This document shows positions 1 through 64,000 of a stretch of 64,000 nucleotides of DNA, one piece after another. Every line of letters begins with the position of its first letter. Position 1 is the first letter of the stretch. Position numbers and translations under genes: made by a program. Origin of the DNA: Qipengyuania seohaensis. Lineage in GTDB: Bacteria; Pseudomonadota; Alphaproteobacteria; Sphingomonadales; Sphingomonadaceae. Location: positions 1,833,001 through 1,897,000 of the forward strand of contig NZ_CP024920.1 in the NCBI RefSeq assembly GCF_002795865.1, in the 5' to 3' direction. The notes below the pieces were generated by a model. The model saw nothing but the letters and a program-made list of their open reading frames with translations. It was not told the origin of the DNA and did no database searches.

Positions 1-553
1 CGCGATCGCCCATCAGATAAGTCACCTGATGTGCGCTTTCCGGGCTTAGCGTCCAGAAGTCCCACATCATGTCGTGATCGCGCAGGCCGTTGTCGGCGCG
101 ACGCTTCTGGCTGCGGATGAAATGCTGGAACTTGAGCGGATCGCGGATGAAGAAGATCGGCGTGTTGTTGCCGACCATGTCGAAATTGCCGTCCTCGGTA
201 TAGAACTTGACCGAGAAGCCGCGTGGATCGCGCCAGGTGTCGGGGCTACCCCGTTCGCCAGCCACGGTCGAGAAACGCATCGCGACATCGGTTTTCGCAC
301 CCTTCTGGAAGAGGATCGCCTTCGTGTATTGCGAGACATCGGCGGTCGTTTCGAAATAGCCGAACGCGCCGGAGCCCTTTGCATGAGGTTGCCGCTCCGG
401 AATCCGCTCGCGGTTGAAGTTCGCCATCTGCTCGATGAGGTAGTGATCGTTCAGGACGATCGGGCCATCCCGGCCCAGCGTCAGGGAGTGTTCGTCGCTC
501 TGGACGCGGATACCGGCATCGGTGGTGGTGGGGGAAACTTTTCTGTCGGCCAT
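1..553 (-). CDS. Monofunctional haem catalase, N-terminal part (runs off left edge)
   Basis: The first about 184 residues of a haem catalase, which breaks down hydrogen peroxide to water and oxygen. Distal-pocket signatures are visible: the catalytic His near residue 57 in RQPHAKG, the RFSTV block near 94, and the essential Asn near 130 in DMVGNNTP. The start ATG at 553 begins [10 protein letters not shown]. The C-terminal part, including the proximal Tyr, lies outside the window, so clade cannot be settled. It is the last gene of a same-strand run ahpC, ahpF, katG, catalase, and is separated from katG by a terminator. Family assignment is secure. Confidence 0.95.
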
Positions 554-653
554 GGCGAACGCCTTTTCTCTCAGGGGGATGCCGGAGATACGAACCGGCG
601 CGCGAAAGCGTTCCTGCATGCCTGGTATTTGGCCGATCCTTGCAGCAAGCACG

Positions 654-682
654 AAAAAGCCCCCGACAATCCTGCCGGGGGC
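654..682 (-). terminator. Rho-independent terminator of katG
   Basis: A perfect 7-bp stem (gcccccg at 659-665 with cgggggc at 676-682) has a 10-nt loop. Read on the minus strand it is followed by five T. It lies just after the katG stop and before the catalase start, so it should insulate the two genes. Confidence 0.85.
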
Positions 683-716
683 TCCTTCTGCGGCCCAGGG
701 GCTCAGTTCTGTTTTT

Positions 717-2933
717 TTACTTGTGGTACTTTGCGTAGGTGAGGTCGAAACGGTCCGCGTCCATGACCTTGGTCCAGGCCTTGACGAAGTCGTTCACGAA
801 CTTCTGCTCGTTTCCGTTTTCGGCATAGACTTCCGCCACTGCGCGCAGGCGCGAGTTGGAACCGAAAACGAGGTCGGTGCGCGTTGCGCGCCAAAGTTCC
901 TTGCCGGTCTTGCGGCAGGTGCCGACGAATTCCTCGTCACCGCTGTCGTCGACTTCTTCCCAGATCACGCCCATGCCCAGCAGGTTCACGAACCAGCTGT
1001 TGTCGAGCTTGCCGGGGGTTTCGGTAAGGACACCGATGCTGTTCCCGTGCTTGGCATGCTTGCTGACAGCGCCCAGCACGCGAAGTCCGCCGACCAGTGC
1101 AGTCATTTCGGGGATCGAGAGGCCCAAGAGATGGGCGCGGTCGACCAGCATGTCCTCGGTTTTCACCGAAGCCTTGGTCTTCAGGTAGTTGCGGAAACCG
1201 TCTGCGAACGGCTCCAGCGGCTCCCAGCTCTCGGCATCGAAGTCTTCGCGTTTCGCATCGCCGCGGCCGGTGGTCACCGGAACGGAGATATCGAAGCCTG
1301 CATCCTTCGCAGCCTTTTCGACCGCAGCCGAACCAGCGATGACGATGGCGTCGGCCATCGAGATCGAGCCACGGATCTCGTCGAGCTTGGCAAGGACCTT
1401 GCCCAGTTCTTCGGGATCGTTGACCGCCCAGTTCTTGATCTCGTCGAAGCGGATGTGCGCACCGTTGGCGCCGCCGCGATGGTCGGAGTTGCGGTAGGTC
1501 GAGGCAGAGGCCCAAGCCGCCTTCACCAGTTCCGAAACGGAAAGGCCGCTGCCCAGCACCTGTGACTTGAAGGACGACAGGTCGCTGTCGGACACCTGCG
1601 TGCCGGCGGGGACGGGATCCTGCCAGATCAGGTCCTCGCTCGGCACTTCGGGGCCGAGGTAGCGGATCTTGGGGCCCATGTCGCGGTGGCACAGCTTGAA
1701 CCATGCGCGTGCGAAGGCATCGTCGAGCGCCGCCTGATCGTCGCGGAAGCGTTCGGAGATCTTGCGATATTCCGGGTCGCGCTTCAGCGCCATGTCGGCG
1801 GTGGTCATCATGGTCGGGACCTTCTTGTTCGGGTCCCGCGCGTCGGGTGCCATGTCCTCTTCGGACTGATTGATCGGCTGCCACTGGTTGGCGCCTGCCG
1901 GGCTCTGGACGAGCTCGTAGTCGTATTTGAACAGCAGGCGGAAGTAGTCGCCGCCCCACTTGGTGGGGTTGTTCGACCATGCGCCCTCGATACCCGAGGT
2001 GGTGATGTGACCCTTGCCGATTTCTTCGGGGTCGGTCAGCCAGCCGAAGCCCATGCGGTGCAGGGTTTCGCTTTCCGGAGCGCCCGAGAAAGTGTCCGAG
2101 GGCTTCGCGCCATGCGCCTTGCCGAATGCGTGGCCGCCGGCTGTCAGCGCGACGGTTTCCTCGTCGTTCATGGCCATGCGGGCGAAAGTTTCACGCATGT
2201 CGCGCGCCATGCCTTCGGCATCGTGCGGATTGCCGCCCGGACCTTCGGGATTGACGTAGATGAGGCCCATCTGGATCGCAGCGAGCGGGTTTTCCAGCGC
2301 CTTGCCCGCATCCGGCTGGATGCGCGTTTCGGCACCGGTATCGACCCACTTTTCTTCCGTGCCCCAATAGACGGTTTCGGGATCGTACACGTCCTTGCGG
2401 CCGCCGCCGAAGCCGAAGGTGGGACCACCCATGCTTTCGATCGCGACATTGCCGGTGAGGATGAAGAGGTCGGCCCAGCTGATGTGCTTGCCGTACTTCT
2501 GCTTGATCGGCCACAGCAGGCGGCGCGCCTTGTCGAGGTTGCCGTTGTCGGGCCAGCTGTTGAGCGGGGCAAACCGCTGCTGGCCGCTACCGGCGCCGCC
2601 GCGACCGTCGCCCGTGCGATAGGTGCCGGCTGCGTGCCAGGCCATGCGGATGAAGAAGGGGCCGTAGTGGCCATAATCGGCCGGCCACCATTCCTGGCTG
2701 TCGGTCATCAGGTCGGTGAGGTCCCGCTTCAGCGCATTGTAGTCCAGCGCGTTGAAGGCTTCGCAATAATCGAAATCTTCGCCCATCGGGTCGGCAGCGC
2801 GGCCGCCCTCGGTTAGGATTTCAAGGTCGAGCTGATCTGGCCACCAGTCGCGATTGGTGCGGCCGAGAAGCGAACGTACGCCCCCGTCGCCGTGGAAGGG
2901 ACAACCGCTGATATCTCCGGTTTTGGCGTCCAT
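717..2933 (-). CDS. katG: Catalase-peroxidase KatG
   Basis: Bifunctional haem catalase-peroxidase of 738 aa, the normal length for the family with its two peroxidase-like halves. The distal triad R96-W99-H100 sits in [11 protein letters not shown]. The proximal His is in [12 protein letters not shown] in the N-terminal half. The second half (from about residue 430) is the degenerate non-haem repeat. There is no signal peptide, so it is cytoplasmic. It is flanked by ahpF upstream and a catalase downstream on the same strand, each pair separated by a strong terminator, so they are probably separate transcripts under one peroxide-responsive control. A 28-bp dyad lies about 80 bp upstream of its start. 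Confidence 0.98.
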
Positions 2934-3011
2934 GAATTACCTCTCCTCTAAAAAAGACTCGGTCTCCCGCCCGAGAAAGGCACGACGATGAACCTCGTCC
3001 GGTTATTCGTC

Positions 3012-3039
3012 CAATCGATTAAACGGTTCAAATTGATTG
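3012..3039. promoter_or_regulatory. Imperfect dyad upstream of katG, candidate OxyR-type operator
   Basis: The 28-bp segment begins CAATC and ends GATTG, and 10 of the 14 paired positions are complementary. Its near edge is about 79 bp upstream of the katG ATG. This size and position suit a LysR-family tetramer site such as OxyR. A similar perfect dyad lies upstream of ahpC. No OxyR gene is in the window, so the regulator is inferred. Confidence 0.4.
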
Positions 3040-3077
3040 TCGCAAGCGATTGAGCGGCGAAACGTGGCGTGCATACG

Positions 3078-3109
3078 AAAAACGCCGCCATCCGGTTGGA
3101 ATGGCGGCG
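3078..3109 (-). terminator. Rho-independent terminator of ahpF
   Basis: A perfect 9-bp stem (cgccgccat at 3083-3091 with atggcggcg at 3101-3109) has a 9-nt loop and is followed on the minus strand by five T. It begins about 25 bp after the ahpF stop codon. Confidence 0.9.
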
Positions 3110-3135
3110 CTTTGTCGTTTTGATATAGAGCAAAA

Positions 3136-4725
3136 TCAGGCGGCTTGCGCGATCTCGTCAACTGCCTCGGTCCGGATGAGGTAATCGAAAGCCGAAAGTC
3201 CCGCTTTCGAACCTTCGCCCATCGCGACTACGATCTGCTTGTAGGGCACGTCGGTCACGTCGCCCGCGCCGAAAATGCCGGGAAGGTTCGTGCGGCCTTC
3301 CTCGTCGGTTTCGATCTCGCCGAACCTGGTGAGCGCAAGGCCGCTGTCTTTCAGCCATTCGGTATTGGGCACGAGACCGATCTGGACGAACACGCCCTCC
3401 AGTTCGATGCGGCGCTCGTCACCGCTCTTGCGGTCTTTCAGCACGAGGCCGTCGACCTTGCCGTCCCTGCCGGTGATCTCGGTCGTCTGCCCACTGGTGA
3501 CGATTTCGACGTTGTCCATGCTGCGAAGCTTGGCCTGCAAGACCTCGTCCGCACGCAGCTTCTCGTCATATTCGACGAGCGTGACTTGGCCGACGATCTT
3601 GGCGAGGTCGATTGCCGCTTCGACGCCCGAATTGCCGCCGCCGATCACCGCGATGCGCTTGCCCTTGAACAGCGGACCGTCGCAGTGCGGACAATAGGCC
3701 ACGCCCTTGTTGCGATATTCCGCCTCGCCCGGAACGCCCAGGTTCCTCCAGCGAGCGCCGGTTGCCAGGATCAGGCTGCGTGCCTTGAGGCTCGCCCCAT
3801 TGCCCAGTTCGACCGTGTGGAGACCGCCCTCCTGCTTGGCAGGCACGAGCTTTACCGCCTTGGCGAGGTTCATGAGGTCGATGTCGTATTCGCCGACATG
3901 ACGCTCCAGCTCGCCTGCAAGCTTCGGGCCTTCGGTATAGGCCGTGCCCGGCAGGTTCTCGATACCCAGCGTGTCGTGCAGCTGCCCGCCGAAGCGTTCG
4001 GCCGCGATGCCGGTGCGGAAACCCTTGCGCGCGGTGTAGATGGCCGTTGCAGCGCCAGCCGGACCGCCGCCGATAACGAGGACTTCGAACGGGTCCTTGG
4101 CGGCGAGCTTTTCCGCTGCCTTGGCATCTGCGCCGGTATCGATCTTGGCGAGGATTTCGGCCAGCTCCATCTTGCCATTGTAGAAGGGCTCGCCATTCAG
4201 GAACGTTGCGGGCACGGCCATGATGTCGCGCGCGTCGACTTCGTCCTGGTAGGTTCCGCCTTCGATCAGCGTCGCGGTGATGCGCGGGTTTTCGAGCGCC
4301 ATCAGCGTCAGCGCCTGCACCACGTCGGGGCAGTTGTGGCAGCTCAAGGAGAAATACATCTCGAAATTGAAATCGCCTTCGATGCCGCGAACCTGTTCGA
4401 TCAGGTCTGCATCGACCTTGGGCGGGTGTCCCCCGGCCCACAGCAGGGCGAGGACGAGCGAGGTAAATTCATGCCCCATCGGAAGGCCTGCGAAACGCAC
4501 CCACTTTTCCGCATCGCTGGCGCGGCGGATGATGAAGCTGGGCTTGCGGTCGTCGGTGCCATCGAAGCTGGCGGTGACCAGATCGTGGAGCGCGGCAATC
4601 TCTTCCAGCAGTTCGCGGGTCTGCGTGCTCTTGGCGTCGTCAGCCAGCGAGGCGACGAGTTCGATCGGCTCGCGCAAATTGGCGAGATAGGTCGAAAGCT
4701 GTTGCTTCATTGCGGTGTCGAGCAT
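3136..4725 (-). CDS. ahpF: Alkyl hydroperoxide reductase subunit F
   Basis: Flavoprotein disulfide reductase of 529 aa that recycles AhpC using NAD(P)H. The tandem thioredoxin-fold N-terminal domain carries the redox pair C129/C132 (SCHNC). The FAD dinucleotide motif GGGPAG is at 219-224. The catalytic disulfide C345/C348 (YCPHC) lies in the thioredoxin-reductase-like half, and a second GGGNSG nucleotide motif follows. Length is normal for the family. It is 143 bp downstream of ahpC on the same strand. That spacer can fold into several hairpins, so expression relative to ahpC is probably reduced by partial termination. Confidence 0.97.
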
Positions 4726-4758
4726 GCACGGTCTCCGGTGGTGATGGGAAATGGAAAA

Positions 4759-4795
4759 GGTCCGGGGCGGGGGGGGGAGGCAATTGCCCCGGACC
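4759..4795 (-). terminator. Hairpin with short T-run between ahpC and ahpF (attenuator-like)
   Basis: A 9-bp perfect stem (ggtccgggg at 4759-4767 with ccccggacc at 4787-4795) has a loop containing a run of nine G (4769-4777). On the minus strand it is followed by TTTTCC. Two further GC-rich inverted repeats lie between it and the ahpC stop (4805-4855). It probably gives partial termination after ahpC. Confidence 0.55.
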
Positions 4796-4868
4796 TTCCA
4801 GCGACCCGAGGTTCACTCGGGCTCTTGGGCGGCGCGCCGGGGAAAGGTGCGCCGCCTGAAGTGTTGAC

Positions 4869-5435
4869 TTAGATCTTGCCGACGAGGTCGAGCGAGGGAG
4901 CCAGCGTTTCGCTGCCTTCTTCCCAGGCGGCCGGGCAGACCTGGCCGGGGTTGGCGCGAACGTACTGGGCAGCCTTGATCTTGCGGGCCAGTTCGTTGGC
5001 ATTGCGGCCCACGCCTTCGCAGGTCTGTTCCATGATCTGGATCACGCCGTCGGGATCGACAACAAAGGTCGCACGATCGGCGAGGCCGACGCCTTCACGC
5101 AGCACGTCGAAGTTGCGTGCGAGGACGTGGTTCTGGTCGCCCAGGAACGGGAACTGCAGCTTGCCGATCTTGTCGGAGGTGTCGTGCCATGCCTTGTGGC
5201 TGAAGTGGGTGTCGGTCGACACGGCGTAGACTTCGACGTCCATCTTCTGGAGCATGGCGTACTGCTCGCCGAGGTTCTCCAGTTCGGTCGGGCAGACGAA
5301 GGTGAAGTCGGCCGGATAGAAGAAGAAGACGGCCCACTTGCCCTTCACATCTTCGTCGGTGACCTGGAAAAAGTCCTTGCCGGCCTGGAAGGCGGTGGCG
5401 TTGAACGGTTTGATTTCGCTTCCGATGATACCCAT
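4869..5435 (-). CDS. ahpC: Peroxiredoxin AhpC (alkyl hydroperoxide reductase subunit C)
   Basis: Typical 2-Cys peroxiredoxin of 188 aa that reduces hydrogen peroxide and organic peroxides. The peroxidatic C48 is in the FTFVCPTE motif and the resolving C167 is in GQVCPAAW. It starts [10 protein letters not shown], the usual AhpC amino terminus, and has no signal peptide. It pairs functionally with the downstream ahpF. A perfect inverted repeat lies about 90 bp upstream of the start, consistent with peroxide-responsive control. Confidence 0.98.
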
Positions 5436-5522
5436 GGTTTTCTCCGTTATTCGGGTTGAAACTCGTGAGTGTCAGATAGGGAGTGCTGCGATGCACAAAA
5501 GCGATATGTTGCGATTGCGAGC

Positions 5523-5548
5523 ATCGAAATTATCGATCAATTCGATGG
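5523..5548. promoter_or_regulatory. Perfect dyad upstream of ahpC, candidate OxyR-type operator
   Basis: CATCGAA at 5523-5529 and its exact complement TTCGATG at 5542-5548 are separated by 12 bp. The near edge is about 88 bp upstream of the ahpC ATG. Its geometry resembles the dyad upstream of katG. Assignment to OxyR is inference from family knowledge. Confidence 0.45.
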
Positions 5549-5598
5549 AACTTTCTTAAAGTGCAACATAAACGCAATTAGCGTGCGTTTCACGCAAT

Positions 5599-5634
5599 AA
5601 AGGGCTGGCGCGCAAGTGCGGGCCAGCCCTTTTT
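5599..5634. terminator. Bidirectional-looking terminator downstream of the hydrolase gene
   Basis: A 9-bp stem (agggctggc at 5601-5609 with gccagccct at 5622-5630) is followed by TTTTT on the plus strand and by TTATT on the minus strand. It lies 17 bp after the stop of the minus-strand hydrolase gene, which it most likely ends. Confidence 0.75.
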
Positions 5635-5650
5635 CCGGCTGTCAGCCTTA

Positions 5651-6478
5651 TCAGTTGGCGGAGAAGAATTCGCCCAGATCGCTAGCCAACCGGTCGGTCA
5701 CCGTGGCGAAGACAGCGTGGGGTTCGTCTTCGTATTCGATCAGCGTCGCGCCCTCGACCTTCTCGGCCACCTGACGGCCGGTGGCATCGATTGGCACGGT
5801 CTTGTCTTCGGTGCCGTGGATGACCAGCGTCGGCACCTTGAAGTGCGGAAGATCCGGCCGAAAATCGGTATAGGCGAAGGCCGCGGCCGATTGGAGCGTG
5901 GCATATTGCGCGCTCTTCATCGTGGTCAGCCAGGCCCAGTGACGCTCTTCGTCGCTGACCTGAGTTCCCGGGCCGCCGACGCCATAGAAATCCTTGAAGA
6001 AATCGATGAAGAACGCCCGGAAGTCATCCTTCATGCCCTTGGTCATTTCCTTAAAGGTCTCGTCCGGCACGCCGTCGGGATTGTCGTCGGTCTTGAGCAT
6101 ATAGGGAACGACCGAGCTCACCAGGGCCGCTGCGCTGACACCCTTGCCGCCATGACGGCTCATATAACGGGCGATCTCGCCCCCACCCATGGAAAACCCG
6201 GCGAGACCGATATTCTCCGTGAGGCCCAGATGAGCGATGAGGTCTGCCAGATCGTCGCTGAAGGTGTCGTAATCGTAACCGCTCGCCGCGTGGTCCGAGC
6301 GTCCGAAGCCGCGCCGGTCATAGGCAATGGCGCGCATGCCCTTGTCGGCGAGATGCATCATAACCGGATCCCAGCTGTCGCCTGAAAGCGGCCAGCCGTG
6401 GATCAGGATTACGGGACGACCTTCGCCCAGTTCCTTATAACGAATATTGGTCCCGTCGCGTGTGGCGAAATGCGGCAT
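5651..6478 (-). CDS. Alpha/beta hydrolase, non-haem chloroperoxidase/arylesterase-like
   Basis: Protein of 275 aa with the alpha/beta-hydrolase fold. The oxyanion region HGWP is near residue 27. The nucleophile elbow is GFSMGGG with S96. A late acidic residue lies in TEDKTVP, and the catalytic His lies in DEPHAVF. This arrangement matches the cofactor-free haloperoxidase/esterase family, whose members hydrolyse esters and can show perhydrolase activity. There is no signal peptide, so it is cytoplasmic. Its place next to the peroxide genes is suggestive, but it has its own terminator. The true substrate cannot be told from sequence. Confidence 0.85.
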   Translation of the reverse strand: MPHFATRDGTNIRYKELGEGRPVILIHGWPLSGDSWDPVMMHLADKGMRAIAYDRRGFGRSDHAASGYDYDTFSDDLADLIAHLGLTENIGLAGFSMGGGEIARYMSRHGGKGVSAAALVSSVVPYMLKTDDNPDGVPDETFKEMTKGMKDDFRAFFIDFFKDFYGVGGPGTQVSDEERHWAWLTTMKSAQYATLQSAAAFAYTDFRPDLPHFKVPTLVIHGTEDKTVPIDATGRQVAEKVEGATLIEYEDEPHAVFATVTDRLASDLGEFFSAN

Positions 6479-6686
6479 GCAGTGTCTTCCTTTTCAAACT
6501 GTTGTTTCGAGGTCAGAAAACCTGAACCAGAGATTGGGTTCCGACGCAGCAGGCCGAAGCCTTTCGGCCGGCGGTCAGTCGCAACGGATCACCCGCACTG
6601 CGGCGCCTGCTGAAAAAGTTGCAGAAATCGCTTCGCTGACAAGTCTTTTCTGCTAATGCGAATTCCTCGCAATAAGAGGATTAGAA

Positions 6687-7190
6687 ATGCGTAAGTTTGC
6701 TATCGCCGCTGCCTTCACCGCCAGCACCCTTGCTCTTGCCGCCTGCTCGGGCGCCGAAGACAGCGCACCTGCTGCCGATGAGACTGCGGCCACCGACACT
6801 GTCGAAGCGGAAGCCGAAACCGCCGGCGTCCTCGACGCCAGCACCGCGACTGCCGAGCAGCTTGCTGCCATTGACGGCGTGTCCGACGAACTGGCTGCCA
6901 CCATCGTCGCAGGCCAGCCCTATGCCGACGTGACGGCGTTCAACGCGAAGCTCCTTGAAACTCTGTCGGCCGAAGAAGCCGCCGCCGTGCTCGAAACCGT
7001 GTTCGTCCCGGTCAATCTCAACGATGCCACCGAAGAGCAGATCCGCCTGATCCCCGGAATGACCGATAAGATGGTCCACGAATTCGAAGAATATCGTCCC
7101 TACGCCGACATGGGCGAATTCGACCGCGAAATCGGCAAATATGTCGACGAGGCCGAAGTCGCCCGTTTCCGCAATTACGTCACTCTCTGA
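6687..7190 (+). CDS. Helix-hairpin-helix domain lipoprotein
   Basis: Protein of 167 aa with a lipoprotein signal peptide (lipobox LAAC, lipidated C20), then an Ala/Glu/Thr-rich linker, then two helix-hairpin-helix units at about 50-90 and 108-160. The second carries the ComEA-like sequence VNLNDATEEQ followed by LIPGM. Such units bind DNA in ComEA, but many envelope HhH proteins of this type have unknown roles. A good ribosome-binding site (AGAGGA) precedes the ATG. Its last 16 bp overlap the 3' end of the convergent msrQ gene. Function is not assigned beyond the domain. Confidence 0.8.
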   Translation: MRKFAIAAAFTASTLALAACSGAEDSAPAADETAATDTVEAEAETAGVLDASTATAEQLAAIDGVSDELAATIVAGQPYADVTAFNAKLLETLSAEEAAAVLETVFVPVNLNDATEEQIRLIPGMTDKMVHEFEEYRPYADMGEFDREIGKYVDEAEVARFRNYVTL

Positions 7191-7759
7191 CGCATTTGCA
7201 GCACGATCCTGATCCCCTCGATCGCCACCAGGATCCCGACGTGGATCCACGCGGTGGTCGGATCGAAGGCGGACAGGACCCAGTGCAGGAAGACCAGGAC
7301 AGCTGCCGGATAGACGAGGCGGTGCAGCGTCTTCCATGACCGCTTGAGTGCCCTCGTCGCGATGTCGTTCGATGTCGCGGCGAGTGGTGCGAACAGCGCG
7401 AAGGCCAGCCAGCCGGTGAGCAGGTAAGCGTCGCCCATTTCCGCCAGCACCGCGGAAAGCGAGGCCTTCTTCCATAGATAGATCGCGGTGTGGAACGCAG
7501 CATAGCCAAAGCTCGCCACGCCAATGTCCCGCCTCCGCCGCATCAGCCAGACGGCCCACTTCTGCTTGCGGAATGCGAGCCGGATCGGCGTCACTGCCAG
7601 CGTCAGCAATAAAAGCCACGCTGCCCAGTCTCCGCTATCGGCGATCGCATGGCCGTAACCATAAACATCGGGCGTCGCGATCCAGCGCCAGCTCATCCAG
7701 AGCCCGGGCAGGGCAAGCACGAGCCACAGCAAAGGTCGCGAATTTGCGAGGGTTTTCAC
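7175..7759 (-). CDS. msrQ: MsrQ/YedZ, haem-binding membrane subunit of methionine sulfoxide reductase
   Basis: Integral membrane protein of 194 aa with about six hydrophobic segments and the ferric-reductase-like fold. His residues H90, H146 and H159 are the likely haem ligands. MsrQ passes electrons from the respiratory chain to periplasmic MsrP, which repairs oxidised methionines. No msrP is adjacent here; the neighbours are an HhH lipoprotein (convergent) and a tRNA-like gene. Either msrP is elsewhere or this copy serves another acceptor. Family assignment is confident. Confidence 0.88.
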   Translation of the reverse strand: MKTLANSRPLLWLVLALPGLWMSWRWIATPDVYGYGHAIADSGDWAAWLLLLTLAVTPIRLAFRKQKWAVWLMRRRRDIGVASFGYAAFHTAIYLWKKASLSAVLAEMGDAYLLTGWLAFALFAPLAATSNDIATRALKRSWKTLHRLVYPAAVLVFLHWVLSAFDPTTAWIHVGILVAIEGIRIVLQMRQRVT

Positions 7760-7834
7760 TTGGGGAAGGCTTCCGGACGAGCGCGGCCTAGTTTCGTAGT
7801 GTTGGGCGCAATACTTAGGGTTTGAAGGGTTTTG

Positions 7835-7936
7835 CGAGACGACGGGATTCGAACCCGCGAGGGGCCTTTAGACCCCTGAGCGCTCCCGAGACAACGTCCG
7901 GGTGGCGCCCGCAATCAGCCGCTCTGCCACGTCTCT
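7835..7936 (-). tRNA. Class II tRNA-like gene with an expanded anticodon arm, anticodon unassigned
   Basis: Read on the minus strand this has a T-arm with GGTTCGAATCC, a perfect 5-bp variable-arm stem (AGGGG/CCCCT), a D-arm GCA/TGC and an acceptor stem complementary except at the first pair (A:G). The usual anticodon-stem position pairs well (GGCGC with GCGCT), but it encloses 21 nt instead of 7. That insert itself contains a small CCCG/CGGG hairpin. Total length is 102 nt, 14 longer than a Ser/Leu-type tRNA. The base at position 33 is A rather than the invariant T, and no CCA is encoded. It may be a degenerate tRNA-Ser or a non-decoding tRNA-like RNA. Confidence 0.6.
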
Positions 7937-7975
7937 GCAGGCGGCATAGCGAAGGTGCAAGCGATTGTCTAAACG

Positions 7976-9043
7976 CTACCCACACTGCGCCCGGTGCAGC
8001 ATCTTATGATCCGCCAGCACCAGCGCCATCATCGCCTCGACAACCGGCGTGCCGCGGATACCGACACAGGGGTCGTGCCGCCCCTTGGTTCTCACCTCGG
8101 TCGCCTCGCCCTGCCGGTCGATACTGGCAACGGGGGTGAGGATCGAACTCGTCGGTTTGAAAGCCACGCGGCAGACGACCGGCTGGCCGGTTGAAATCCC
8201 TCCAGCGATCCCGCCTGCATGGTTGGCCGCAAACTCCGGCCCGTTTTCGCCGGGTGACATGGCGTCGGCGTTCTGCTCGCCGGTAAGGCGCGCGGCATCG
8301 AAACCGTCGCCGATCTCCACGCCCTTGACCGCGTTGATGCTCATCATGCCTGCGGCAAGGTCGCTGTCGAGCTTGGCATAGACCGGCGCGCCCCATCCTG
8401 CTGGCACGCCCGTAGCCAAGCATTCGACGACCGCGCCGAGCGAGGAGCCTGCCTTGCGCGCATCGTCGACCAGTGCCTCCCATCGCTTTGCGGCCTCGGC
8501 ATCCGGGCACCAGAAAGGGTTGCGGGCGATTTCCTCGCGGTCGAAATTAACAGGGTCGATCCGGTCGCCGCCGATCTCCGCGACATAAGCGAGTATCTCT
8601 ACCTCCGGGATGGCCTTCCTCGCCACCGCGCCTGCCGCAACCCGCATCGCCGTTTCACGGGCACTGCTGCGCCCTCCGCCGCGATAGTCGCGAAACCCGT
8701 ACTTTGCGTCATAGGCAAAATCGGCATGGCCCGGGCGGTAGGTATTCGCGATTTCGGAATAATCCTTGGACCGCTGGTCCTTGTTTTCGATCAGCAGCGA
8801 GAGCGAGGTACCGGTGGTCTTCCCTTCGAATACGCCGGACAGGATGCGGACCTCGTCCGGTTCCTGGCGCTGGGTGGTGAACTTGTTCTGCCCGGGCTTC
8901 CTCGCGTCGAGGAACGGCTGGATATCCGCCTCGCTCAGTTCCAGCCCCGGAGGGCACCCGTCGACGACTGCGCCGATGGCAGGGCCATGGCTTTCCCCCC
9001 AGGTTGTGAAGCGCAGCACGCGTCCGAAAGTGTTCCAGCTCAT
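7976..9043 (-). CDS. aroC: Chorismate synthase
   Basis: Enzyme of 355 aa catalysing the last step of the shikimate pathway, EPSP to chorismate, using reduced FMN. Family blocks are clear: GESHGPAIG at the amino end, the FMN-binding [11 protein letters not shown] block in the middle, and the C-terminal RHDPC block. Length is typical. It is divergent from ruvA, with about 80 bp between them. The product feeds pheA, which lies about 29 kb away in this window. Confidence 0.97.
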
Positions 9044-9121
9044 GCCTGCCTTCCTGTCTCAACTGTGGGGCCAAGTCCACTAGGGCTGGACCAAGCCATT
9101 CTTGTAGCGCAAGAACAAACC

Positions 9122-9724
9122 ATGATTGCGAAGCTTAAAGGCCTGCTCGACGAAACCGGTTCCGACTGGGCGGTAATCGACGTCTCGGGCGTCGGATATC
9201 TGGTCCATTGCTCGGCTCGCACACTCAGCCAGCTCGGCGAGAAGGGCGAAGCCTGCACTGTCTACACCGATCTCCAGGTGTCAGAGAACGACATGCGCCT
9301 GCTCGGTTTTGCCGAAGCTGCGGAGCGTGACTGGTTCCGCCTCTTGACGCAGGTGCAGGGTGTGGGGAGCAAGGTGGGCCTTGCGATCCTCTCGGCGCTC
9401 TCGACCGGCGAGGTGCAGCAGGCCTGTGCCAACGGCGACGCCGCCACGATCGCGCGGGCGCAGGGCGTTGGACCGAAGCTTGCCGGGCGTATCGTCAACG
9501 AGCTTAAGGACAAGGCGGGTGCGCTCCCCTCCTCTGGCGGCGGCGCGGCGATGGCGGCGATCCCGGCGGGTGGAGCCAGCGCCGATGCGGTAAGCGCGCT
9601 GGAAAACCTCGGCTTCAAGCCCGCGATCGCCGCGCGGGCGGTGGCTGCGGCGCAAGGCGAACTGGGCGAAGGCGCGAGCGAGGGGGACCTCATCCGTGTC
9701 GCATTGAAGAAGGCGGCCTCGTGA
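9122..9724 (+). CDS. ruvA: Holliday junction DNA helicase subunit RuvA
   Basis: Protein of 200 aa that tetramerises on Holliday junctions and loads RuvB. It begins MIAKLKGLLD, with an OB-fold N-terminal domain (1-65). Helix-hairpin-helix motifs follow (VQGVGSKVGL and AQGVGPKLAG) and then a flexible Gly/Ala/Pro linker. The C-terminal domain III (about 150-200) contacts RuvB. An in-frame ORF runs upstream, but the family start is the ATG at 9122. Its stop overlaps the GTG start of the next gene. ruvC is not adjacent. Confidence 0.97.
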   Translation: MIAKLKGLLDETGSDWAVIDVSGVGYLVHCSARTLSQLGEKGEACTVYTDLQVSENDMRLLGFAEAAERDWFRLLTQVQGVGSKVGLAILSALSTGEVQQACANGDAATIARAQGVGPKLAGRIVNELKDKAGALPSSGGGAAMAAIPAGGASADAVSALENLGFKPAIAARAVAAAQGELGEGASEGDLIRVALKKAAS

Positions 9725-10116
9725 AAGCGGCCTGGCTCTGTCTCGGCATGGCGGCTTCCTTCGCGGCAGCCTCCCCAGCGGCGGCGTGTCGCGGCGTGTT
9801 TTCCGAAACCTACGTGTTCCTTCCGCAGCTTCCGGACGACATTGCGCCGGATGCCATTGTGCTGCGAGTGAAGCCGCAGCGATCGGTAACGGCAACGAAC
9901 AACGGGATTCAGGTTTCCGTGGCCGAGGTTCTGAGGGGGGAGTGGCCACGTGACACGGCGTGGATCGACTACGGCCTCTTCACCAGCTGCTCGCGGGTCC
10001 ACCTGCCTGAAGAGGGCGCGCTGGTCGTCGGAGTGCCGAGGGAGTATTCGCCGACCACGCTGGTGGCCCGCCAGTATCGTCGCAGGGATTGGGAAGGGAC
10101 AGAAAATGGAAACTAG
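9721..10116 (+). CDS. Small exported hypothetical protein inside the ruv operon
   Basis: Protein of 131 aa with a signal peptide (about 1-22, ending SPAAA) followed by a mature part with two Cys residues (ACRG and SCSR). It starts at a GTG that overlaps the ruvA stop (GTGA), so translation is coupled to ruvA. No domain is recognised. The overlap with the following DsrE gene keeps it in the same transcript. A role in recombination is not suggested by its export signal. Confidence 0.75.
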   Translation: MKAAWLCLGMAASFAAASPAAACRGVFSETYVFLPQLPDDIAPDAIVLRVKPQRSVTATNNGIQVSVAEVLRGEWPRDTAWIDYGLFTSCSRVHLPEEGALVVGVPREYSPTTLVARQYRRRDWEGTENGN

Positions 10117-10630
10117 ACTGTTTCGCGCAGCGTCACTTGCTGCGCTCGCATGCGCCGCGCCCGTTGCAGCACAGGATATGAGCGCGTTCAAGACCGGGCC
10201 GGTAATCGCGCAATTCGGTCCGCACGCGCCGGTCGAAGGTATCGGCGAAGTGCCCGGGGATACAGAGTTCTCGATTGCCTTCGATGTCGCCAAGCCGGCC
10301 GACGAGGGCGCGCGCAATCGCGGGTTCGAAAGCGCCGCGCGTTTCATCAACATGCACGTCGCCCACGGCGTGCCCGAAGACAATATCCGTATCGCGGTGG
10401 TCGTGCATGGCAAGGCAGTGAACGATTTGCTTGCTAGCCCGGACAACACCTCTGCCGACATGGTGCAGGTGATGCTCGGACAAGGCGTGCGCTTCATCGT
10501 CTGCGGCCAGAGCGCGGTGGCCTATGGCGTGACGCAGGATGAGCTGCTGCCGGGCGTCGAAATGGCGCTCTCCGCCATGACCGCCCACGCCCTGCTGCAA
10601 CAGCGCGGGTACACGGTGAACCCGTTTTGA
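10106..10630 (+). CDS. Exported DsrE-family protein
   Basis: Protein of 174 aa with a signal peptide of about 22 residues (ending APVAAQ) and a DsrE/F-like domain. Family features include the block IRIAVVVHGKAV near the middle and a single conserved-position Cys in FIVCGQSA. DsrE-like proteins handle sulfur or thiol chemistry, but exported forms have no settled role. The ATG at 10106 lies inside the end of the previous gene, and its stop overlaps the TTG start of the next (TTGA). Confidence 0.8.
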   Translation: METRLFRAASLAALACAAPVAAQDMSAFKTGPVIAQFGPHAPVEGIGEVPGDTEFSIAFDVAKPADEGARNRGFESAARFINMHVAHGVPEDNIRIAVVVHGKAVNDLLASPDNTSADMVQVMLGQGVRFIVCGQSAVAYGVTQDELLPGVEMALSAMTAHALLQQRGYTVNPF

Positions 10631-10974
10631 CACTGATTGGCAAAATCGGGATCGTAGCAACAGGAGTTTACGGTCTGTTCCTGCTTTACGTCATGGAAAA
10701 AATGGCGGCTGGGACGTCGCTGTTCAGCTTGTCTACGCTGTTTTTTTTCGCTCTAGCTATGTCTCCCGTTGCTTTCGTTGCCCACAAAGGCCTGCAATCG
10801 AGAGTTTGGCTGATCGCACTTTTGCCGTCGCTGCTTTTCGGTGCCTATGAAATCTACATGATGGGGTTTGTATCGAAGAGCAGCACGACGGCCCTAGGAT
10901 TGATTTTCCTGCCAATGATTCAATGGGCATTCTTAGGCGTCGTCGCAGTTCTGAAGGAAGTAGGTAGGGCTTGA
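10627..10974 (+). CDS. Small inner-membrane protein between dsrE-like gene and ruvB
   Basis: Protein of 115 aa made almost wholly of hydrophobic segments, about four predicted helices with short polar turns. It starts at TTG overlapping the previous TGA and ends overlapping the TTG of ruvB. Its sequence is visibly more AT-rich than both neighbours, which suggests a later insertion into the operon. No family is recognised. The start is supported mainly by the tight overlaps. Confidence 0.65.
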
Positions 10975-11996
10975 CTGAACCCGTCCCCCTCCATTCGCCG
11001 GACCGGCAGCCGGAAGACCCGGATGCGGCGCTGCGGCCCAAGAGCCTCGAGGAGTTCGTCGGGCAAAAGGCGGCGCGTGAGAATTTGCGCGTCTTCATCG
11101 AGGCCGCCAAGGGGCGCGGTGAGGCGATGGACCATGTGTTGTTTTTCGGCCCGCCGGGGTTGGGCAAGACGACACTGGCGCAAATCGTGTCGAAGGAACT
11201 GGGCGTCGGTTTCCGTGCCACCAGCGGACCGGTGATCGCCAAGGCGGGCGATCTGGCCGCGCTGCTCACCAATTTGGAACCCAACGATGTCCTCTTCATC
11301 GACGAGATCCACCGGCTCAATCCGGTGGTCGAGGAGGTGCTCTATCCCGCGATGGAGGACCGCGCGCTCGACATCATCATCGGCGAGGGGCCCTCGGCGC
11401 GCAGCGTGCGGATCGACTTGCCACCTTTCACGCTGGTGGGAGCTACCACCCGTCAGGGCCTGCTGACCACGCCGCTGCGCGACCGCTTCGGCATACCGGT
11501 GCGCCTCAATTTCTACACCGAGGACGAGCTTCTCAAGGTCGTCACGCGAGGGGCAGGGCTTCTCGGCATGGGCATCGACGAAGGCGGCGCGCGCGAGATT
11601 GCCCGACGATCGCGCGGAACGCCGCGTGTCGCAGGCCGCCTGATGCGCCGCGTGCGCGACTTCGCCAGCGTGCTCGGCGAACCTGTAGTTACGACCAAGG
11701 TCGCCGACGAGGCGCTGACCCGGCTCGAGGTCGATCGGCTAGGTCTCGATGCAATGGACCGCCGTTATCTCACCATGATCGCCACCACCTACAAGGGCGG
11801 CCCGGTGGGCGTGGAGACGCTGGCGGCAGGCCTCAGCGAACCGCGCGATACGGTGGAAGAGGTGATCGAGCCCTACCTCATCCAGCTCGGCCTGATCGCG
11901 CGCACTGCACGCGGGCGGATGCTCAACGATGGCGGCTGGACCCACCTTGGCATGACGCCTCCCGGGCCTGCCAGCCAGTCGGACATGTTTGACTAA
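10971..11996 (+). CDS. ruvB: Holliday junction ATP-dependent DNA helicase RuvB
   Basis: Hexameric AAA+ motor of 341 aa that drives branch migration with RuvA. The Walker A motif [11 protein letters not shown] is near residue 60 and Walker B FIDEIHR near 107. The sensor region [10 protein letters not shown] and arginine-finger segment PLRDRFG are present, and the winged-helix C-terminal domain ends near residue 330. It starts with TTG inside the stop of the preceding gene. It is separated from ruvA by three small genes that are unrelated to recombination. Confidence 0.97.
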
Positions 11997-12191
11997 AAGA
12001 GTGAATCCCGGCGTAACGCATGCCGCATTTACAGTTCCAAAGCGGGACACCACTCTCACCGCCCTCGCAGGATTGCAGAAAATTTAGTTTTGTAGAGGTA
12101 ACAGCAGAGTGTAAATTCGATGATCGGGGGATTCGCATAACGCGCGTTTCCGGTCGATGCGGGACCAACCCGCGCAACAGGAAGTGCAAAC

Positions 12192-13295
12192 ATGTCGGTT
12201 AAAGGAGCGCTCGCGAAATTGTCGGCCACCGCCGCGGGCGGTGCGCTCGTCGCGGGCGGCTCAGTTCATGTCGCCGAGCGTCCCGTTACCGATTCTCCCA
12301 GCTACAAGAGCCAGGCGGTCAAGCAGATCAAGGCGACGCCGATCAAGCGAGCCAAGCCCAAGCCGCCGGTTCGGGCAGCACGGGTCATCCCGAAACGCGT
12401 TATCGAATGCGTGCCCTACGATTCTCCTGAAGCGGCAGTTGCCGATCCGGAAAATGTCTGCCCTCCCATCCGGCGGGTGGTCATGGCCCCTGTTCCCGTT
12501 CCACCGCTTCCGCAGGCCGCGCCTGTCGTAGGTGGCGGATCGCGCTCGATCCCGAGCGGCGGGTACGGCGGTGGATATGGCGGCGGCTTCGGCGGCGGCT
12601 TTTTCGGAGGTTTCTTCGGCGGCGGGTCGAGCGGGGGCAATGTCGTCGTCAATTCCACCACGACAACCGGCGGTGAAATCCCCGACATCGACATCGACGT
12701 GTCGACCAGCACCAGCACCAGCAACGGCGGCAGTTCGTCCAGCTCGTCAACCGGCTCGGTGACCTCGACGACATCGACCGGTGAAGTCAGCAGCTCCACG
12801 GGCGAGGTTTCTACCTCGACCGGCCAGGTCAGCACGTCCACTTCGACATCGACCAGCACCGGAGAGGTATCGACCTCGACCGGGCAGGTGAGTTCGACGT
12901 CGACCTCCTCCTCCTCGGGCGATGTCAGCAGCTCGACTTCGACTTCGGGTGATGTTTCCAGTTCAAGCTCTAGCTCTTCGTCGAGCTCCAGCTCTTCCTC
13001 GTCCTCCTCCAGCTCCAGTTCGAGCGGGGATGTCACCAGCACGTCCAGCTCCTCCAGTGGGGACGTGTCGTCGAGCACCAGCAGTTCGAGCAGCTCGTCG
13101 ACCAGCTCGAGCACCTCGAGCTCGACCTCCTCGAGCAGCTCGACCAGTTCCAGCTCCAGCACCTCGAGCAGCACCAGCAGCGGCACCGAAGTTCCGGCAC
13201 CGCCGATGATGATCCTGTTCGGAATGGCCGCAGCGGCCATATTCGGTCGCCGCCGTTTCCGTGTGAGGCGCGGCGCGAAGGGCGCGCAGGCCTGA
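12192..13295 (+). CDS. Ser/Thr-rich surface protein with PEP-CTERM-like C-terminus
   Basis: Protein of 367 aa in clear zones. A short Ala-rich amino end is followed by a basic Lys/Pro/Arg region (about 45-75) and a segment with two Cys (about 75-105). A Gly/Phe-rich block sits near 118-145. A long Ser/Thr tract from about 165 to 333 is broken by TGEVS, TGQVS and SGDVS repeats. The end is VPAPP, a hydrophobic helix and an Arg cluster. That tail resembles PEP-CTERM sorting signals read by exosortases. The protein is probably a cell-surface or exopolymer-associated substrate. No exosortase is in the window. Repeat number may vary between strains. Confidence 0.8.
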   Translation: MSVKGALAKLSATAAGGALVAGGSVHVAERPVTDSPSYKSQAVKQIKATPIKRAKPKPPVRAARVIPKRVIECVPYDSPEAAVADPENVCPPIRRVVMAPVPVPPLPQAAPVVGGGSRSIPSGGYGGGYGGGFGGGFFGGFFGGGSSGGNVVVNSTTTTGGEIPDIDIDVSTSTSTSNGGSSSSSSTGSVTSTTSTGEVSSSTGEVSTSTGQVSTSTSTSTSTGEVSTSTGQVSSTSTSSSSGDVSSSTSTSGDVSSSSSSSSSSSSSSSSSSSSSSSGDVTSTSSSSSGDVSSSTSSSSSSSTSSSTSSSTSSSSSTSSSSSTSSSTSSGTEVPAPPMMILFGMAAAAIFGRRRFRVRRGAKGAQA

Positions 13296-13307
13296 GCCAC
13301 TCCGCAC

Positions 13308-14024
13308 TCAGCGGTAGTTGCGGCTCCACTCTTCCTGCCGGTACCACTGCGTAATCACGTATTTTTCACCCGCCTCGACAGGCAGGGCGGCATGGCGGGT
13401 ATTGCGATTGGGGCGCCCCTTGCGGGTCATATTGTCCCACGCGATCAGCAGCCCCGGCTCAGGTGTCACTAGAAGGTCGAGCTCGGGAAATTCGGTCTCA
13501 CCGCCTGCTTCGACGCTGTTGAGATAGACCATCGCGGTCCAGCTGCGCTGCCCGCCACGACGCCGCTCGTCCTGCCAGTGCGGGCGTTCCTCGCGGAAGT
13601 AGTCGCGGTGATGCAGATACTGCTCGCCCACATGATAGCGCTGGCCCTGGATCGTCTCCGCATGGGCGCGATTAATGCCGAGCGCCTCGTCGATCTTGCG
13701 CCCGAGCGCGATTGTCTCCGGCGCTTCGTTGGAAAAGAAATGGGTCGAGCTCGTCCGCGCGCCCATCGTCTTGCGATCGGAAAACAGCTTCGAGGGCTGG
13801 ATGCGGCTTTCGATCGTGGCGATCAGCTGCGCACATTCCTGCGCCGTCAGGAAACCCGGGAGCAGATAGAGATCCGCCTTGTCCCCGCCTCTCGCCACCG
13901 CTCGCGCATCTTGCGACAGGCGCTGGCGGACGTTGTCGCCGATCGCCGCAAGGGTCGCGGGATCGGCCTTGGGGTCCGGTTGCTTGGCCTGGAAAAGCCG
14001 GGAGAGGCGGGTCAGCAGGGGCAC
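13308..14024 (-). CDS. 2OG-Fe(II) oxygenase, prolyl 4-hydroxylase-like
   Basis: Protein of 238 aa with the double-stranded beta-helix dioxygenase domain in its second half. The iron ligands are visible as H139-x-D141 in HHRDYF and H211 in TRHAALPV. K221 is the likely 2-oxoglutarate anchor. The family hydroxylates prolyl or other residues in proteins. There is no signal peptide, so it is cytoplasmic. It is convergent with the Ser-rich protein gene, with only 12 bp between stops. The substrate is unknown. Confidence 0.88.
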   Translation of the reverse strand: MPLLTRLSRLFQAKQPDPKADPATLAAIGDNVRQRLSQDARAVARGGDKADLYLLPGFLTAQECAQLIATIESRIQPSKLFSDRKTMGARTSSTHFFSNEAPETIALGRKIDEALGINRAHAETIQGQRYHVGEQYLHHRDYFREERPHWQDERRRGGQRSWTAMVYLNSVEAGGETEFPELDLLVTPEPGLLIAWDNMTRKGRPNRNTRHAALPVEAGEKYVITQWYRQEEWSRNYR

Positions 14025-14065
14025 GGAGCGAGCAATCTCCTATCCGCGCCCCTGCGATAACCGGC

Positions 14066-16741
<2,676 letters not shown>

Positions 16742-16969
16742 GCGGGCATTCTTCCTTGTATTAGAAATGGGCCTTTCCCGACCAATGGACGGACGGGCAC
16801 AATGTGCCGCGCACCTGCGCCGAAGACGGCAAAAAATCAAGGCCCAGAGCCTCGTCAAAACGTCTGATCGGGAACAAAAACGGCGCTTCGGGGCTTATTA
16901 AGGCAAAATTAGGGCAAAGTCGCTGCTCGGCAGCAAGGCAGGAGCGCGAAGCCCGAAATGGAGTCTGAA

Positions 16970-17137
16970 ATGAAAGCCCTCGACAAGACGCAACCAGCTT
17001 CGCGCCGTACTCTCAAGCTAGCGGTCATGGTCGCCGCGCTCGGCGTGGCAGGATGCTTCACGGCTGCGTTCTCGTTTGCCGGGACCGACGCACAGGCCAC
17101 CGAACAGGCGGAAACCCCGGTCGTCGCCGTGCGCTAA
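16970..17137 (+). CDS. Small single-pass membrane or exported protein
   Basis: Predicted 55-aa peptide with a basic amino end, one hydrophobic stretch (about 18-40) containing a Cys in VAGCF, and a short acidic tail. The ATG at 16970 is preceded by GGAG at good spacing. An upstream in-frame ATG at 16958 would add four residues. Its TAA overlaps the stop of the convergent transporter gene. It was found by reading the gap between acnA and the transporter. The function is unknown. Confidence 0.55.
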   Translation: MKALDKTQPASRRTLKLAVMVAALGVAGCFTAAFSFAGTDAQATEQAETPVVAVR

Positions 17138-18063
17138 AGCGCCGCCTGGGCCGGCTGCTTGGGCTTGCGCCGCGCCGCTATCAGGCAGGCTACGACGATG
17201 ATGGCCGTGCCGAGCAGGGTCGTTGCGGTCACCTCTTCCTGGAAAAACAGCCAGCCGAATAACGAGGCCCACAGAAACCCCGAATATTCCAGCGGTACGA
17301 GCGTTTGCGCCTCTTCGCGGGCATAGGCCCACGCCATTCCCATCGCGCCTGCAACGGTCAGGAGTGCTGCCATGGCCAGGTCGAACCAGATCCGTGCGTC
17401 GGGCAGATTGAAGGCGAAAGGCATCGCCAATCCCAGCAGCACTACCGAAACTCCCGAGTGGAAGACCGCGATCTCGGCCGGACCGGCCATTTGCGATTGC
17501 CGCCTGATCAGGATGAAATTGTAGGCATAGAGCAGGGCGGACACGAGGATCGCCGCCAGCCCAAGCGCCGCATCGCTATCGAAATCGTTGCGACCCACCT
17601 TTCCGCCGACGATCACCAGCGTCCCTGCGAAGCCGAACGCCGAAGCGACGATGGCCGATTTACGGATGACCTCGCCGAGCAATAGCCGCGCCAGATAAAG
17701 CGCGATCAAAGGCGCGATGAAGCTGATCGCAATGGCCTCGGCAATCGGCAACTTGGTCAGAGAATAGAAGAATGTGAGCGCCATGAAGGTGGAAATGACG
17801 CCGCGCCGGATATGAAGGCGCAGGACTTCCGGCCGAGGCCGTTTCCCACCGCGGCCAAGCCACAACGGCAGCGCGATCGCCGTCCCGAGGGCCGAGCGTA
17901 GCCACGCAGCCGTTAACGCTCCCAGAGCAAGCGCGGCGCTCTTCATGTACGCATCCATCAGGGACAGGCTTGCCACGGCAAGCATGGCCGCCAGGATGGG
18001 CAGGAAGGCATGGTGGCGGGTCATCGCTCCACGCATATGCGCCTGCGGCCTGCACGTCATCAT
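17134..18063 (-). CDS. EamA/DMT-family transporter
   Basis: Integral membrane protein of up to 309 aa with ten predicted helices arranged as two EamA halves. Several in-frame Met codons at the amino end make the exact start uncertain; MTRHHAFLPI, 14 residues in, is a likely alternative. The family exports metabolites such as amino acids, nucleobases or other small molecules, and the substrate cannot be inferred here. A Lys/Pro-rich cytoplasmic tail ends the protein. It is convergent with the small peptide gene. Confidence 0.85.
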   Translation of the reverse strand: MMTCRPQAHMRGAMTRHHAFLPILAAMLAVASLSLMDAYMKSAALALGALTAAWLRSALGTAIALPLWLGRGGKRPRPEVLRLHIRRGVISTFMALTFFYSLTKLPIAEAIAISFIAPLIALYLARLLLGEVIRKSAIVASAFGFAGTLVIVGGKVGRNDFDSDAALGLAAILVSALLYAYNFILIRRQSQMAGPAEIAVFHSGVSVVLLGLAMPFAFNLPDARIWFDLAMAALLTVAGAMGMAWAYAREEAQTLVPLEYSGFLWASLFGWLFFQEEVTATTLLGTAIIVVACLIAARRKPKQPAQAAL

Positions 18064-18165
18064 GGTTCAGCATAAGGCAAGCAGATGGCGTGGATAAGGA
18101 TGCAAACATTTGCTAGAAACACGGCGGATGCAGCGCGTGACTGCAATCGCCAAATGGTGGGATTA

Positions 18166-19572
18166 ATGACACTTCGTACTCTTCTTCTGACTGGCGCGAG
18201 TAGTGCGCTTCTTCTTTCCGGCACTGCACAGGCGCAGAACGGTGCTCCGGAAAGCCTGCTGCCTGCCGAACGCACGCAGCCGGCCGCCCAGGACGCGCCC
18301 GCAAACGCGCAGAGCGTCGAAGAAGCCTTCGGCGATATCCGCATGCAGGGTGGCGAAGTGGTGCAGGAAGTACCCTCGCTCGAAGGCGAATGGACGCTCG
18401 AGCAGGTCGAAACCCTGCTGGCCTACATCCCGAACATCGCAGCCGAAGGCCTCAACCCCGCCGATTATCGCGCCGATGAATTGAGCGCGCTGCTTACTGC
18501 GAATGGTCCCGGTGCCGAAGTGAATGCGCTGGCCAGTCAAATCTTTGTCTGGCTGGTCGAAGACCTGCGCGATGGCCGCACGCCGATGGAATCGCGCCGC
18601 CAGTGGTTCGTCGTCGATCCCGACGCCGACCGCATGCCCACGTGGAAGCTCCTCGAAGATGCTCTGGCGAGCGGCGACATCGCCGGCACTCTCGACGGCC
18701 TCAACCCGGTGCATCCCGACTACGCGCGTTTGCGTGACGAACTGGCTTCGGAAACGGATGCCGGACGGATCAAGCTGATCCGGGCGAATATGGATCGCTG
18801 GCGCTGGCTGCCGCAGGACCTCGGCAAGCAGTATCTGGTCACCAATGTGCCCGAATTCATGCTCCGCCTCACGGTCAACGGACGCATCATCAAGAGCTAT
18901 CGCACCGTGGTCGGCAAGCCCGGCCGCACGGCAACCCCGCAGCTTGCGGAAATGGTAGAGGCGGTGATCTACAATCCGACCTGGACCGTGCCGCAGTCGA
19001 TTGTGAAGGGCGAAGGCCTTGGCGCCAAGGTTCTGAACAATCCCGGCTGGGCCCGCAGCGCAGGTTACAAGGCGACCAAGGGCTCGAATGGCTGGGTCAC
19101 CGTGGTGCAGCAGCCTGGCCCGCAGAACGCGCTCGGCCTGATGAAGCTCGACATGCCCAACGAGCACGCGATCTTCCTGCACGACACGCCGAGCCGTCAC
19201 CTGTTCGCCAATGAAAACCGCGCGCTCAGCCATGGCTGCATCCGTGTGCAGGGTGCCCGCGAACTGGCCATGACCATGTCGCTGCTTGGCAATGCGAGTT
19301 CGAAGGACGAATTCCCGGCGATCATCGAGGAAGTTTCGGAAATCACCGGCAGCGGGGAATACACGCGCTATGCCATGAAGAAGCAGTGGCCGGTCTACAT
19401 CACCTATTTCACGATGGCGACCGACGTCGACGGCAATCTCAAGACCTTCAAGGACCTCTACGATCGCGATGCGCCGGTGCTGGCAGCGCTGGACGCCCCG
19501 CGCCAGTCGGATCGTGCGCGCAAGACGAGTGAAGAAGCCGTCGAGATCATCGACGACATGCAAATCAGCTAA
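18166..19572 (+). CDS. L,D-transpeptidase, YcbB/LdtD-like
   Basis: Periplasmic murein cross-linking enzyme of 468 aa from the chosen ATG, which opens a signal peptide (MTLRTLLLTG, ending TAQAQ). A peptidoglycan-facing N-terminal scaffold region precedes the YkuD catalytic domain (about 220-400). The catalytic motif SHGCIRV has H356 and C358. It makes 3-3 cross-links or attaches proteins to murein. Upstream in-frame ATGs exist (18154, 18085) but would place 4 or 27 residues before the signal sequence. It is convergent with a second transpeptidase-type gene, 6 bp apart. Confidence 0.92.
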   Translation: MTLRTLLLTGASSALLLSGTAQAQNGAPESLLPAERTQPAAQDAPANAQSVEEAFGDIRMQGGEVVQEVPSLEGEWTLEQVETLLAYIPNIAAEGLNPADYRADELSALLTANGPGAEVNALASQIFVWLVEDLRDGRTPMESRRQWFVVDPDADRMPTWKLLEDALASGDIAGTLDGLNPVHPDYARLRDELASETDAGRIKLIRANMDRWRWLPQDLGKQYLVTNVPEFMLRLTVNGRIIKSYRTVVGKPGRTATPQLAEMVEAVIYNPTWTVPQSIVKGEGLGAKVLNNPGWARSAGYKATKGSNGWVTVVQQPGPQNALGLMKLDMPNEHAIFLHDTPSRHLFANENRALSHGCIRVQGARELAMTMSLLGNASSKDEFPAIIEEVSEITGSGEYTRYAMKKQWPVYITYFTMATDVDGNLKTFKDLYDRDAPVLAALDAPRQSDRARKTSEEAVEIIDDMQIS

Positions 19573-19578
19573 TTCGGA

Positions 19579-20286
19579 TCAGAACAGGCCGGGGTTGGCG
19601 CGTTCGAAAGTGCCGCCGCCCGGCCTGCGGATCAGGTCGGTCTGCGCGATCGGCGGGGTGCGGCGACTGCCGTCGGCCTGGATGCCGAGACTTTCCGCAT
19701 AGAGCAGGCGTCCGCCGCTCAGGCTCAGCAGGACCTTGGCGAACTGATCGGGGCCAAGGGCGAAGCAGCCGTTCGAGCGGCCGAGCCTGCCCCAGCGTGC
19801 GATATGCTCCGGACGAGCGTATTCGGCCGGGTGCATGACGATGGCGCGCGGGAGTGCGTTCGAATTGGTCGGATCGAGCCCGTCGAGCCTGATCGAGGTG
19901 CCGTAGCGCCCGCGATACCAGCTGCGCGTCATGTAGGCGCCGCGACTGGTCGCCTCGCTACCTTCGATATTCGAATACCGTTTGAGCCAGCCGTCGTGTT
20001 CGCCGTCCGACCCTGTGCCGTGCGTCACGAAAAAGCTTTCGACGCGTTCGTTGTCGAGATCGACGAAATGGAAGCGCTGGTTGGCAGAATGGAGGCCGAA
20101 ATCGGCAATGCCGACGATATCCTTCTTCCAGATGCCTGCACCGACACGGCCCAGCTGGTCGCGCGCGATGGCGATCAGCTGCCGGTCGCGCGAGGCCGTC
20201 GGATTGACCTGGGCAAACAGGCGTGTCGGCAGCGCCACTGCGGCGCCGGCGGCAAGAGTGCCCTTGAGAAGATCGCGGCGTTTCAT
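19579..20286 (-). CDS. Murein L,D-transpeptidase catalytic domain protein (YkuD_2 type)
   Basis: Exported protein of 235 aa. The amino end MKRRDLLKGT with the following Ala-rich stretch resembles a Tat-type signal. The YkuD_2 catalytic core has H152 and C174 in RSNGCFAL, plus a late GGRLLYAE block. Family members are cysteine transpeptidases or carboxypeptidases acting on peptidoglycan stem peptides. Its start overlaps the end of the upstream histone-deacetylase-family gene (ATGA), so the two are co-transcribed. Confidence 0.88.
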   Translation of the reverse strand: MKRRDLLKGTLAAGAAVALPTRLFAQVNPTASRDRQLIAIARDQLGRVGAGIWKKDIVGIADFGLHSANQRFHFVDLDNERVESFFVTHGTGSDGEHDGWLKRYSNIEGSEATSRGAYMTRSWYRGRYGTSIRLDGLDPTNSNALPRAIVMHPAEYARPEHIARWGRLGRSNGCFALGPDQFAKVLLSLSGGRLLYAESLGIQADGSRRTPPIAQTDLIRRPGGGTFERANPGLF

Positions 20287-21311
20287 CCTGCTCCATCCAT
20301 ATCACAGCCGAGGCTTACGGGAAATGAACGTTCGAATCGCGCATTGGTGTCGGCGCAGGTGATCATCGAGCGGGCGTGGCGCTGCCCGACCTCACGCGGA
20401 TCCTTGCCGTATCCGCCGCCGAGTGCGCTGGCGATCGGCAGGCCGCGTCGCCGCGCCTCCCCGACCACGAAGCGGTCGCGCCTTTCGATCCCTGTGTCGG
20501 TAAGCGCCAGCCGACCGAGCCGGTCGTCGTCATGCACGTCCACGCCTGCCTGGTAGAGCACCATGTCGGGCGCAAAACTCTCGAAAACCCGGGGCAAATG
20601 CCTGTCGAGCGCTTCGAGGAAGCCATCATCGTCGATCCCGTCGGCAAGCGGCACGTCGAGGCTGGAGCGGGCCTTGCGCACCGGGAAGTTCTTTTCCGCA
20701 TGGACCGAGAGGGTGAAGATGTCGTCGCGCAGTGCGGTGAGGCTGGCAGTCCCGTCGCCCTGGTGGACGTCGAGGTCAATGACCAGCACCCGCTCCGCAT
20801 CGCCTTCCGCGATCAACCGGTTCGCGGCCACGGCTAGGTCGTTGAACACGCAATAGCCCGCCCCGGTGTCGTAGAGCGCGTGGTGGCTCCCCGCAGCCGA
20901 GTTCGCCGCATATCCGTGCTTCTTCGCCAGTTGGGCGGCGAGCCATGTGCCGCCGTTGGTATGCTGCACGCGCTGGGAGATATGCGGCGTGACGGGAAAG
21001 CCGATGCGGCGTTCCTTCACTTGCGGCACGCTAGCGGTGAAGACTTCCTCGACATAGTCGGGACAGTGGATCGCTTCCAGCCAGCGGCGGGGCATCGGCG
21101 GGGGTGCGTGTTCGGTGAGCGGATAGCCGCTCGTCCGCAAGGCTTCCATCACCGCCATGTATTTGTCGAAGCGGAACGTCCCGCGTGTGGGCGCGGGTGC
21201 CATGTAGTCTGCGTGATGAACGACGTGGAGAATACAGCCAGGCCTTTTCAGATTAGCTTGGCTCGAAGCGGTAGGCTCACGCCTAATTGGCCAAGGATGA
21301 GATCGATCCAA
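20283..21311 (-). CDS. Histone deacetylase / acetoin utilisation family protein
   Basis: Zn-dependent amidohydrolase of about 340 aa. Catalytic His residues lie in GSHHALYDTG and metal ligands in DLDVHQGDGT. A second metal-site Asp/His region is near VDVHDDD, and the glycine-rich segment is ALGGGYG. Bacterial members deacetylate small amines or acetyl-lysine. The first about 26 residues are not family-like: homology begins near HVVHHADYMAP, and the start ATG at 21311 overlaps the upstream gene by 64 bp. The native start may have been altered by the neighbouring insertion. Confidence 0.82.
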   Translation of the reverse strand: MDRSHPWPIRREPTASSQANLKRPGCILHVVHHADYMAPAPTRGTFRFDKYMAVMEALRTSGYPLTEHAPPPMPRRWLEAIHCPDYVEEVFTASVPQVKERRIGFPVTPHISQRVQHTNGGTWLAAQLAKKHGYAANSAAGSHHALYDTGAGYCVFNDLAVAANRLIAEGDAERVLVIDLDVHQGDGTASLTALRDDIFTLSVHAEKNFPVRKARSSLDVPLADGIDDDGFLEALDRHLPRVFESFAPDMVLYQAGVDVHDDDRLGRLALTDTGIERRDRFVVGEARRRGLPIASALGGGYGKDPREVGQRHARSMITCADTNARFERSFPVSLGCDMDGAG

Positions 21312-22252
21312 CCCGCAATAATATCGATTTCCTCCTCGGTTACCTTGCTACGGGCTTCGGCATCTTGCTTGGCCATGATGGCTTCATAGTCTCCGCCAAG
21401 CTTGGCGTGAGACGCAAACAAGCTGCCGCCAGCAACGCGCATCGCATTACCAGCCGCGTCCGGTATCTCGAAGAAATCGGCCGCTGCGTTCAGGCTATCA
21501 ACCTTGCGCTCGGAGAATTCGCTGGAAGGCAAAGTACGGAAACGTGACGATTGAGCTTGGACCAGCGAGTGGAATTGTCGGATATGAAACAGCCAGGTTA
21601 GTGCAGCCGCCTGCAAATCACTCAATTCGTAGAACGCGCGCTCGTCCAATCCAAGGGATACCGGAATGATATTGCGATTGTGTGCCAACTGTTTTCGCGC
21701 CCACAGTCGGCCTTCCAGTCCCTTTTTGGCGACGGATTGAAGGAACTCGCGTAATGATCCGTAAATGATCACCGCCTTGGAGCTTGGGTCCGCTTCGAGC
21801 AAGGCAGGTATGACCCCGTTGGCGAAATTCGATGGTTTCACGATTACGGTCTTCTCGCCGTGTACCGGACGCCCTAGCAAGGCGATGACTGACGGAATCA
21901 GGGACAAAGCCTTGTCGTTTTTCGCCTGAGATTGGAGCGCATTGACGATCATCGGTTCGCTCAATCCGCTCGAGTTTTCGAATTCGCCGAGTGCCTTTAC
22001 GAGCAATGTAGACCGGCAAAAGGCACTGTGAAAAATGAAATGGACAGGGACGCTGTCGATAGATGCCGCACGCAATGTCTCGCCGGAAATCCAGCAGGTT
22101 GACATGTCACTCTCAGGCTTGAAATCTGCGAGGAACGTGAGTTTCTCGCGGGCCGCGATCGGGATCAGCAAGAATTGAATGCGATCCGACTGCGGGTCAT
22201 AATTATGAGGAAGCCAGAGGGGATCGGAGAGGACATCGTCGATATTGTGCAT
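21248..22252 (-). CDS. Sulfotransferase-like hypothetical protein
   Basis: Protein of 334 aa from the ATG at 22252 (MHNIDDVLSD). An in-frame ATG at 22294 would extend it but crowd the divergent promoter. A motif resembling the PAPS 5'-phosphosulfate loop is seen in HSAFCRSTLL at about 75-84. The rest is predicted alpha/beta with no firm family match. The gene is noticeably more AT-rich than its surroundings, as is the divergent 2OG-oxygenase gene, so the pair was probably acquired together. The exact reaction is unknown. Confidence 0.65.
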   Translation of the reverse strand: MHNIDDVLSDPLWLPHNYDPQSDRIQFLLIPIAAREKLTFLADFKPESDMSTCWISGETLRAASIDSVPVHFIFHSAFCRSTLLVKALGEFENSSGLSEPMIVNALQSQAKNDKALSLIPSVIALLGRPVHGEKTVIVKPSNFANGVIPALLEADPSSKAVIIYGSLREFLQSVAKKGLEGRLWARKQLAHNRNIIPVSLGLDERAFYELSDLQAAALTWLFHIRQFHSLVQAQSSRFRTLPSSEFSERKVDSLNAAADFFEIPDAAGNAMRVAGGSLFASHAKLGGDYEAIMAKQDAEARSKVTEEEIDIIAGWIDLILGQLGVSLPLRAKLI

Positions 22253-22330
22253 TACACGCTGACAGATGCCAGATTGGCGCCTGGCGAACAACATGCTCCG
22301 ACTGCCAGCTTTCTGCGATGGGTTACCAAT

Positions 22331-23068
22331 ATGAAATTCCAGTTGAATCCGGACAACGATCCATCGGCTCTCGCGTCAGACTATTCGCGAGCCAATCGTC
22401 TGCATGTTCCCCGCATTTTTACAGACGCAACCGCCAAAGAGATTCATCGACGGCTCGCGGAGCTGGATTGGTGGCTGACGTTCAACGAGGGGGGCGATGT
22501 TCACCAGCTGCACCCGACGCGGCTACGCCAGCTTAGGCAGGAAGAGGCCGCCCATATCCAGCAGGGTGTATACCAGAGAGCACGCACCAGCTATCAGTTC
22601 ATCTACAACTATTATCCGCTATTGGCGGCGTACTTTTCTCCCAAGATCCCGCCAATGCCGCTTTTTCCCGTGTACGAATTCATAAATAGCCAGGCGTTCC
22701 TTGACTTCGCGCGCACTCTGACCGGCTGTGAGGACATCAAGTGGGCGGATGCACAGGCTACCCTTTTCCGTCCTACACAATTCCTTAAATATCATACGGA
22801 TGCACAAAGCAGCGAGAAACGCAGGGCAGCCTATGTCCTGAATTTCACCGAGACCTGGGATACTGACTGGGGCGGGTTGTTGCAGTTCTGGGCGGAAAAC
22901 GGCGATGTCGAGCATGCCTTTCGTCCCAGTTTCAACGCGCTGAATATCTTTACCGTCCCCCAGCCCCATTCCGTGAGTTGCGTTACACCTTACGCGCCGG
23001 GCCTACGCTTTTCGATTACGGGTTGGTTGCGTGCCGACGAGCCTCCCGGACCGATCCCAGCGTCATAG
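22331..23068 (+). CDS. 2OG-Fe(II) oxygenase, proline-hydroxylase-like
   Basis: Protein of 245 aa. The iron ligands H155-x-D157 are in LKYHTDAQS and H213 is in PQPHSVS, with R226 as the likely 2-oxoglutarate anchor. This arrangement matches predicted proline hydroxylases of the Ofd1/COG3751 kind. The ATG at 22331 is chosen because longer in-frame starts run into the divergent gene. It is convergent with the flavin oxidoreductase gene, 9 bp from stop to stop. The modest GC content differs from its neighbours. Confidence 0.82.
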   Translation: MKFQLNPDNDPSALASDYSRANRLHVPRIFTDATAKEIHRRLAELDWWLTFNEGGDVHQLHPTRLRQLRQEEAAHIQQGVYQRARTSYQFIYNYYPLLAAYFSPKIPPMPLFPVYEFINSQAFLDFARTLTGCEDIKWADAQATLFRPTQFLKYHTDAQSSEKRRAAYVLNFTETWDTDWGGLLQFWAENGDVEHAFRPSFNALNIFTVPQPHSVSCVTPYAPGLRFSITGWLRADEPPGPIPAS

Positions 23069-23077
23069 GGAACGCGC

Positions 23078-24481
23078 CTAACCTCTCGCAGCCAGGCGCC
23101 GCAGGTTGGGCATGGCGGCCATCGTCGCGGCAGGCATCTCGGCAGCGACTGCGAGCCGTTGGGGCGCATTTTCTTTCAGCCAGCGCACGGTCGGCGCGCC
23201 CGGATCGAGCCGCGATTGCGCGAGGAAGGCAGAGACCTTGGGATTGCTCGCCCAGAGGAAGCGATTCATGCCCGTGCCGAGCAGCGTTCCGGCATAGCCA
23301 TCGATATTGTCGACGAAGCTGACCGGCTTGCACAGCGCGTTCTTTTCTTCGTCGGTTTCGAAATTGGCCTCGACGAAAGCCGAAACCGCGGCGTTGAGCG
23401 TCACCAGCGGGACATGGAGCAGTTGGAGCGTGATCTTGCCTTCCTCCCACTGCGGGTGGACCGGCTTGGGACTGACGGCAGACGCCGTGCAGTCGATGAA
23501 CAGCGTATTTTCGGGGACCGCTTCCTCGCCCTCGGCAAGAACCATCCTGCCGGGTTCGATCTCGTGGACCCGACCCTTGCGCACTACGTTCTTGATCAGT
23601 CGCAGCCGCTCGACCTCACCTTCGGATATCGTGGCGTAGTGGAACATCTCCGGCTCGACATCGGTGTCGATGCGCAGCATGGCCCCGTCCCTTTCCAGCT
23701 GGTGGAAGAGCGCAGCCACGCTTTCGGCTGTCGCGGCCGCCTTCATCAGCTTGATCTGGCCGCTCACAGTGCTTTCGAAGAACTGTTCGCCCGGCTGGGT
23801 GATCGTCCGGTTGATCAGCCAGCTTTCGCGCGGCTTCACCCAAGTGATACGATCGGGTGCGATGCCCGCTTCGAGCAGCCAGATGCCGGCATCCATCGCG
23901 GTTTTTCCCGCACCCAGGATGACGAAATGATGCGGGACACTTTCGGGTTCGCGCCATAGGTCCGGCAGCTTGCCGGGCACTTCGACCCGCACGCCCTCTT
24001 TTACCTCGAACTTTCGCTTGTGCGTGGTGGGCACCGACGTGGCGAAATAGGTGGTGTCGACCAGCCTGCGGTTGACCGTCACTCCGGTCTCTTCCCCCGA
24101 AAGCACATTCCGGAAACGGTGATCGCCAATGTACTCGCAATTGGGAAAATAGCGGAGGCGCCCGGTCGGCAGCAGGTGATCGCGCATGACCGACTGGAAG
24201 TAGGCGACGACTTCGGGACCGCTCGCCTGCTCGAAAAAGCCCTTGTTGGGCCCGCTTTCATCGATCCGGTCTGTGCCCAGCGGCACGCCTTCGACCCCAT
24301 ATAAAGCGCTCGGCTGGTGCAGGGCGACGAAGGAATAGGCGTCGTTCCAGTGACCGCCGGGCGCTGAATGCTTGTCGACCATGACGACATCGCAATCGGC
24401 GTCCTGCGCCAGCAGCGTGTCGACGAAGGACAGTGCGGTCGCACCAGCGCCAATGACCAGGTAGTCGGTTTCGAGGGTCAT
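23078..24481 (-). CDS. NAD(P)/FAD-dependent oxidoreductase, flavin monooxygenase-like
   Basis: Protein of 467 aa with two dinucleotide-binding motifs, GAGATA at 12-17 for FAD and GAGKTA near 195 for NAD(P). A FAD-proximal block HWNDAYSFVALHQPS near 44-58 resembles flavin-containing monooxygenases. There is no signal peptide. The substrate is not predictable. It lies 22 bp downstream of the thioredoxin-like lipoprotein gene on the same strand, so it may share a transcript with ispG. Confidence 0.8.
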   Translation of the reverse strand: MTLETDYLVIGAGATALSFVDTLLAQDADCDVVMVDKHSAPGGHWNDAYSFVALHQPSALYGVEGVPLGTDRIDESGPNKGFFEQASGPEVVAYFQSVMRDHLLPTGRLRYFPNCEYIGDHRFRNVLSGEETGVTVNRRLVDTTYFATSVPTTHKRKFEVKEGVRVEVPGKLPDLWREPESVPHHFVILGAGKTAMDAGIWLLEAGIAPDRITWVKPRESWLINRTITQPGEQFFESTVSGQIKLMKAAATAESVAALFHQLERDGAMLRIDTDVEPEMFHYATISEGEVERLRLIKNVVRKGRVHEIEPGRMVLAEGEEAVPENTLFIDCTASAVSPKPVHPQWEEGKITLQLLHVPLVTLNAAVSAFVEANFETDEEKNALCKPVSFVDNIDGYAGTLLGTGMNRFLWASNPKVSAFLAQSRLDPGAPTVRWLKENAPQRLAVAAEMPAATMAAMPNLRRLAARG

Positions 24482-24503
24482 TGGCGAATTCCTTTGCGTT
24501 TGG

Positions 24504-24995
24504 TCAGCTGGCGAGGCGGGCTAGCTCGTCGTAGATTTCGTCTTCACTACGGCTGGCGGCGTTGCGCCAACCCGTCGCGGTCTCCGCATTGATCAGCCTG
24601 CCGGACCCATCGATAACCAGCACATTGGGAGTGCCCGGCAATTCGTCCAACCCGAAGCGCCGCGCGATTTCGAGATTATGCCCGTCACCTGTCTGCGGCA
24701 TTCCGATATTGACGAACACTAGTTCGTACTCGGCATCGATCAATTCCCGGAAACGCGGTGTTTCCAGCCATCCTGCCAGCGCGCGGCTGTCGTGGCACCA
24801 GTTGGCACCCATGACGATTAGGACGTGGGTATCATTCGCCGCAGCGCTGGCGAGCGCCGCATCGACCTGCGCCGCGGGGTCCTGCGTTACCGCGAAGGAA
24901 CGCGCCTCGGGATGATCCAGTGCCGTTTCAGCCGAAGCGGTCGCGCAAGCCGAAAGGGCGAGCAGCGCCGTGACGGCAAGGCCGGTGCGGATCAC
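24504..24995 (-). CDS. Thioredoxin-fold lipoprotein with CxxS motif
   Basis: Protein of 163 aa starting at GTG, which overlaps the ispG stop (GTGA). The lipobox LALSAC gives a lipidated C17. The thioredoxin-like domain has NWCHDS with C67 and Ser70 in place of the second Cys, and a cis-Pro region in GTPNVLV. A single active-site Cys suggests a reductase or isomerase working through mixed disulfides rather than a classical oxidase. It is probably periplasmic and membrane-anchored. Confidence 0.8.
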
Positions 24996-26131
24996 TCGGC
25001 AGCGACCTTGTGCGGGTCGAATGCTTCGGCTTCGCCAGCCTCGATCTTCGCGGCCTTTTCCTCGACGAGGCGGACAATGTGGTCGAGCATGTCCTCGCTC
25101 TCGATATGGTGATTCTTCACGCCCGAGAGGTAGACCATGTGCTTGCCCGAACCGCCGCCGGTGAGGCCGATGTCGGTTTCGCGCGCTTCGCCGGGGCCAT
25201 TGACCACGCAGCCGAGGACCGAAAGGCTCATCGGCGTCTTGATGTGTTCGAGACGCTTTTCGAGCGTTTCGACGGTGCGGATCACATCGAAGCCCTGGCG
25301 CGAACAGCTGGGGCAAGAGACGACGCGAACGCCGCGAGTGCGCAGGCCCAATGCCTTGAGCATTTCGAAGCCGACTTTCACTTCCTGCTCCGGCTCTGCG
25401 GAGAGCGAGACGCGGATGGTGTCGCCGATGCCGGCCCACAGCAGGCTGCCGATACCGATGGAACTCTTGACCGTGCCGCCGATCAGGCCGCCTGCCTCGG
25501 TAATGCCGAGGTGGAGCGGGCAGTCCACGGCCTCTGCCAGCCCGTGATAGGCCGCGACCGCGAGGAATACGTCGCTGGCCTTCACCGCGACTTTGTATTC
25601 GTGGAAATCATGGTCCTGGAGCAGCTTTATGTGGTCGAGCGCGCTTTCGATCAGCGCTTCGGGGCAAGGCTCGCCGTATTTTTCGAGCAAGTCCTTTTCG
25701 AGTGACCCTGCGTTCACGCCGATGCGGATGGCGCAGCCATTGGCCTTTGCCGCACGCACGACTTCGGCCACGCGTTCGGAAGAGCCGATATTGCCCGGAT
25801 TGATGCGCAGGCAGGCCGCGCCCTTATCCGCGGCTTCCAGCGCACGTTTGTAATGAAAGTGGATGTCCGCGACGATCGGCACGTTTGCCGCGCGCGTGAT
25901 CTTGTCGAAATTCGCGGTCGATTCCTCGGTCGGGCAAGACACGCGGATAATGTCTGCGCCCGCGTCCTCGCAGCGGCGGATCTGGTCGATGGTCGCGGCC
26001 ACATCCTCTGTCGGGGTGTTGGTCATGGTCTGGACCGTAATCGGGGCATCGCCGCCGACGGCGACGTTACCGACCATGATCTGGCGGGACTTGCGGCGCT
26101 CTATATCGCGCCATGGGCGTACGGAAGACAT
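24992..26131 (-). CDS. ispG: 4-hydroxy-3-methylbut-2-en-1-yl diphosphate synthase IspG
   Basis: Enzyme of 379 aa of the MEP isoprenoid pathway that reduces MEcPP to HMBPP with a 4Fe-4S cluster. The TIM-barrel N-terminal region includes VGNVAVGG and VADIHFHY. Cluster ligands are in SCPSCSRQG and [10 protein letters not shown] near the C-terminus. The start ATG at 26131 fits the family; a longer in-frame ORF upstream has no homology-like sequence. Its stop overlaps the start of a thioredoxin-like lipoprotein gene. Confidence 0.97.
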
Positions 26132-26201
26132 GGAGGGCGATATAGAGACCCTTCGATGAAGGAGCAATGACAGGCAGCGCGTCTTGCGGCATGAGACGCA
26201 A

Positions 26202-27203
26202 ATGAGCGAAGCAACAGATGACGCAATGACCGACAACGCGCTCCTTTTCGGGCGCGTGCTCGACGGGCAGGGCGGGGCACGCCCGATCAGCTGGGAGGAA
26301 GCGATCGACTGGCAACCGCGCGCACCGGGTGAAGTCCTCTGGCTCCATATCTGCCGCAACCGGCCGGGGGTTCAGCAGTGGCTTCAGGACCAGCTCGGCG
26401 TACCCGAACCGACGGCAGAACTGCTCACCAGCGACCAGAACCGTCCCCGCGCCTTTGCCGAGGGCGAAACGCTTGTCGGAACCCTACGCGGGATCAACTT
26501 CAATCCCGGAGCGCAGCCGGAGGACATGATCTCGATGCAGCTCTGGTGCGACGGCCGCCGCCTCATTACCCTGCGGCGCCACCCGCTCCAGACCCCGCGC
26601 GAGGTCATGGCGATGCTTGATCGCGGAGTTGGACCGCCGGACGCCGGCGCCACCATAACCATGCTGGCGGAACTCATGATCGCGCGCATGAGCCAGTCCA
26701 TCGTCGATATGAATTACGTGCTCGACGAGTTGGAAGACGACGATCCGGAAGAACATGCCGAAGCCATGCTCAGCCGCATTTCCACTATCCGCCGCAATTG
26801 CCTCGGCCTCAAACGGCACATGGCCCCGCAGCACGAGGCACTGGAGCAGATCAGCCGCGAGGCGCCTTACTGGTTCGAGGAACACGACCGGCGCGAGATT
26901 GCCGAATCCATTGCGCGCTTGCGCCGTTATCTCGACGATATCGATATCAGCAAGGAAAGCGCGCTGGTCCTGCAGGACGAATTGCGCGCCCGCAGCCTCG
27001 CCAGTAGCGAGCACGCGACCTACATGCTCACCATCGTGGCGGGCATCTTCCTGCCGCTGGGGTTCCTCACCGGCCTGCTCGGCATCAATGTCGGTGGGAT
27101 GCCCGGTATGGACGATCCCAACGCATTCTGGGCCGTGGTCGCGCTGTGCCTCTTCCTGTTTATCGCGCTGATTGTCGTCTTCAGGCGCCTGCGTTGGTTG
27201 TGA
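26202..27203 (+). CDS. CorA-family cation transporter, ZntB-like
   Basis: Protein of 333 aa from the ATG at 26202; an ATG at 26184 would add six residues. A large soluble N-terminal domain is followed by two C-terminal helices. The selectivity-loop signature GINVGG follows the first helix, with the GxN motif read as GIN. ZntB-type proteins move zinc or other divalent cations, often coupled to protons. It is divergent from ispG and convergent with the DUF885 gene. Confidence 0.88.
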
Positions 27204-27206
27204 GGC

Positions 27207-28988
27207 TTAGCCTCCAGCCCTCTGCGAGGGGATGAATTCCTCGCGCACGGCTTTCGCGATCAGTTCGAGCGGGATGATGCCCTGGCTGAGCAGGAAGTCG
27301 TTGAAAGCGCGTTCGTTGAAGGCCGCACCCAGCGCCAGCTCGGTTTCCACGCGCAGGTCGATCAGCTTGCGATAGCCGTAATAATACGACCCTGCCTGGC
27401 CGGGCATGCGGAACTGGTAGCGGTCCAGCTCCTGCTTGGTCATTCCGGACGAGAACAGTGCTTCCTCGCGCAGCACACGCTCTGCCTCGTCGCGCGACAT
27501 CAGGCCAAGGTTGAGCGCCGGGTCGAGGAAGGCGCGGGCCGCGCGCAACAGGCGGAACTGCTGCGCGATGAACTGCCCTTCGATCGGTTCGTGCGGCATC
27601 ATTTCCGCTTCGGCATAAAGCGCCCAGCCTTCCACGTTCACGCTGTTGAAGGCGTAGAGCATCCGCGCGAGGCTGACGCCCTGTGCGACGAGGGCCGCGA
27701 ACTGCATTTCGTGACCGGGGCGCGCTTCGTGGGCGCTGAGCGTCCAGCTGGCGGCGGGGAAGTTGAAATCGTCATAGGCATCTTCCGCGCTTGCAGTCGG
27801 ATTGCCGACGGTGAGGACGAAGGTGCCCTGTTCGCCCGTATTCCCGATCAGGCGCGGCGGGCGCATGTGCGGGGCGGGCTGCGCAGCGCTTTCCGCCTCG
27901 CTCGCCACGCGCATGTTCATCTCGTATTCGGGCAGGGAGACGATGGCGTGGGCGCGGATCTGGGCTTCCAGCTTGGCGTTCACTTCGCGGTAGAAGTCCT
28001 CGATCTCGTCATTGGGGATGGTCATCGCCTTGAGGCCGGCCATGACCGAGGCCATGTCGGTATCTTCCCAGCCGTATTTCGCAGCGATTTGCGGGGCGAG
28101 CGCTTCCATCTGCGCACGCACTTCGTAGAAGCCCCGGCGGGCCTGGCTCATCGCTTCGCGCGGGTCCATGTCGATCCCGACCTCGCGCAGGCGCAGGGCA
28201 TAGAGTTCTTCCGGCAGGCGCGGATCGGTGCGTGCGGCGGGGACCACGGTTTTGGTGGTCCACGTTCCATAATCGGTCAGCTGGGCTTCCATCGCATCGA
28301 GGGCCTCGTCCGCGCCTTCGATCTCGTACTTGGCGAAGAGGTCGCGAATACCGGCGACGAATGTCGGAATCTTGCCGACCGATTCCTCCACCTCGACGCG
28401 GTAGGGCCCCATCTTGCCATCGCCGCGGCTCGCTTCGAAGCGGGCCTTGGCCAGTTCGGTCATCGGCTGGGTGTCGGGCCAAATTCCCGTGTAGCGCTGC
28501 AGGAGTTCCAGTGCCTTGGCGCGGCGATGCTCTGCGGTCTGGTCGGACAATAGCTGGCCGATATTGCCGAACATACCCTGCCCGACCTCGGCAAACTCGA
28601 GCATTTCGCGATTGCTCAGCTCGATGCGCTCATTGTCCATTTCGAGCGAGTTGATCAGGATCTGGAGGTCCTGCAGCACGTAAGGATTGGTTTCGACCTG
28701 CTTGGCCGCTTCGTATTCCGCGATCAGCGCGCGCGAGGCGGCGACATAGCGTTCGTCCCGGTCGAGCGACATGTCGTTGACCAGTCCGTCATACTGTTCG
28801 TAGCCAGCCGACGACGCGCCGGTGGGAAAGAAACTCGCCTGCAGCGCGATTGCCTTCTGGGTGTAGGCATTGCTGGTCTCGACCCAGTCGGGGGTGGCGG
28901 GTGTCTCGGCAGCGTCTTGCGCTAGCAGCGGGGCTGCGGGCAGGGCCGATGCAGCGGCAAGGGCGATGGCGGCGGCGAATGTCTTCAT
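27207..28988 (-). CDS. DUF885 domain protein, putative exported metallopeptidase
   Basis: Protein of 593 aa with a clear signal peptide (about 1-23, ending PLLAQ). DUF885 covers nearly the whole mature chain and carries the HExxH-like motif in AHEARPGHEMQ near residue 415, with distal acidic residues. The family is thought to be zinc-dependent peptidases, but few are characterised. It lies in the periplasm or outside the cell. A possible ribosome-binding site GGAGGG is just before the ATG. Confidence 0.85.
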   Translation of the reverse strand: MKTFAAAIALAAASALPAAPLLAQDAAETPATPDWVETSNAYTQKAIALQASFFPTGASSAGYEQYDGLVNDMSLDRDERYVAASRALIAEYEAAKQVETNPYVLQDLQILINSLEMDNERIELSNREMLEFAEVGQGMFGNIGQLLSDQTAEHRRAKALELLQRYTGIWPDTQPMTELAKARFEASRGDGKMGPYRVEVEESVGKIPTFVAGIRDLFAKYEIEGADEALDAMEAQLTDYGTWTTKTVVPAARTDPRLPEELYALRLREVGIDMDPREAMSQARRGFYEVRAQMEALAPQIAAKYGWEDTDMASVMAGLKAMTIPNDEIEDFYREVNAKLEAQIRAHAIVSLPEYEMNMRVASEAESAAQPAPHMRPPRLIGNTGEQGTFVLTVGNPTASAEDAYDDFNFPAASWTLSAHEARPGHEMQFAALVAQGVSLARMLYAFNSVNVEGWALYAEAEMMPHEPIEGQFIAQQFRLLRAARAFLDPALNLGLMSRDEAERVLREEALFSSGMTKQELDRYQFRMPGQAGSYYYGYRKLIDLRVETELALGAAFNERAFNDFLLSQGIIPLELIAKAVREEFIPSQRAGG

Positions 28989-29063
28989 GGGTATTCCCTC
29001 CTGTTGGCAGGAGGACTGCCGAGGCGCACGCCGCTTGGCAAGCTGCAGCTAGACGAAAGACCC

Positions 29064-29711
29064 TTACCAGCGGACCAGCGGCGGTATCGCCAATCGTCCG
29101 GCCATCGCCATCAGTGCGACGGGGGCGATGTGCCAGATGCCGAGGTGGTCGATCGTATCGATAGGGCACGCGAGACCATAGGCGAAGCTGCCGATCGCGC
29201 CGGCTGCGATGCCGGTGTAGGTACCCGCTGCGTTCAGTGAGACCGGTGCGCCGCGGCGCAGCCACAGTGTCAGGGTCCCTGCCGTAACCAACCCGGATGC
29301 GGCACCTGCCAAGAAGCAGTGGAACCCGTAGGGATCGCTGGACAGTGCGGAAAACAGACCGCCAGCGCCCAGCATGGCCAATGCAGTCAGCGGCAGGAGA
29401 ACCAGCATGGCGGACGACCAGCGCGCACCTTCATGCGTGTTGCCGACGCGCGGGCTGGCCATGCGCAAGACAGCCAGGGCCGCTGCCGCTCCGACCATGC
29501 CGAGCATTCCGTTGGCGATGAAGAAAACCCCCGACGCTTGGCCGGAAACGATGCCGCGCCAAAGACCGTCGACCAATTCGACGAGTATCACGGTGGCGAT
29601 GGCCGACAACGCCACCAGGGCGATGCCGTGCGAAAGCCGGATCGGCGTCACGGGGGCAAGATCGCCCGCCAGATCGTCGATCAGGGAATTAGGGACCCGA
29701 TTCATTGTCAT
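29064..29711 (-). CDS. nrsF: NrsF-family (DUF1109) membrane anti-sigma factor
   Basis: Integral membrane protein of 215 aa with about six helices. The two Cys residues C132 (GFHCF) and C182 (LACPID) match in place the two conserved sensor cysteines of Caulobacter NrsF as I recall them. That protein holds the ECF factor SigF inactive until heavy metals or oxidants act on the cysteines. The ATG at 29711 overlaps the stop of the sigma gene (ATGA), so the pair is translationally coupled. It ends the bufA1-doxX-sigma-nrsF transcript. Confidence 0.9.
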   Translation of the reverse strand: MTMNRVPNSLIDDLAGDLAPVTPIRLSHGIALVALSAIATVILVELVDGLWRGIVSGQASGVFFIANGMLGMVGAAAALAVLRMASPRVGNTHEGARWSSAMLVLLPLTALAMLGAGGLFSALSSDPYGFHCFLAGAASGLVTAGTLTLWLRRGAPVSLNAAGTYTGIAAGAIGSFAYGLACPIDTIDHLGIWHIAPVALMAMAGRLAIPPLVRW

Positions 29712-30238
29712 TCGGCCTTTTCTACGAGCGCGGACAGTTTCTTCAGTCCGCGATGGATATTCACTTTGACCAGGCTTTCGCTCTGGCCGGTCTTGGCGGA
29801 AGCTTCGGAGATGGTCAGCCCTTCGATCTTGACCAACTCGATAACCTCGGCCTGCTTGTCGGGGAGGTGGACGAACAGCCGCTCGAGGCTCATGCGGGCC
29901 ATGACGGCTTCTTCCTCGCTGTCCTCTGGCGCGTCGTGATCGCCAAGCTCGTCTTCCGCGCTGCGATAGACTTTGCGCAAGTGATCGATCCAGCGATACC
30001 GCGCGATCGCGGCGAGCCAGGGGTAGAAGGCCCGCGTCGGGTCCCAGGTGGCGCGCTTGGTATGCACTGCCATCATGACTTCCTGCACCAGATCGTCGAG
30101 CTGCGCGGGGGCCACGCGCTTCCTGAAATAGCGTTCGAGCCACAGGTGGATTTCGGACAGCAGCGCGCGGTACATTTCGCGGTCGCCGTTCTGCGAGGCG
30201 GCCATCATCTGCGCCATCGTGGCTTCATCGGCGATCAT
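29708..30238 (-). CDS. sigF: ECF RNA polymerase sigma factor, SigF type
   Basis: Sigma factor of 176 aa. Region 2 (about 15-85) includes LDDLVQEVMMAVH and the DNA-melting segment ending AIARYRWIDHLRK. Region 4 (about 115-168) has the helix-turn-helix in GLTISEASAKTG. The ATG at 30238 has GGAGG at 7-nt spacing. Pairing with nrsF identifies it as SigF-like. Two matches to the SigF promoter pattern lie about 0.9 kb upstream, controlling both halves of the bufferin locus, including this gene's own operon. Autoregulation is inferred. Confidence 0.88.
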   Translation of the reverse strand: MIADEATMAQMMAASQNGDREMYRALLSEIHLWLERYFRKRVAPAQLDDLVQEVMMAVHTKRATWDPTRAFYPWLAAIARYRWIDHLRKVYRSAEDELGDHDAPEDSEEEAVMARMSLERLFVHLPDKQAEVIELVKIEGLTISEASAKTGQSESLVKVNIHRGLKKLSALVEKAE

Positions 30239-30263
30239 CGCGCGTCCTCCCCCGATCCTGCTA

Positions 30264-30722
30264 TCATTTGGCCCGCCGCGAGGCGAGCGGCGCATCGAGC
30301 GAGATGGCGCCGGCGCCGCGTGAAATCAGGACGGCTGCCAGGGCGACCCACACGATGTGCGTCGTCCACCATGCGTCGGGATAGACGAAGAACTGGATCA
30401 CCAGCGTCATGACCAGCAGGGATAAGGCGGCGAAGCGGGTGAGCAGGCCGAGCACCAGCAAGATGGGAAACAGGTGCTCGGCATAGGTCGCCATGGGCGC
30501 CGCGATATCGGCGGGAATGGGCAGGCCGGTGTATTCGTACTCGAACAGGAAATAGGCGTTGTCAGTAATCGACAGCGCGCTGCCTTCCTCCACCTTGGTC
30601 CGTCCTGATCTCCAGAAAATCCCGGCCAGCGCGACTCGGGTAAGCAGCAGCGCCAGGCTTTCCGGCAGGCGCGAGGCCAGCCAGTCGGTCAAGCGGTCGT
30701 AGGGGGTCAACACTCTCTGCAT
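30264..30722 (-). CDS. DoxX-family membrane protein of the bufferin locus
   Basis: Protein of 152 aa with four predicted helices and the DoxX fold. DoxX proteins commonly travel with bufferin operons; in the Caulobacter gig operon, as I recall, a DoxX protein is the last gene. They may supply reducing or quinone-linked membrane functions for maturation or export. Here it sits between bufA1 (47 bp upstream) and the sigma gene (25 bp downstream) on one strand, so it belongs to the same transcript. Confidence 0.85.
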   Translation of the reverse strand: MQRVLTPYDRLTDWLASRLPESLALLLTRVALAGIFWRSGRTKVEEGSALSITDNAYFLFEYEYTGLPIPADIAAPMATYAEHLFPILLVLGLLTRFAALSLLVMTLVIQFFVYPDAWWTTHIVWVALAAVLISRGAGAISLDAPLASRRAK

Positions 30723-30768
30723 GCGTCACCTGTCGGCTGGCCGGTAGGGGAAGGACGGGAAGTAGGGC

Positions 30769-31056
30769 TCAGCGCTTGATCGCGGTCAGCGAACCCTTGC
30801 CCTTGGCGGTCTTGATCGTTTCGCAGGTGCCCTTCTTGACCAGCTTCCATGCATTGCCCTGGTAATCGCGGGTCGATGTACCGGCGCAGCTGGTGCCTGG
30901 TCCGGCGGCGCAGTCGTTTTCGCCAGCCTTGGCGACGCCGTAACACTTTTCCATCGCGGGGCGCTTCTGCGCGGCAGCAGGGGTGGCGACCATGGTGGTG
31001 GCTATACCGGCGGTCAGGGCGAGCCCGGCAAGGCGGGCGATCGATTGGCTGTTCAT
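30769..31056 (-). CDS. bufA1: BufA1-family bufferin precursor (DUF2282)
   Basis: Protein of 95 aa with a signal peptide (about 1-29, ending TPAAAQ) and a core with four Cys at 38, 49, 57 and 78. The blocks [20 protein letters not shown] and KKGTCE are hallmarks of the DUF2282/BufA1 family. Known bufferins are ribosomal peptides whose Cys are oxidised to thiooxazoles by an MNIO enzyme; they are exported and chelate copper in the periplasm. No bufB/bufC lies on this strand, so it probably relies on the divergent BufBC. Confidence 0.9.
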
Positions 31057-31112
31057 GGCAAGTCTCTCTCGAATGATGCGTCCGGGCGATTGTCGCCGGA
31101 ACTGGCCTGTCA

Positions 31113-31138
31113 TTCGGGAGCGATCGCCGCGCGGTTAC
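31113..31138 (-). promoter_or_regulatory. SigF-type ECF promoter for bufA1-doxX-sigF-nrsF
   Basis: On the minus strand, GTAACC (31138-31133) is followed after exactly 16 nt by CGAA (31116-31113). This is the SigF promoter pattern known from Caulobacter. The -10 element is 57 bp upstream of the bufA1 ATG, leaving a leader of about 50 nt. It is back-to-back with an identical arrangement on the plus strand. Confidence 0.82.
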
Positions 31139-31162
31139 GGAATTGCGAAAATTTTTTCGGCT

Positions 31163-31188
31163 GTAACCGCCGCCATGTCCGGCGCGAA
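31163..31188 (+). promoter_or_regulatory. SigF-type ECF promoter for bufA2-bufB-bufC
   Basis: GTAACC at 31163-31168 is followed after exactly 16 nt by CGAA at 31185-31188. The -10 element is about 50 bp upstream of the bufA2 start. Its -35 element is 24 bp from that of the divergent promoter, so two holoenzymes would sit back-to-back. Two exact matches in one short intergenic region are very unlikely by chance. Confidence 0.85.
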
Positions 31189-31237
31189 CGATCCAGTGTG
31201 CACCGATGCACGATCAGGATCACAAGGAATGGATGCC

Positions 31238-31525
31238 ATGACAATCGCAACCCGCAAGACTGCAACCGCCGCTGCAGCGGCTGCTTTCGCTCTCAGTTCG
31301 ATGAGCGCATTTGCCGCGCCCGCCCCCGCAGGCAGCAGCGGCGCAGCCATCAATTCGGACGATGTGGTCCATTGTTATGGCGTGCATAGCTGCAAAGGCC
31401 AGGCCGACTGCGCGACCAGCGAAAACGCCTGCAAGGGCCAGAACGAATGCAAGGGCCACGGCTTCAAGGCAATGAAAGCCGGTGAATGCCTGACCAAGGG
31501 CGGCACTATCGGCGACATCGGCTGA
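31238..31525 (+). CDS. bufA2: BufA2-family bufferin precursor
   Basis: Protein of 95 aa with a signal peptide (about 1-27, ending SAFAA) and a core with six Cys at 46, 52, 58, 65, 71 and 84. The near-repeats CKGQADC and CKGQNECKG and the final AGECL are typical of BufA2-type metallophores. ATG 31238 is chosen because AAGGA lies 9 nt upstream; ATG 31229 is too close to it. It is the first gene of bufA2-bufB-bufC and is divergent from bufA1. Confidence 0.9.
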   Translation: MTIATRKTATAAAAAAFALSSMSAFAAPAPAGSSGAAINSDDVVHCYGVHSCKGQADCATSENACKGQNECKGHGFKAMKAGECLTKGGTIGDIG

Positions 31526-31623
31526 CGTCCAACCTGTTTGGCGGCCCGGCAGCGGCGGAAACCGGCCCCTTCTTCCGCCCACGTCCCTCGCCGGGCCGCC
31601 ATCCCCCTCACGGAGGCTCCCTC

Positions 31624-32472
31624 ATGAGCGATATCGAGCCATTTCACGGTTTCGGCCTGGGCCTGCGGCGCACGCATTATGCCGACTTTCTTGAAACCCA
31701 GGTGCCGGTCGATTTCGTCGAGGTGATCTCGGAAAACTACATGGTGGAAGGCGGCAAGCCGCTGCGTATCCTTGGGGACATCCGCGAGCGCTATCCGGTG
31801 CTTCTGCACGGCGTCTCGATGTCGGTCGGATCCGCGCATGGGCTTGATGGGGAATATCTGGATCGGCTCGCGGCGCTGGCAAAAAGGATCGACCCGCTCT
31901 GGGTCTCCGATCACCTGTGCTGGACCAGGACGAGCGCCCACAACTCACACGATCTCCTGCCGCTGCCCCTGACAGGCGAGGCGCTGGACGTCGTGTGCCA
32001 GAACATCGATCGCGCGCAGGAGAAGCTAGGTCGGGCGATGCTGTTCGAAAACCCTTCGAGCTATCTCACCTTCCCCGAGGACGAGATGAGCGAATGGGAG
32101 TTCCTTTCCCGGATGACGCGCCGGACCGGCTGTTACCTGCTGCTGGACGTCAACAACGTCTATGTCAGCGCGCAGAACCATGGCTATTCCGCCGCCGAGT
32201 ATATTGCCGGGCTTCCGCTGGACCGTGTCAGGCAGATCCACTTGGCGGGTCACACCCCGGCAACCGAGGATCGCCCCATCGTGATCGACACGCACGACCG
32301 TGAAGTCTGCGACGAAGTCTGGTCGCTTTATGAAGACGCGGTGGCAAGGACCGGACCGGTCGCCACCATGATCGAGCGCGACGACGGCATCCCGCCACTC
32401 TGCAATCTATTGTCCGAACTCGATCGGGCGAGGGCGATATCGTCCGAGAGTGGCCGCGCGAGGGTGGCATGA
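31624..32472 (+). CDS. bufB: BufB, MNIO-family (DUF692) bufferin-modifying enzyme
   Basis: Multinuclear non-haem iron oxidase of 282 aa with a TIM-barrel fold. Likely metal ligands are seen in order in LHGVSM, VSDHLCW, LFENPSS, LDVNNV, HLAGHT and DTHDREV, as in the DUF692 family. It should convert precursor Cys residues to oxidised heterocycles, acting with BufC before export. It is 98 bp after bufA2, and its stop overlaps the bufC start (ATGA). Confidence 0.94.
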   Translation: MSDIEPFHGFGLGLRRTHYADFLETQVPVDFVEVISENYMVEGGKPLRILGDIRERYPVLLHGVSMSVGSAHGLDGEYLDRLAALAKRIDPLWVSDHLCWTRTSAHNSHDLLPLPLTGEALDVVCQNIDRAQEKLGRAMLFENPSSYLTFPEDEMSEWEFLSRMTRRTGCYLLLDVNNVYVSAQNHGYSAAEYIAGLPLDRVRQIHLAGHTPATEDRPIVIDTHDREVCDEVWSLYEDAVARTGPVATMIERDDGIPPLCNLLSELDRARAISSESGRARVA

Positions 32473-33239
32473 TCTCGCTTGCAGAACGGCAGGCCGAAAT
32501 GATGGACTGCCTGCTCGACGAGGAGCGATCCGTTCCCGCCGACTGGACGTCCAGTCAGGCTGCCGGACTGGAGATCTATCGCAACAATTACCGAACCTCC
32601 CTGGTGGAGGCGCTGCGGTCGACCTTCGAGCGGACCGAGCGGCTGGTTGGTGAAGCCAGCTTCGCGCGCGCAGCGGCGCATCATCTCATCACCGCGCCGC
32701 CTTCGGGCTGGACACTCGACCTGGCCGGCCGGGGATTTTGCGAGACCTGTGCCGATCTCTTCGCGCACGATCCCGAGGTCGCGGAACTCGCTTGGCTGGA
32801 ATGGGCAATGCACACGAGTTTCGTCGCGGCCAATTCCACCGCGCTGGACATGACGGACTTTGCGCAAGCGGCGGCGGATTTCACCGACATCGATTGGGAG
32901 CGAATGGTCTTCCACTTCGTGCCGGGCATCGACGTGCGCACCGTGCGCCACGACCTCAAGGCGCTATGGTCCTCGCTGGAAGCCACCGAGGGGCAAGCCG
33001 AGATTGTCCTGCTCGAAAAAGCTTCGACCGCCATCGTCTGGCGCGAGGGCGAGCGCCCCGTTTTCCTCCTCGTTCCCGAAGTGGAGGGTGACGCGCTCTC
33101 GGCCATGCTGGCCGGAGCACCCTATGGAGACGCTTGTCAGAAGATGGTCTCGGCGATCGGCCAGGATCGCGCCGTCGAGACCGCTGGCGCGATGCTGGGC
33201 CGCTGGCTCGGCGAAGGCCTCGTCGCTGGCCTCGCCTAG
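32469..33239 (+). CDS. bufC: BufC/HvfC-family (DUF2063) partner protein
   Basis: Protein of 256 aa whose N-terminal DUF2063 domain (about 5-95) holds the characteristic AGLEIYRNNYRTSLVEAL block. A C-terminal domain of the kind thought to recognise the precursor leader and present it to the MNIO enzyme follows. Its translation is coupled to bufB by ATGA overlap. It is the last gene of the plus-strand bufferin transcript, and its stop overlaps that of the convergent SDR gene. Confidence 0.92.
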   Translation: MISLAERQAEMMDCLLDEERSVPADWTSSQAAGLEIYRNNYRTSLVEALRSTFERTERLVGEASFARAAAHHLITAPPSGWTLDLAGRGFCETCADLFAHDPEVAELAWLEWAMHTSFVAANSTALDMTDFAQAAADFTDIDWERMVFHFVPGIDVRTVRHDLKALWSSLEATEGQAEIVLLEKASTAIVWREGERPVFLLVPEVEGDALSAMLAGAPYGDACQKMVSAIGQDRAVETAGAMLGRWLGEGLVAGLA

Positions 33240-34198
33240 TAAGCGAAGCTTTCGCCGACCATTTCTTCGCTCATCGACCAGAGGCGGTCGGCCTTCTCGG
33301 GATCGATCGCATAGCTGCGCACGCCGCCACCAGTGCTCTCGTCGTCCTGGTCGGCGACATGGCAATTTTCGCAATAGAGACCGCCGTTTCCTTCCAGTTC
33401 GTCCGCCGTGGCGGCCCAACAGGTGGTCGCGGCGCCTTGTGGGATGGTCTTGAACGGTTCCGGCGTTTCGCCGCTCTGTTCGGCGTTCTTGCGGATGCGT
33501 TCCATGAGGTCGGCCATGTCCTGGTCGCTCATATGGCGGCCGAGGTTGGTCATGATCCCGCCGGGGTGCAGAGAATAGGCGTGGATGCCCTTGTCGCCGA
33601 GACGCTTTTCGAGGCCCACTGCAAACAGGACGTTGGCGGTCTTCGACTGGCCGTAGCTGACCCACTTGTCGTATTCGCGCTTCTCGAAATGGAGATCGTC
33701 GAAGTCGACCGGAGCGATGTGGTGACCGCGGCTCGAAAGGTTGACGATGCGCGGGCGATCGCCCTTTTCCAGGAGCGGAACGAGCAGATTGGTCAACAGG
33801 AAATGGCCAACATGATTGGTGCCGAACTGCATTTCGAAACCGTCGGCCGTCTTCGCCTGGTCGCAGGCCATGACACCGGCATTGTTGATCAGGAGGTCGA
33901 TCTTCTCGAAGCGCTCGTTCGCCTCGGCTGCTGCCTTGCGGATGCTGTCGAGCGAGGCGAGGTCGCACTTGAGCGTGTCCACCTTCGCGCCGGTCTGTTC
34001 CGCGATGGCATCTGCGGCGGCGGACAGCTTGGTCGCATCGCGGCCGGACAGGATGATGTGTGCGCCCTTGGCGGCCATTGCACGCGCGGTTTCCTGGCCC
34101 AGGCCGGAATAGCCGCCAGTCACGAGGGCTGTGCGGCCCGACAGGTCCTTGCCTTCAAGAACATCGTCCGCCGTGCTTTCGAAACCGAATTCGCTCAT
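33236..34198 (-). CDS. Short-chain dehydrogenase/reductase, retinol-dehydrogenase-like
   Basis: NAD(P)-dependent oxidoreductase of 320 aa. The cofactor motif TGGYSGLG is at 27-34, the NNAG motif near 106, and the catalytic YxxxK lies in YGQSK. The C-terminal region has two Cys (CENC). The length and a substrate loop after the catalytic Tyr match the retinol dehydrogenase/light-dependent protochlorophyllide reductase-like subgroup, but the substrate is unknown. It is not part of the bufferin system by strand or spacing. Confidence 0.87.
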   Translation of the reverse strand: MSEFGFESTADDVLEGKDLSGRTALVTGGYSGLGQETARAMAAKGAHIILSGRDATKLSAAADAIAEQTGAKVDTLKCDLASLDSIRKAAAEANERFEKIDLLINNAGVMACDQAKTADGFEMQFGTNHVGHFLLTNLLVPLLEKGDRPRIVNLSSRGHHIAPVDFDDLHFEKREYDKWVSYGQSKTANVLFAVGLEKRLGDKGIHAYSLHPGGIMTNLGRHMSDQDMADLMERIRKNAEQSGETPEPFKTIPQGAATTCWAATADELEGNGGLYCENCHVADQDDESTGGGVRSYAIDPEKADRLWSMSEEMVGESFAY

Positions 34199-34239
34199 CG
34201 CTGTCTTCTCCCTTGGTGAAGGCCAGCGTAGCAGAAACG

Positions 34240-34272
34240 AAAAGGGGCGCGAGAGCTTTCGCCTCGCGCCCC
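34240..34272 (-). terminator. Rho-independent terminator of the mechanosensitive channel gene
   Basis: A perfect 10-bp stem (ggggcgcgag at 34244-34253 with ctcgcgcccc at 34263-34272) has a 9-nt loop and is followed on the minus strand by TTTTCGTTT. It is about 40 bp after the channel gene stop. Confidence 0.88.
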
Positions 34273-34309
34273 GATCCTGCGTCCCCTTGGGGTCTCGTTA
34301 TAGCTTTGC

Positions 34310-35557
34310 CTATGCGCCCGGAGGCAGCGGATCGTCGCTCTTGGGAGCAGCCGCCTTGCGGCGCTTGGGCGTTGGTGCCGAAGCACTTCCGCCGCCCAGA
34401 TCATTGTCCATCTGGTCGAGCTTGCGCGCCGCCCATTCCCGGCCACCGAGGCCGAAGGCAAGCGCACCAGCCACCGCAAATCCCGCCACGATGATCGTGA
34501 CAATGTCTTCGGGAATGCCGCCACCGAGTTCGGTGAAGGACAGGCCCATGAAGACGAACAGGATGATGGTCGCCCAGCGCACGATAGTGGCTGCCGTGGA
34601 ATTGCTGTCATCGCCCGCGATCAGGCGGGCCAGCAAATTCGCGATCAGGAAGCCGACAGCGATCACGACGGCGCCTACTATGACCTTGCTACCCGTCTCG
34701 AGCACCGTATCGAGGATACGGGTCAGTTCGGGAAAGCCGAGCAGGCGGGTTGCCGCGATAGCGAAGAACAGGATGATCGCCGCCTGCACGACGCGGGCGA
34801 TAATGCCGCTCGCCGTGGTGCCTTCGCCCACCAGTCCGCTTTCAGCCAGCGCCCTGTCGACGCCGAGACCGGGCAGGACTTCCTTCACGATCTGGACCAC
34901 GAACCGGCTGATAAGATAACCGATGCCGAGAAGAATCGCGGCAGCGATGATGTTCGGAATCGCGGCGAATATCATCCGCAGCATGTCCGAAGCCGGATCG
35001 CTGATCGACTGGATTTCCAGCTGTTCCAGCGCCGCGATGGCGACAGGGATAGCGATCAGGACATAGACGATCGTGCCGATGGTCTTGCTGATGGCGGTAT
35101 TGCCGGTGACGTTGTCCACGCCGCCGCGATTGGCCCATTTGTCGAAATCCACCGTCTGCAGGGTGGTGACGACCAGATCGCGAACGATCCGCGCCACCAT
35201 CATGCCGATGAAGAAGATCAGGCCGGCCCACAGCAGGTTCGGCACAAAGTCGACCACGTTTTCGAGCAGGCTGTCGATCGGGCCGGCGACGCCGCCAAGC
35301 TCGAGGATGTTGAGAATGATCAGGAGGCCGAACAGCCAGATCAGCAGTCCCACGATCTTGCCGAGGGATTCGCCGAGGCTGGCACCATTGCCGGTCCCGC
35401 GATTGAAGAATGCGACATTGTCGACGAGCTTGGCGAAAGCCCATTTTGCCGCGCGTGCGGCCAGCCATGTGATGACAAGGGCGATGACCGCGTAAAGCAG
35501 CTTCTCACCCAGCTCCATCGCGACCTGTTGGTCGAATTTGTATCTGTCGAAAATCAC
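34310..35557 (-). CDS. Mechanosensitive-channel-family membrane protein (conserved TM helix)
   Basis: Integral membrane protein of 415 aa with about ten helices, including repeated conserved-TM-helix units seen in small-conductance channel relatives. A cytoplasmic tail rich in Ala/Pro/Lys ends the protein. It lacks a clear MscS beta domain, so gating by tension is uncertain. Start: the GTG at 35557 has GGAGAGG at good spacing; the ATG at 35515 is an alternative. Confidence 0.78.
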   Translation of the reverse strand: MIFDRYKFDQQVAMELGEKLLYAVIALVITWLAARAAKWAFAKLVDNVAFFNRGTGNGASLGESLGKIVGLLIWLFGLLIILNILELGGVAGPIDSLLENVVDFVPNLLWAGLIFFIGMMVARIVRDLVVTTLQTVDFDKWANRGGVDNVTGNTAISKTIGTIVYVLIAIPVAIAALEQLEIQSISDPASDMLRMIFAAIPNIIAAAILLGIGYLISRFVVQIVKEVLPGLGVDRALAESGLVGEGTTASGIIARVVQAAIILFFAIAATRLLGFPELTRILDTVLETGSKVIVGAVVIAVGFLIANLLARLIAGDDSNSTAATIVRWATIILFVFMGLSFTELGGGIPEDIVTIIVAGFAVAGALAFGLGGREWAARKLDQMDNDLGGGSASAPTPKRRKAAAPKSDDPLPPGA

Positions 35558-35668
35558 GAAACCTCTCCCCTTATGGTTTCCGTAACGTCGCGCTCTAACA
35601 CGATGACGCATTCATACAAAAAGCGTCTTGGGGCTGGAGTGGATAACTTTGCCTGCTATCACCCTCGC

Positions 35669-36778
35669 ATGAGAGGATTTTTCACCCGCTTCGCCCTCGT
35701 TTTCTCGGTTGTCGCGCTGGCCGGACAGGTGCCTGCGACCGCCCAGGATGCGGACCCTGCAGATACCCGCTGGTCCTTCGCTATCCATGGCGGGGCTGGC
35801 ACGATTTCGCGCGAAGACATGACGCCGCAAGAAGATGCGGCCCATCGCGCCGCCTTGCAGGCCGCACTCGATGCGGGGTCGAAGGTGCTGGAGGAAGGCG
35901 GCACGGCGATGGATGCGGTCGAGGCCGCGATCCTGCTGCTTGAGGACGAGCCGCGCTTCAATGCCGGACGCGGAGCGGTCTATACCTGGGAAGGCAGCCA
36001 TGAACTCGACGCCTCGATCATGGACGGGGCGACGCGCGACGCGGGCGCGGTGGCGGGCGTCACCAATATCCGCAATCCGATCCTGCTGGCGCGCAAGGTC
36101 ATGACCGACAGCCCGCATGTCATGCTCGCGGGCAAGGGGGCTGAGGACTTCGCGGTAGAGCAGGGCATCGAGATCGTCCCGCCCAGCTATTTCGACACCG
36201 AACGGCGGCGCGAGGCGCTGGAGCGGATGAAAGCGCGCCAATTGTCCTCGCTCGATGTGGATTTGAAGTTCGGCACGGTCGGCGCGGCGGCGCTCGACCG
36301 CAATGGCAACATGGCGGCGGGCACGTCGACCGGCGGGATGACCGGAAAGCGATGGGGCCGTGTGGGCGATGCGCCGATAATCGGTGCAGGCACTTATGCG
36401 GACAACCGCTCCTGCGCCGTCTCGGCGACCGGCTGGGGCGAATATTTCATCCGTGTCGGCGTGGCGCACGAGATTTGCGTACGGCTCAGGACGCAGCATC
36501 GGCTAGAGGCTTTGACGGCCCAGTTGGGTGTGCCGAAAGATGATAACGGGTGGCCTGAAACTGTCGTCCACGCGTCTGAACTCGATTTGGAGCCGGAAAT
36601 TGCTCAGAAGGTGTCCGACGATGTCATGGACGACGTCGAAAAGCTCGGCGGCGATGGCGGGATCATCTTGGTCACACCCGAGGGCCACGCGCTTTTCAGT
36701 TTCAACACTGCAGGCATGTATCGCGGCCGTGCGACCAGCGATGGCGTGAACGAAGTCGCGATCTACGGCGACGAATAG
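35669..36778 (+). CDS. Isoaspartyl peptidase / plant-type L-asparaginase, exported
   Basis: Ntn-hydrolase of 369 aa that is expected to cut itself into alpha and beta subunits before T203 in KFGTVGAAALD. Substrate-site residues are seen in HGGAGT and GTSTGGMTGK. A signal peptide (about 1-26, ending PATAQ) places it in the periplasm. It hydrolyses isoaspartyl dipeptides and asparagine. The start ATG at 35669 opens the signal peptide; the in-frame extension upstream overlaps the divergent channel gene. Confidence 0.92.
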   Translation: MRGFFTRFALVFSVVALAGQVPATAQDADPADTRWSFAIHGGAGTISREDMTPQEDAAHRAALQAALDAGSKVLEEGGTAMDAVEAAILLLEDEPRFNAGRGAVYTWEGSHELDASIMDGATRDAGAVAGVTNIRNPILLARKVMTDSPHVMLAGKGAEDFAVEQGIEIVPPSYFDTERRREALERMKARQLSSLDVDLKFGTVGAAALDRNGNMAAGTSTGGMTGKRWGRVGDAPIIGAGTYADNRSCAVSATGWGEYFIRVGVAHEICVRLRTQHRLEALTAQLGVPKDDNGWPETVVHASELDLEPEIAQKVSDDVMDDVEKLGGDGGIILVTPEGHALFSFNTAGMYRGRATSDGVNEVAIYGDE

Positions 36779-36976
36779 CGCCGAGTCGCAGACGGAAGCG
36801 GCACGACCGGGCCAGCGGCCACGGGCCGACTAATCAGCCAGTTAGCACTCGCTTTTGACTCGTCGCTGGTTGAAGCGCACCTTGCCTCCAGCGTTGGGGG
36901 ACATCCAAAATCTGTAGGGCCGCATGGTCCTGACGCCACTCACGGGTCGCAGCACTCGTTAGAGAAGGAGTCAGGT

Positions 36977-37426
36977 ATGAAGCACCTCATCAAGACCGCA
37001 GTATTGGCAACCACACTGGCCTTTGCCGTCCCGCAGGCGGCGCATGCGCAAGACGAATATCCGCTGAAGGGTGCGGAATGGGTCGAAGTGACGGGCGTCA
37101 GCCTCGAAGATGGCGGCGGGCTCAAATACGCCACCTGGCTGGCCGGCGAATGGCGGACGCGGATGGATTACGCTGTCGAGCAAGGCTGGATCGAAAGCTA
37201 CGAGATATGGTCCAACAGCCACGCACGCGAAGGGGAGCCGGACATGTGGCTCATCACCCGCTTCGAAAATTTCCAGTCCAACGAAGAGTGGGAAGCGCGC
37301 AATCGCCAGATGCGCTCCTTCATGCAGCGGAACATCCAGCAATTGCAGGCCGAAAGCGGCGATCGGGCGAAGTATCGCACCGTCATGGGCGACCTGCTGA
37401 TCAAGCGTCTCGTGTGGCGCGACTGA
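36977..37426 (+). CDS. Exported protein of unknown function
   Basis: Protein of 149 aa with a signal peptide (about 1-24, ending QAAHAQ) and a soluble mature domain rich in Trp and charged residues, with a probable long helix near 105-130. No motif is recognised. A ribosome-binding site (GAAGGAG) precedes the ATG. The roughly 200 bp upstream, after the asparaginase gene, contains nothing that I can identify. A terminator follows. Confidence 0.75.
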   Translation: MKHLIKTAVLATTLAFAVPQAAHAQDEYPLKGAEWVEVTGVSLEDGGGLKYATWLAGEWRTRMDYAVEQGWIESYEIWSNSHAREGEPDMWLITRFENFQSNEEWEARNRQMRSFMQRNIQQLQAESGDRAKYRTVMGDLLIKRLVWRD

Positions 37427-37445
37427 TGCGCTAATCCCCCCGGGA

Positions 37446-37477
37446 GGGCGGGCGGCCTTGATGCGGCCCGCCCTTTC
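37446..37477 (+). terminator. Hairpin terminator between the exported protein and pheA
   Basis: The stem gggcgggc (37446-37453) pairs with gcccgccc (37466-37473) and is followed by TTTC. It lies between convergent genes, so it may serve both, though the T-run is short. Confidence 0.6.
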
Positions 37478-37483
37478 ACCGGA

Positions 37484-38377
37484 TCAGCCGCGCTTGCGTG
37501 CGCGCTGGTAACTGCCGAGCAGGCGAACCGAATTGCACTGGAAGGACAGCTCCTCCAGGGCTGCATCGACGCGCGGATTTCCCGGCGCGCCCTCAATGTC
37601 GCAATAGAACATCGTCGCGGCAAAACTCGCACCCTTCTGGTAGCTTTCCAGCTTGGTCATGTTCACGCCATTCGTCGCGAAACAGCCCAGCGCCTTATAC
37701 AGCGCGGCGGGCACGTTCTTCACCTCGAAGATGAAAGTGGTCATTGCCTCTTCGTCGGCCAGCTCGTCTGCCGAGCGCGCGTCCTTGGCGAGAACCACGA
37801 AGCGCGTGGTGTTGTCCTGAGCATCCTCGACCGCGCTTTCCACGATCCTGAGGCCGTACAATTCCGCCGCCATCGGCGGGGCCAGCGCGGCAATGGTCGG
37901 ATCCTTTTCCTCGGCGACGAAGGCCGCAGCCCCTGCGGTATCGGCATGGCTCATGGGTACGATGCCGCGTTCGCGCAGGTAGATCCTCGACTGGCCCAGC
38001 GCCTGGGGATGGCTGTAGGCCGCCTCGAATGGTCCGTCGCCGATGGCCATCAGCGCATGGGTGATCGGCATGAAATGCTCTGCCACGATGGACAGCCCGC
38101 TTTCGGGAAGCAGGAAATGGATGTCGGCAACCCGTCCGTGCTGGCTGTTTTCGATCGGGATCATCGCGCAGCCCGCAGCGCCGGTCTTCACCGCATCGAG
38201 GGCATCCTGGAAGCCGAGGAAAGGCAGGGGCAGTGCTTCGGGCGCGAATTGCATGGCGGCCTGGTGCGAGTTCGATCCCGGCGCACCGCCGAAAGCGATC
38301 GCGCGCTCCGGATCGGCGGCGGCGGCTTGGCGCATGGAATCGACCATGGCGAGTGCGGGCTTGGCGAAATTACGCAT
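37484..38377 (-). CDS. pheA: Prephenate dehydratase
   Basis: Enzyme of 297 aa that converts prephenate to phenylpyruvate for phenylalanine synthesis. The catalytic domain (about 25-200) contains GAPGSNSHQAA and the TTRF motif with its catalytic Thr. A C-terminal regulatory ACT domain (about 210-290) includes LESYQKG in the ligand-binding loop. It is monofunctional, lacking a fused chorismate mutase. It is divergent from a cytochrome c gene. Confidence 0.95.
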   Translation of the reverse strand: MRNFAKPALAMVDSMRQAAAADPERAIAFGGAPGSNSHQAAMQFAPEALPLPFLGFQDALDAVKTGAAGCAMIPIENSQHGRVADIHFLLPESGLSIVAEHFMPITHALMAIGDGPFEAAYSHPQALGQSRIYLRERGIVPMSHADTAGAAAFVAEEKDPTIAALAPPMAAELYGLRIVESAVEDAQDNTTRFVVLAKDARSADELADEEAMTTFIFEVKNVPAALYKALGCFATNGVNMTKLESYQKGASFAATMFYCDIEGAPGNPRVDAALEELSFQCNSVRLLGSYQRARKRG

Positions 38378-38510
38378 GGGGCCGTGCTGCTAAGCCGCGA
38401 CTGTTCCTATCGCAAGCGCTATTGCGCAGCCTGCACTTGCGCGAGCGCGGCGAGGGCACTAGAGCGGCGCCCAACCATAGACCTTTCGGATTCTTGCAGG
38501 CTTTCAAGCA

Positions 38511-39215
38511 ATGGACGATCGTTTCAATACCGCTTCCGGTTGGGTGCTCTTCGCCGGTATCGTCGCTCTCGGGGCGTCGATTGCATCGGGAATGTACTTC
38601 CACGCCGATGACAACAGCTATCCCGAAGGGGAAGACTTCGGCTATTTCGTCAAGGGCGAGGAAGCCGGTCCGGCAGAAGCCGGACCCGATCTCGGCACGC
38701 TGCTCGCCAGCGCGGATGCTGCAGCCGGCGAAAAGGTTTTCGCCAAGTGCACGGCATGCCACACCATCGACCAGGGAGGCGCAAACGGCATCGGTCCGAA
38801 CCTTTACGGTGTCTTCGGCACGGCTATCGGTTCGCACGCCGCCGGTTTCGCCTACAGCTCGGCACTTGCCGACAAGGGCGGCCAGTGGACCTGGGAAAAC
38901 ATGAACGAATGGCTCAAGAGCCCGCGCGGTTTCGCTGCCGGCACGAAAATGAGCTTCGCCGGCCTTTCCAAGCCGGAAGACCGCGCGAACGTCATGGAAT
39001 TCATGTCGACCTATGGCGGCGCACCGGCCAAGCCAGAACCGGCTGCGGTCGATGCTGCTCCGGCCGAGGGTGAAGACGCTCCCGGCGCAGGTCCGGGACC
39101 GGTCGAAGGCGCCGAAGCTGGCGCAGTCGAAGCTGCAGGTGCCATGAGCGCGGACCAGCCGGTCCCCGCAGCCAATGCAGCGGGCGACAACGAAGGCGCG
39201 ACCAAGGTCGACTAG
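38511..39215 (+). CDS. Membrane-anchored cytochrome c
   Basis: Protein of 234 aa. One N-terminal helix (about 10-30) anchors a class I cytochrome c domain with haem site C80-x-x-C83-H84 and axial M147 in GTKMSF. A Pro/Ala/Glu-rich tail of about 70 residues follows and is probably disordered. Such anchored cytochromes carry electrons between the bc1 complex and terminal oxidases at the periplasmic face. It is followed directly by a strong terminator. Confidence 0.93.
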   Translation: MDDRFNTASGWVLFAGIVALGASIASGMYFHADDNSYPEGEDFGYFVKGEEAGPAEAGPDLGTLLASADAAAGEKVFAKCTACHTIDQGGANGIGPNLYGVFGTAIGSHAAGFAYSSALADKGGQWTWENMNEWLKSPRGFAAGTKMSFAGLSKPEDRANVMEFMSTYGGAPAKPEPAAVDAAPAEGEDAPGAGPGPVEGAEAGAVEAAGAMSADQPVPAANAAGDNEGATKVD

Positions 39216-39240
39216 GCCTTCGCTCCCACGATTTTAAAGA

Positions 39241-39265
39241 AAGCCCCGCTCCGGCGGGGTTTTTC
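39241..39265 (+). terminator. Rho-independent terminator after cytochrome c
   Basis: The stem ccccgc (39244-39249) pairs with gcgggg (39254-39259) around a 4-nt loop and is followed by TTTTT. It is 25 bp after the cytochrome c stop and could also stop the convergent rlmE transcript. Confidence 0.85.
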
Positions 39266-39286
39266 GTACCTGGCGCAGGCGCTGCG

Positions 39287-39949
39287 TCAGTTGCCTTTGA
39301 AGCCTTGGGCAATCACGTACCACTCGCTCGAGCCCTTGCGGCTCGCAGGGGGCTTGGCGTGTTTGACGGTCTTGAAATGCTTCTTGAGCAGGTCGAGCAG
39401 GTCCTTGTCCGTTCCGCCCGCAAGAACCTTGGCGAGGAAGGTGCCGCCTTTTTCCAGGTTTTCGACCGCGAACCAGGCGCCCGCTTCGACGAGACCCATG
39501 GTGCGCAAGTGGTCGGTTTGCTTGTGACCGACGGTATTGGCAGCCATGTCGCTCATCACTAGATCGGCCTTGCCGCCCATCGCCTCTTCCAGCACGCGGG
39601 GCGCGTCGTCGTCCATGAAATCCATCTGGAAGATAGTGACCCCTTCGATCGGCTCCACCTCCAGCAGGTCGATGCCGACGATATCGGCCTTGGGCACGAC
39701 CTTGCGCGCGACCTGGCTCCACCCGCCCGGAGCGATGCCGAGATCGACGATCCGTTTCGCGCCTCTCAGGATGCCGAATTTCTCGTCCATCTCGATCAGC
39801 TTGTAGGCGGCGCGACTGCGATAGCCGTCGGCCTTGGCCTGCTTTACATAGGGATCGTTGAGCTGGCGTTGCAGCCAGCGTGTCGACGATTCGCTGCGTT
39901 TCTTGGCGGTGCGTACCCGTGTGTCGCGGTCCTTGCCCGAACGGCTCAT
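39287..39949 (-). CDS. rlmE: 23S rRNA 2'-O-methyltransferase RlmE (FtsJ)
   Basis: Enzyme of 220 aa that methylates the A-loop uridine of 23S rRNA using SAM. The SAM motif VDLGIAPGGW is near residue 70. Catalytic-tetrad residues include the Lys of AAYKLIE, the Asp of MSDMAAN and the Lys of LAKVLAGG. The start ATG at 39949 overlaps the ppx stop (ATGA). A basic amino end (SRSGKDRDTR) is usual for rRNA binding. Confidence 0.95.
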   Translation of the reverse strand: MSRSGKDRDTRVRTAKKRSESSTRWLQRQLNDPYVKQAKADGYRSRAAYKLIEMDEKFGILRGAKRIVDLGIAPGGWSQVARKVVPKADIVGIDLLEVEPIEGVTIFQMDFMDDDAPRVLEEAMGGKADLVMSDMAANTVGHKQTDHLRTMGLVEAGAWFAVENLEKGGTFLAKVLAGGTDKDLLDLLKKHFKTVKHAKPPASRKGSSEWYVIAQGFKGN

Positions 39950-41178
39950 ACGTCCTGCTCCCTCATGCGTTGCAGGGCGACGCGGCTGCGTTCCCCGTCG
40001 GCATCGGCGGCCATCAGGCTGCGCAGGATGCCTTCGCGAATACCGCGATCGGCAACGCCCAGCGTTTCGGACGGCCAGATGTCGAGGATCGATTCCAGGA
40101 TCGCGCAACCTGCCACAACCAGATTGGCGCGATCGTCGCCGATGCACGGCAATTGTTGCCGTTCCTGCCCGCTCATGCGGGAAAGGCGGGTCGAGATTGT
40201 GCGCATGGCCTCCGATTCCAGGATCAGCCCGTCCACCGCTCGCCGGTCGTATTGCGGCAGCTCGAGATGGAGGCTCGCCAAGGTAGTTACCGTGCCGCTC
40301 GTGCCCAGGAGGCGGATGGGGTGGGCACCCTTTATGTGACCTTCGATACGCTTCGCAAAGTCGGCAAAGCTGTCCATGACCGTGCGGCGCATCCGGTTAT
40401 ACCGGTCGAGCCGGGTCTCGAGGCTTTCATCCGACCCGGTTACCGTGTCGGTCAGCGAGACGACGCCCCACGGCACGCTCATCCAGTCGATGATGCGGGG
40501 GACCGCGCCGCTCGGCTCGACCAGGACGAGCTCGGTGGAGCCGCCGCCAATGTCGAAAATCACAGCGGGGCCGGGGCCGTCTTCAAGCAGGATATGGCAG
40601 CCCAGCACAGCGAGGCGCGCCTCTTCCTGTGCGGAGATTATGTCGAGCACGATGCCGGTTTCCTCGCGCACCCGCTCGATGAAAGCTTCCCCGTTCGACG
40701 CGCGGCGGCAGGCCTCGGTGGCGACCGATCTTGCGAGATGGACGTGGCGGCGGCGCAGCTTCTCCGCACAGACGTGTAATGCGGCCAGTGTGCGTTCCAT
40801 CGAGGCGTCGGACAGTTTGCCGCTCGCCGCCAGCCCTTCGCCGAGGCGCACGACGCGGCTGAAGGCATCGATAACAGTGAAATTCTCGCCCGAAGGCCGG
40901 GCGATCAGCAGGCGGCAGTTATTGGTGCCGAGGTCGAGCGCGGCATAGGCCTGCCGACGCTGGGGTGGGCGAGCCTGCGATTGCTGCTGGGATTTTTCGA
41001 ACGGGTTTTGCGGCTTTTCGCCGACGCGCGGATGCGCCGCGCGAGAGGCCGGTTTACGGCCTTTCTTGCCATCGGGCCGGGAAGGGCGCTTGTAGCGGAA
41101 ATCGGCTACCTTGCCGGACGTGCCGCCCCTGTTTTTCCCATGCCCCCTTTTACTGTCCGGCGGAGATTGATCCGCCAT
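39946..41178 (-). CDS. Ppx/GppA-family phosphatase with basic N-terminal extension
   Basis: Protein of 410 aa. An ASKHA-fold exopolyphosphatase/pppGpp phosphatase domain starts near residue 75 with ALDLGTNNCRLL. It continues with FDIGGGSTE and LLGTSGTVTT phosphate-binding loops. It lacks the C-terminal HD-like domain of long Ppx enzymes. About 70 residues before the domain are highly basic and Gly/Pro-rich and could bind RNA or polyphosphate. It is coupled to rlmE. Confidence 0.88.
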   Translation of the reverse strand: MADQSPPDSKRGHGKNRGGTSGKVADFRYKRPSRPDGKKGRKPASRAAHPRVGEKPQNPFEKSQQQSQARPPQRRQAYAALDLGTNNCRLLIARPSGENFTVIDAFSRVVRLGEGLAASGKLSDASMERTLAALHVCAEKLRRRHVHLARSVATEACRRASNGEAFIERVREETGIVLDIISAQEEARLAVLGCHILLEDGPGPAVIFDIGGGSTELVLVEPSGAVPRIIDWMSVPWGVVSLTDTVTGSDESLETRLDRYNRMRRTVMDSFADFAKRIEGHIKGAHPIRLLGTSGTVTTLASLHLELPQYDRRAVDGLILESEAMRTISTRLSRMSGQERQQLPCIGDDRANLVVAGCAILESILDIWPSETLGVADRGIREGILRSLMAADADGERSRVALQRMREQDV

Positions 41179-41355
41179 GGGGTATCTTCTTTCTATCCTC
41201 CCGCACGAACCAACGCGCACGGGGACTTGGCCATGATGCTAGCGACGAGAGGCCTTGGGGGCAAGCACAAGGGTTGACCTTGCGAATGCGCGAAACTAAG
41301 TGCGCGTCCTCTCCCGGCATCGCTTGCGATTCTCGCGCTTGGCCGGTGATGATGA

Positions 41356-41429
41356 TGCCCCGTCGTCTAATGGTAAGACTACGGACTCTGACTCCGTCAA
41401 TTGAGGTTCGAATCCTCACGGGGCATCCA
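41356..41429 (+). tRNA. tRNA-Gln(CTG)
   Basis: A complete cloverleaf. The acceptor TGCCCCG pairs with CGGGGCA, with the weak T1:A72 pair usual in tRNA-Gln. The anticodon stem ACGGA/TCCGT encloses loop CTCTGAC with anticodon CTG. The T-arm GAGGTTCGAATCCTC is normal, and CCA is encoded at 41427-41429. Confidence 0.96.
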
Positions 41430-41558
41430 GTTTTCTTCCCACGCACCGGCGCCAGTCGATCGTATGTCGGCTCTATCTCTCATGTCCCTTGTTGGGGCAT
41501 CGGTCATGAAATGGGCCGCTGGGGTAAGCGAATCGCCCACCTTTGGGTAAGTCGAGGC

Positions 41559-42497
41559 ATGGAAAGGCTTCACGGATTGGATGCTCTGCGGGGAATGGCG
41601 GCACTGGTGGTGCTCGCGTTCCATATTGGGCTCATCTACGGATTGGAGCCGATTTTCCCCAACGGCTGGCTGGCCGTCGATTTCTTTTTCGCATTGTCGG
41701 GATATGTCCTGGCAAGGACTTATGAGGGTAGGCTCCGCCAGTCGATCGGGTTGTGGCAATTTTCCAAGAAGCGTTTCTTCCGGTTCTGGCCCGTAGTGCT
41801 TTTCGGCGGTGTGATCGGTGCGCCCTGGATACTGGCATCCAATGGTCCGATAGATGCAATCGCAATTGTTGCGCTCAACGTCCTGCTGATCCCGTACTTC
41901 AAGGGCGAGGATATTTTCCCGCTCAACGGCCCCTACTGGTCATTGTTTTATGAATTTGTGGCCAATGTCGCCCATGCCTTCCTGCTGTCGCGGCTCGATA
42001 CGCGCAAACTGGTCGTGCTGGTTATCGCTTGCGCGATCGGAATGCTCTTCATGGGGCATTCCTATGGCGGGCTGAGCTTCGGTACCGCGCCAGATACTTT
42101 TGCTGCGGACTTTGTTAGGGTCACCTTTTCCTACGGGCTCGGGGTGCTTCTTTATCGGGTATGGCAGGACAAGCCGCCGGTGAAAATCCTGTGGCCGGCG
42201 GCAATCCTGCTCGGATCGCTTGCTCTCATCGGCCGCGGTCCCTTCGATGGGTACATGGCACAGCTGTCCTTCGTGTTGGCCGTGGTACCCCTCGTAATCG
42301 CGGGAGGTCTTGGCTGGGACACGCGCCTTTCCGGACTCGGGACATTGTCCTTTCCACTATATGCCGTGCATCATCCCATCGTTTTTTACTGCGCGATATC
42401 CGGACTGCATCCGGCAATTGCAGTGGGTTTCTCCCTGGCGGCTGCGGCGCTCTATGTCGCGCTCGACAAGCGGTTTCGCTTCCTCAAGCTTGAATAG
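41559..42497 (+). CDS. Acyltransferase 3 (OafA/NodX-like) membrane protein
   Basis: Integral membrane O-acyltransferase of 312 aa with about ten helices. The family opening motif LDALRGMAALVVLAFH is at 6-21 with the catalytic-type His, and FFFALSGYVLA follows near 45. Members acylate sugars of polysaccharides or lipids. The start ATG at 41559 matches the family; a long in-frame extension upstream crosses the tRNA gene and is spurious. The GC content is slightly lower than nearby genes. Confidence 0.87.
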   Translation: MERLHGLDALRGMAALVVLAFHIGLIYGLEPIFPNGWLAVDFFFALSGYVLARTYEGRLRQSIGLWQFSKKRFFRFWPVVLFGGVIGAPWILASNGPIDAIAIVALNVLLIPYFKGEDIFPLNGPYWSLFYEFVANVAHAFLLSRLDTRKLVVLVIACAIGMLFMGHSYGGLSFGTAPDTFAADFVRVTFSYGLGVLLYRVWQDKPPVKILWPAAILLGSLALIGRGPFDGYMAQLSFVLAVVPLVIAGGLGWDTRLSGLGTLSFPLYAVHHPIVFYCAISGLHPAIAVGFSLAAAALYVALDKRFRFLKLE

Positions 42498-42563
42498 TCT
42501 GTTGGCTTTGATCTTCTGCCACCGGGCGCAGTTGCCGGACCGAAAGGTTGTGGAGCAGTAAGC

Positions 42564-44447
42564 CTAGTCGAACCAGCCCTTTTTCTTCTTGTTGCCGAAC
42601 CAGTCGGTTTCCTCTTTCGGGGCCAGCCAGTTGTCTTTGGCCTTCTCATCCTTGCCTTTGGAGGAGATCCGGATGCCGGCGATTTCGGTGCTCATCTGGC
42701 CATCGCTGCGCACATCGATCCCGCCCATGCTCACGGTGTGCTTGCCGTCGCTGTGCAGGGTCACGCCATCCATGGCGCGCATGTTCCAGTTTCCTTCCGT
42801 ATCCATGGAAACCCCGTCCATCACTTCGAATGTGGCACGGTCGCCGGCATAATTGGCACCCCCGCTATTGACCGACAGCCCGCCGGGATTGTTGGGCGCG
42901 ACCGGGCTGCGCCTGTCGGCATGCTGGACCGTGACGGGATTGGGTTCGCTCCCGTTGCGCATTGCGGCGGCAACCTGGTGATCGCGCCAGGTCCACTCGT
43001 TACGCGGCAGTTTCATGACCAGCTCGGGGAAGAAGGTGACCTGGAGCCTCCTGATATTCATCCGCTTGGTGTTGTTCTTGTCCCCGCGCTCTGCGGTCTT
43101 GCTGGCGGTTGCGCGCATCCGCTTGCGGCGAAATGCCAGCATAGGCTCGCGGAAATAGCCCGCCAGACCTGCGGCGATCGCGAACAGGGCCTCGTACACG
43201 ACTGTCGAATTGTACAGTTCGCGCTGGAAACTGAGCACAAGGACAAACCCGATACCCGCAGCCAGAACCCCCAGTATAGGCACTTTCAGCTTTCTCCGAG
43301 CGTCGGAATCCTTCCCGCTGAAATCGAACAATCGCAGCGGTGCCAAGCCGATCGTCAATCCGACCGCGATATATGCGGCCAGGTTCAGCCAGCTGAAGCT
43401 CAGATCGTCGATGTAGCGGGCGGAGCTCATGTAGAAGAGCAGCAGCACGAATACTGGCGCGGCAAACAGGATTGCCTGTTTCTTGCGGTCGAGCTTGTCG
43501 ATAAATCCTGTGATCTTGTCTTCAAGGGTGTCCGGTTCGGCAGCTACCTTCTCTGCAGCATCCTCGCGCACGCGCTCGAGGGCGTCGGCTTGGTCGGCGG
43601 CAATAAGGGCGGCGGTTCTCAGAAAGGCTTCTGGTCCGATCGTCCGACGGCCCTGCCTCGCTATCAGGTCCTTGAACCACTCGCGCTCGCACGCACGCTC
43701 GTAGCGGAATGCTTTTTCGACCGGATAGCGGGAGGAGGCATCCCGTTCGCATTTATCCGTGCCGAAAAGTTCGGAAAGGATTTCGCTATGAGCCGAGGTG
43801 GAAACATACTCGGTGGCGTCGATAAACTCTCGGCTCGGTGTGTCCGATCCCGACAGGGCCTGCGTGGCAAAATCTAATTCCAGATCGCGGTTTGCAAACA
43901 GGCTGTTGCCCAGGTCGAAGCCTGGCACCGAATAAAGGCTTTCGTAAAGCAGCATATCGCCGCGCGCGGTCAGGGCCCGCTGCAGCTCCTCGCGCCATAT
44001 CGCATCGATTTGCGCCAGTTCGGCGCTCTTGCCGAAGACCCTTTCGTCGGTCAGCAAATGCCACTCGTAAAGCCGGCCCGCGAGGCGAACCGAAAAGGCG
44101 GTAGAGTTTACGTAATCGTCATGGAGGTGTTGCTTGAAGTAGTCGCGCACCGTCTCTTCGTTCAGCGGCACGCCCATGGTTTCGGGAGTCCAGTCCGGAC
44201 AGTTCGCCATGGCGAATTCGAACAGGGCGCGGCTTCCTTCATGCTCGTCCAGTAACTTGTCGAGCATGAGCTTCGCGTCATAGTCCCTGGCCTCGTCCTC
44301 GAGCCATTTCTGGACGTATCCTTCGTTGATGTGCTCCTTTGCCACGTCCTCGTTGGCGACCATGCTGGCCGCCAGTTCCGCCGTGCTGTGACATTCGGCG
44401 CCCGCGAACTTGTAAGGGCGAATTGATGCAGTATTGGTCATGAACAT
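42564..44447 (-). CDS. Large membrane protein of unknown function with C-terminal repeats
   Basis: Protein of 627 aa that I do not recognise. The N-terminal about 310 residues are soluble, helical and acidic. Four hydrophobic segments follow (about 315-445), then a basic loop. The C-terminal part (about 530-600) has four imperfect 15-16-residue units of the form GV/GI-x-x-x-S/T-D/E/K-G (MDGVSMDTEG, MDGVTLHSDG, MGGIDVRSDG, IAGIRISSKG) that look like beta-solenoid turns. The end is Lys/Trp-rich. It stands alone on its strand, upstream of the thiC leader on the other strand. Confidence 0.7.
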   Translation of the reverse strand: MFMTNTASIRPYKFAGAECHSTAELAASMVANEDVAKEHINEGYVQKWLEDEARDYDAKLMLDKLLDEHEGSRALFEFAMANCPDWTPETMGVPLNEETVRDYFKQHLHDDYVNSTAFSVRLAGRLYEWHLLTDERVFGKSAELAQIDAIWREELQRALTARGDMLLYESLYSVPGFDLGNSLFANRDLELDFATQALSGSDTPSREFIDATEYVSTSAHSEILSELFGTDKCERDASSRYPVEKAFRYERACEREWFKDLIARQGRRTIGPEAFLRTAALIAADQADALERVREDAAEKVAAEPDTLEDKITGFIDKLDRKKQAILFAAPVFVLLLFYMSSARYIDDLSFSWLNLAAYIAVGLTIGLAPLRLFDFSGKDSDARRKLKVPILGVLAAGIGFVLVLSFQRELYNSTVVYEALFAIAAGLAGYFREPMLAFRRKRMRATASKTAERGDKNNTKRMNIRRLQVTFFPELVMKLPRNEWTWRDHQVAAAMRNGSEPNPVTVQHADRRSPVAPNNPGGLSVNSGGANYAGDRATFEVMDGVSMDTEGNWNMRAMDGVTLHSDGKHTVSMGGIDVRSDGQMSTEIAGIRISSKGKDEKAKDNWLAPKEETDWFGNKKKKGWFD

Positions 44448-44566
44448 CCCCCGTTATTCACTCGTCCTACTAATAGAATTAGTAACAAAAGTTAAACCGG
44501 GTTGGCGGAGCGGCTGGGGAAAGGCCGCCTTGCGGAGCGAGCGCTTCGGTCGTAAACGGGCAGTCA

Positions 44567-46610
<2,044 letters not shown>

Positions 46611-46611
<1 letters not shown>

Positions 46612-47666
46612 TGCAAACCCGACTTTACGTGCAGGGTGATCCCGGAGGTTCAAACTTTGCCGATACAATCAGGGAAATCGTTCAAGAGGGGATCTTTGAT
46701 CGTTTAGACGTCGCTGTTGCGTATGCGACGACTGGCGGCGTGAAAATTATTCTAGACGCAGTAGAAGGACGTGATTTTCAGCTACGTTGGGTGTTCGGTC
46801 TTGATGACGCGATAACTCAGCCGAAGGTGCTCAAGGATCTGCGAAATAAGAAAGGCAGCGTCTTAAAAGTTTGTTCTCTTGGGCCGGGTCGCCGTTTTCA
46901 TCCAAAGGTGTTCCGGTTTTGGTCTAGTCAAAACTCGAAGAGATCGACCCTGCTGATTGGCAGTGGAAACCTCACTAACCACGGACTTCAGCGAAACGCC
47001 GAGGCCGGAGCATTGCTAATCGCGGAGAACAAGAGCGAGGTGGAACAGCATCTGACGGCTTGGAAGTCCCTCGTCTCATTTGGCGAAACCCTCAGTTTGG
47101 AACGGCTCGCCGATTATGAAACGGAATATAAGCGAGCCAAGAAAGCGCGTACTAAAGTCGCAAAAAATTCCGATCTTGCCATTTTGGCGGATGGCGAACT
47201 CGAGTCCAAGAGGGGCGAGCTAATCGCACAGTCAGGCGTTCGTTGGATAGATATTCGCTCAGCGATGGCCAATGGGAGGGAGATTGAGTTTCCCAAGGCG
47301 ATGACAGCATCCCTTGGGTTGCCTGCTAGTGGCAAATCTCCTGTCGACGTAACTTTGCGGGGTGAAGCTGGAGATGTCGTCAGTGCGACATTCAAGTTTC
47401 GCGAAAAAAATGGGATGTGGAGAATTCACATCCCAAAGGAGATACCGGGCTCGGATGATCTGCGCTTAAAAGCTCAAGGAAAGCTGCAGCCCTCTACCAA
47501 AGCGCTTCTGTTGACCGACGATATGACGGCTAGAGCCACATTCGTAGTCAGCTTTGTTGAGCTTGACGGTGAGGAGTACAAGAAATTGGTCGCACATTCT
47601 AAGGCTGGGAAGCTCTTTGATCGCACAAAAGAGGGCGACAGCGGTCGGAACTACGGCGTATTCTAG
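46611..47666 (+). CDS. PLD-family nuclease, likely restriction endonuclease
   Basis: Protein of 351 aa with a phospholipase-D-like nuclease domain. The catalytic motif H97-x-K99 is in RFHPKVF, followed by GSGNLTNHGL at 118-127 and a conserved Glu, as in NgoFVII/BfiI-type restriction enzymes. The C-terminal half (about 200-351) is unassigned and may bind DNA. The DNA is clearly more AT-rich than thiC. It overlaps the 3' end of the convergent methyltransferase gene by 4 bp, and the two are best read as a type II restriction-modification pair. Specificity is unknown. Confidence 0.82.
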
Positions 47667-48625
47667 AGAGAGCGAACCACTTGCGGAGTGACATCCGCTT
47701 TCTGTAGTCTAACATTTGCAATTTCAATGAAATCCGCTGGATCGTTCTTGAATTGAACGGCTTCTTGGTTTCTCTCCATTCCGACGAAGCGCCGCTTCTC
47801 CAGAGCGGCAGCTAGAAGGAAGCTGCCGCTGCCAAATGCATTGTCGAGCACCACATCACCCTCATTTGTGAAGGTCCGGACCAGATAGCGTCCCAAATCA
47901 ACGGGCTTTTGGGTTGGGTGCCAAACGTTGCGACCTGGTTCGCTTTCCGCGGTTTTGAAATAGATAATGTCGGAAGGATATCGCTGTCCTGTGCTTTTAA
48001 CGTGCACTGGAGAAAAATCACCGTACGAACCGGAAAGCTGATTTTTGCGAATACCCTTGTCGTAGGGCTTACCAGATTTCATCTGAGGGTTGTAAGTCGG
48101 CGGTTTCTGGTAAAACACGCAAATATCTTCGTGTTTCCGAAGTGGCTGCTTCTTCGCGTTTAGGAAGTTTGTCGGCTTAGATTTCTCCCAGACAATCTTG
48201 TATTTGAACCATGACTCATTCGATAAAATCAGCTTGGCAGTAAAAACCCCTTGGGCAGATAGCACCACAGCCCCGTTCGGTTTCAGAATGCGGCGATATT
48301 CGTGCCACAATCGATCGAGATCGATAACAGAGTCCCATTTGTTCTGCGTGGTCCCGTATGGGAGGTCGCAAAGGATGAGGTCGACTGAATCTTCGGGTAG
48401 TTTGGGAAGAAGATCGAGGCAGTCGCCTTCGAAAAGCGTATTCAGATATTGATCTTCACGCAAAATGGCGGGTTCACGCGCACGAAGTTCGTCGATGATC
48501 TTTTTCGGAGCGGTTTTTCGCCCAGTCTCCCATGCGACAACATCGTCATAGGAAGCGGAATATTCCTGAACGATATCGAAGATTTCGATGCCAGCGCTTT
48601 CTCTCATGGCGGAAAACTCTGACAC
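47663..48625 (-). CDS. Beta-class DNA methyltransferase (N4/N6), modification enzyme
   Basis: Protein of 320 aa from a GTG at 48625 that has GGAGG six bases upstream. Longer in-frame starts run into a repeated sequence. The catalytic motif DLPYG is at 87-91, and motif X HPTQKP at 236-241 precedes the SAM motif DNAFGSGSF at 261-269. This IV-X-I order is the beta class. A short N-terminal segment (SYDDVVAWETGRK) resembles a helix-turn-helix. AT-rich like the facing nuclease gene, it should protect host DNA from it. Confidence 0.88.
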   Translation of the reverse strand: MSEFSAMRESAGIEIFDIVQEYSASYDDVVAWETGRKTAPKKIIDELRAREPAILREDQYLNTLFEGDCLDLLPKLPEDSVDLILCDLPYGTTQNKWDSVIDLDRLWHEYRRILKPNGAVVLSAQGVFTAKLILSNESWFKYKIVWEKSKPTNFLNAKKQPLRKHEDICVFYQKPPTYNPQMKSGKPYDKGIRKNQLSGSYGDFSPVHVKSTGQRYPSDIIYFKTAESEPGRNVWHPTQKPVDLGRYLVRTFTNEGDVVLDNAFGSGSFLLAAALEKRRFVGMERNQEAVQFKNDPADFIEIANVRLQKADVTPQVVRSL

Positions 48626-48784
48626 CACGATCCTCCATTGCTTCTGCCTTTCTCGTATAGAAGTCGTGGAATCTCGGCAATAGGATCGCGAATAGTTATA
48701 TCCGAAATCGACTTGAATTCTGACCTTTTCATCGTGGATGCCTCGCTCAACCCCGCGAGCGCCTGCTGAACGCGTTCGGGCGAA

Positions 48785-48838
48785 GCCTTTCCGTTTTCCT
48801 AGTCCGCCAAAATCTGCCTTATCCTCGAGGATGAGCAC
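48785..48838. repeat. 54-bp direct repeat, copy A
   Basis: It begins gcctttcc and ends ggatgagcac. It matches copy B at 49626-49679 at 48 of 54 positions with no gaps, in the same orientation, 841 bp apart. It lies about 160 bp upstream of the methyltransferase start on that gene's upstream side. Confidence 0.85.
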
Positions 48839-48862
48839 CGAGAAGTTCCGGGGAAAGTATAC

Positions 48863-49507
48863 TCAACACGCCGGAACCAGCTTCTCAACCAGCGCCCTGA
48901 GTTCGCTCGGCGTGGTGTGGCCGGCGACGATCTCGTGATAGCCGATGCCTGCCTTGCGAAGCGCTTCCTTCTTCACCGCATCGCGCGCGGCGGCGCTGGA
49001 GCCTGTGTGGTGGCCGCTGCCCTGGTATTCGAGCGCGTGCACGACCTGGCACTGTTCGTCCATCAGCGCGAAATCGACGCGCTTTGAATTGACCGCGAAA
49101 TAGGCGTCCTTGTCAGGGCTGGCGAGGAATTCGCCGAGGCTCACCTGAGCCATCACCTGCCAGCCGGAATTGCGACCGATCACCGCCTTGTCGAGCGCGT
49201 CGAACACCTTCGCTTCAGACTTGTTGAGTAGCGAACGTGAGTTGAACGTGGCGCGGCTCACCAGCTTCAATTGTTCTGCGGCAAAATCGGCGCTGGCAAC
49301 CTGCTTGCGCTCCGCTTTTTCGATGGTCCTCAGAGTGGGGCCCTTCTTGCCGAATTTCCTTGCATTGCGGCCTTGCCAATAGGCCTTGCGCCTGGCCGCA
49401 TCGGCCTTGGCCATCGTCCGCTCGAAGCCAATCCCGATCAGCGCGCCGGCAAGCAGCACGAGAAGCAGTGCAACCGGACGATCGAGAAGGAAGTTTACCG
49501 TTTCCAT
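48863..49507 (-). CDS. DUF2726 domain protein with N-terminal membrane anchor
   Basis: Protein of 214 aa. One hydrophobic helix (about 8-28) at the amino end precedes a DUF2726 domain (about 85-205) with FDALDKAV, RVDFALMDE, EYQGSGHH and VKKEALRKAGI. This is the pattern of a restriction-endonuclease-like fold with an Asp and a Glu/Gln site. Activity and substrate are unknown. It lies between the two copies of the 54-bp repeat, next to the restriction-modification pair, but with normal local GC. Confidence 0.8.
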   Translation of the reverse strand: METVNFLLDRPVALLLVLLAGALIGIGFERTMAKADAARRKAYWQGRNARKFGKKGPTLRTIEKAERKQVASADFAAEQLKLVSRATFNSRSLLNKSEAKVFDALDKAVIGRNSGWQVMAQVSLGEFLASPDKDAYFAVNSKRVDFALMDEQCQVVHALEYQGSGHHTGSSAAARDAVKKEALRKAGIGYHEIVAGHTTPSELRALVEKLVPAC

Positions 49508-49972
49508 TCAGGGACTTTAGCCCGCTGCCGGTTTGCAAAGCGTAAATCGGCCAGCGCTGCTTTTCACGCCGCAATGATGAACCCACTCGACCCAAACCCG
49601 CCAGTGCCTTCGGAAAACGCGGGAGGCCTTTCGGTTTTCCTACTTCGCCAAAACCTGCCTTATCCTTGCGGATGAGCACTCGGCAAAGCACTGCCCGTAA
49701 TCTCCCCACCTTCGCCGCGGGGGCGATTTGCCCGCGCCAAGTGTCAACTTCGCGCGAGAGCCCCAGAACCACGCGATCATGCGGGTTTTCGGCAGAGAAT
49801 GCCGGGTGACACGGTGTCGCCTATGTCAACTTCGCCCGTCGCCTCTGCGGAAGACGTCCCGGGTCGATACGATCCGGGGTCTCCTCTTTCGCAGGTGCTC
49901 GTGACGGGTGATCGGGAGGGCGCTCGATCCGGGGCAATCTGCCGCCGGTCGAACGCGGGGGGGGCGGAGCCC
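49508..49972. other. Gene-free stretch with repeat copy B
   Basis: About 465 bp without a convincing gene. It contains the second copy of the 54-bp repeat and two copies of the 12-mer tgtcaacttcgc (near 49741 and 49824). Open frames here are short and have no family features. A short G-run (eight G near 49956) is present. Confidence 0.6.
49626..49679. repeat. 54-bp direct repeat, copy B
   Basis: It begins gcctttcg and ends ggatgagcac; see copy A for the match. It lies about 119 bp upstream of the DUF2726 gene start on the minus strand, mirroring the place of copy A upstream of the methyltransferase gene. Confidence 0.85.
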
Positions 49973-50104
49973 TTAGCTGTTACGCATATTCTCCAGACCC
50001 GCAATCGCACCGGGCTTGGTGCTGGGGTTGGAGGCGTTGGTCTTGACCTTTTCCTTCTTGGGCTTGCGCGCTTCGCGGCTCTTCTTTTGTTGGCCTTTGG
50101 CCAT
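49973..50104 (-). CDS. Small basic protein of 43 aa
   Basis: It begins MAKGQQKKSRE and is Lys/Arg-rich to about residue 21, then more neutral, ending LENMRNS. A weak ribosome-binding site (GGAAAAG) precedes the ATG. Small basic peptides of this kind occur widely in sphingomonads, and some bind nucleic acid or ribosomes. Codon use matches the surroundings. The function is unknown. Confidence 0.6.
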   Translation of the reverse strand: MAKGQQKKSREARKPKKEKVKTNASNPSTKPGAIAGLENMRNS

Positions 50105-50200
50105 GGTCTTTTCCAATCGGGGCGGAATGCCCCGGGTCCACTATGGGCCGATTGCAGGGAATAGATAGCGAAACCGGCGGGCGCAGCTGTCTCGTCAGGC

Positions 50201-50674
50201 TCAGCCGCGCCCCAGCTTCACCAGCACCCGGTCCAGCGACTGCAGGAAGTTCGACCGGTCCGCCTTGCTGAATGGCGGCGGGCCGCCTCCGGCAGAACCG
50301 AGGGGGCCGTCCATCCCGGCGCGCAGGTCTTCCATGATGGCTCGGGTGGCGATGGCGCTGCCGATGCTGGCGGCGTCGAAGGGCTTGCCGTCGTGGCGCA
50401 GCACGGTGGCGCCCGTTTTCAGGCAGCGCTCGCCGAGCAGGATGTCGGCGGTGACGACCACGCTGCGCGGGGTGGCGTGGTCCGCGATCCAGTCGTCGGC
50501 GGCATCGAAGCCGTCGTCCACCACCACGCGCTTGACCCGGTCACTCACGGGCACGCGGAAGGGGCTGTTGCTCACCACGCGCACGTGCGCCTTGTGGCGC
50601 GCGGCCACGCGGTAGATTTCCTCTTTCACGGGGCAGGCATCGGCGTCGACGAGGATGGTGACAGGGGTCGGCAT
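50201..50674 (-). CDS. YaiI/YqxD-family (DUF188) protein
   Basis: Cytoplasmic protein of 157 aa with the family opening VDADACPVK near residue 9. VVVDDGFDAADDWI follows, then VVTADILLGERCL, and the C-terminal GPPPFSKADRSNF block. The fold is PIN-like, suggesting a nuclease, but activity has not been settled. Length is normal for the family. It stands alone. Confidence 0.92.
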   Translation of the reverse strand: MPTPVTILVDADACPVKEEIYRVAARHKAHVRVVSNSPFRVPVSDRVKRVVVDDGFDAADDWIADHATPRSVVVTADILLGERCLKTGATVLRHDGKPFDAASIGSAIATRAIMEDLRAGMDGPLGSAGGGPPPFSKADRSNFLQSLDRVLVKLGRG

Positions 50675-50754
50675 GGCGGCGTGCCTAGCGGGCCATCGGG
50701 CCGCGCACCAGCGCGCAGCTTGACGGGACGGGGGCGGAGGGGGAAACTCGTGCC

Positions 50755-51159
50755 ATGACCCAGACCGAAACCAACCGCGCGCTCATCACCAAGGCTTACG
50801 ACGGACTTGCGAAGGGTGACCCGACGCATTTCACCGCCCTGTTCGACGAGAATATCGAATGGCGTGTCATGGGATCGTCCGCCTGGTCGAAACATTTGAA
50901 GGGCCTGGAGGCGGTGGAGCGCGACCTCGTCGGCCCGCTCTTCGCGCGGATCGACGGGCCCTATCTCACCAAGGCCGAACTGATCCTAGCCGACGGCGAC
51001 CGCGTGGCCGTGATCGCCAGGGGGGATGCCGCCACGGTCGACGGAGGCCGCTACGACAACGACTATTGCTTCGTCTTTCGGATGGCAGGCGGCAAGATCG
51101 TCGAAGTGCGCGAGTATATGGACACGATCCTGGCGGACGCGGCGCTGGGTTCGGCGTAA
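50755..51159 (+). CDS. NTF2-like/SnoaL-like family protein
   Basis: Protein of 134 aa with the cone-shaped NTF2-like fold pattern: an N-terminal helix TNRALITKAYDGLAKGD, the conserved IEWRVMG strand, and the C-terminal block KIVEVREYMDT. The family includes ketosteroid isomerase-like and dehydratase-like enzymes as well as non-catalytic binders. The specific role is unknown. Confidence 0.85.
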   Translation: MTQTETNRALITKAYDGLAKGDPTHFTALFDENIEWRVMGSSAWSKHLKGLEAVERDLVGPLFARIDGPYLTKAELILADGDRVAVIARGDAATVDGGRYDNDYCFVFRMAGGKIVEVREYMDTILADAALGSA

Positions 51160-51246
51160 GCGCGGCTTTCGTTTACAACTGTAGACATGGCGGATGGGAG
51201 CCGTTACCCCGTGGGCAGATTCGATTGCTTGCGAGGGGTTTGAGAA

Positions 51247-52746
51247 GTGCCGAAAACAATATTGGCCAGCGCGTTGCTGGCACACGCAGCGCTCGCGGTC
51301 GCACTTCCCGATGCGGCATCGGCCCGGCCGGCAACTGGCGCTGCTACCCGCTCGGTCGAAGCGGGCGGGGCCCATGACGAGAAGATCGCGGCGATAGAGC
51401 AGGGCCTGCGTCCCGCACTCGGAGCGAAGGGCGAGCCGGGGCCGGTCTGGACGCTTGCGGAAAGGATGGCGCACCACCGCGTGCCCGCAATCAGCATAGC
51501 GGTGGCGATCGACGGCGAACTGGCCTGGGCGAGGGCTTACGGGGTGGCGCAAGCGGGGGGCAGCGAGGCGGTCGACACCGACACGCTGTTCCAAGCCGCT
51601 TCCCTCTCGAAACCGGTCGCTGCGCTCGCGGCGCTGACGCTGGTCGACGAGGGCAGGGTCGATCTCGATGCGCCTGTGAACGACTACCTCTCCTCCTGGA
51701 AAATTCCGCAGAACGCCTTCACCGCGCAGCGTCCCGTCACCTTGCGCCATCTGCTGTCGCATCGCGCAGGGACGACCGTTCACGGGTTCAGGGGCTACGA
51801 TATTGCCGAGGTCTATCCGTCGAGCGAACAGGTCCTCACCGGCGAGGCGCCTGCCAACACCCAGCCCATCGTGGTCGACAAGGTCCCGGGGGAGGGCCGC
51901 CGCTATTCGGGTGGCGGGTACCAGATCGTGCAGCTCCTGATCGAGGATGTCGCGACTACCCCTTTTGCGGATTACGTAACATCCCACGTCCTTGAACCCG
52001 CCGGATTGTTGCTCAGCAATTACGCTTACCTCCAGCGTGGCAGCAATTTGGCGCTGGGCCACAGGGGCAAGGCATCACAGGCAATGGCGGGGCACGGCTA
52101 TTACGCCTATCCCGAAATGGCGGCGGCCGGGCTGTGGACGACACCGAGCGAGTTGGTGCTGCTCGGCAGCAAAGTGGCCGATGCGCGCAACAATTCCGCA
52201 GGGCTTGTCTCCAGCAAGTTGGCCAAGCAGCTGGTCCCGGACAGCGCGGATGATGCGGGCCTCGGCTTCGGGCTCAACGCACCCGGCGACGGGATCGTCT
52301 TCGTCCACAACGGGCATAATCCCGGATACAGCGCCCGCTGGTTCAACTATGCCGATGGCAGGGCGAGCGTGGCGATCCTCACCAACTCCGATACCGGAGG
52401 AGACCTGATCCGGGAGGTGGCGAGCGCGATCGGCCACGTCTACGGCTGGAAACAGGATGCGTTCGAGGAACGGGAAACGGTCGCCCTGCCGGCAAAGTGG
52501 CAAGACGCGGTTTCGGGTGGATATGCCTTCAATCAAGAAGCGGCTTCCCCGATCGTCGAGATCGAGGTCGATGACGGCAAGCTGTGGATCGAGGGCGAGA
52601 TCGCCGAGCGTTCACCCTTCTATGCCACCTCGCGAACCGAGTTCTTCATCCCGTCGGGCTTGAACTTCACTATCGAGCTCGGTCCCGATGGAGATGTCGA
52701 GGCCCTCGATATCGAAGGCGAGATACGATTGGTGAAATTGGGCTGA
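51247..52746 (+). CDS. Exported serine hydrolase, class C beta-lactamase family
   Basis: Protein of 499 aa starting at GTG with a signal peptide (about 1-26, ending AASA). The SxxK motif is S119-L-S-K122, a Tyr motif is found in YSGGGYQ near residue 220, and a late HNGHNPG replaces the KTG box. This pattern is typical of esterases, DD-peptidases or peptide hydrolases of the family rather than true beta-lactamases. A C-terminal beta-rich domain of about 90 residues follows. It is periplasmic. Confidence 0.88.
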   Translation: MPKTILASALLAHAALAVALPDAASARPATGAATRSVEAGGAHDEKIAAIEQGLRPALGAKGEPGPVWTLAERMAHHRVPAISIAVAIDGELAWARAYGVAQAGGSEAVDTDTLFQAASLSKPVAALAALTLVDEGRVDLDAPVNDYLSSWKIPQNAFTAQRPVTLRHLLSHRAGTTVHGFRGYDIAEVYPSSEQVLTGEAPANTQPIVVDKVPGEGRRYSGGGYQIVQLLIEDVATTPFADYVTSHVLEPAGLLLSNYAYLQRGSNLALGHRGKASQAMAGHGYYAYPEMAAAGLWTTPSELVLLGSKVADARNNSAGLVSSKLAKQLVPDSADDAGLGFGLNAPGDGIVFVHNGHNPGYSARWFNYADGRASVAILTNSDTGGDLIREVASAIGHVYGWKQDAFEERETVALPAKWQDAVSGGYAFNQEAASPIVEIEVDDGKLWIEGEIAERSPFYATSRTEFFIPSGLNFTIELGPDGDVEALDIEGEIRLVKLG

Positions 52747-52749
52747 TCC

Positions 52750-53319
52750 CTAGGGCAGATTTGCCGGTTGCTCGGTCTTGCGGACCAGGCTCCAGTCGTA
52801 GCCCAGCTCTTTCACCCGCCGTTCCAGCAGGACGCGCGTATCCGCATCTGGCTGCGCCTTGCGAGTGAGCATCCAGAGATAGCGCCCGCTCGGCTCGCCT
52901 ACGATGGACCAGGGGTAGAGGCCGTCCGCGCCTTGTTCGCCGCGGTCGAGCACCCAGTAATCGCCATAGAAGGGGCCGAAGAAGCTGACCTTGAGTTTCG
53001 CGCCCGCGCTGTCCTCGACGATCTTGGCCTTGCCGGTCGACTGGTCGAATTCGCCGTCGAGGCTGTCCTTGTAGCAGGAATTGACGACCTTGATCTTGCC
53101 GTCGTCGCGCAGCGAATATTCCGCCGTCACGCCTTCGCAGCCTTCCTGGAACGGCGCTTCGTACCGTGCGTACTCGTACCACTTGCCCAGATAGGCCTGC
53201 GTTTCCACCGGCTTGGCCGGTTGCGGGACACTGGCATTGCCGACCGGGCCGGGCGTGCCGACACAGGCGGCGGCAAGAGCGAGTACAGGGGCGAGGATGA
53301 GGGCGCGAAAGGTGTTCAT
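52750..53319 (-). CDS. Lipocalin family lipoprotein (Blc-like)
   Basis: Protein of 189 aa with a lipobox LAAAC (C19) and an eight-stranded lipocalin domain. The first structural motif is GKWYEYARYE; NSCYKD and WVLDRGE blocks follow. Bacterial lipocalins bind lysophospholipids or other lipids at the outer membrane, often under stress. An in-frame extension of 16 residues upstream is not signal-peptide-like, so ATG 53319 is used. It is convergent with the serine hydrolase. Confidence 0.92.
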   Translation of the reverse strand: MNTFRALILAPVLALAAACVGTPGPVGNASVPQPAKPVETQAYLGKWYEYARYEAPFQEGCEGVTAEYSLRDDGKIKVVNSCYKDSLDGEFDQSTGKAKIVEDSAGAKLKVSFFGPFYGDYWVLDRGEQGADGLYPWSIVGEPSGRYLWMLTRKAQPDADTRVLLERRVKELGYDWSLVRKTEQPANLP

Positions 53320-53375
53320 GTCAGCCAAACCGCGACCAAGCTGGTCAGGTTCCCCGATTGCCGCCATAGGGGCGC

Positions 53376-53531
53376 ATGGCCGACCTATATCTCAAGAACC
53401 TCGAATCAGAACGCCGCCAGCTGTGGGCGAAGTGCCGCCTGCACGGACTTGCGAAGGACACTCCCGAACGTCAGCGGATCGCCGCCATCGACGAGGCGAT
53501 TGCGGCCCACAAGGCGAAGCAGAAGGGCTGA
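53376..53531 (+). CDS. Small hypothetical protein of 51 aa
   Basis: It begins MADLYLKNLE and is highly charged and helical (LESERRQLWAK, then ERQRIAAIDEAIAAHKAK). It looks like a short coiled-coil or two-helix peptide. It is divergent from the lipocalin gene with 56 bp between starts. Composition and codon use match real genes nearby. The function is unknown. Confidence 0.6.
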   Translation: MADLYLKNLESERRQLWAKCRLHGLAKDTPERQRIAAIDEAIAAHKAKQKG

Positions 53532-53564
53532 CGCTCGCCGGGATACGCGGCGGGCATTGGCGGA

Positions 53565-53984
53565 TCAGGGCGTCAGTTCGCCCTGTTCACGACCCTCCCA
53601 CCAGGCGATGCGTTTCGGGCTGACTTCAATCAGGACGAGGCCGTCCGTATCGAGGCCGTTCTCGAACCACTTTTCCAGGTCCTTGACCCAGTGCTTTTCC
53701 AGCGTGGTGCGATCGCGGTGGAGTTTGCCTGTGCCTTGCACCGCGCAATAGAATTCGCCGCTGGTGTAGGTGGCGCCGCATTGGCCGGAGCTTTTCAGAT
53801 CATCGTCGATCCGGCCGTCATCGGTCGCGAAGTGGTAGGTGGTGCCGTCGCTTTCGCTCACGTCCTGGTTGTTCGACATGGGACGCGCGGCAATCGCACT
53901 TTCCTTGCCGGTCTTGGTGACGAGCATGGCGACATCGATTGATTTGAGCTTTTCGGCGATCTGGGCAAGCGAACGGTCGGGCAT
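53565..53984 (-). CDS. Pyridoxamine 5'-phosphate oxidase-like (general stress protein 26 type)
   Basis: Protein of 139 aa with the split-barrel FMN-binding fold. AMLVTKTGKE, RPMSN, the GEFYCAVQGTG strand and an aromatic end AWWEGRE match stress-related PNPOx-like proteins. These bind flavin or haem-like cofactors and have unclear roles. The ATG at 53984 has GGAG six bases upstream; an earlier in-frame TTG lacks one. Confidence 0.85.
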   Translation of the reverse strand: MPDRSLAQIAEKLKSIDVAMLVTKTGKESAIAARPMSNNQDVSESDGTTYHFATDDGRIDDDLKSSGQCGATYTSGEFYCAVQGTGKLHRDRTTLEKHWVKDLEKWFENGLDTDGLVLIEVSPKRIAWWEGREQGELTP

Positions 53985-54321
53985 GGGCGTCTCCAAGTGA
54001 GTGAGGGTGGTGCGAAGACAACGGGCTGGGCGTCCATCGGTGCCCGGCGACGCGCGCGTAAGTCTTTCCTACGAAGGCGGAATCTGCCTCTTTGTCCGGC
54101 TATGCGCATGCCCCCGAACCCCCTCTCGAATCGGTGCTCGAGGTCTTGGCGCGTCTCCGGAGGTTTTTCTTCCGGGACAGTGTTCCATCCGTTCCACTCT
54201 GTCGGGACCCGCCTCGGGGAAAGCCTATTGGCGCACCGGTTGCGATTGTGCTGGAAAGCGCTGTGCCAACCCCCATATCGAGAAGTGGGACGGGTAAGAG
54301 AGAACACAAAGGAGCATACCC
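53985..54321. other. Intergenic stretch upstream of the HPF-like gene
   Basis: About 337 bp between divergent genes with no convincing ORF. It should hold promoters for both neighbours, but I cannot assign them with confidence. Two GGAAC-like words (minus strand, near 54180-54195) lack a matching -10 at the right distance. Confidence 0.5.
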
Positions 54322-54666
54322 ATGCAGGTCCAGTTCAATTCCGACAGTTCGGTAATGGGCACGGAAAACGTCGCAGAACGCATCGAGGCCAGCGTGCGGG
54401 ACAAGCTGGCACGATTCGCGGACCGGCTGACCCGGGTGGAAATCCACGTGCGCGACGAAAACGGTCCAAAGCACGGGGCTGACGACAAGGCTTGCATGAT
54501 CGAAGCGCGGCCGCGCGGTGGCAAGCCCATCGGTGTAACCGAGCACGCGGCGAAGGTAGACGATGCGGCCAGCAAGGCTGCGCGAACGCTCGTCCAGCGG
54601 CTCGAACGGCAGTTCGGCAAGGCGGAGCGTCACAGTCACGATGCGCGTCCCGACAAGGTCTTGTAA
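54322..54666 (+). CDS. Ribosome hibernation factor HPF/RaiA-like protein
   Basis: Short HPF/YfiA-family protein of 114 aa with the beta-alpha-beta-beta-beta-alpha pattern: FNSDSSVMG, a long helix to about residue 38, TRVEIHVRDENGP, and a C-terminal helix ending EAARTLVQR-like. Members bind the 30S decoding site and protect idle ribosomes. This short form would act like RaiA rather than a dimerising long HPF. Confidence 0.85.
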   Translation: MQVQFNSDSSVMGTENVAERIEASVRDKLARFADRLTRVEIHVRDENGPKHGADDKACMIEARPRGGKPIGVTEHAAKVDDAASKAARTLVQRLERQFGKAERHSHDARPDKVL

Positions 54667-54876
54667 TAAAATTAGGCGTTTCGGCGAGGGCGTGGTAGTG
54701 CGCCCTCGCTGACGTCGAAATTTGCGACGGACTTCGGATTTTGACGACCGCCGCCTGCCCTTCCCGAAGGGCCCCGGCGTAAACCAGACTACGTTTTCCT
54801 TTCATCGGACGATTTGACGCACGACCCATGCGGCACGCTGCTGCGCGGGCAATTACGTTCTTGAAAGGAACACCAC

Positions 54877-55089
54877 ATGGCCAAGACTGGCACCGTAAAA
54901 TTCTTCAATGCCGACAAAGGCTATGGTTTCATCCAGCCCGACGACGGCTCGCCCGACAGCTTCGTGCACATCACGGCCGTTCAGGCTGCCGGCATGCAGA
55001 GCCTCGACAAGGACCAGCGTCTTAACTTCGACGTTGAGCAGGGCCGCAACGGCAAAGAAAGCGCCGTGAACCTGTCGTCGGCTGACTAA
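54877..55089 (+). CDS. Cold-shock-domain protein (CspA family)
   Basis: Single cold-shock domain of 70 aa that binds single-stranded nucleic acid as an RNA chaperone. RNP1 appears as KGYGFI and RNP2 as FVHI. A ribosome-binding site (AAAGGAA) precedes the ATG. The 210-bp space upstream could hold a structured leader, as in many csp genes, but I see no firm element. Confidence 0.95.
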   Translation: MAKTGTVKFFNADKGYGFIQPDDGSPDSFVHITAVQAAGMQSLDKDQRLNFDVEQGRNGKESAVNLSSAD

Positions 55090-55171
55090 GCCAGCAAACA
55101 TTTCGCGCGTCGCGGGTGTCTTCGGACCCCGCGGCGCGCGATTTACTCGCACCTTTTGACGGAGCCACGGG

Positions 55172-55381
55172 ATGAGCCAGACTTACGAATTCTATGCCGC
55201 GCGAGCCAGCGAAGCTGCAGCAGAGGCTAAAAAGGCTACACTCGACAATGTCCGCGAGCGGGCACTGCGCTCCGAAGCAACATGGCTGGGATTGGCCAAA
55301 CAAGCGCGTGCCGTGGCCAAGCGCCGCGAGAAAATCGAATCCGAAAAGGCCGCCGAACGCGAAGCGGCCGCTGCTTCGTAG
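55172..55381 (+). CDS. Small helical protein of 69 aa downstream of csp
   Basis: Almost wholly alpha-helical and Ala/Glu/Lys/Arg-rich (EFYAARASEAAAEAKKATL, then KRREKIESEKAA), possibly a coiled coil. A DGAGCC-type ribosome-binding site (GGAGCC) lies before the ATG. It is 82 bp after the cold-shock gene on the same strand and may be co-transcribed. No known function. Confidence 0.65.
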   Translation: MSQTYEFYAARASEAAAEAKKATLDNVRERALRSEATWLGLAKQARAVAKRREKIESEKAAEREAAAAS

Positions 55382-55770
55382 CACCCTGACCGACCTCTGA
55401 TCTCGAGGCACGGTCACAAAGGATTCGCATCTCCTTTGCGATAGCGGACAGTGGCCTGCCTCTGCGACGAGAATTGCGTACCGCTCTGGAATTGCGATTT
55501 CTCTGCGTACATCGCCCAATCGATCGCAATCCCCCAGCCTGCTTTTTCGGGACTGTTCTGAAGCCGTAGGGCTCGAACTCCAACTGCACCCCGATCACTG
55601 ACAGTCGGTCGTTACGACGGAGCCGGCAACACTCCGCCGCTGGAGCGGCCCGGACTGCCATATTCCCGACAAATTCGGAACGTTTGCCCTCTCTCTATCG
55701 TTGTGTTTGCGAAGCGCCAGTCGGGTGGGCCGGCTGTATTTGCGCTGCAAAACATTCAAAGGGTACACAA
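55382..55770. other. Intergenic stretch upstream of the fasciclin gene
   Basis: About 389 bp with no convincing gene. Its only element that I can support is the GGAAC-N17-CGTT promoter-like sequence at 55677-55702. Open frames in it are short and lack family features. Confidence 0.5.
55677..55702 (+). promoter_or_regulatory. EcfG-type general-stress promoter candidate
   Basis: GGAAC at 55677-55681 is followed after 17 nt by CGTT at 55699-55702, the pattern of alphaproteobacterial general stress sigma EcfG. The -10 is about 70 bp upstream of the fasciclin ATG. The regulator itself is not in the window. Confidence 0.5.
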
Positions 55771-56349
55771 ATGAAAAAGCTGACAATTGCACTCGCATCT
55801 GCCGCATCGCTCGCGATCGCCGCGTGCGCCGAAGAACCGGCCGAAAATGCCGGTTATGACGACAACGCCGCCGCCGACCAGATGACCAACGACGACATGG
55901 CCCCGGGCTCGATCGTCGAAGTCGCACAGGGTGACGAGACCTTTTCGACCCTCGTGAGCGCCGTAACGGCTGCTAACCTCGGCGAAACGCTTTCGGGCGA
56001 AGGTCCGTTCACGGTATTCGCGCCGACGAATGACGCGTTTGCCAAGATCCCGGAAGCGACGCTCACCGAACTCACCACCAATGACACCGAAACGCTTGGT
56101 AACATCCTGACGTACCACGTCGTCGAAGGTAACGTCGATGCTGCTACGCTGACGCAGGCAATCACCGATGCGGGCGAAGGCGGTTACACGATCAACACCG
56201 TTAATGGCGGCACGCTCACTGCGAATGTCGTCGATGGCAACGTCGTGCTTACAGATGCCGCAGGCGGCACCTCGACCGTGACCGCGACCGACGTCGCAGC
56301 GTCGAATGGCGTGATCCACGTCATCGATACGGTCCTGATACCCCAGTAA
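55771..56349 (+). CDS. Fasciclin (FAS1) domain lipoprotein
   Basis: Protein of 192 aa with a lipobox LAIAAC (C19), a short acidic linker, and one FAS1 domain (about 55-190). FAS1 hallmarks are FAPTNDAF and the H-box-like LTYHVVEG, and the end reads GVIHVIDTVL. FAS1 proteins act in adhesion or envelope protein interactions. An EcfG-like promoter upstream suggests stress induction. A strong terminator follows. Confidence 0.93.
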   Translation: MKKLTIALASAASLAIAACAEEPAENAGYDDNAAADQMTNDDMAPGSIVEVAQGDETFSTLVSAVTAANLGETLSGEGPFTVFAPTNDAFAKIPEATLTELTTNDTETLGNILTYHVVEGNVDAATLTQAITDAGEGGYTINTVNGGTLTANVVDGNVVLTDAAGGTSTVTATDVAASNGVIHVIDTVLIPQ

Positions 56350-56372
56350 TCGGATAGCATCTGATTTAAAAG

Positions 56373-56404
56373 AAAGGCGGCCCTTCGCGGGGCCGCCTTT
56401 TTTT
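56373..56404 (+). terminator. Rho-independent terminator after the fasciclin gene
   Basis: A 10-bp stem (aaggcggccc near 56374-56383 with gggccgcctt at 56390-56399) is followed by a run of T. It lies between convergent genes and may act in both directions, since the minus-strand side also has a T-rich flank. Confidence 0.9.
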
Positions 56405-56427
56405 GTGTTCTCAGTTGGGTCGAGCGC

Positions 56428-56985
56428 TCAGCGCCGGCTGTTCTCCAGCGCGGCGGCAACGTCGATCGATTTCGCGTTTCCGACGCGTATTTCGACGGTA
56501 TCGGCGGGAGCCGTAGCGACCGCTTCTGCAGGCGTCTGTTGAACCCGCGCGGCATCCGCCTGTTGCGGATCGGGATACCGGGAGTTCATCGATTGGGCCT
56601 GGTCAGCGCGTTGAGCATAAGCGTCAGCATAGGCAAGACGCTCTACTTCAGCCTCGTCATAGTAATTCCCCGCGTATTCGGCAGGCCGAAGCTCGGCTTC
56701 CCTGGCCCGCATCATCGAGCGGGCATGGGCGGTATCGCGATAACGGCCATGCAGCGCGAGCTCCGCCACGGGGACGGTGCCTTCTTGTGTCTTGAGCGGA
56801 TAATGATTGGGTGGACGCTCGGAGGACGATCGCGGTGAGCTTGGCACAAAGGCTACCTGCGCTTGCGGCAAGGTCTCCTGCGATGAACGGGGCAACACCG
56901 GACTGTCACCGATCGCCGCGCCGCTGACCGCGCCGCCAATGGCCACTACCGCTACGGCGGCGAGGAGTTGGGGTGTGATCTTCAT
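56428..56985 (-). CDS. Exported or anchored hypothetical protein
   Basis: Protein of 185 aa. The amino end MKITPQLLAAVAVVAIGG is a signal peptide or anchor helix; the rest is low in hydrophobics and rich in Ala, Pro, Gln, Ser and Arg. A Tyr/Glu-rich stretch (AEYAGNYYDEAEVERLAYADAY) lies near 102-123. No domain is recognised and much may be disordered. It is probably periplasmic. Confidence 0.65.
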   Translation of the reverse strand: MKITPQLLAAVAVVAIGGAVSGAAIGDSPVLPRSSQETLPQAQVAFVPSSPRSSSERPPNHYPLKTQEGTVPVAELALHGRYRDTAHARSMMRAREAELRPAEYAGNYYDEAEVERLAYADAYAQRADQAQSMNSRYPDPQQADAARVQQTPAEAVATAPADTVEIRVGNAKSIDVAAALENSRR

Positions 56986-57102
56986 GCAAATACAACATGG
57001 TTCGCCCCGTGAGAGTTCCCGATAGAACGAATAGGCAAGGCCGGTAGCGCCGTGCGGTGCTCTTCGCTAACATCTGCCCCGACAATGCGGGGGAGATGGG
57101 AA

Positions 57103-58026
57103 ATGGTGAGTGTGCGTGCGCGGATGTTCGAATTTGTCCTGCCGCTGCTCGGGATAAAACGCTTCTTCTCCCAGCCCGACCGGATGGACCAGAGAATTGC
57201 GAAGATGCGCCGGGCAAAGTCGCCGCGCCCGGGAAAGAGCGCGCATCGCGAATTCGCCATTAGAGAGGATAGCAGCAGGGGATACTCGCTCGTGACGCTG
57301 GAGCCGCTCGAAAGAGGCGATGTGTCCGGTATCCACCTGCTGTATTTCCATGGCGGCGGCTATGTGATGGACATTGCTGCCTTGCACTGGGAAGCGATCG
57401 TCGAGCTTTGTCGGCAGGCAGGGATGTCGGCCAGTGTCCCGATCTATCCCCTAGCTCCGGAAGTGACTGTCCAAACCACGCTACCGGCCATGCGCGCCCT
57501 TTACGACGAACTTGCGCAGCAGCATGGCGCGGAGAATATCGCTATCGCTGGTGACAGCGCCGGCGGCGGGATGGCGCTCGCTCTCGCGCAGGATCTGGCC
57601 AGGGACGGCATTGCCATGCCCGGCAGCCTCACCTTGTTCTCGCCCTGGGTCGATGCCAGTGCGTCGGGCGAGGGAATGTCTGATATCGACCCCTACGACA
57701 AGATGCTGTCGCCACAAGGGTTGGAGGCTTGCGGGCTTCGGTATGCCGGAGGGCTAGAGCTGCAGGATACGCGATTGAGCCCCCTGTTCGGTGATCTCGC
57801 CAACCTGCCGCCAACGTCGGTTTTCGTGGGGACCCGCGACATACTGCTTGTCGATGCGCGCCGGCTCCGCGAGAGGATGGGGGCAGCCGGGAGCCCACCT
57901 GAACTCTATCGCGAAGCAGACCGCATGCAGCACGTGTGGATGATATTGCCGATACCGGAAGGGAAGGCGGCGCTTCGAGACGCAGCCACCTTTATCAAGA
58001 GCGCCCATGCAGGAACCGCGACATGA
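57103..58026 (+). CDS. Alpha/beta hydrolase, hormone-sensitive-lipase family
   Basis: Esterase of 307 aa. The oxyanion motif HGGG is at 83-86, the nucleophile GDSAGG has S152, a catalytic Asp lies in GTRDILLVDA, and the His is in MQHVW. The N-terminal cap is basic. It acts on short-chain esters, and the natural substrate is unknown. The ATG at 57103 has GGGAGATGGG just upstream. Its stop overlaps the next gene (ATGA). Confidence 0.9.
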   Translation: MVSVRARMFEFVLPLLGIKRFFSQPDRMDQRIAKMRRAKSPRPGKSAHREFAIREDSSRGYSLVTLEPLERGDVSGIHLLYFHGGGYVMDIAALHWEAIVELCRQAGMSASVPIYPLAPEVTVQTTLPAMRALYDELAQQHGAENIAIAGDSAGGGMALALAQDLARDGIAMPGSLTLFSPWVDASASGEGMSDIDPYDKMLSPQGLEACGLRYAGGLELQDTRLSPLFGDLANLPPTSVFVGTRDILLVDARRLRERMGAAGSPPELYREADRMQHVWMILPIPEGKAALRDAATFIKSAHAGTAT

Positions 58027-58442
58027 AATCGATTGCCTTTACTTTGCCGCTAGCCTTCCTTGCGGCTTGCAGCGCCGGCCCGAACGAGGCCGAAGGCGCA
58101 GAGAAATTCAGCGGGATCGAATATGACGAGACCGTGAGCCTTTCCGGCACAGAACCATTCTGGAACGTCAAGATCAGCGGCAACCGGGCCGTCTTCAGCA
58201 GTCCGGAAAACCTTGAGGGCACCAGCTTCGCGGTGGAGCGTTTTGCCGGTCTCAATGGTGTCAGTTTTTCAGGCCGGATGGACGGCGCCAGCTTCGATGC
58301 GATGGTGACGCCCGGCGATTGCTCCGACGGGATGAGCGATCGAACCTATCCCTACACGGTGACGATTACCTTGGGCGCGGAACAATTGAACGGGTGCGGA
58401 CATACTGACAGGCAGCCGTTTAGCGGCCCGGACCAACCCTAG
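58023..58442 (+). CDS. TEPFW-motif lipoprotein (COG3650-like)
   Basis: Lipoprotein of 139 aa with lipobox LAAC (C16). It carries the conserved GTEPFWNVKI block near residue 40 and CSDGMSDRTYPYTV near 100, with a further Cys near the end. These mark a family of small periplasmic proteins of unknown function often annotated as COG3650. It is translationally coupled to the upstream esterase. Confidence 0.82.
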   Translation: MKSIAFTLPLAFLAACSAGPNEAEGAEKFSGIEYDETVSLSGTEPFWNVKISGNRAVFSSPENLEGTSFAVERFAGLNGVSFSGRMDGASFDAMVTPGDCSDGMSDRTYPYTVTITLGAEQLNGCGHTDRQPFSGPDQP

Positions 58443-58483
58443 CCCGCGACCGACCTCAATCAATTTTCCGAAGATGGTGCGGC

Positions 58484-58936
58484 ATGCGTGAAATCCCAAA
58501 ACTCCCAAGATGGCTCGGCCTTGCCGGCTTGCTGCCTCAACTGGCCTGCGCGGCGATTGTCTGGTTCGGACCGCAGGAATGGTATGATGGCTCCCAGCGC
58601 CTGGCGGCCATCTATGCTGGTTTGATCCTCAGTTTCCTTGGTGGAATGTGGTGGGGAATTGCTGCCGGGGCACCCGCTGCAGAGCGACGCAGCGCGCTGG
58701 GATGGCTCTGGGTCGCAGCCGTGACGCCTAGCCTTGTCGCGCTGGCTTGCCTCGTGCCCCTTGCTTTCGGCACCGGACCGCTGGAGGCGACCCTCGTCAT
58801 GCTGGGCGCTGCCTTGCTGATCAGCCTCGGCGTGGACGCGAGACTGGGGCAGCTAGCACCGCCGTGGTGGATGCGACTGCGTGTGCCGCTGTCCGTCCTG
58901 CTCGGCTCGGCTACAATCGCGACGGCGCTGGCGTAG
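58484..58936 (+). CDS. DUF3429 membrane protein
   Basis: Inner-membrane protein of 150 aa with four to five predicted helices and the family block SFLGGMWWGIA near residue 50. The function is unknown. It is on the same strand as the preceding lipoprotein gene (41 bp gap) and convergent with the S41 protease gene. Confidence 0.85.
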   Translation: MREIPKLPRWLGLAGLLPQLACAAIVWFGPQEWYDGSQRLAAIYAGLILSFLGGMWWGIAAGAPAAERRSALGWLWVAAVTPSLVALACLVPLAFGTGPLEATLVMLGAALLISLGVDARLGQLAPPWWMRLRVPLSVLLGSATIATALA

Positions 58937-58946
58937 ACCCCCGCGA

Positions 58947-60356
58947 TCAGTAGACCCCGGGGTTGTTCCTTTCGAACTCGCTCGGGCGGTCTTTCATGAG
59001 AAGCCGGCGTTTTGGAGTGCTCGACTGCGCGCTTTGCACGCCGGTGATCGAAGTGCAGGACCGTCCCGCCATGAAATCCAGCGCGGCGCTGATCGACGAT
59101 TCTGCGGGATCACCCAGCGGCTCGAAGATATTGTCCGATGCTGCACAGGTCTTCCGGACCACGCTGGCCAGGCCGTCGAAGTATTCGCCCTGGTCGTTGG
59201 CGTTCACTGTCTTGAAGGTAACGGCGCGCAGGCGATCGTCGCAGGCCGACCTGTCGAACGCGAACTGGCCCACGGGCTTGCCGAAGGTATTGGAGCCGAC
59301 CAGCGCGAGGTTTTCACCAAGATAGGGAATGAAGGAATTGGTCACCAGCTCGCTGGCGGATGCGGTGCTTCTCGTGCCGATCACAGCCAGCTTGGTGACA
59401 GCGACCTGCTCCGGGATGTTCTGGAATAGCTCGGTCGAATTCTCGGCGCTCTTGGACGGACGCAGGACGGTTTTCGAGAAGACCTGCCCCTCAAGCCCTT
59501 CGGCCATCAGATCGCCCAGCGTGTTGGCGACATCTACCAGGCCCCCGCCGTTGTAGCGCAGGTCCAGGATGATCTTGGTGATACCCTGCGCTTTCAATTG
59601 CTGGAATGCGGCACGCAATTGCGGGTCCGCGTCTTGGGAGAAGAAGGTGCGCAAGTTGATGTAGCCGACGTTGTCGGTACCGTCGTTGAGGATAACGACG
59701 CCGTAGCGGTCGGAAATCGGGTCGAGCGTGTAGTCGGCCTTGGTCACGCTGACATTGCGCGTCACACCGCTGGTATCGCGGATGGAGAAGTCGCGCCTGA
59801 CACCGGGGTCGCTCGGTCCCAGGGCATTGAGCACCGCGTTGGTGCCACCGCTCTGGAACAGGGCCTCTACCGACTGGCCGTTGATGGAAAGAATTTCGGT
59901 GCCACGGTCGAAACCGGCGTCGAAGGCAGGGCCAGTCTCGTAGACTTCTGCTGCGAAAAGCCTGCTGACACCGTCGCTAGTCAAACGGATGCCGAGGCCT
60001 GCGCGCGATCCCTGGAGCGCCTCGTTCTCTTCCTGGATAGACGTGAGGTAGGTGAAACCCCGGTCCTTGTTCTGCGCTGCCGCCTGCGCGACCAGTGCAT
60101 CGATGTAGCTTTGGACATCCGTATATTGCGACTTGTTGACGTTGATGTTCAGGAGATCGGGGAAGAGATACCACTCGTTCAGTACATCGCGGGCCCAGTC
60201 CTGTCGGGCAGAAAGGGAGCAGGTTGCACTGCCTCCCCCGCCGCCACCGCTGCTGCTACCACCGCCACCGATCGGGCTGGTGGTACCATCGCCGCCGCCG
60301 CAGGCCGCGAGCGAGATGGCAAGAGTGGCGGACAAAATGGTGCGACCCATCGACAT
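58947..60356 (-). CDS. S41-family C-terminal-processing-type peptidase, lipoprotein
   Basis: Protein of 469 aa. The lipobox LAAC is followed by a Gly/Ser linker, an N-terminal helical domain (about 45-110), a PDZ-like region (about 115-200), and the S41 peptidase core. The core has the LRYNGGG substrate block and the catalytic Ser region TASASE. The ATG at 60356 has GGAGGGA upstream; a very long in-frame extension is spurious. It is probably anchored at the outer membrane and degrades envelope proteins. Confidence 0.9.
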   Translation of the reverse strand: MSMGRTILSATLAISLAACGGGDGTTSPIGGGGSSSGGGGGGSATCSLSARQDWARDVLNEWYLFPDLLNINVNKSQYTDVQSYIDALVAQAAAQNKDRGFTYLTSIQEENEALQGSRAGLGIRLTSDGVSRLFAAEVYETGPAFDAGFDRGTEILSINGQSVEALFQSGGTNAVLNALGPSDPGVRRDFSIRDTSGVTRNVSVTKADYTLDPISDRYGVVILNDGTDNVGYINLRTFFSQDADPQLRAAFQQLKAQGITKIILDLRYNGGGLVDVANTLGDLMAEGLEGQVFSKTVLRPSKSAENSTELFQNIPEQVAVTKLAVIGTRSTASASELVTNSFIPYLGENLALVGSNTFGKPVGQFAFDRSACDDRLRAVTFKTVNANDQGEYFDGLASVVRKTCAASDNIFEPLGDPAESSISAALDFMAGRSCTSITGVQSAQSSTPKRRLLMKDRPSEFERNNPGVY

Positions 60357-60587
60357 AGAAATTCCCTCCAGGACCCCGGCGAACATCGCCGCATGCTTGC
60401 GTATGGAATGCGCAATTAACCCCTTGTGAGCAAGAGCGCGGTGCCAGTTATCGTCTTTCCGTGGAAAAGAGGGCCGTTTTCGCCTTAAAATGGTGCAAAT
60501 TCCCCCTGCTGTGGTGGTCTTTCCTCCGGTGCTGTGCCTAGTCTTGGCCATTGATTTGCGCATTGCGCCCGAGATTACGGAGTTTGA

Positions 60588-61172
60588 GTGGTGAGTACGG
60601 TGGTCCCAGAATGGATCCAGAGAGCTGTCGGAGAAGGCGAGGTCAAAGCCGAGCTGACGGCGGCCAGGGTTGCCGAAGAGAAGACGCTCGGACGCTCGGG
60701 CTTTTCCCTGACGAGCCCTGCTTTCAAGCATGGCGGCGAACTCGACCCGAGCTTCACGGCTTGCGAGGATGATGCCGTGGCGCCGCCTCTTGAATGGACT
60801 GCGCCGCCTCCCGGATCGCAGGAACTGGTGCTCGTCGTCGAAGATATCGAGCGGGGCGATGCGCATTGGCTCGTCTGGGGATTGAAAGCCCAGAAGGGTG
60901 CTTTGTTCGAAGGCGAGGTGCCGCCGCGCACCGGCAAGAACGCCAAGGGCAATTCCGAATGGCTGCTGCCCGACCCGCCGTTGGGCGTCCAGCACCGTTA
61001 TGCTTTCCAGCTTTTCGCCTTGGACCTGCCGCTGACCCTGATGCCCGGCGCAAAGCGCGAAGACCTGATCAAGACCATGGCGAACCACGTCACCGCGGTC
61101 GCGATCCTCACGGCCAGTTTCGAAGGCCATGAGGTCGAAGAATGGGATGCCGAAGACGAACTCGACATCTGA
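60588..61172 (+). CDS. YbhB/YbcL-family (PEBP) Raf-kinase-inhibitor-like protein
   Basis: Protein of 194 aa. PEBP hallmarks include SPAFKHGGELDP, the binding-site block APPLEWTAPP, and HWLVWGL near residue 105. A 30-residue N-terminal extension is predicted helical. It starts at GTG 60588 or 60591, both behind GGAG. Bacterial PEBPs bind small anions or lipids, and the physiological role is unclear. Confidence 0.9.
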   Translation: MVSTVVPEWIQRAVGEGEVKAELTAARVAEEKTLGRSGFSLTSPAFKHGGELDPSFTACEDDAVAPPLEWTAPPPGSQELVLVVEDIERGDAHWLVWGLKAQKGALFEGEVPPRTGKNAKGNSEWLLPDPPLGVQHRYAFQLFALDLPLTLMPGAKREDLIKTMANHVTAVAILTASFEGHEVEEWDAEDELDI

Positions 61173-61207
61173 CAATACTGAGAAAAGCCAACTGAAAGGA
61201 ACCTGAA

Positions 61208-61459
61208 ATGGCTGGCAAGAACAACGCACTGCAAAAGCCGGTGAATCTCTCGCCCGAGCTTGAGAATGTAGTCGGCAAGGGTCCGATGACCCGCGCGCAG
61301 GTCACGTCCAAGGTGTGGGATCACATCAAGGCGAACGACCTGCAGGACTCGAAGGATCGCCGCATGATCAATCCCGACGACAAGCTCGGGGCCGTCATCG
61401 GCAAGGAACAGATCTCGATGTTCAAGATGACCGGTGCCGTTTCCAAGCACATGAGCTGA
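61208..61459 (+). CDS. SWIB/MDM2-domain protein
   Basis: Protein of 83 aa that is essentially one SWIB domain: LSPELENVVG, MTRAQVTSKVWDHIK, the loop LQDSKDRRMINPDDKL, and a final helix. SWIB domains in bacteria occur alone or joined to topoisomerase and probably act in DNA or chromatin-like interactions. A ribosome-binding site (AAAGGAA) precedes the ATG. It follows the PEBP gene by 35 bp. Confidence 0.93.
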   Translation: MAGKNNALQKPVNLSPELENVVGKGPMTRAQVTSKVWDHIKANDLQDSKDRRMINPDDKLGAVIGKEQISMFKMTGAVSKHMS

Positions 61460-61864
61460 TTATCCGGTTCGGCGGCGTCGCGGCCAGTCCGTGACGCCGC
61501 CAACCCACAAGGCCAGCCAGATCAGGATCGGCTGGGCCACCATGCGGGGCACATGATAGGCAAGCCCCAGGCCGTTATCTTCGCGCGCCATGTCCATCAC
61601 GAAGTGATTGATGTTGGCCGGGAACACGCAAAGCGCGTAAAGCGCCAGTCCTATCCCACCCCATCGCCTGAGGTCTTGCGACCACGGTTGCAGAAGGGCG
61701 GTCGCACCCAGAATTTCAGCGATACCGGTCCAGAAAACCACCGCCTCGGGGGCAGGGACGCCTTGCGGCATGATTGCCAGGAACGGGGCCGGGTCAGCAA
61801 TATGCGCCCATCCTGCCAAGGCATAGAAAGCGGCGAGAAGCCAGCGCAGCGCGGCGCGGATCAC
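61460..61864 (-). CDS. DoxX-like small membrane protein
   Basis: Protein of 134 aa starting at GTG, which overlaps the stop of the DUF427 gene (GTGA). It has four predicted helices and the DoxX-like pattern LYALAGWAHIADP near residue 15, then GIAEILGATAL. It is unrelated by position to the bufferin DoxX. The role is unknown. Confidence 0.78.
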   Translation of the reverse strand: MIRAALRWLLAAFYALAGWAHIADPAPFLAIMPQGVPAPEAVVFWTGIAEILGATALLQPWSQDLRRWGGIGLALYALCVFPANINHFVMDMAREDNGLGLAYHVPRMVAQPILIWLALWVGGVTDWPRRRRTG

Positions 61865-62151
61865 TCTTCGGTCACCTCTACGCCGCCGCCGAAGGCAATG
61901 TGGTCCTTGATCTCGGCAGCCGCATCCTTGGGGCTGGGATAATACCACGCGGCATCGGTGTTGATGTCACCGCCAGCGTTCACCGAATGATACTGCGCCA
62001 CGCCCTTCCACGAGCAGACTGTCGTCTTTTGGCTTGGCACGAGTGCGCTTCGAGCGACGGAAGACGGCGGGAAATAATGATTTCCTTCCACGATAAGCGT
62101 CTTGTCACTTCGCGCGATTTCCTCGCCATTCCAGCGTGCCGTCACAGTCAT
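61861..62151 (-). CDS. DUF427 domain protein
   Basis: Protein of 96 aa covering one DUF427 domain: ARWNGEEIARSDKT, the conserved TTVCSWKGVAQYHS with its Cys and Trp, and AAWYYPSPK. Family function is unknown; its members are small beta-rich cytoplasmic proteins. It is the first gene of a two-gene unit with the DoxX-like gene. Confidence 0.9.
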   Translation of the reverse strand: MTVTARWNGEEIARSDKTLIVEGNHYFPPSSVARSALVPSQKTTVCSWKGVAQYHSVNAGGDINTDAAWYYPSPKDAAAEIKDHIAFGGGVEVTEE

Positions 62152-62227
62152 CCCTAGATCCTTTCATTCGCGTGTCGTATCGCTACAACAGCCGCCGGAC
62201 ACGCCCCGTTCCGAGGAGAGATATTAA

Positions 62228-63502
62228 ATGATCCGTATCGCCGCAGCATTCTTTCTGACTTCGTGTCTCGCGACCAGTCCGGTCATGGCACAGGACAAGG
62301 CCGATGCAGTGGCGGCTGCCGCGCTTGAGGCGGCGCCGGTTTGGGACGGGCACAACGACGTGCCGATCCAGCTGCGAGCCCGGTTCGGTAATCGGATCAA
62401 CGATTTCGATTTCAATGACACGCTGGACACCGCCACGGATGGGCGTGCTGCCATGCATAGCGACCTTGTGCGACTTCGCCGCGGCAAGGTCGGTGCGCAG
62501 TGGTGGTCCGTCTACGTCAGCGCATCCTTGCCCGAACCCGAAGCAGTGCAGGCAACGATCGAGCAGATTGACGTGACCAAGCGCCTTATCGCGGCCAATT
62601 CCGATGCCATGGCGCTCGCACTGACGGCGGACGATGTCGAAGCCGCCATGGCCGAGGGCAAGATCGCTTCTCTGATGGGGATGGAAGGCGGGCATTCGAT
62701 CGGCAACAGCCTGGCTGTGCTGCGTCAGATGTACGCGATGGGCGCGCGCTACATGACGCTGACGCACGGACGCACGCTCGACTGGGCCGACAGCGCAACC
62801 GACGCACCGCGTCATGGCGGGCTGAATGAATTCGGCATGGACGTAGTGCGCGAAATGAACCGGATCGGCATGCTCGTCGACCTCAGCCACGTCAGCGAAG
62901 AGGCAATGCACGACGCTCTGGACGTAGCCGGGGCGCCGGTGATCTTCAGCCATTCTGGCGCACGCGCGGTGACGGGCCATCTGCGCAATGTTCCGGACAG
63001 CGTACTGGCTCGGCTGCCGCAAAACGGCGGGATCGTAATGGTCGTCGCCCTGCCCTGGTTCATTACCGAGGACTTGCGCCAGTACGCTGCCAATCGCGCC
63101 GCCGAACGTGCCCGGCTAGAAGCGCTCTATCCGGGCCTCCCGGACACGGTTGCTGCAGAGCTGGCGCGATGGGAAGCCAACAACCGGCAGCCCGTTTCGA
63201 CGATTTCCGACATGGCCGACCATATCGATCATGTGCGCGAAGTCGCCGGGATCGGCCATATCGGCATTGGAGGCGATTATGACGGAATGCCCACCGGTCC
63301 TGTCGGAATGGAAGACGTCACCGGGTATCCCGCGCTGTTCGCCGAACTGGCGCGGCGCGGCTATTCGCAGGCGGATCTGGAAAAGATCTCCAGCCGCAAC
63401 ATGATGCGGGTGATGCGCGAAGCAGAAGCCCATGCGGGCACTCGCTCGGGTGCGGCCCCTATCGAGTATGCGGCCGGTGCGCCGCGGGCGGCGGAAGACT
63501 GA
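62228..63502 (+). CDS. Membrane dipeptidase (M19 renal-dipeptidase family)
   Basis: Zn-dependent dipeptidase of 424 aa. A signal peptide (about 1-23, ending PVMAQ) is followed by the amidohydrolase barrel. Metal ligands are in DGHNDVP, a bridging Glu lies in MGMEGGH, and further His are in DLSHVS and SHSGARAV; the C-terminal Asp lies in GGDYDGMP. The family cuts dipeptides, including some with D-amino acids. The start at ATG 62228 opens the signal peptide. Confidence 0.94.
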   Translation: MIRIAAAFFLTSCLATSPVMAQDKADAVAAAALEAAPVWDGHNDVPIQLRARFGNRINDFDFNDTLDTATDGRAAMHSDLVRLRRGKVGAQWWSVYVSASLPEPEAVQATIEQIDVTKRLIAANSDAMALALTADDVEAAMAEGKIASLMGMEGGHSIGNSLAVLRQMYAMGARYMTLTHGRTLDWADSATDAPRHGGLNEFGMDVVREMNRIGMLVDLSHVSEEAMHDALDVAGAPVIFSHSGARAVTGHLRNVPDSVLARLPQNGGIVMVVALPWFITEDLRQYAANRAAERARLEALYPGLPDTVAAELARWEANNRQPVSTISDMADHIDHVREVAGIGHIGIGGDYDGMPTGPVGMEDVTGYPALFAELARRGYSQADLEKISSRNMMRVMREAEAHAGTRSGAAPIEYAAGAPRAAED

Positions 63503-63599
63503 CGGCTATTTGCAGGGCTAGCGGCCACGGTTCTTGGGCGATTAGCGCCAGTCGCTGCGATTGATAATGCTGGACAGATCGTCCTGCTTGTCTCCGCCA

Positions 63600-63791
63600 T
63601 CAATTGTCGTCGGCGGTTTCCGGCAAGTCGGAACGATCGGTAGAAGCCATTTCCTCCAGCTCGCTTTCGGACATGCTTTCATACATTCCTATCGATGCGC
63701 CTTGCAGATCGGACTTGTCGGTCTCGCCGCGCTTGGCCGCAAGGGCGGCGCCCGCAGCTTGTTGCTGCGCCTTGGATTTGGCCTTGGGCAT
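63600..63791 (-). CDS. DUF3008 small protein
   Basis: Protein of 63 aa that matches the DUF3008 pattern: a Lys/Ala/Gln-rich amino end (SKAQQQAAGAALAAKRGE), then MYESMSESELEEMAS. Such proteins are soluble and disordered and are often found among stress-related genes. It is 4 bp from the stop of an upstream DUF2945 gene on the same strand. Confidence 0.88.
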   Translation of the reverse strand: MPKAKSKAQQQAAGAALAAKRGETDKSDLQGASIGMYESMSESELEEMASTDRSDLPETADDN

Positions 63792-63795
63792 GGGA

Positions 63796-64000
63796 TCAGT
63801 CCTGAGCTTCGAGCTCTGAACCGAGCTTCAGGACTTCGTCGCCGTCTTCCTGCTTGATCAGGTAGGCGGGATTGTCTTCGCTGCCATCGCGCGTGACTTC
63901 GCTGCCTTTAAGAGTGCGGGTGACCTCACGTTCGAACCGGTCCTTGATCTGGCCCTTGCCGGTGCCATTGCCCCAATCCCACTTGACGTACTGATCGGTC
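63796..64000 (-). CDS. DUF2945 (HVA1/TUDOR-like) protein, C-terminal part, cut by right edge
   Basis: The window holds the last 67 residues of a small protein: YVKWDWGNGTGKGQIKD, then EVTRTLKGSEVTRDGSEDNPAYLIKQEDGDEVLKLGSEL. This matches DUF2945, also called the hypervirulence-associated TUDOR domain, whose function is unknown. The amino end lies outside. It is followed by the DUF3008 gene, the usual pairing of small stress proteins. Confidence 0.82.
   Translation of the reverse strand, partial: TDQYVKWDWGNGTGKGQIKDRFEREVTRTLKGSEVTRDGSEDNPAYLIKQEDGDEVLKLGSELEAQD

Follow-up and report, generated by a model that had tools for sequence, protein, structure and literature searches.

The 64,000-nucleotide stretch of Qipengyuania seohaensis DNA analysed here (the window) contains a locus of seven genes, all of them lying where the initial annotation had placed them. 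Two bufferin precursor genes, bufA1 and bufA2, diverge on opposite strands around one intergenic region (an arrangement earlier termed "back-to-back"). The features are the following:

29064-29711, minus strand: nrsF, membrane anti-sigma factor (Pfam NrsF, E 3e-36)
29708-30238, minus strand: sigF-like ECF sigma factor (Pfam Sigma70_r2 and Sigma70_r4_2), overlapping nrsF by 4 bp
30264-30722, minus strand: doxX, HvfX-like membrane protein (Pfam DoxX, E 2.7e-17)
30769-31056, minus strand: bufA1, DUF2282 bufferin precursor with four Cys (Pfam DUF2282, E 2.8e-25)
31113-31138, minus strand: sigmaF-type promoter ahead of bufA1, GTAACC-N16-CGAA, an exact match to the consensus of PMC3511200
31163-31188, plus strand: sigmaF-type promoter ahead of bufA2-bufB-bufC, GTAACC-N16-CGAA, also an exact match
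31238-31525, plus strand: bufA2, bufferin precursor with six Cys and three Cys-Lys-Gly motifs (NCBIfam Cu_RiPP_BufA2, 101.5 bits, cut-off 60)
31624-32472, plus strand: bufB, MNIO enzyme of the BufA2-type clade (Pfam MNIO, E 2.8e-108; NCBIfam MNIO_BufB, 380.9, cut-off 310)
32383-32385, plus strand: codon of BufB Asp254, the putative equivalent of BufB2-Asp251 (PMC13097082)
32469-33239, plus strand: bufC, DUF2063 partner (Pfam DUF2063, E 4.8e-16), overlapping bufB by 4 bp

The Pfam and NCBIfam matches confirm what had been proposed, i.e., a four-Cys BufA1 and a six-Cys BufA2 with one BufB and one BufC (this BufC count covers the locus only), alongside DoxX and a sigmaF/NrsF pair. NrsF and DoxX are distant members of their families, since both stay under the NCBI cut-offs: 300 for the equivalog AntiSigF_NrsF, where NrsF reaches only 28 bits, and 80 for NCBIfam HvfX, where DoxX reaches 55.4 bits. 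The NrsF protein contains two Cys (in HCFLAG and LACPID), and Caulobacter NrsF also has two conserved Cys (PMC3511200), a match by number between unaligned proteins. BufA1 begins with a stretch that, by eye, resembles a signal peptide, and its gene is followed by doxX instead of a bufB-bufC pair dedicated to it; the Buf1 order bufABC is thus not found here. The bufA2 gene could start at 31229 or 31238, the latter being better spaced from an AAGGA read in the sequence. The structural model of BufC (mean pLDDT 92) matches TglHI (8hi7; E 2.3e-5, TM 0.58) and NGO1945 (3dee; E 1.8e-4, TM 0.52). A profile search against solved structures also returned 3dee (E 0.0018), and a single-sequence search of them gave no useful match. 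Judging from the predicted structure, BufC is a PME-type 1 partner, combining a DUF2063 domain with the fold of an RRE-containing partner protein.

Between the two precursors, the two exact sigmaF motifs point in opposite directions, one per arm, bufA2 being the promoter-proximal gene of the bufA2-bufB-bufC operon. The "compact metal-stress unit" envisaged by the initial annotation fits such promoters on both arms. Over 193 loci the motif matched 180 times, and 121 of these matches lie upstream of a precursor at no more than 400 bp; the reversed motif gave 9 matches and two versions with a scrambled -35 gave 3 and 1, of which none, one and none, respectively, were so placed. Among the loci where both precursors share one BufBC pair (hereafter shared loci), only 23 of 50 carry an exact motif on both arms, and 25 carry it on the BufA1 arm. 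The genome itself holds 11 exact motifs, versus 3 for the backward control; apart from the two at the locus, one precedes an MsrA-like gene by 128 bp and another precedes an FAD-disulfide-reductase-like gene by 58 bp (both names read from the sequence).

Two trees place the window BufB within the BufA2-type clade, one of them with 161 rows (BufB matches scoring 330 bits or more at L102-L186 and L211-L294, with identical sequences collapsed into one row); by its sequence, the enzyme is of BufA2-type descent. At four loci, L148, L246 (a Sphingomonas MAG), L248 and L249 (Asticcacaulis), the BufA1 and BufA2 arms also diverge from one intergenic region, but each arm has its own dedicated BufB and BufC, whereas the window has no BufA1-side pair. 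These loci suggest that this pair was lost in the window lineage, and it is most likely that the BufA1 arm formerly had a BufBC of its own.

A further layout is found in Erythrobacter and close relatives, where BufA2 is missing: 16 loci, with 15 distinct BufB, carry NrsF-SigF-DoxX-BufA1 on one arm and BufB-BufC on the other. A branch supported at 96/77, and recovered in 94% of 200 bootstrap trees, separates these 15 BufB from the rest of the tree, inside the BufA2-type clade. None of the 12 genomes behind the named BufA2-less loci has a BufA2 over the cut-off, and all 12 have one MNIO. A hidden BufA2 between bufA1 and bufB was sought in the 16 gaps and rejected: the BufA2 profile reached at best 10.2 bits (E 0.015), whereas all 5 positive controls scored 95-100 bits, and the gaps contain Cys-containing frames, none of them bufferin-like. 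Erythrobacter and close relatives have lost BufA2 and kept BufBC beside BufA1, which is one inherited event and not 15. The three surveyed genomes G041, G121 and G180 also encode a second, lipoprotein-like BufA1 elsewhere, so that the substrate of their BufBC need not be the divergent BufA1; some unrecognised substrate could also occupy BufBC in the BufA2-less genomes. We also observed a tandem BufA1-BufA1-BufB (G192) whose BufB falls in the BufA2-type clade and would represent a second switch; it was left uncounted because its branch is long and its placement unsure. A locus with a divergent BufA1, a weak BufA2 (39.9 bits) and one MNIO (L291, in G208) may be a case from beyond the family and was likewise left uncounted.

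A model in PMC13097082 puts BufB2-Asp251 against a Lys of BufA2, and that work describes an Asp at the FonB-Phe250 site in BufA2-type (Cys-Lys) enzymes. The ERDD of the window BufB aligns to the ERDF of 3bww; the BufA2-type specificity residue, an Asp directly after the catalytic ERD, is present at position 254, as the probable equivalent of BufB2-Asp251. Read from the alignment column, Asp occupies this site in 46 of 48 shared BufB (a set that includes five added loci, G116, G002, G078, G114 and G123, and leaves out L291), in 4 of 15 BufA2-less ones and in 0 of 32 dedicated BufA1-type BufB (G192 left out). A pattern-based count agrees for the BufA2-less group and gives 43 Asp out of 44 for a slightly different shared set; by the same pattern, Asp is not universal with BufA2, being found in 35 of the 43 BufB that have BufA2 alone. 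Within the BufA2-less clade site 254 changed five times, the highest count among the 115 conserved columns; outside it, where the branch length is about 5.5 times as great, it changed twice. Position 46 has also shifted in this clade, its Pro being kept in 1 of 15. FonB retained activity when its Phe250 site was substituted (PMC13097082), which suggests that site 254 tunes rather than decides.

We favor, with a probability of roughly 0.8, the reading that a single BufBC pair acts on both precursor types, within a locus that is a self-regulated bufferin unit. This was one of two options raised by the initial annotation. It gains support from the nested loss of BufA2 at loci that retain BufBC and BufA1, and further from the drift at site 254 and from the MNIO-less DUF2282 proteins of two genomes described below. 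By analogy with Caulobacter, metal stress would relieve the hold of NrsF on sigmaF, which would read outward from the two motifs and transcribe bufA1-doxX-sigF-nrsF and bufA2-bufB-bufC together. BufC would capture both precursors ahead of Sec export, and BufB would oxidise Cys to thiooxazoles, two of them in BufA1 (the central ones) and several in BufA2; the modified peptides would then reach the periplasm and hold copper or another metal. In evolutionary terms, the BufA1-side BufBC would have been lost and, later, the Erythrobacter lineage would have lost BufA2, the same BufBC acting for BufA1 alone. We lean slightly towards the broader scenario in which a BufA2-lineage MNIO pair became a two-substrate maturase after loss of the dedicated BufA1 pair and turned wholly to BufA1 in Erythrobacter, with the switch written in BufB 254 (Asp held with BufA2, drifting without it) and the seven-gene unit being a portable, self-regulated cassette.

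The alternative that survives best, although we hold it to be unlikely, is that only BufA2 is modified and that BufA1 is exported unmodified as a thiol/disulfide protein, e.g., a metal sink or a sensor beside NrsF. PMC12452194 names this possibility in general form, and FonBC proved selective around Cys, leaving unprocessed those substrates in which the next residue was charged (PMC13097082), which would agree with it. It accounts less well for the retention of BufBC beside BufA1 where BufA2 is gone, and for the Cys themselves. Indeed, four Cys are present in all the distinct BufA1 cores, 44/44 from shared and 15/15 from BufA2-less loci, and those of the window BufA1 align with its relatives. 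On the contrary, the only 2 of 66 DUF2282-bearing genomes of the family (Sphingomonadaceae) without MNIO, G051 and G128 (99 and 100% complete), encode a DUF2282 protein lacking exactly the two central, modifiable Cys, which both sets of cores keep. These two genomes belong to the same genus and their DUF2282 matches are weak (48 and 41 bits), so the proteins may be a separate line. Another genome of the class outside the family, G398, does not fit the argument from the central Cys: it has a four-Cys DUF2282 and no MNIO was found in its assembly, whose 320 contigs make this absence unsure. This result slightly lowers our confidence in dual modification and in the broader scenario, and slightly raises it for an unmodified BufA1. 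The BufA1 and BufA2 cores are otherwise similar, with four aligned Cys. Their hhalign score is flattered, the profiles having been seeded with Cys patterns already alike; the NCBI BufA2 model matches the window BufA1 at E 3.3e-4, which supports the similarity independently.

It is much less probable that BufBC is kept mainly for BufA1, BufA2 being a minor or decaying partner in the window lineage too, as its loss in the related Erythrobacter could hint. Indeed, BufA2 of the window group is as constrained as BufA1 (core pN/pS 0.15 versus 0.14, from 10 chosen shared loci; BufA1 also gives 0.14 in 13 of the 15 BufA2-less loci), Asp254 is held in nearly all shared BufB, and bufA2 comes first after its promoter. 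Modification of BufA1 by a second enzyme encoded elsewhere, the other option of the initial annotation, would match the two dedicated sets of Caulobacter (PMC3511200) and the two or more MNIOs of all 14 genomes with both precursors in the rest of the class, but it is refuted genome-wide for MNIO enzymes and has next to no likelihood. The genome is closed (2.94 Mb, a single contig, 99.99% complete) and encodes MNIO, DUF2282 and BufA2 exactly once each; the search for further bufB genes that had been proposed found none beyond the locus copy, and there is therefore no second BufB for BufA1. We know of no enzyme type other than MNIO that carries out such a modification. Within the family, 39 genomes carry both precursors, and a single MNIO match was obtained in 26 of them.

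In Caulobacter each precursor has its own BufBC set, as the initial annotation stated and in agreement with PMC3511200, where operons CC2907-2905 and CC3254-3257, the latter with sigF-nrsF, each contain their own MNIO and DUF2063 protein. Caulobacter vibrioides shares with the window the gene families, the GTAACC-N16-CGAA motif, DoxX and sigF-nrsF, but has two separate operons with a pair each, whereas the window has one pair for both precursors. The general question has been raised in print before: PMC12452194 describes genomes that combine several bufferin-like precursors with a single MNIO/PME-type 1 pair, and also tandem precursor BGCs, which is the same general situation, and asks whether one MNIO/partner complex serves several precursors or the extra ones stay unmodified. 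It also reports sigma and NrsF genes in Buf1 BGCs and not in Buf2 ones, as a statistic and not a definition; the window differs from these Buf2 BGCs by having sigF-nrsF in the same divergent locus as BufA2BC, and at L117, L125 and L141 sigF-nrsF lies directly ahead of BufA2-BufB-BufC. The text consulted in PMC12452194 makes no mention of the divergent layout of BufA1 against BufA2BC, of the nested BufA2 loss or of the residue drift. The captophorin and 5-thiooxazole MNIOs of PMC13097082 (FonBC; AlphaFold model of BufA2B2C2) work with a PME1 partner as in the window; the enzyme logos there are made per precursor group, and the text consulted there contains no case of BufB2 acting on a DUF2282 precursor.

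The locus and its relatives form a ready series, from loci with a pair for each precursor, through a pair shared by both and a pair that has only BufA1 left, to DUF2282 proteins for which no enzyme was found; this series nominates one BufB residue that tracks substrate loss. If the proposed reading is true, it would help to predict MNIO substrate range from sequence and would provide a compact enzyme pair acting on two different metal-binding scaffolds.

Outside the family, bufA1-bufA2-bufB-bufC occur in tandem on an 11 kb contig of Oxalobacteraceae OM1 (L244), a genome with one MNIO, an arrangement that favors the shared use of one pair; its BufB is nested among Sphingomonadaceae, and either transfer or contamination would explain this copy. 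The unit is also found intact, at different places, in two Microbulbifer genomes (L216 and L221), the flanks of L216 having a GC content of 0.44-0.46. Contamination as the source of the L221 copy is unlikely because the neighboring LysR gene is typical of the genus, with a relative of at least 76% identity in 47 of 48 Microbulbifer genomes, its own included.

The initial annotation had reported seven genes at this bufferin locus, and all of them are present where it placed them. Their families were assigned from Pfam and NCBIfam, and the genes form two divergent arms, each headed by an exact copy of GTAACC-N16-CGAA, the sigmaF promoter described in Caulobacter (PMC3511200):

31056 down to 29064, minus strand: bufA1-doxX-sigF-nrsF
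31113-31138, minus strand: exact sigmaF promoter motif, facing outward from the intergenic region
31163-31188, plus strand: exact sigmaF promoter motif, facing outward from the intergenic region
31238 to 33239, plus strand: bufA2-bufB-bufC

A 4 bp overlap joins bufB to bufC and sigF to nrsF, and 46 bp separate the BufA1 stop from the DoxX start. The claim of a single MNIO enzyme for two precursors also held genome-wide: the single contig (2.94 Mb, 99.99% complete) contains one MNIO enzyme, one DUF2282 precursor (the BufA1 type) and one BufA2. The closest named BufB found is that of Qipengyuania aquimaris, with 85% identity to the window BufB. PMC12452194 already describes tandem precursors, and genomes in which several precursors stand against one MNIO/PME-type 1 pair; it poses as a question whether all of them are modified by a single complex. 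The favoured reading is that one BufBC pair would modify both precursors, a BufA1-side pair having probably been lost earlier.

Among 199 genomes of the family, MNIO was detected in 70, a DUF2282 protein in 66 and BufA2 over cut-off in 42. Both precursor types occur in 39, with exactly one MNIO match in 26 and two or three in 13 (including G018, whose two matches are contig-end pieces and may be one gene). BufA1 lies divergently upstream in 24 of the 26, directly in 21 and with sigF-nrsF intervening in three (G027, G076 and G182). In the class survey (289 genomes, listings compared by eye), BufA2 exceeded the cut-off in 16 genomes besides the window's; DUF2282 is also found in 14 of these, all 14 with at least two MNIO matches. 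Thus, sharing of one pair is common in the window's family, and elsewhere in the class each precursor seems as a rule to have its own pair. The exact window gene order recurs in 32 of 193 loci annotated with purpose-built profiles, four of which duplicate genomes (L225, L236, L238 and L243 repeat L134, L122, L114 and L106). One locus, L292 (G268:C110), has a one-strand row BufB-BufC, BufA2-BufB-BufC, BufA1, DoxX, with BufA1 behind the enzymes. In L118, L149 and L151 (G016, G023 and G120), BufB-BufC belong to a lineage of their own, and neither a DUF2282 nor a BufA2 precursor was detected next to them.

In BufB trees of 84 rows (BufA1-type clade 30, BufA2-type clade 47, seven outlying) and 161 rows (40 and 121), the window BufB is placed in the BufA2-type clade. 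In four loci both arms are present and each has its own dedicated BufBC, namely L148 in the family, L246 in a Sphingomonas MAG, and L248 and L249 in Asticcacaulis, and their BufA1-side BufB fall in the BufA1-type clade of the 161-row tree. The window layout equals this two-pair layout minus the BufA1-side pair, and we infer that this pair was lost in the window lineage; alternatively, it may have been gained in the lineages of the four two-pair loci. In G155, which also has a shared-type locus (L130), bufA1 at L170 adjoins a BufA1-type bufBC and is broken by an in-frame stop.

A natural deletion of BufA2 bears on the sharing of one pair by both precursors. Sixteen loci read NrsF-SigF-DoxX-BufA1 | BufB-BufC without BufA2, in Erythrobacter (including E. 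longus and strain NAP1), two Altererythrobacter MAGs, an Erythrobacteraceae MAG and survey genomes G041, G121 and G180 (L233 and G121 being one locus). The 15 distinct BufB of these loci are set apart by a single branch (96/77; 94% of 200 bootstrap trees) inside the BufA2-type clade, adjacent to L220, where BufA2 persists; they count as one inherited event and not fifteen. The BufA2 profile scored at most 10.2 bits on the 16 gaps, versus 95-100 bits in 5/5 BufA2-bearing loci. The 12 genomes from which the named loci come include MAGs; BufA2 reached the cut-off in none of them (one gave a 28-bit match below it), and each has exactly one MNIO. G041, G121 and G180 gave no BufA2 match in the genome, and these three have another, lipoprotein-like BufA1 at a different place. 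Calculated for the core domain alone, BufA1 pN/pS is 0.14 in 13 of these loci and 0.14 in 10 loci of the window group, where BufA2 gives 0.15, so BufA1 is under strong constraint without BufA2. In these loci, then, an enzyme pair of BufA2 lineage persists, and the only precursors found for it to act on are of the BufA1 type.

One BufB residue points to BufA2 as a substrate too. According to PMC13097082, BufA2-type enzymes carry Asp instead of FonB-Phe250, BufB2-Asp251 contacts a Lys of BufA2 in a model, and the site is not conserved in DUF2282 enzymes. The window BufB reads ERDD there (3bww reads ERDF), and its Asp254 is probably equivalent to BufB2-Asp251. Asp occupies this column in 46/48 shared BufB (from loci with both precursors and one BufBC), in 35/43 BufB with BufA2 alone (pattern match) and in 0/32 dedicated BufA1-type BufB, while the A2-less BufB have Asp in 4/15, Glu in 7, Gly in 3 and Ala in 1. 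That source had named the site ahead of our survey of the 115 columns with conservation of 95% or more among shared BufB. Inside the A2-less clade 97 of the 115 are unchanged and site 254 has the maximum, five changes, versus two outside it, where the branches add up to about 5.5 times the length. The pattern of drift points to BufA2 as a genuine substrate of the enzymes that retain Asp254, and to a continuing need for the rest of BufB in loci that have lost BufA2. By plain retention in A2-less BufB, site 254 comes second and position 46 first: Pro in 98% of shared BufB, residue 46 is kept in 1/15 and is mostly Gln, and it is possibly a second substrate-linked site.

The precursors themselves are alike. 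The NCBI BufA2 model matches the window BufA1 at E 3.3e-4, hhalign gives 94.8% for BufA1 against BufA2 cores (E 5e-8; seeds pattern-chosen), and the four Cys of BufA1 align to BufA2 Cys 1, 3, 4 and 6 in 17/17 chosen sequences, so that one enzyme would meet similar positions. In Buf1 the central Cys are reported as modified and the outer two as a disulfide (PMC12452194). Four Cys are found in 44/44 distinct shared-locus BufA1 cores, 15/15 A2-less cores, 42/43 BufA1 with their own BufB and 25/28 standing alone. MNIO is absent in only 2/66 DUF2282-bearing family genomes, G051 and G128, of one genus, and their DUF2282 proteins (L209 and L210; scoring 48 and 41 bits) retain the outer Cys pair and lack exactly the central two. 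G398 (L309) is a misfit: of 100 class genomes with DUF2282 it alone gave no MNIO match (assembly of 320 contigs, 92% complete), and its DUF2282 protein, encoded at a contig end, has all four Cys.

Counting exact matches with a spacer of 16 or 17, and with a few genomes entering twice, both arms have the sigmaF motif in 23/50 shared loci, the BufA2 arm in 41/50 and the BufA1 arm in 25/50. In A2-less loci it precedes BufA1 in 16/16 and also BufB in 6/16. According to PMC12452194, sigma/NrsF genes accompany Buf1 BGCs and are absent from those of Buf2; in the window, by contrast, sigF-nrsF share the locus with BufA2, and in L117, L125 and L141 they stand immediately ahead of bufA2-bufB-bufC. Among the titles and abstracts listed by searches of openly licensed PMC papers, none concerned the divergent layout, BufA2 loss or the residue drift. 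Exact sigmaF-type motifs elsewhere in the window's own genome lie 128 bp upstream of an MsrA-like gene (L095, G000:C1 about 1456000) and 58 bp upstream of an FAD-disulfide-reductase-like gene (L094, G000:C1 about 1067430), both possible further regulon members.

The seven-gene unit appears to be portable. It is complete in two Microbulbifer genomes (Gammaproteobacteria; L216:2362-6610 and L221:2386-6609), at different genomic sites and with sharp ends; the two copies are 92% identical over 4.25 kb, with no match between their flanks. They are 71-73% identical to Qipengyuania DNA, and their BufB nest inside the Qipengyuania group in trees. GC is 0.616 in the L216 unit versus 0.44-0.46 in its flanks, and the L221 unit adjoins a LysR gene with a relative of at least 76% in 47/48 genomes of the genus, its own included. 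With MNIO totals of 3 and 2, both genomes hold others besides that of the unit. In Oxalobacteraceae bacterium OM1, bufA1-bufA2-bufB-bufC lie in tandem on an 11 kb contig, with one MNIO in the genome.
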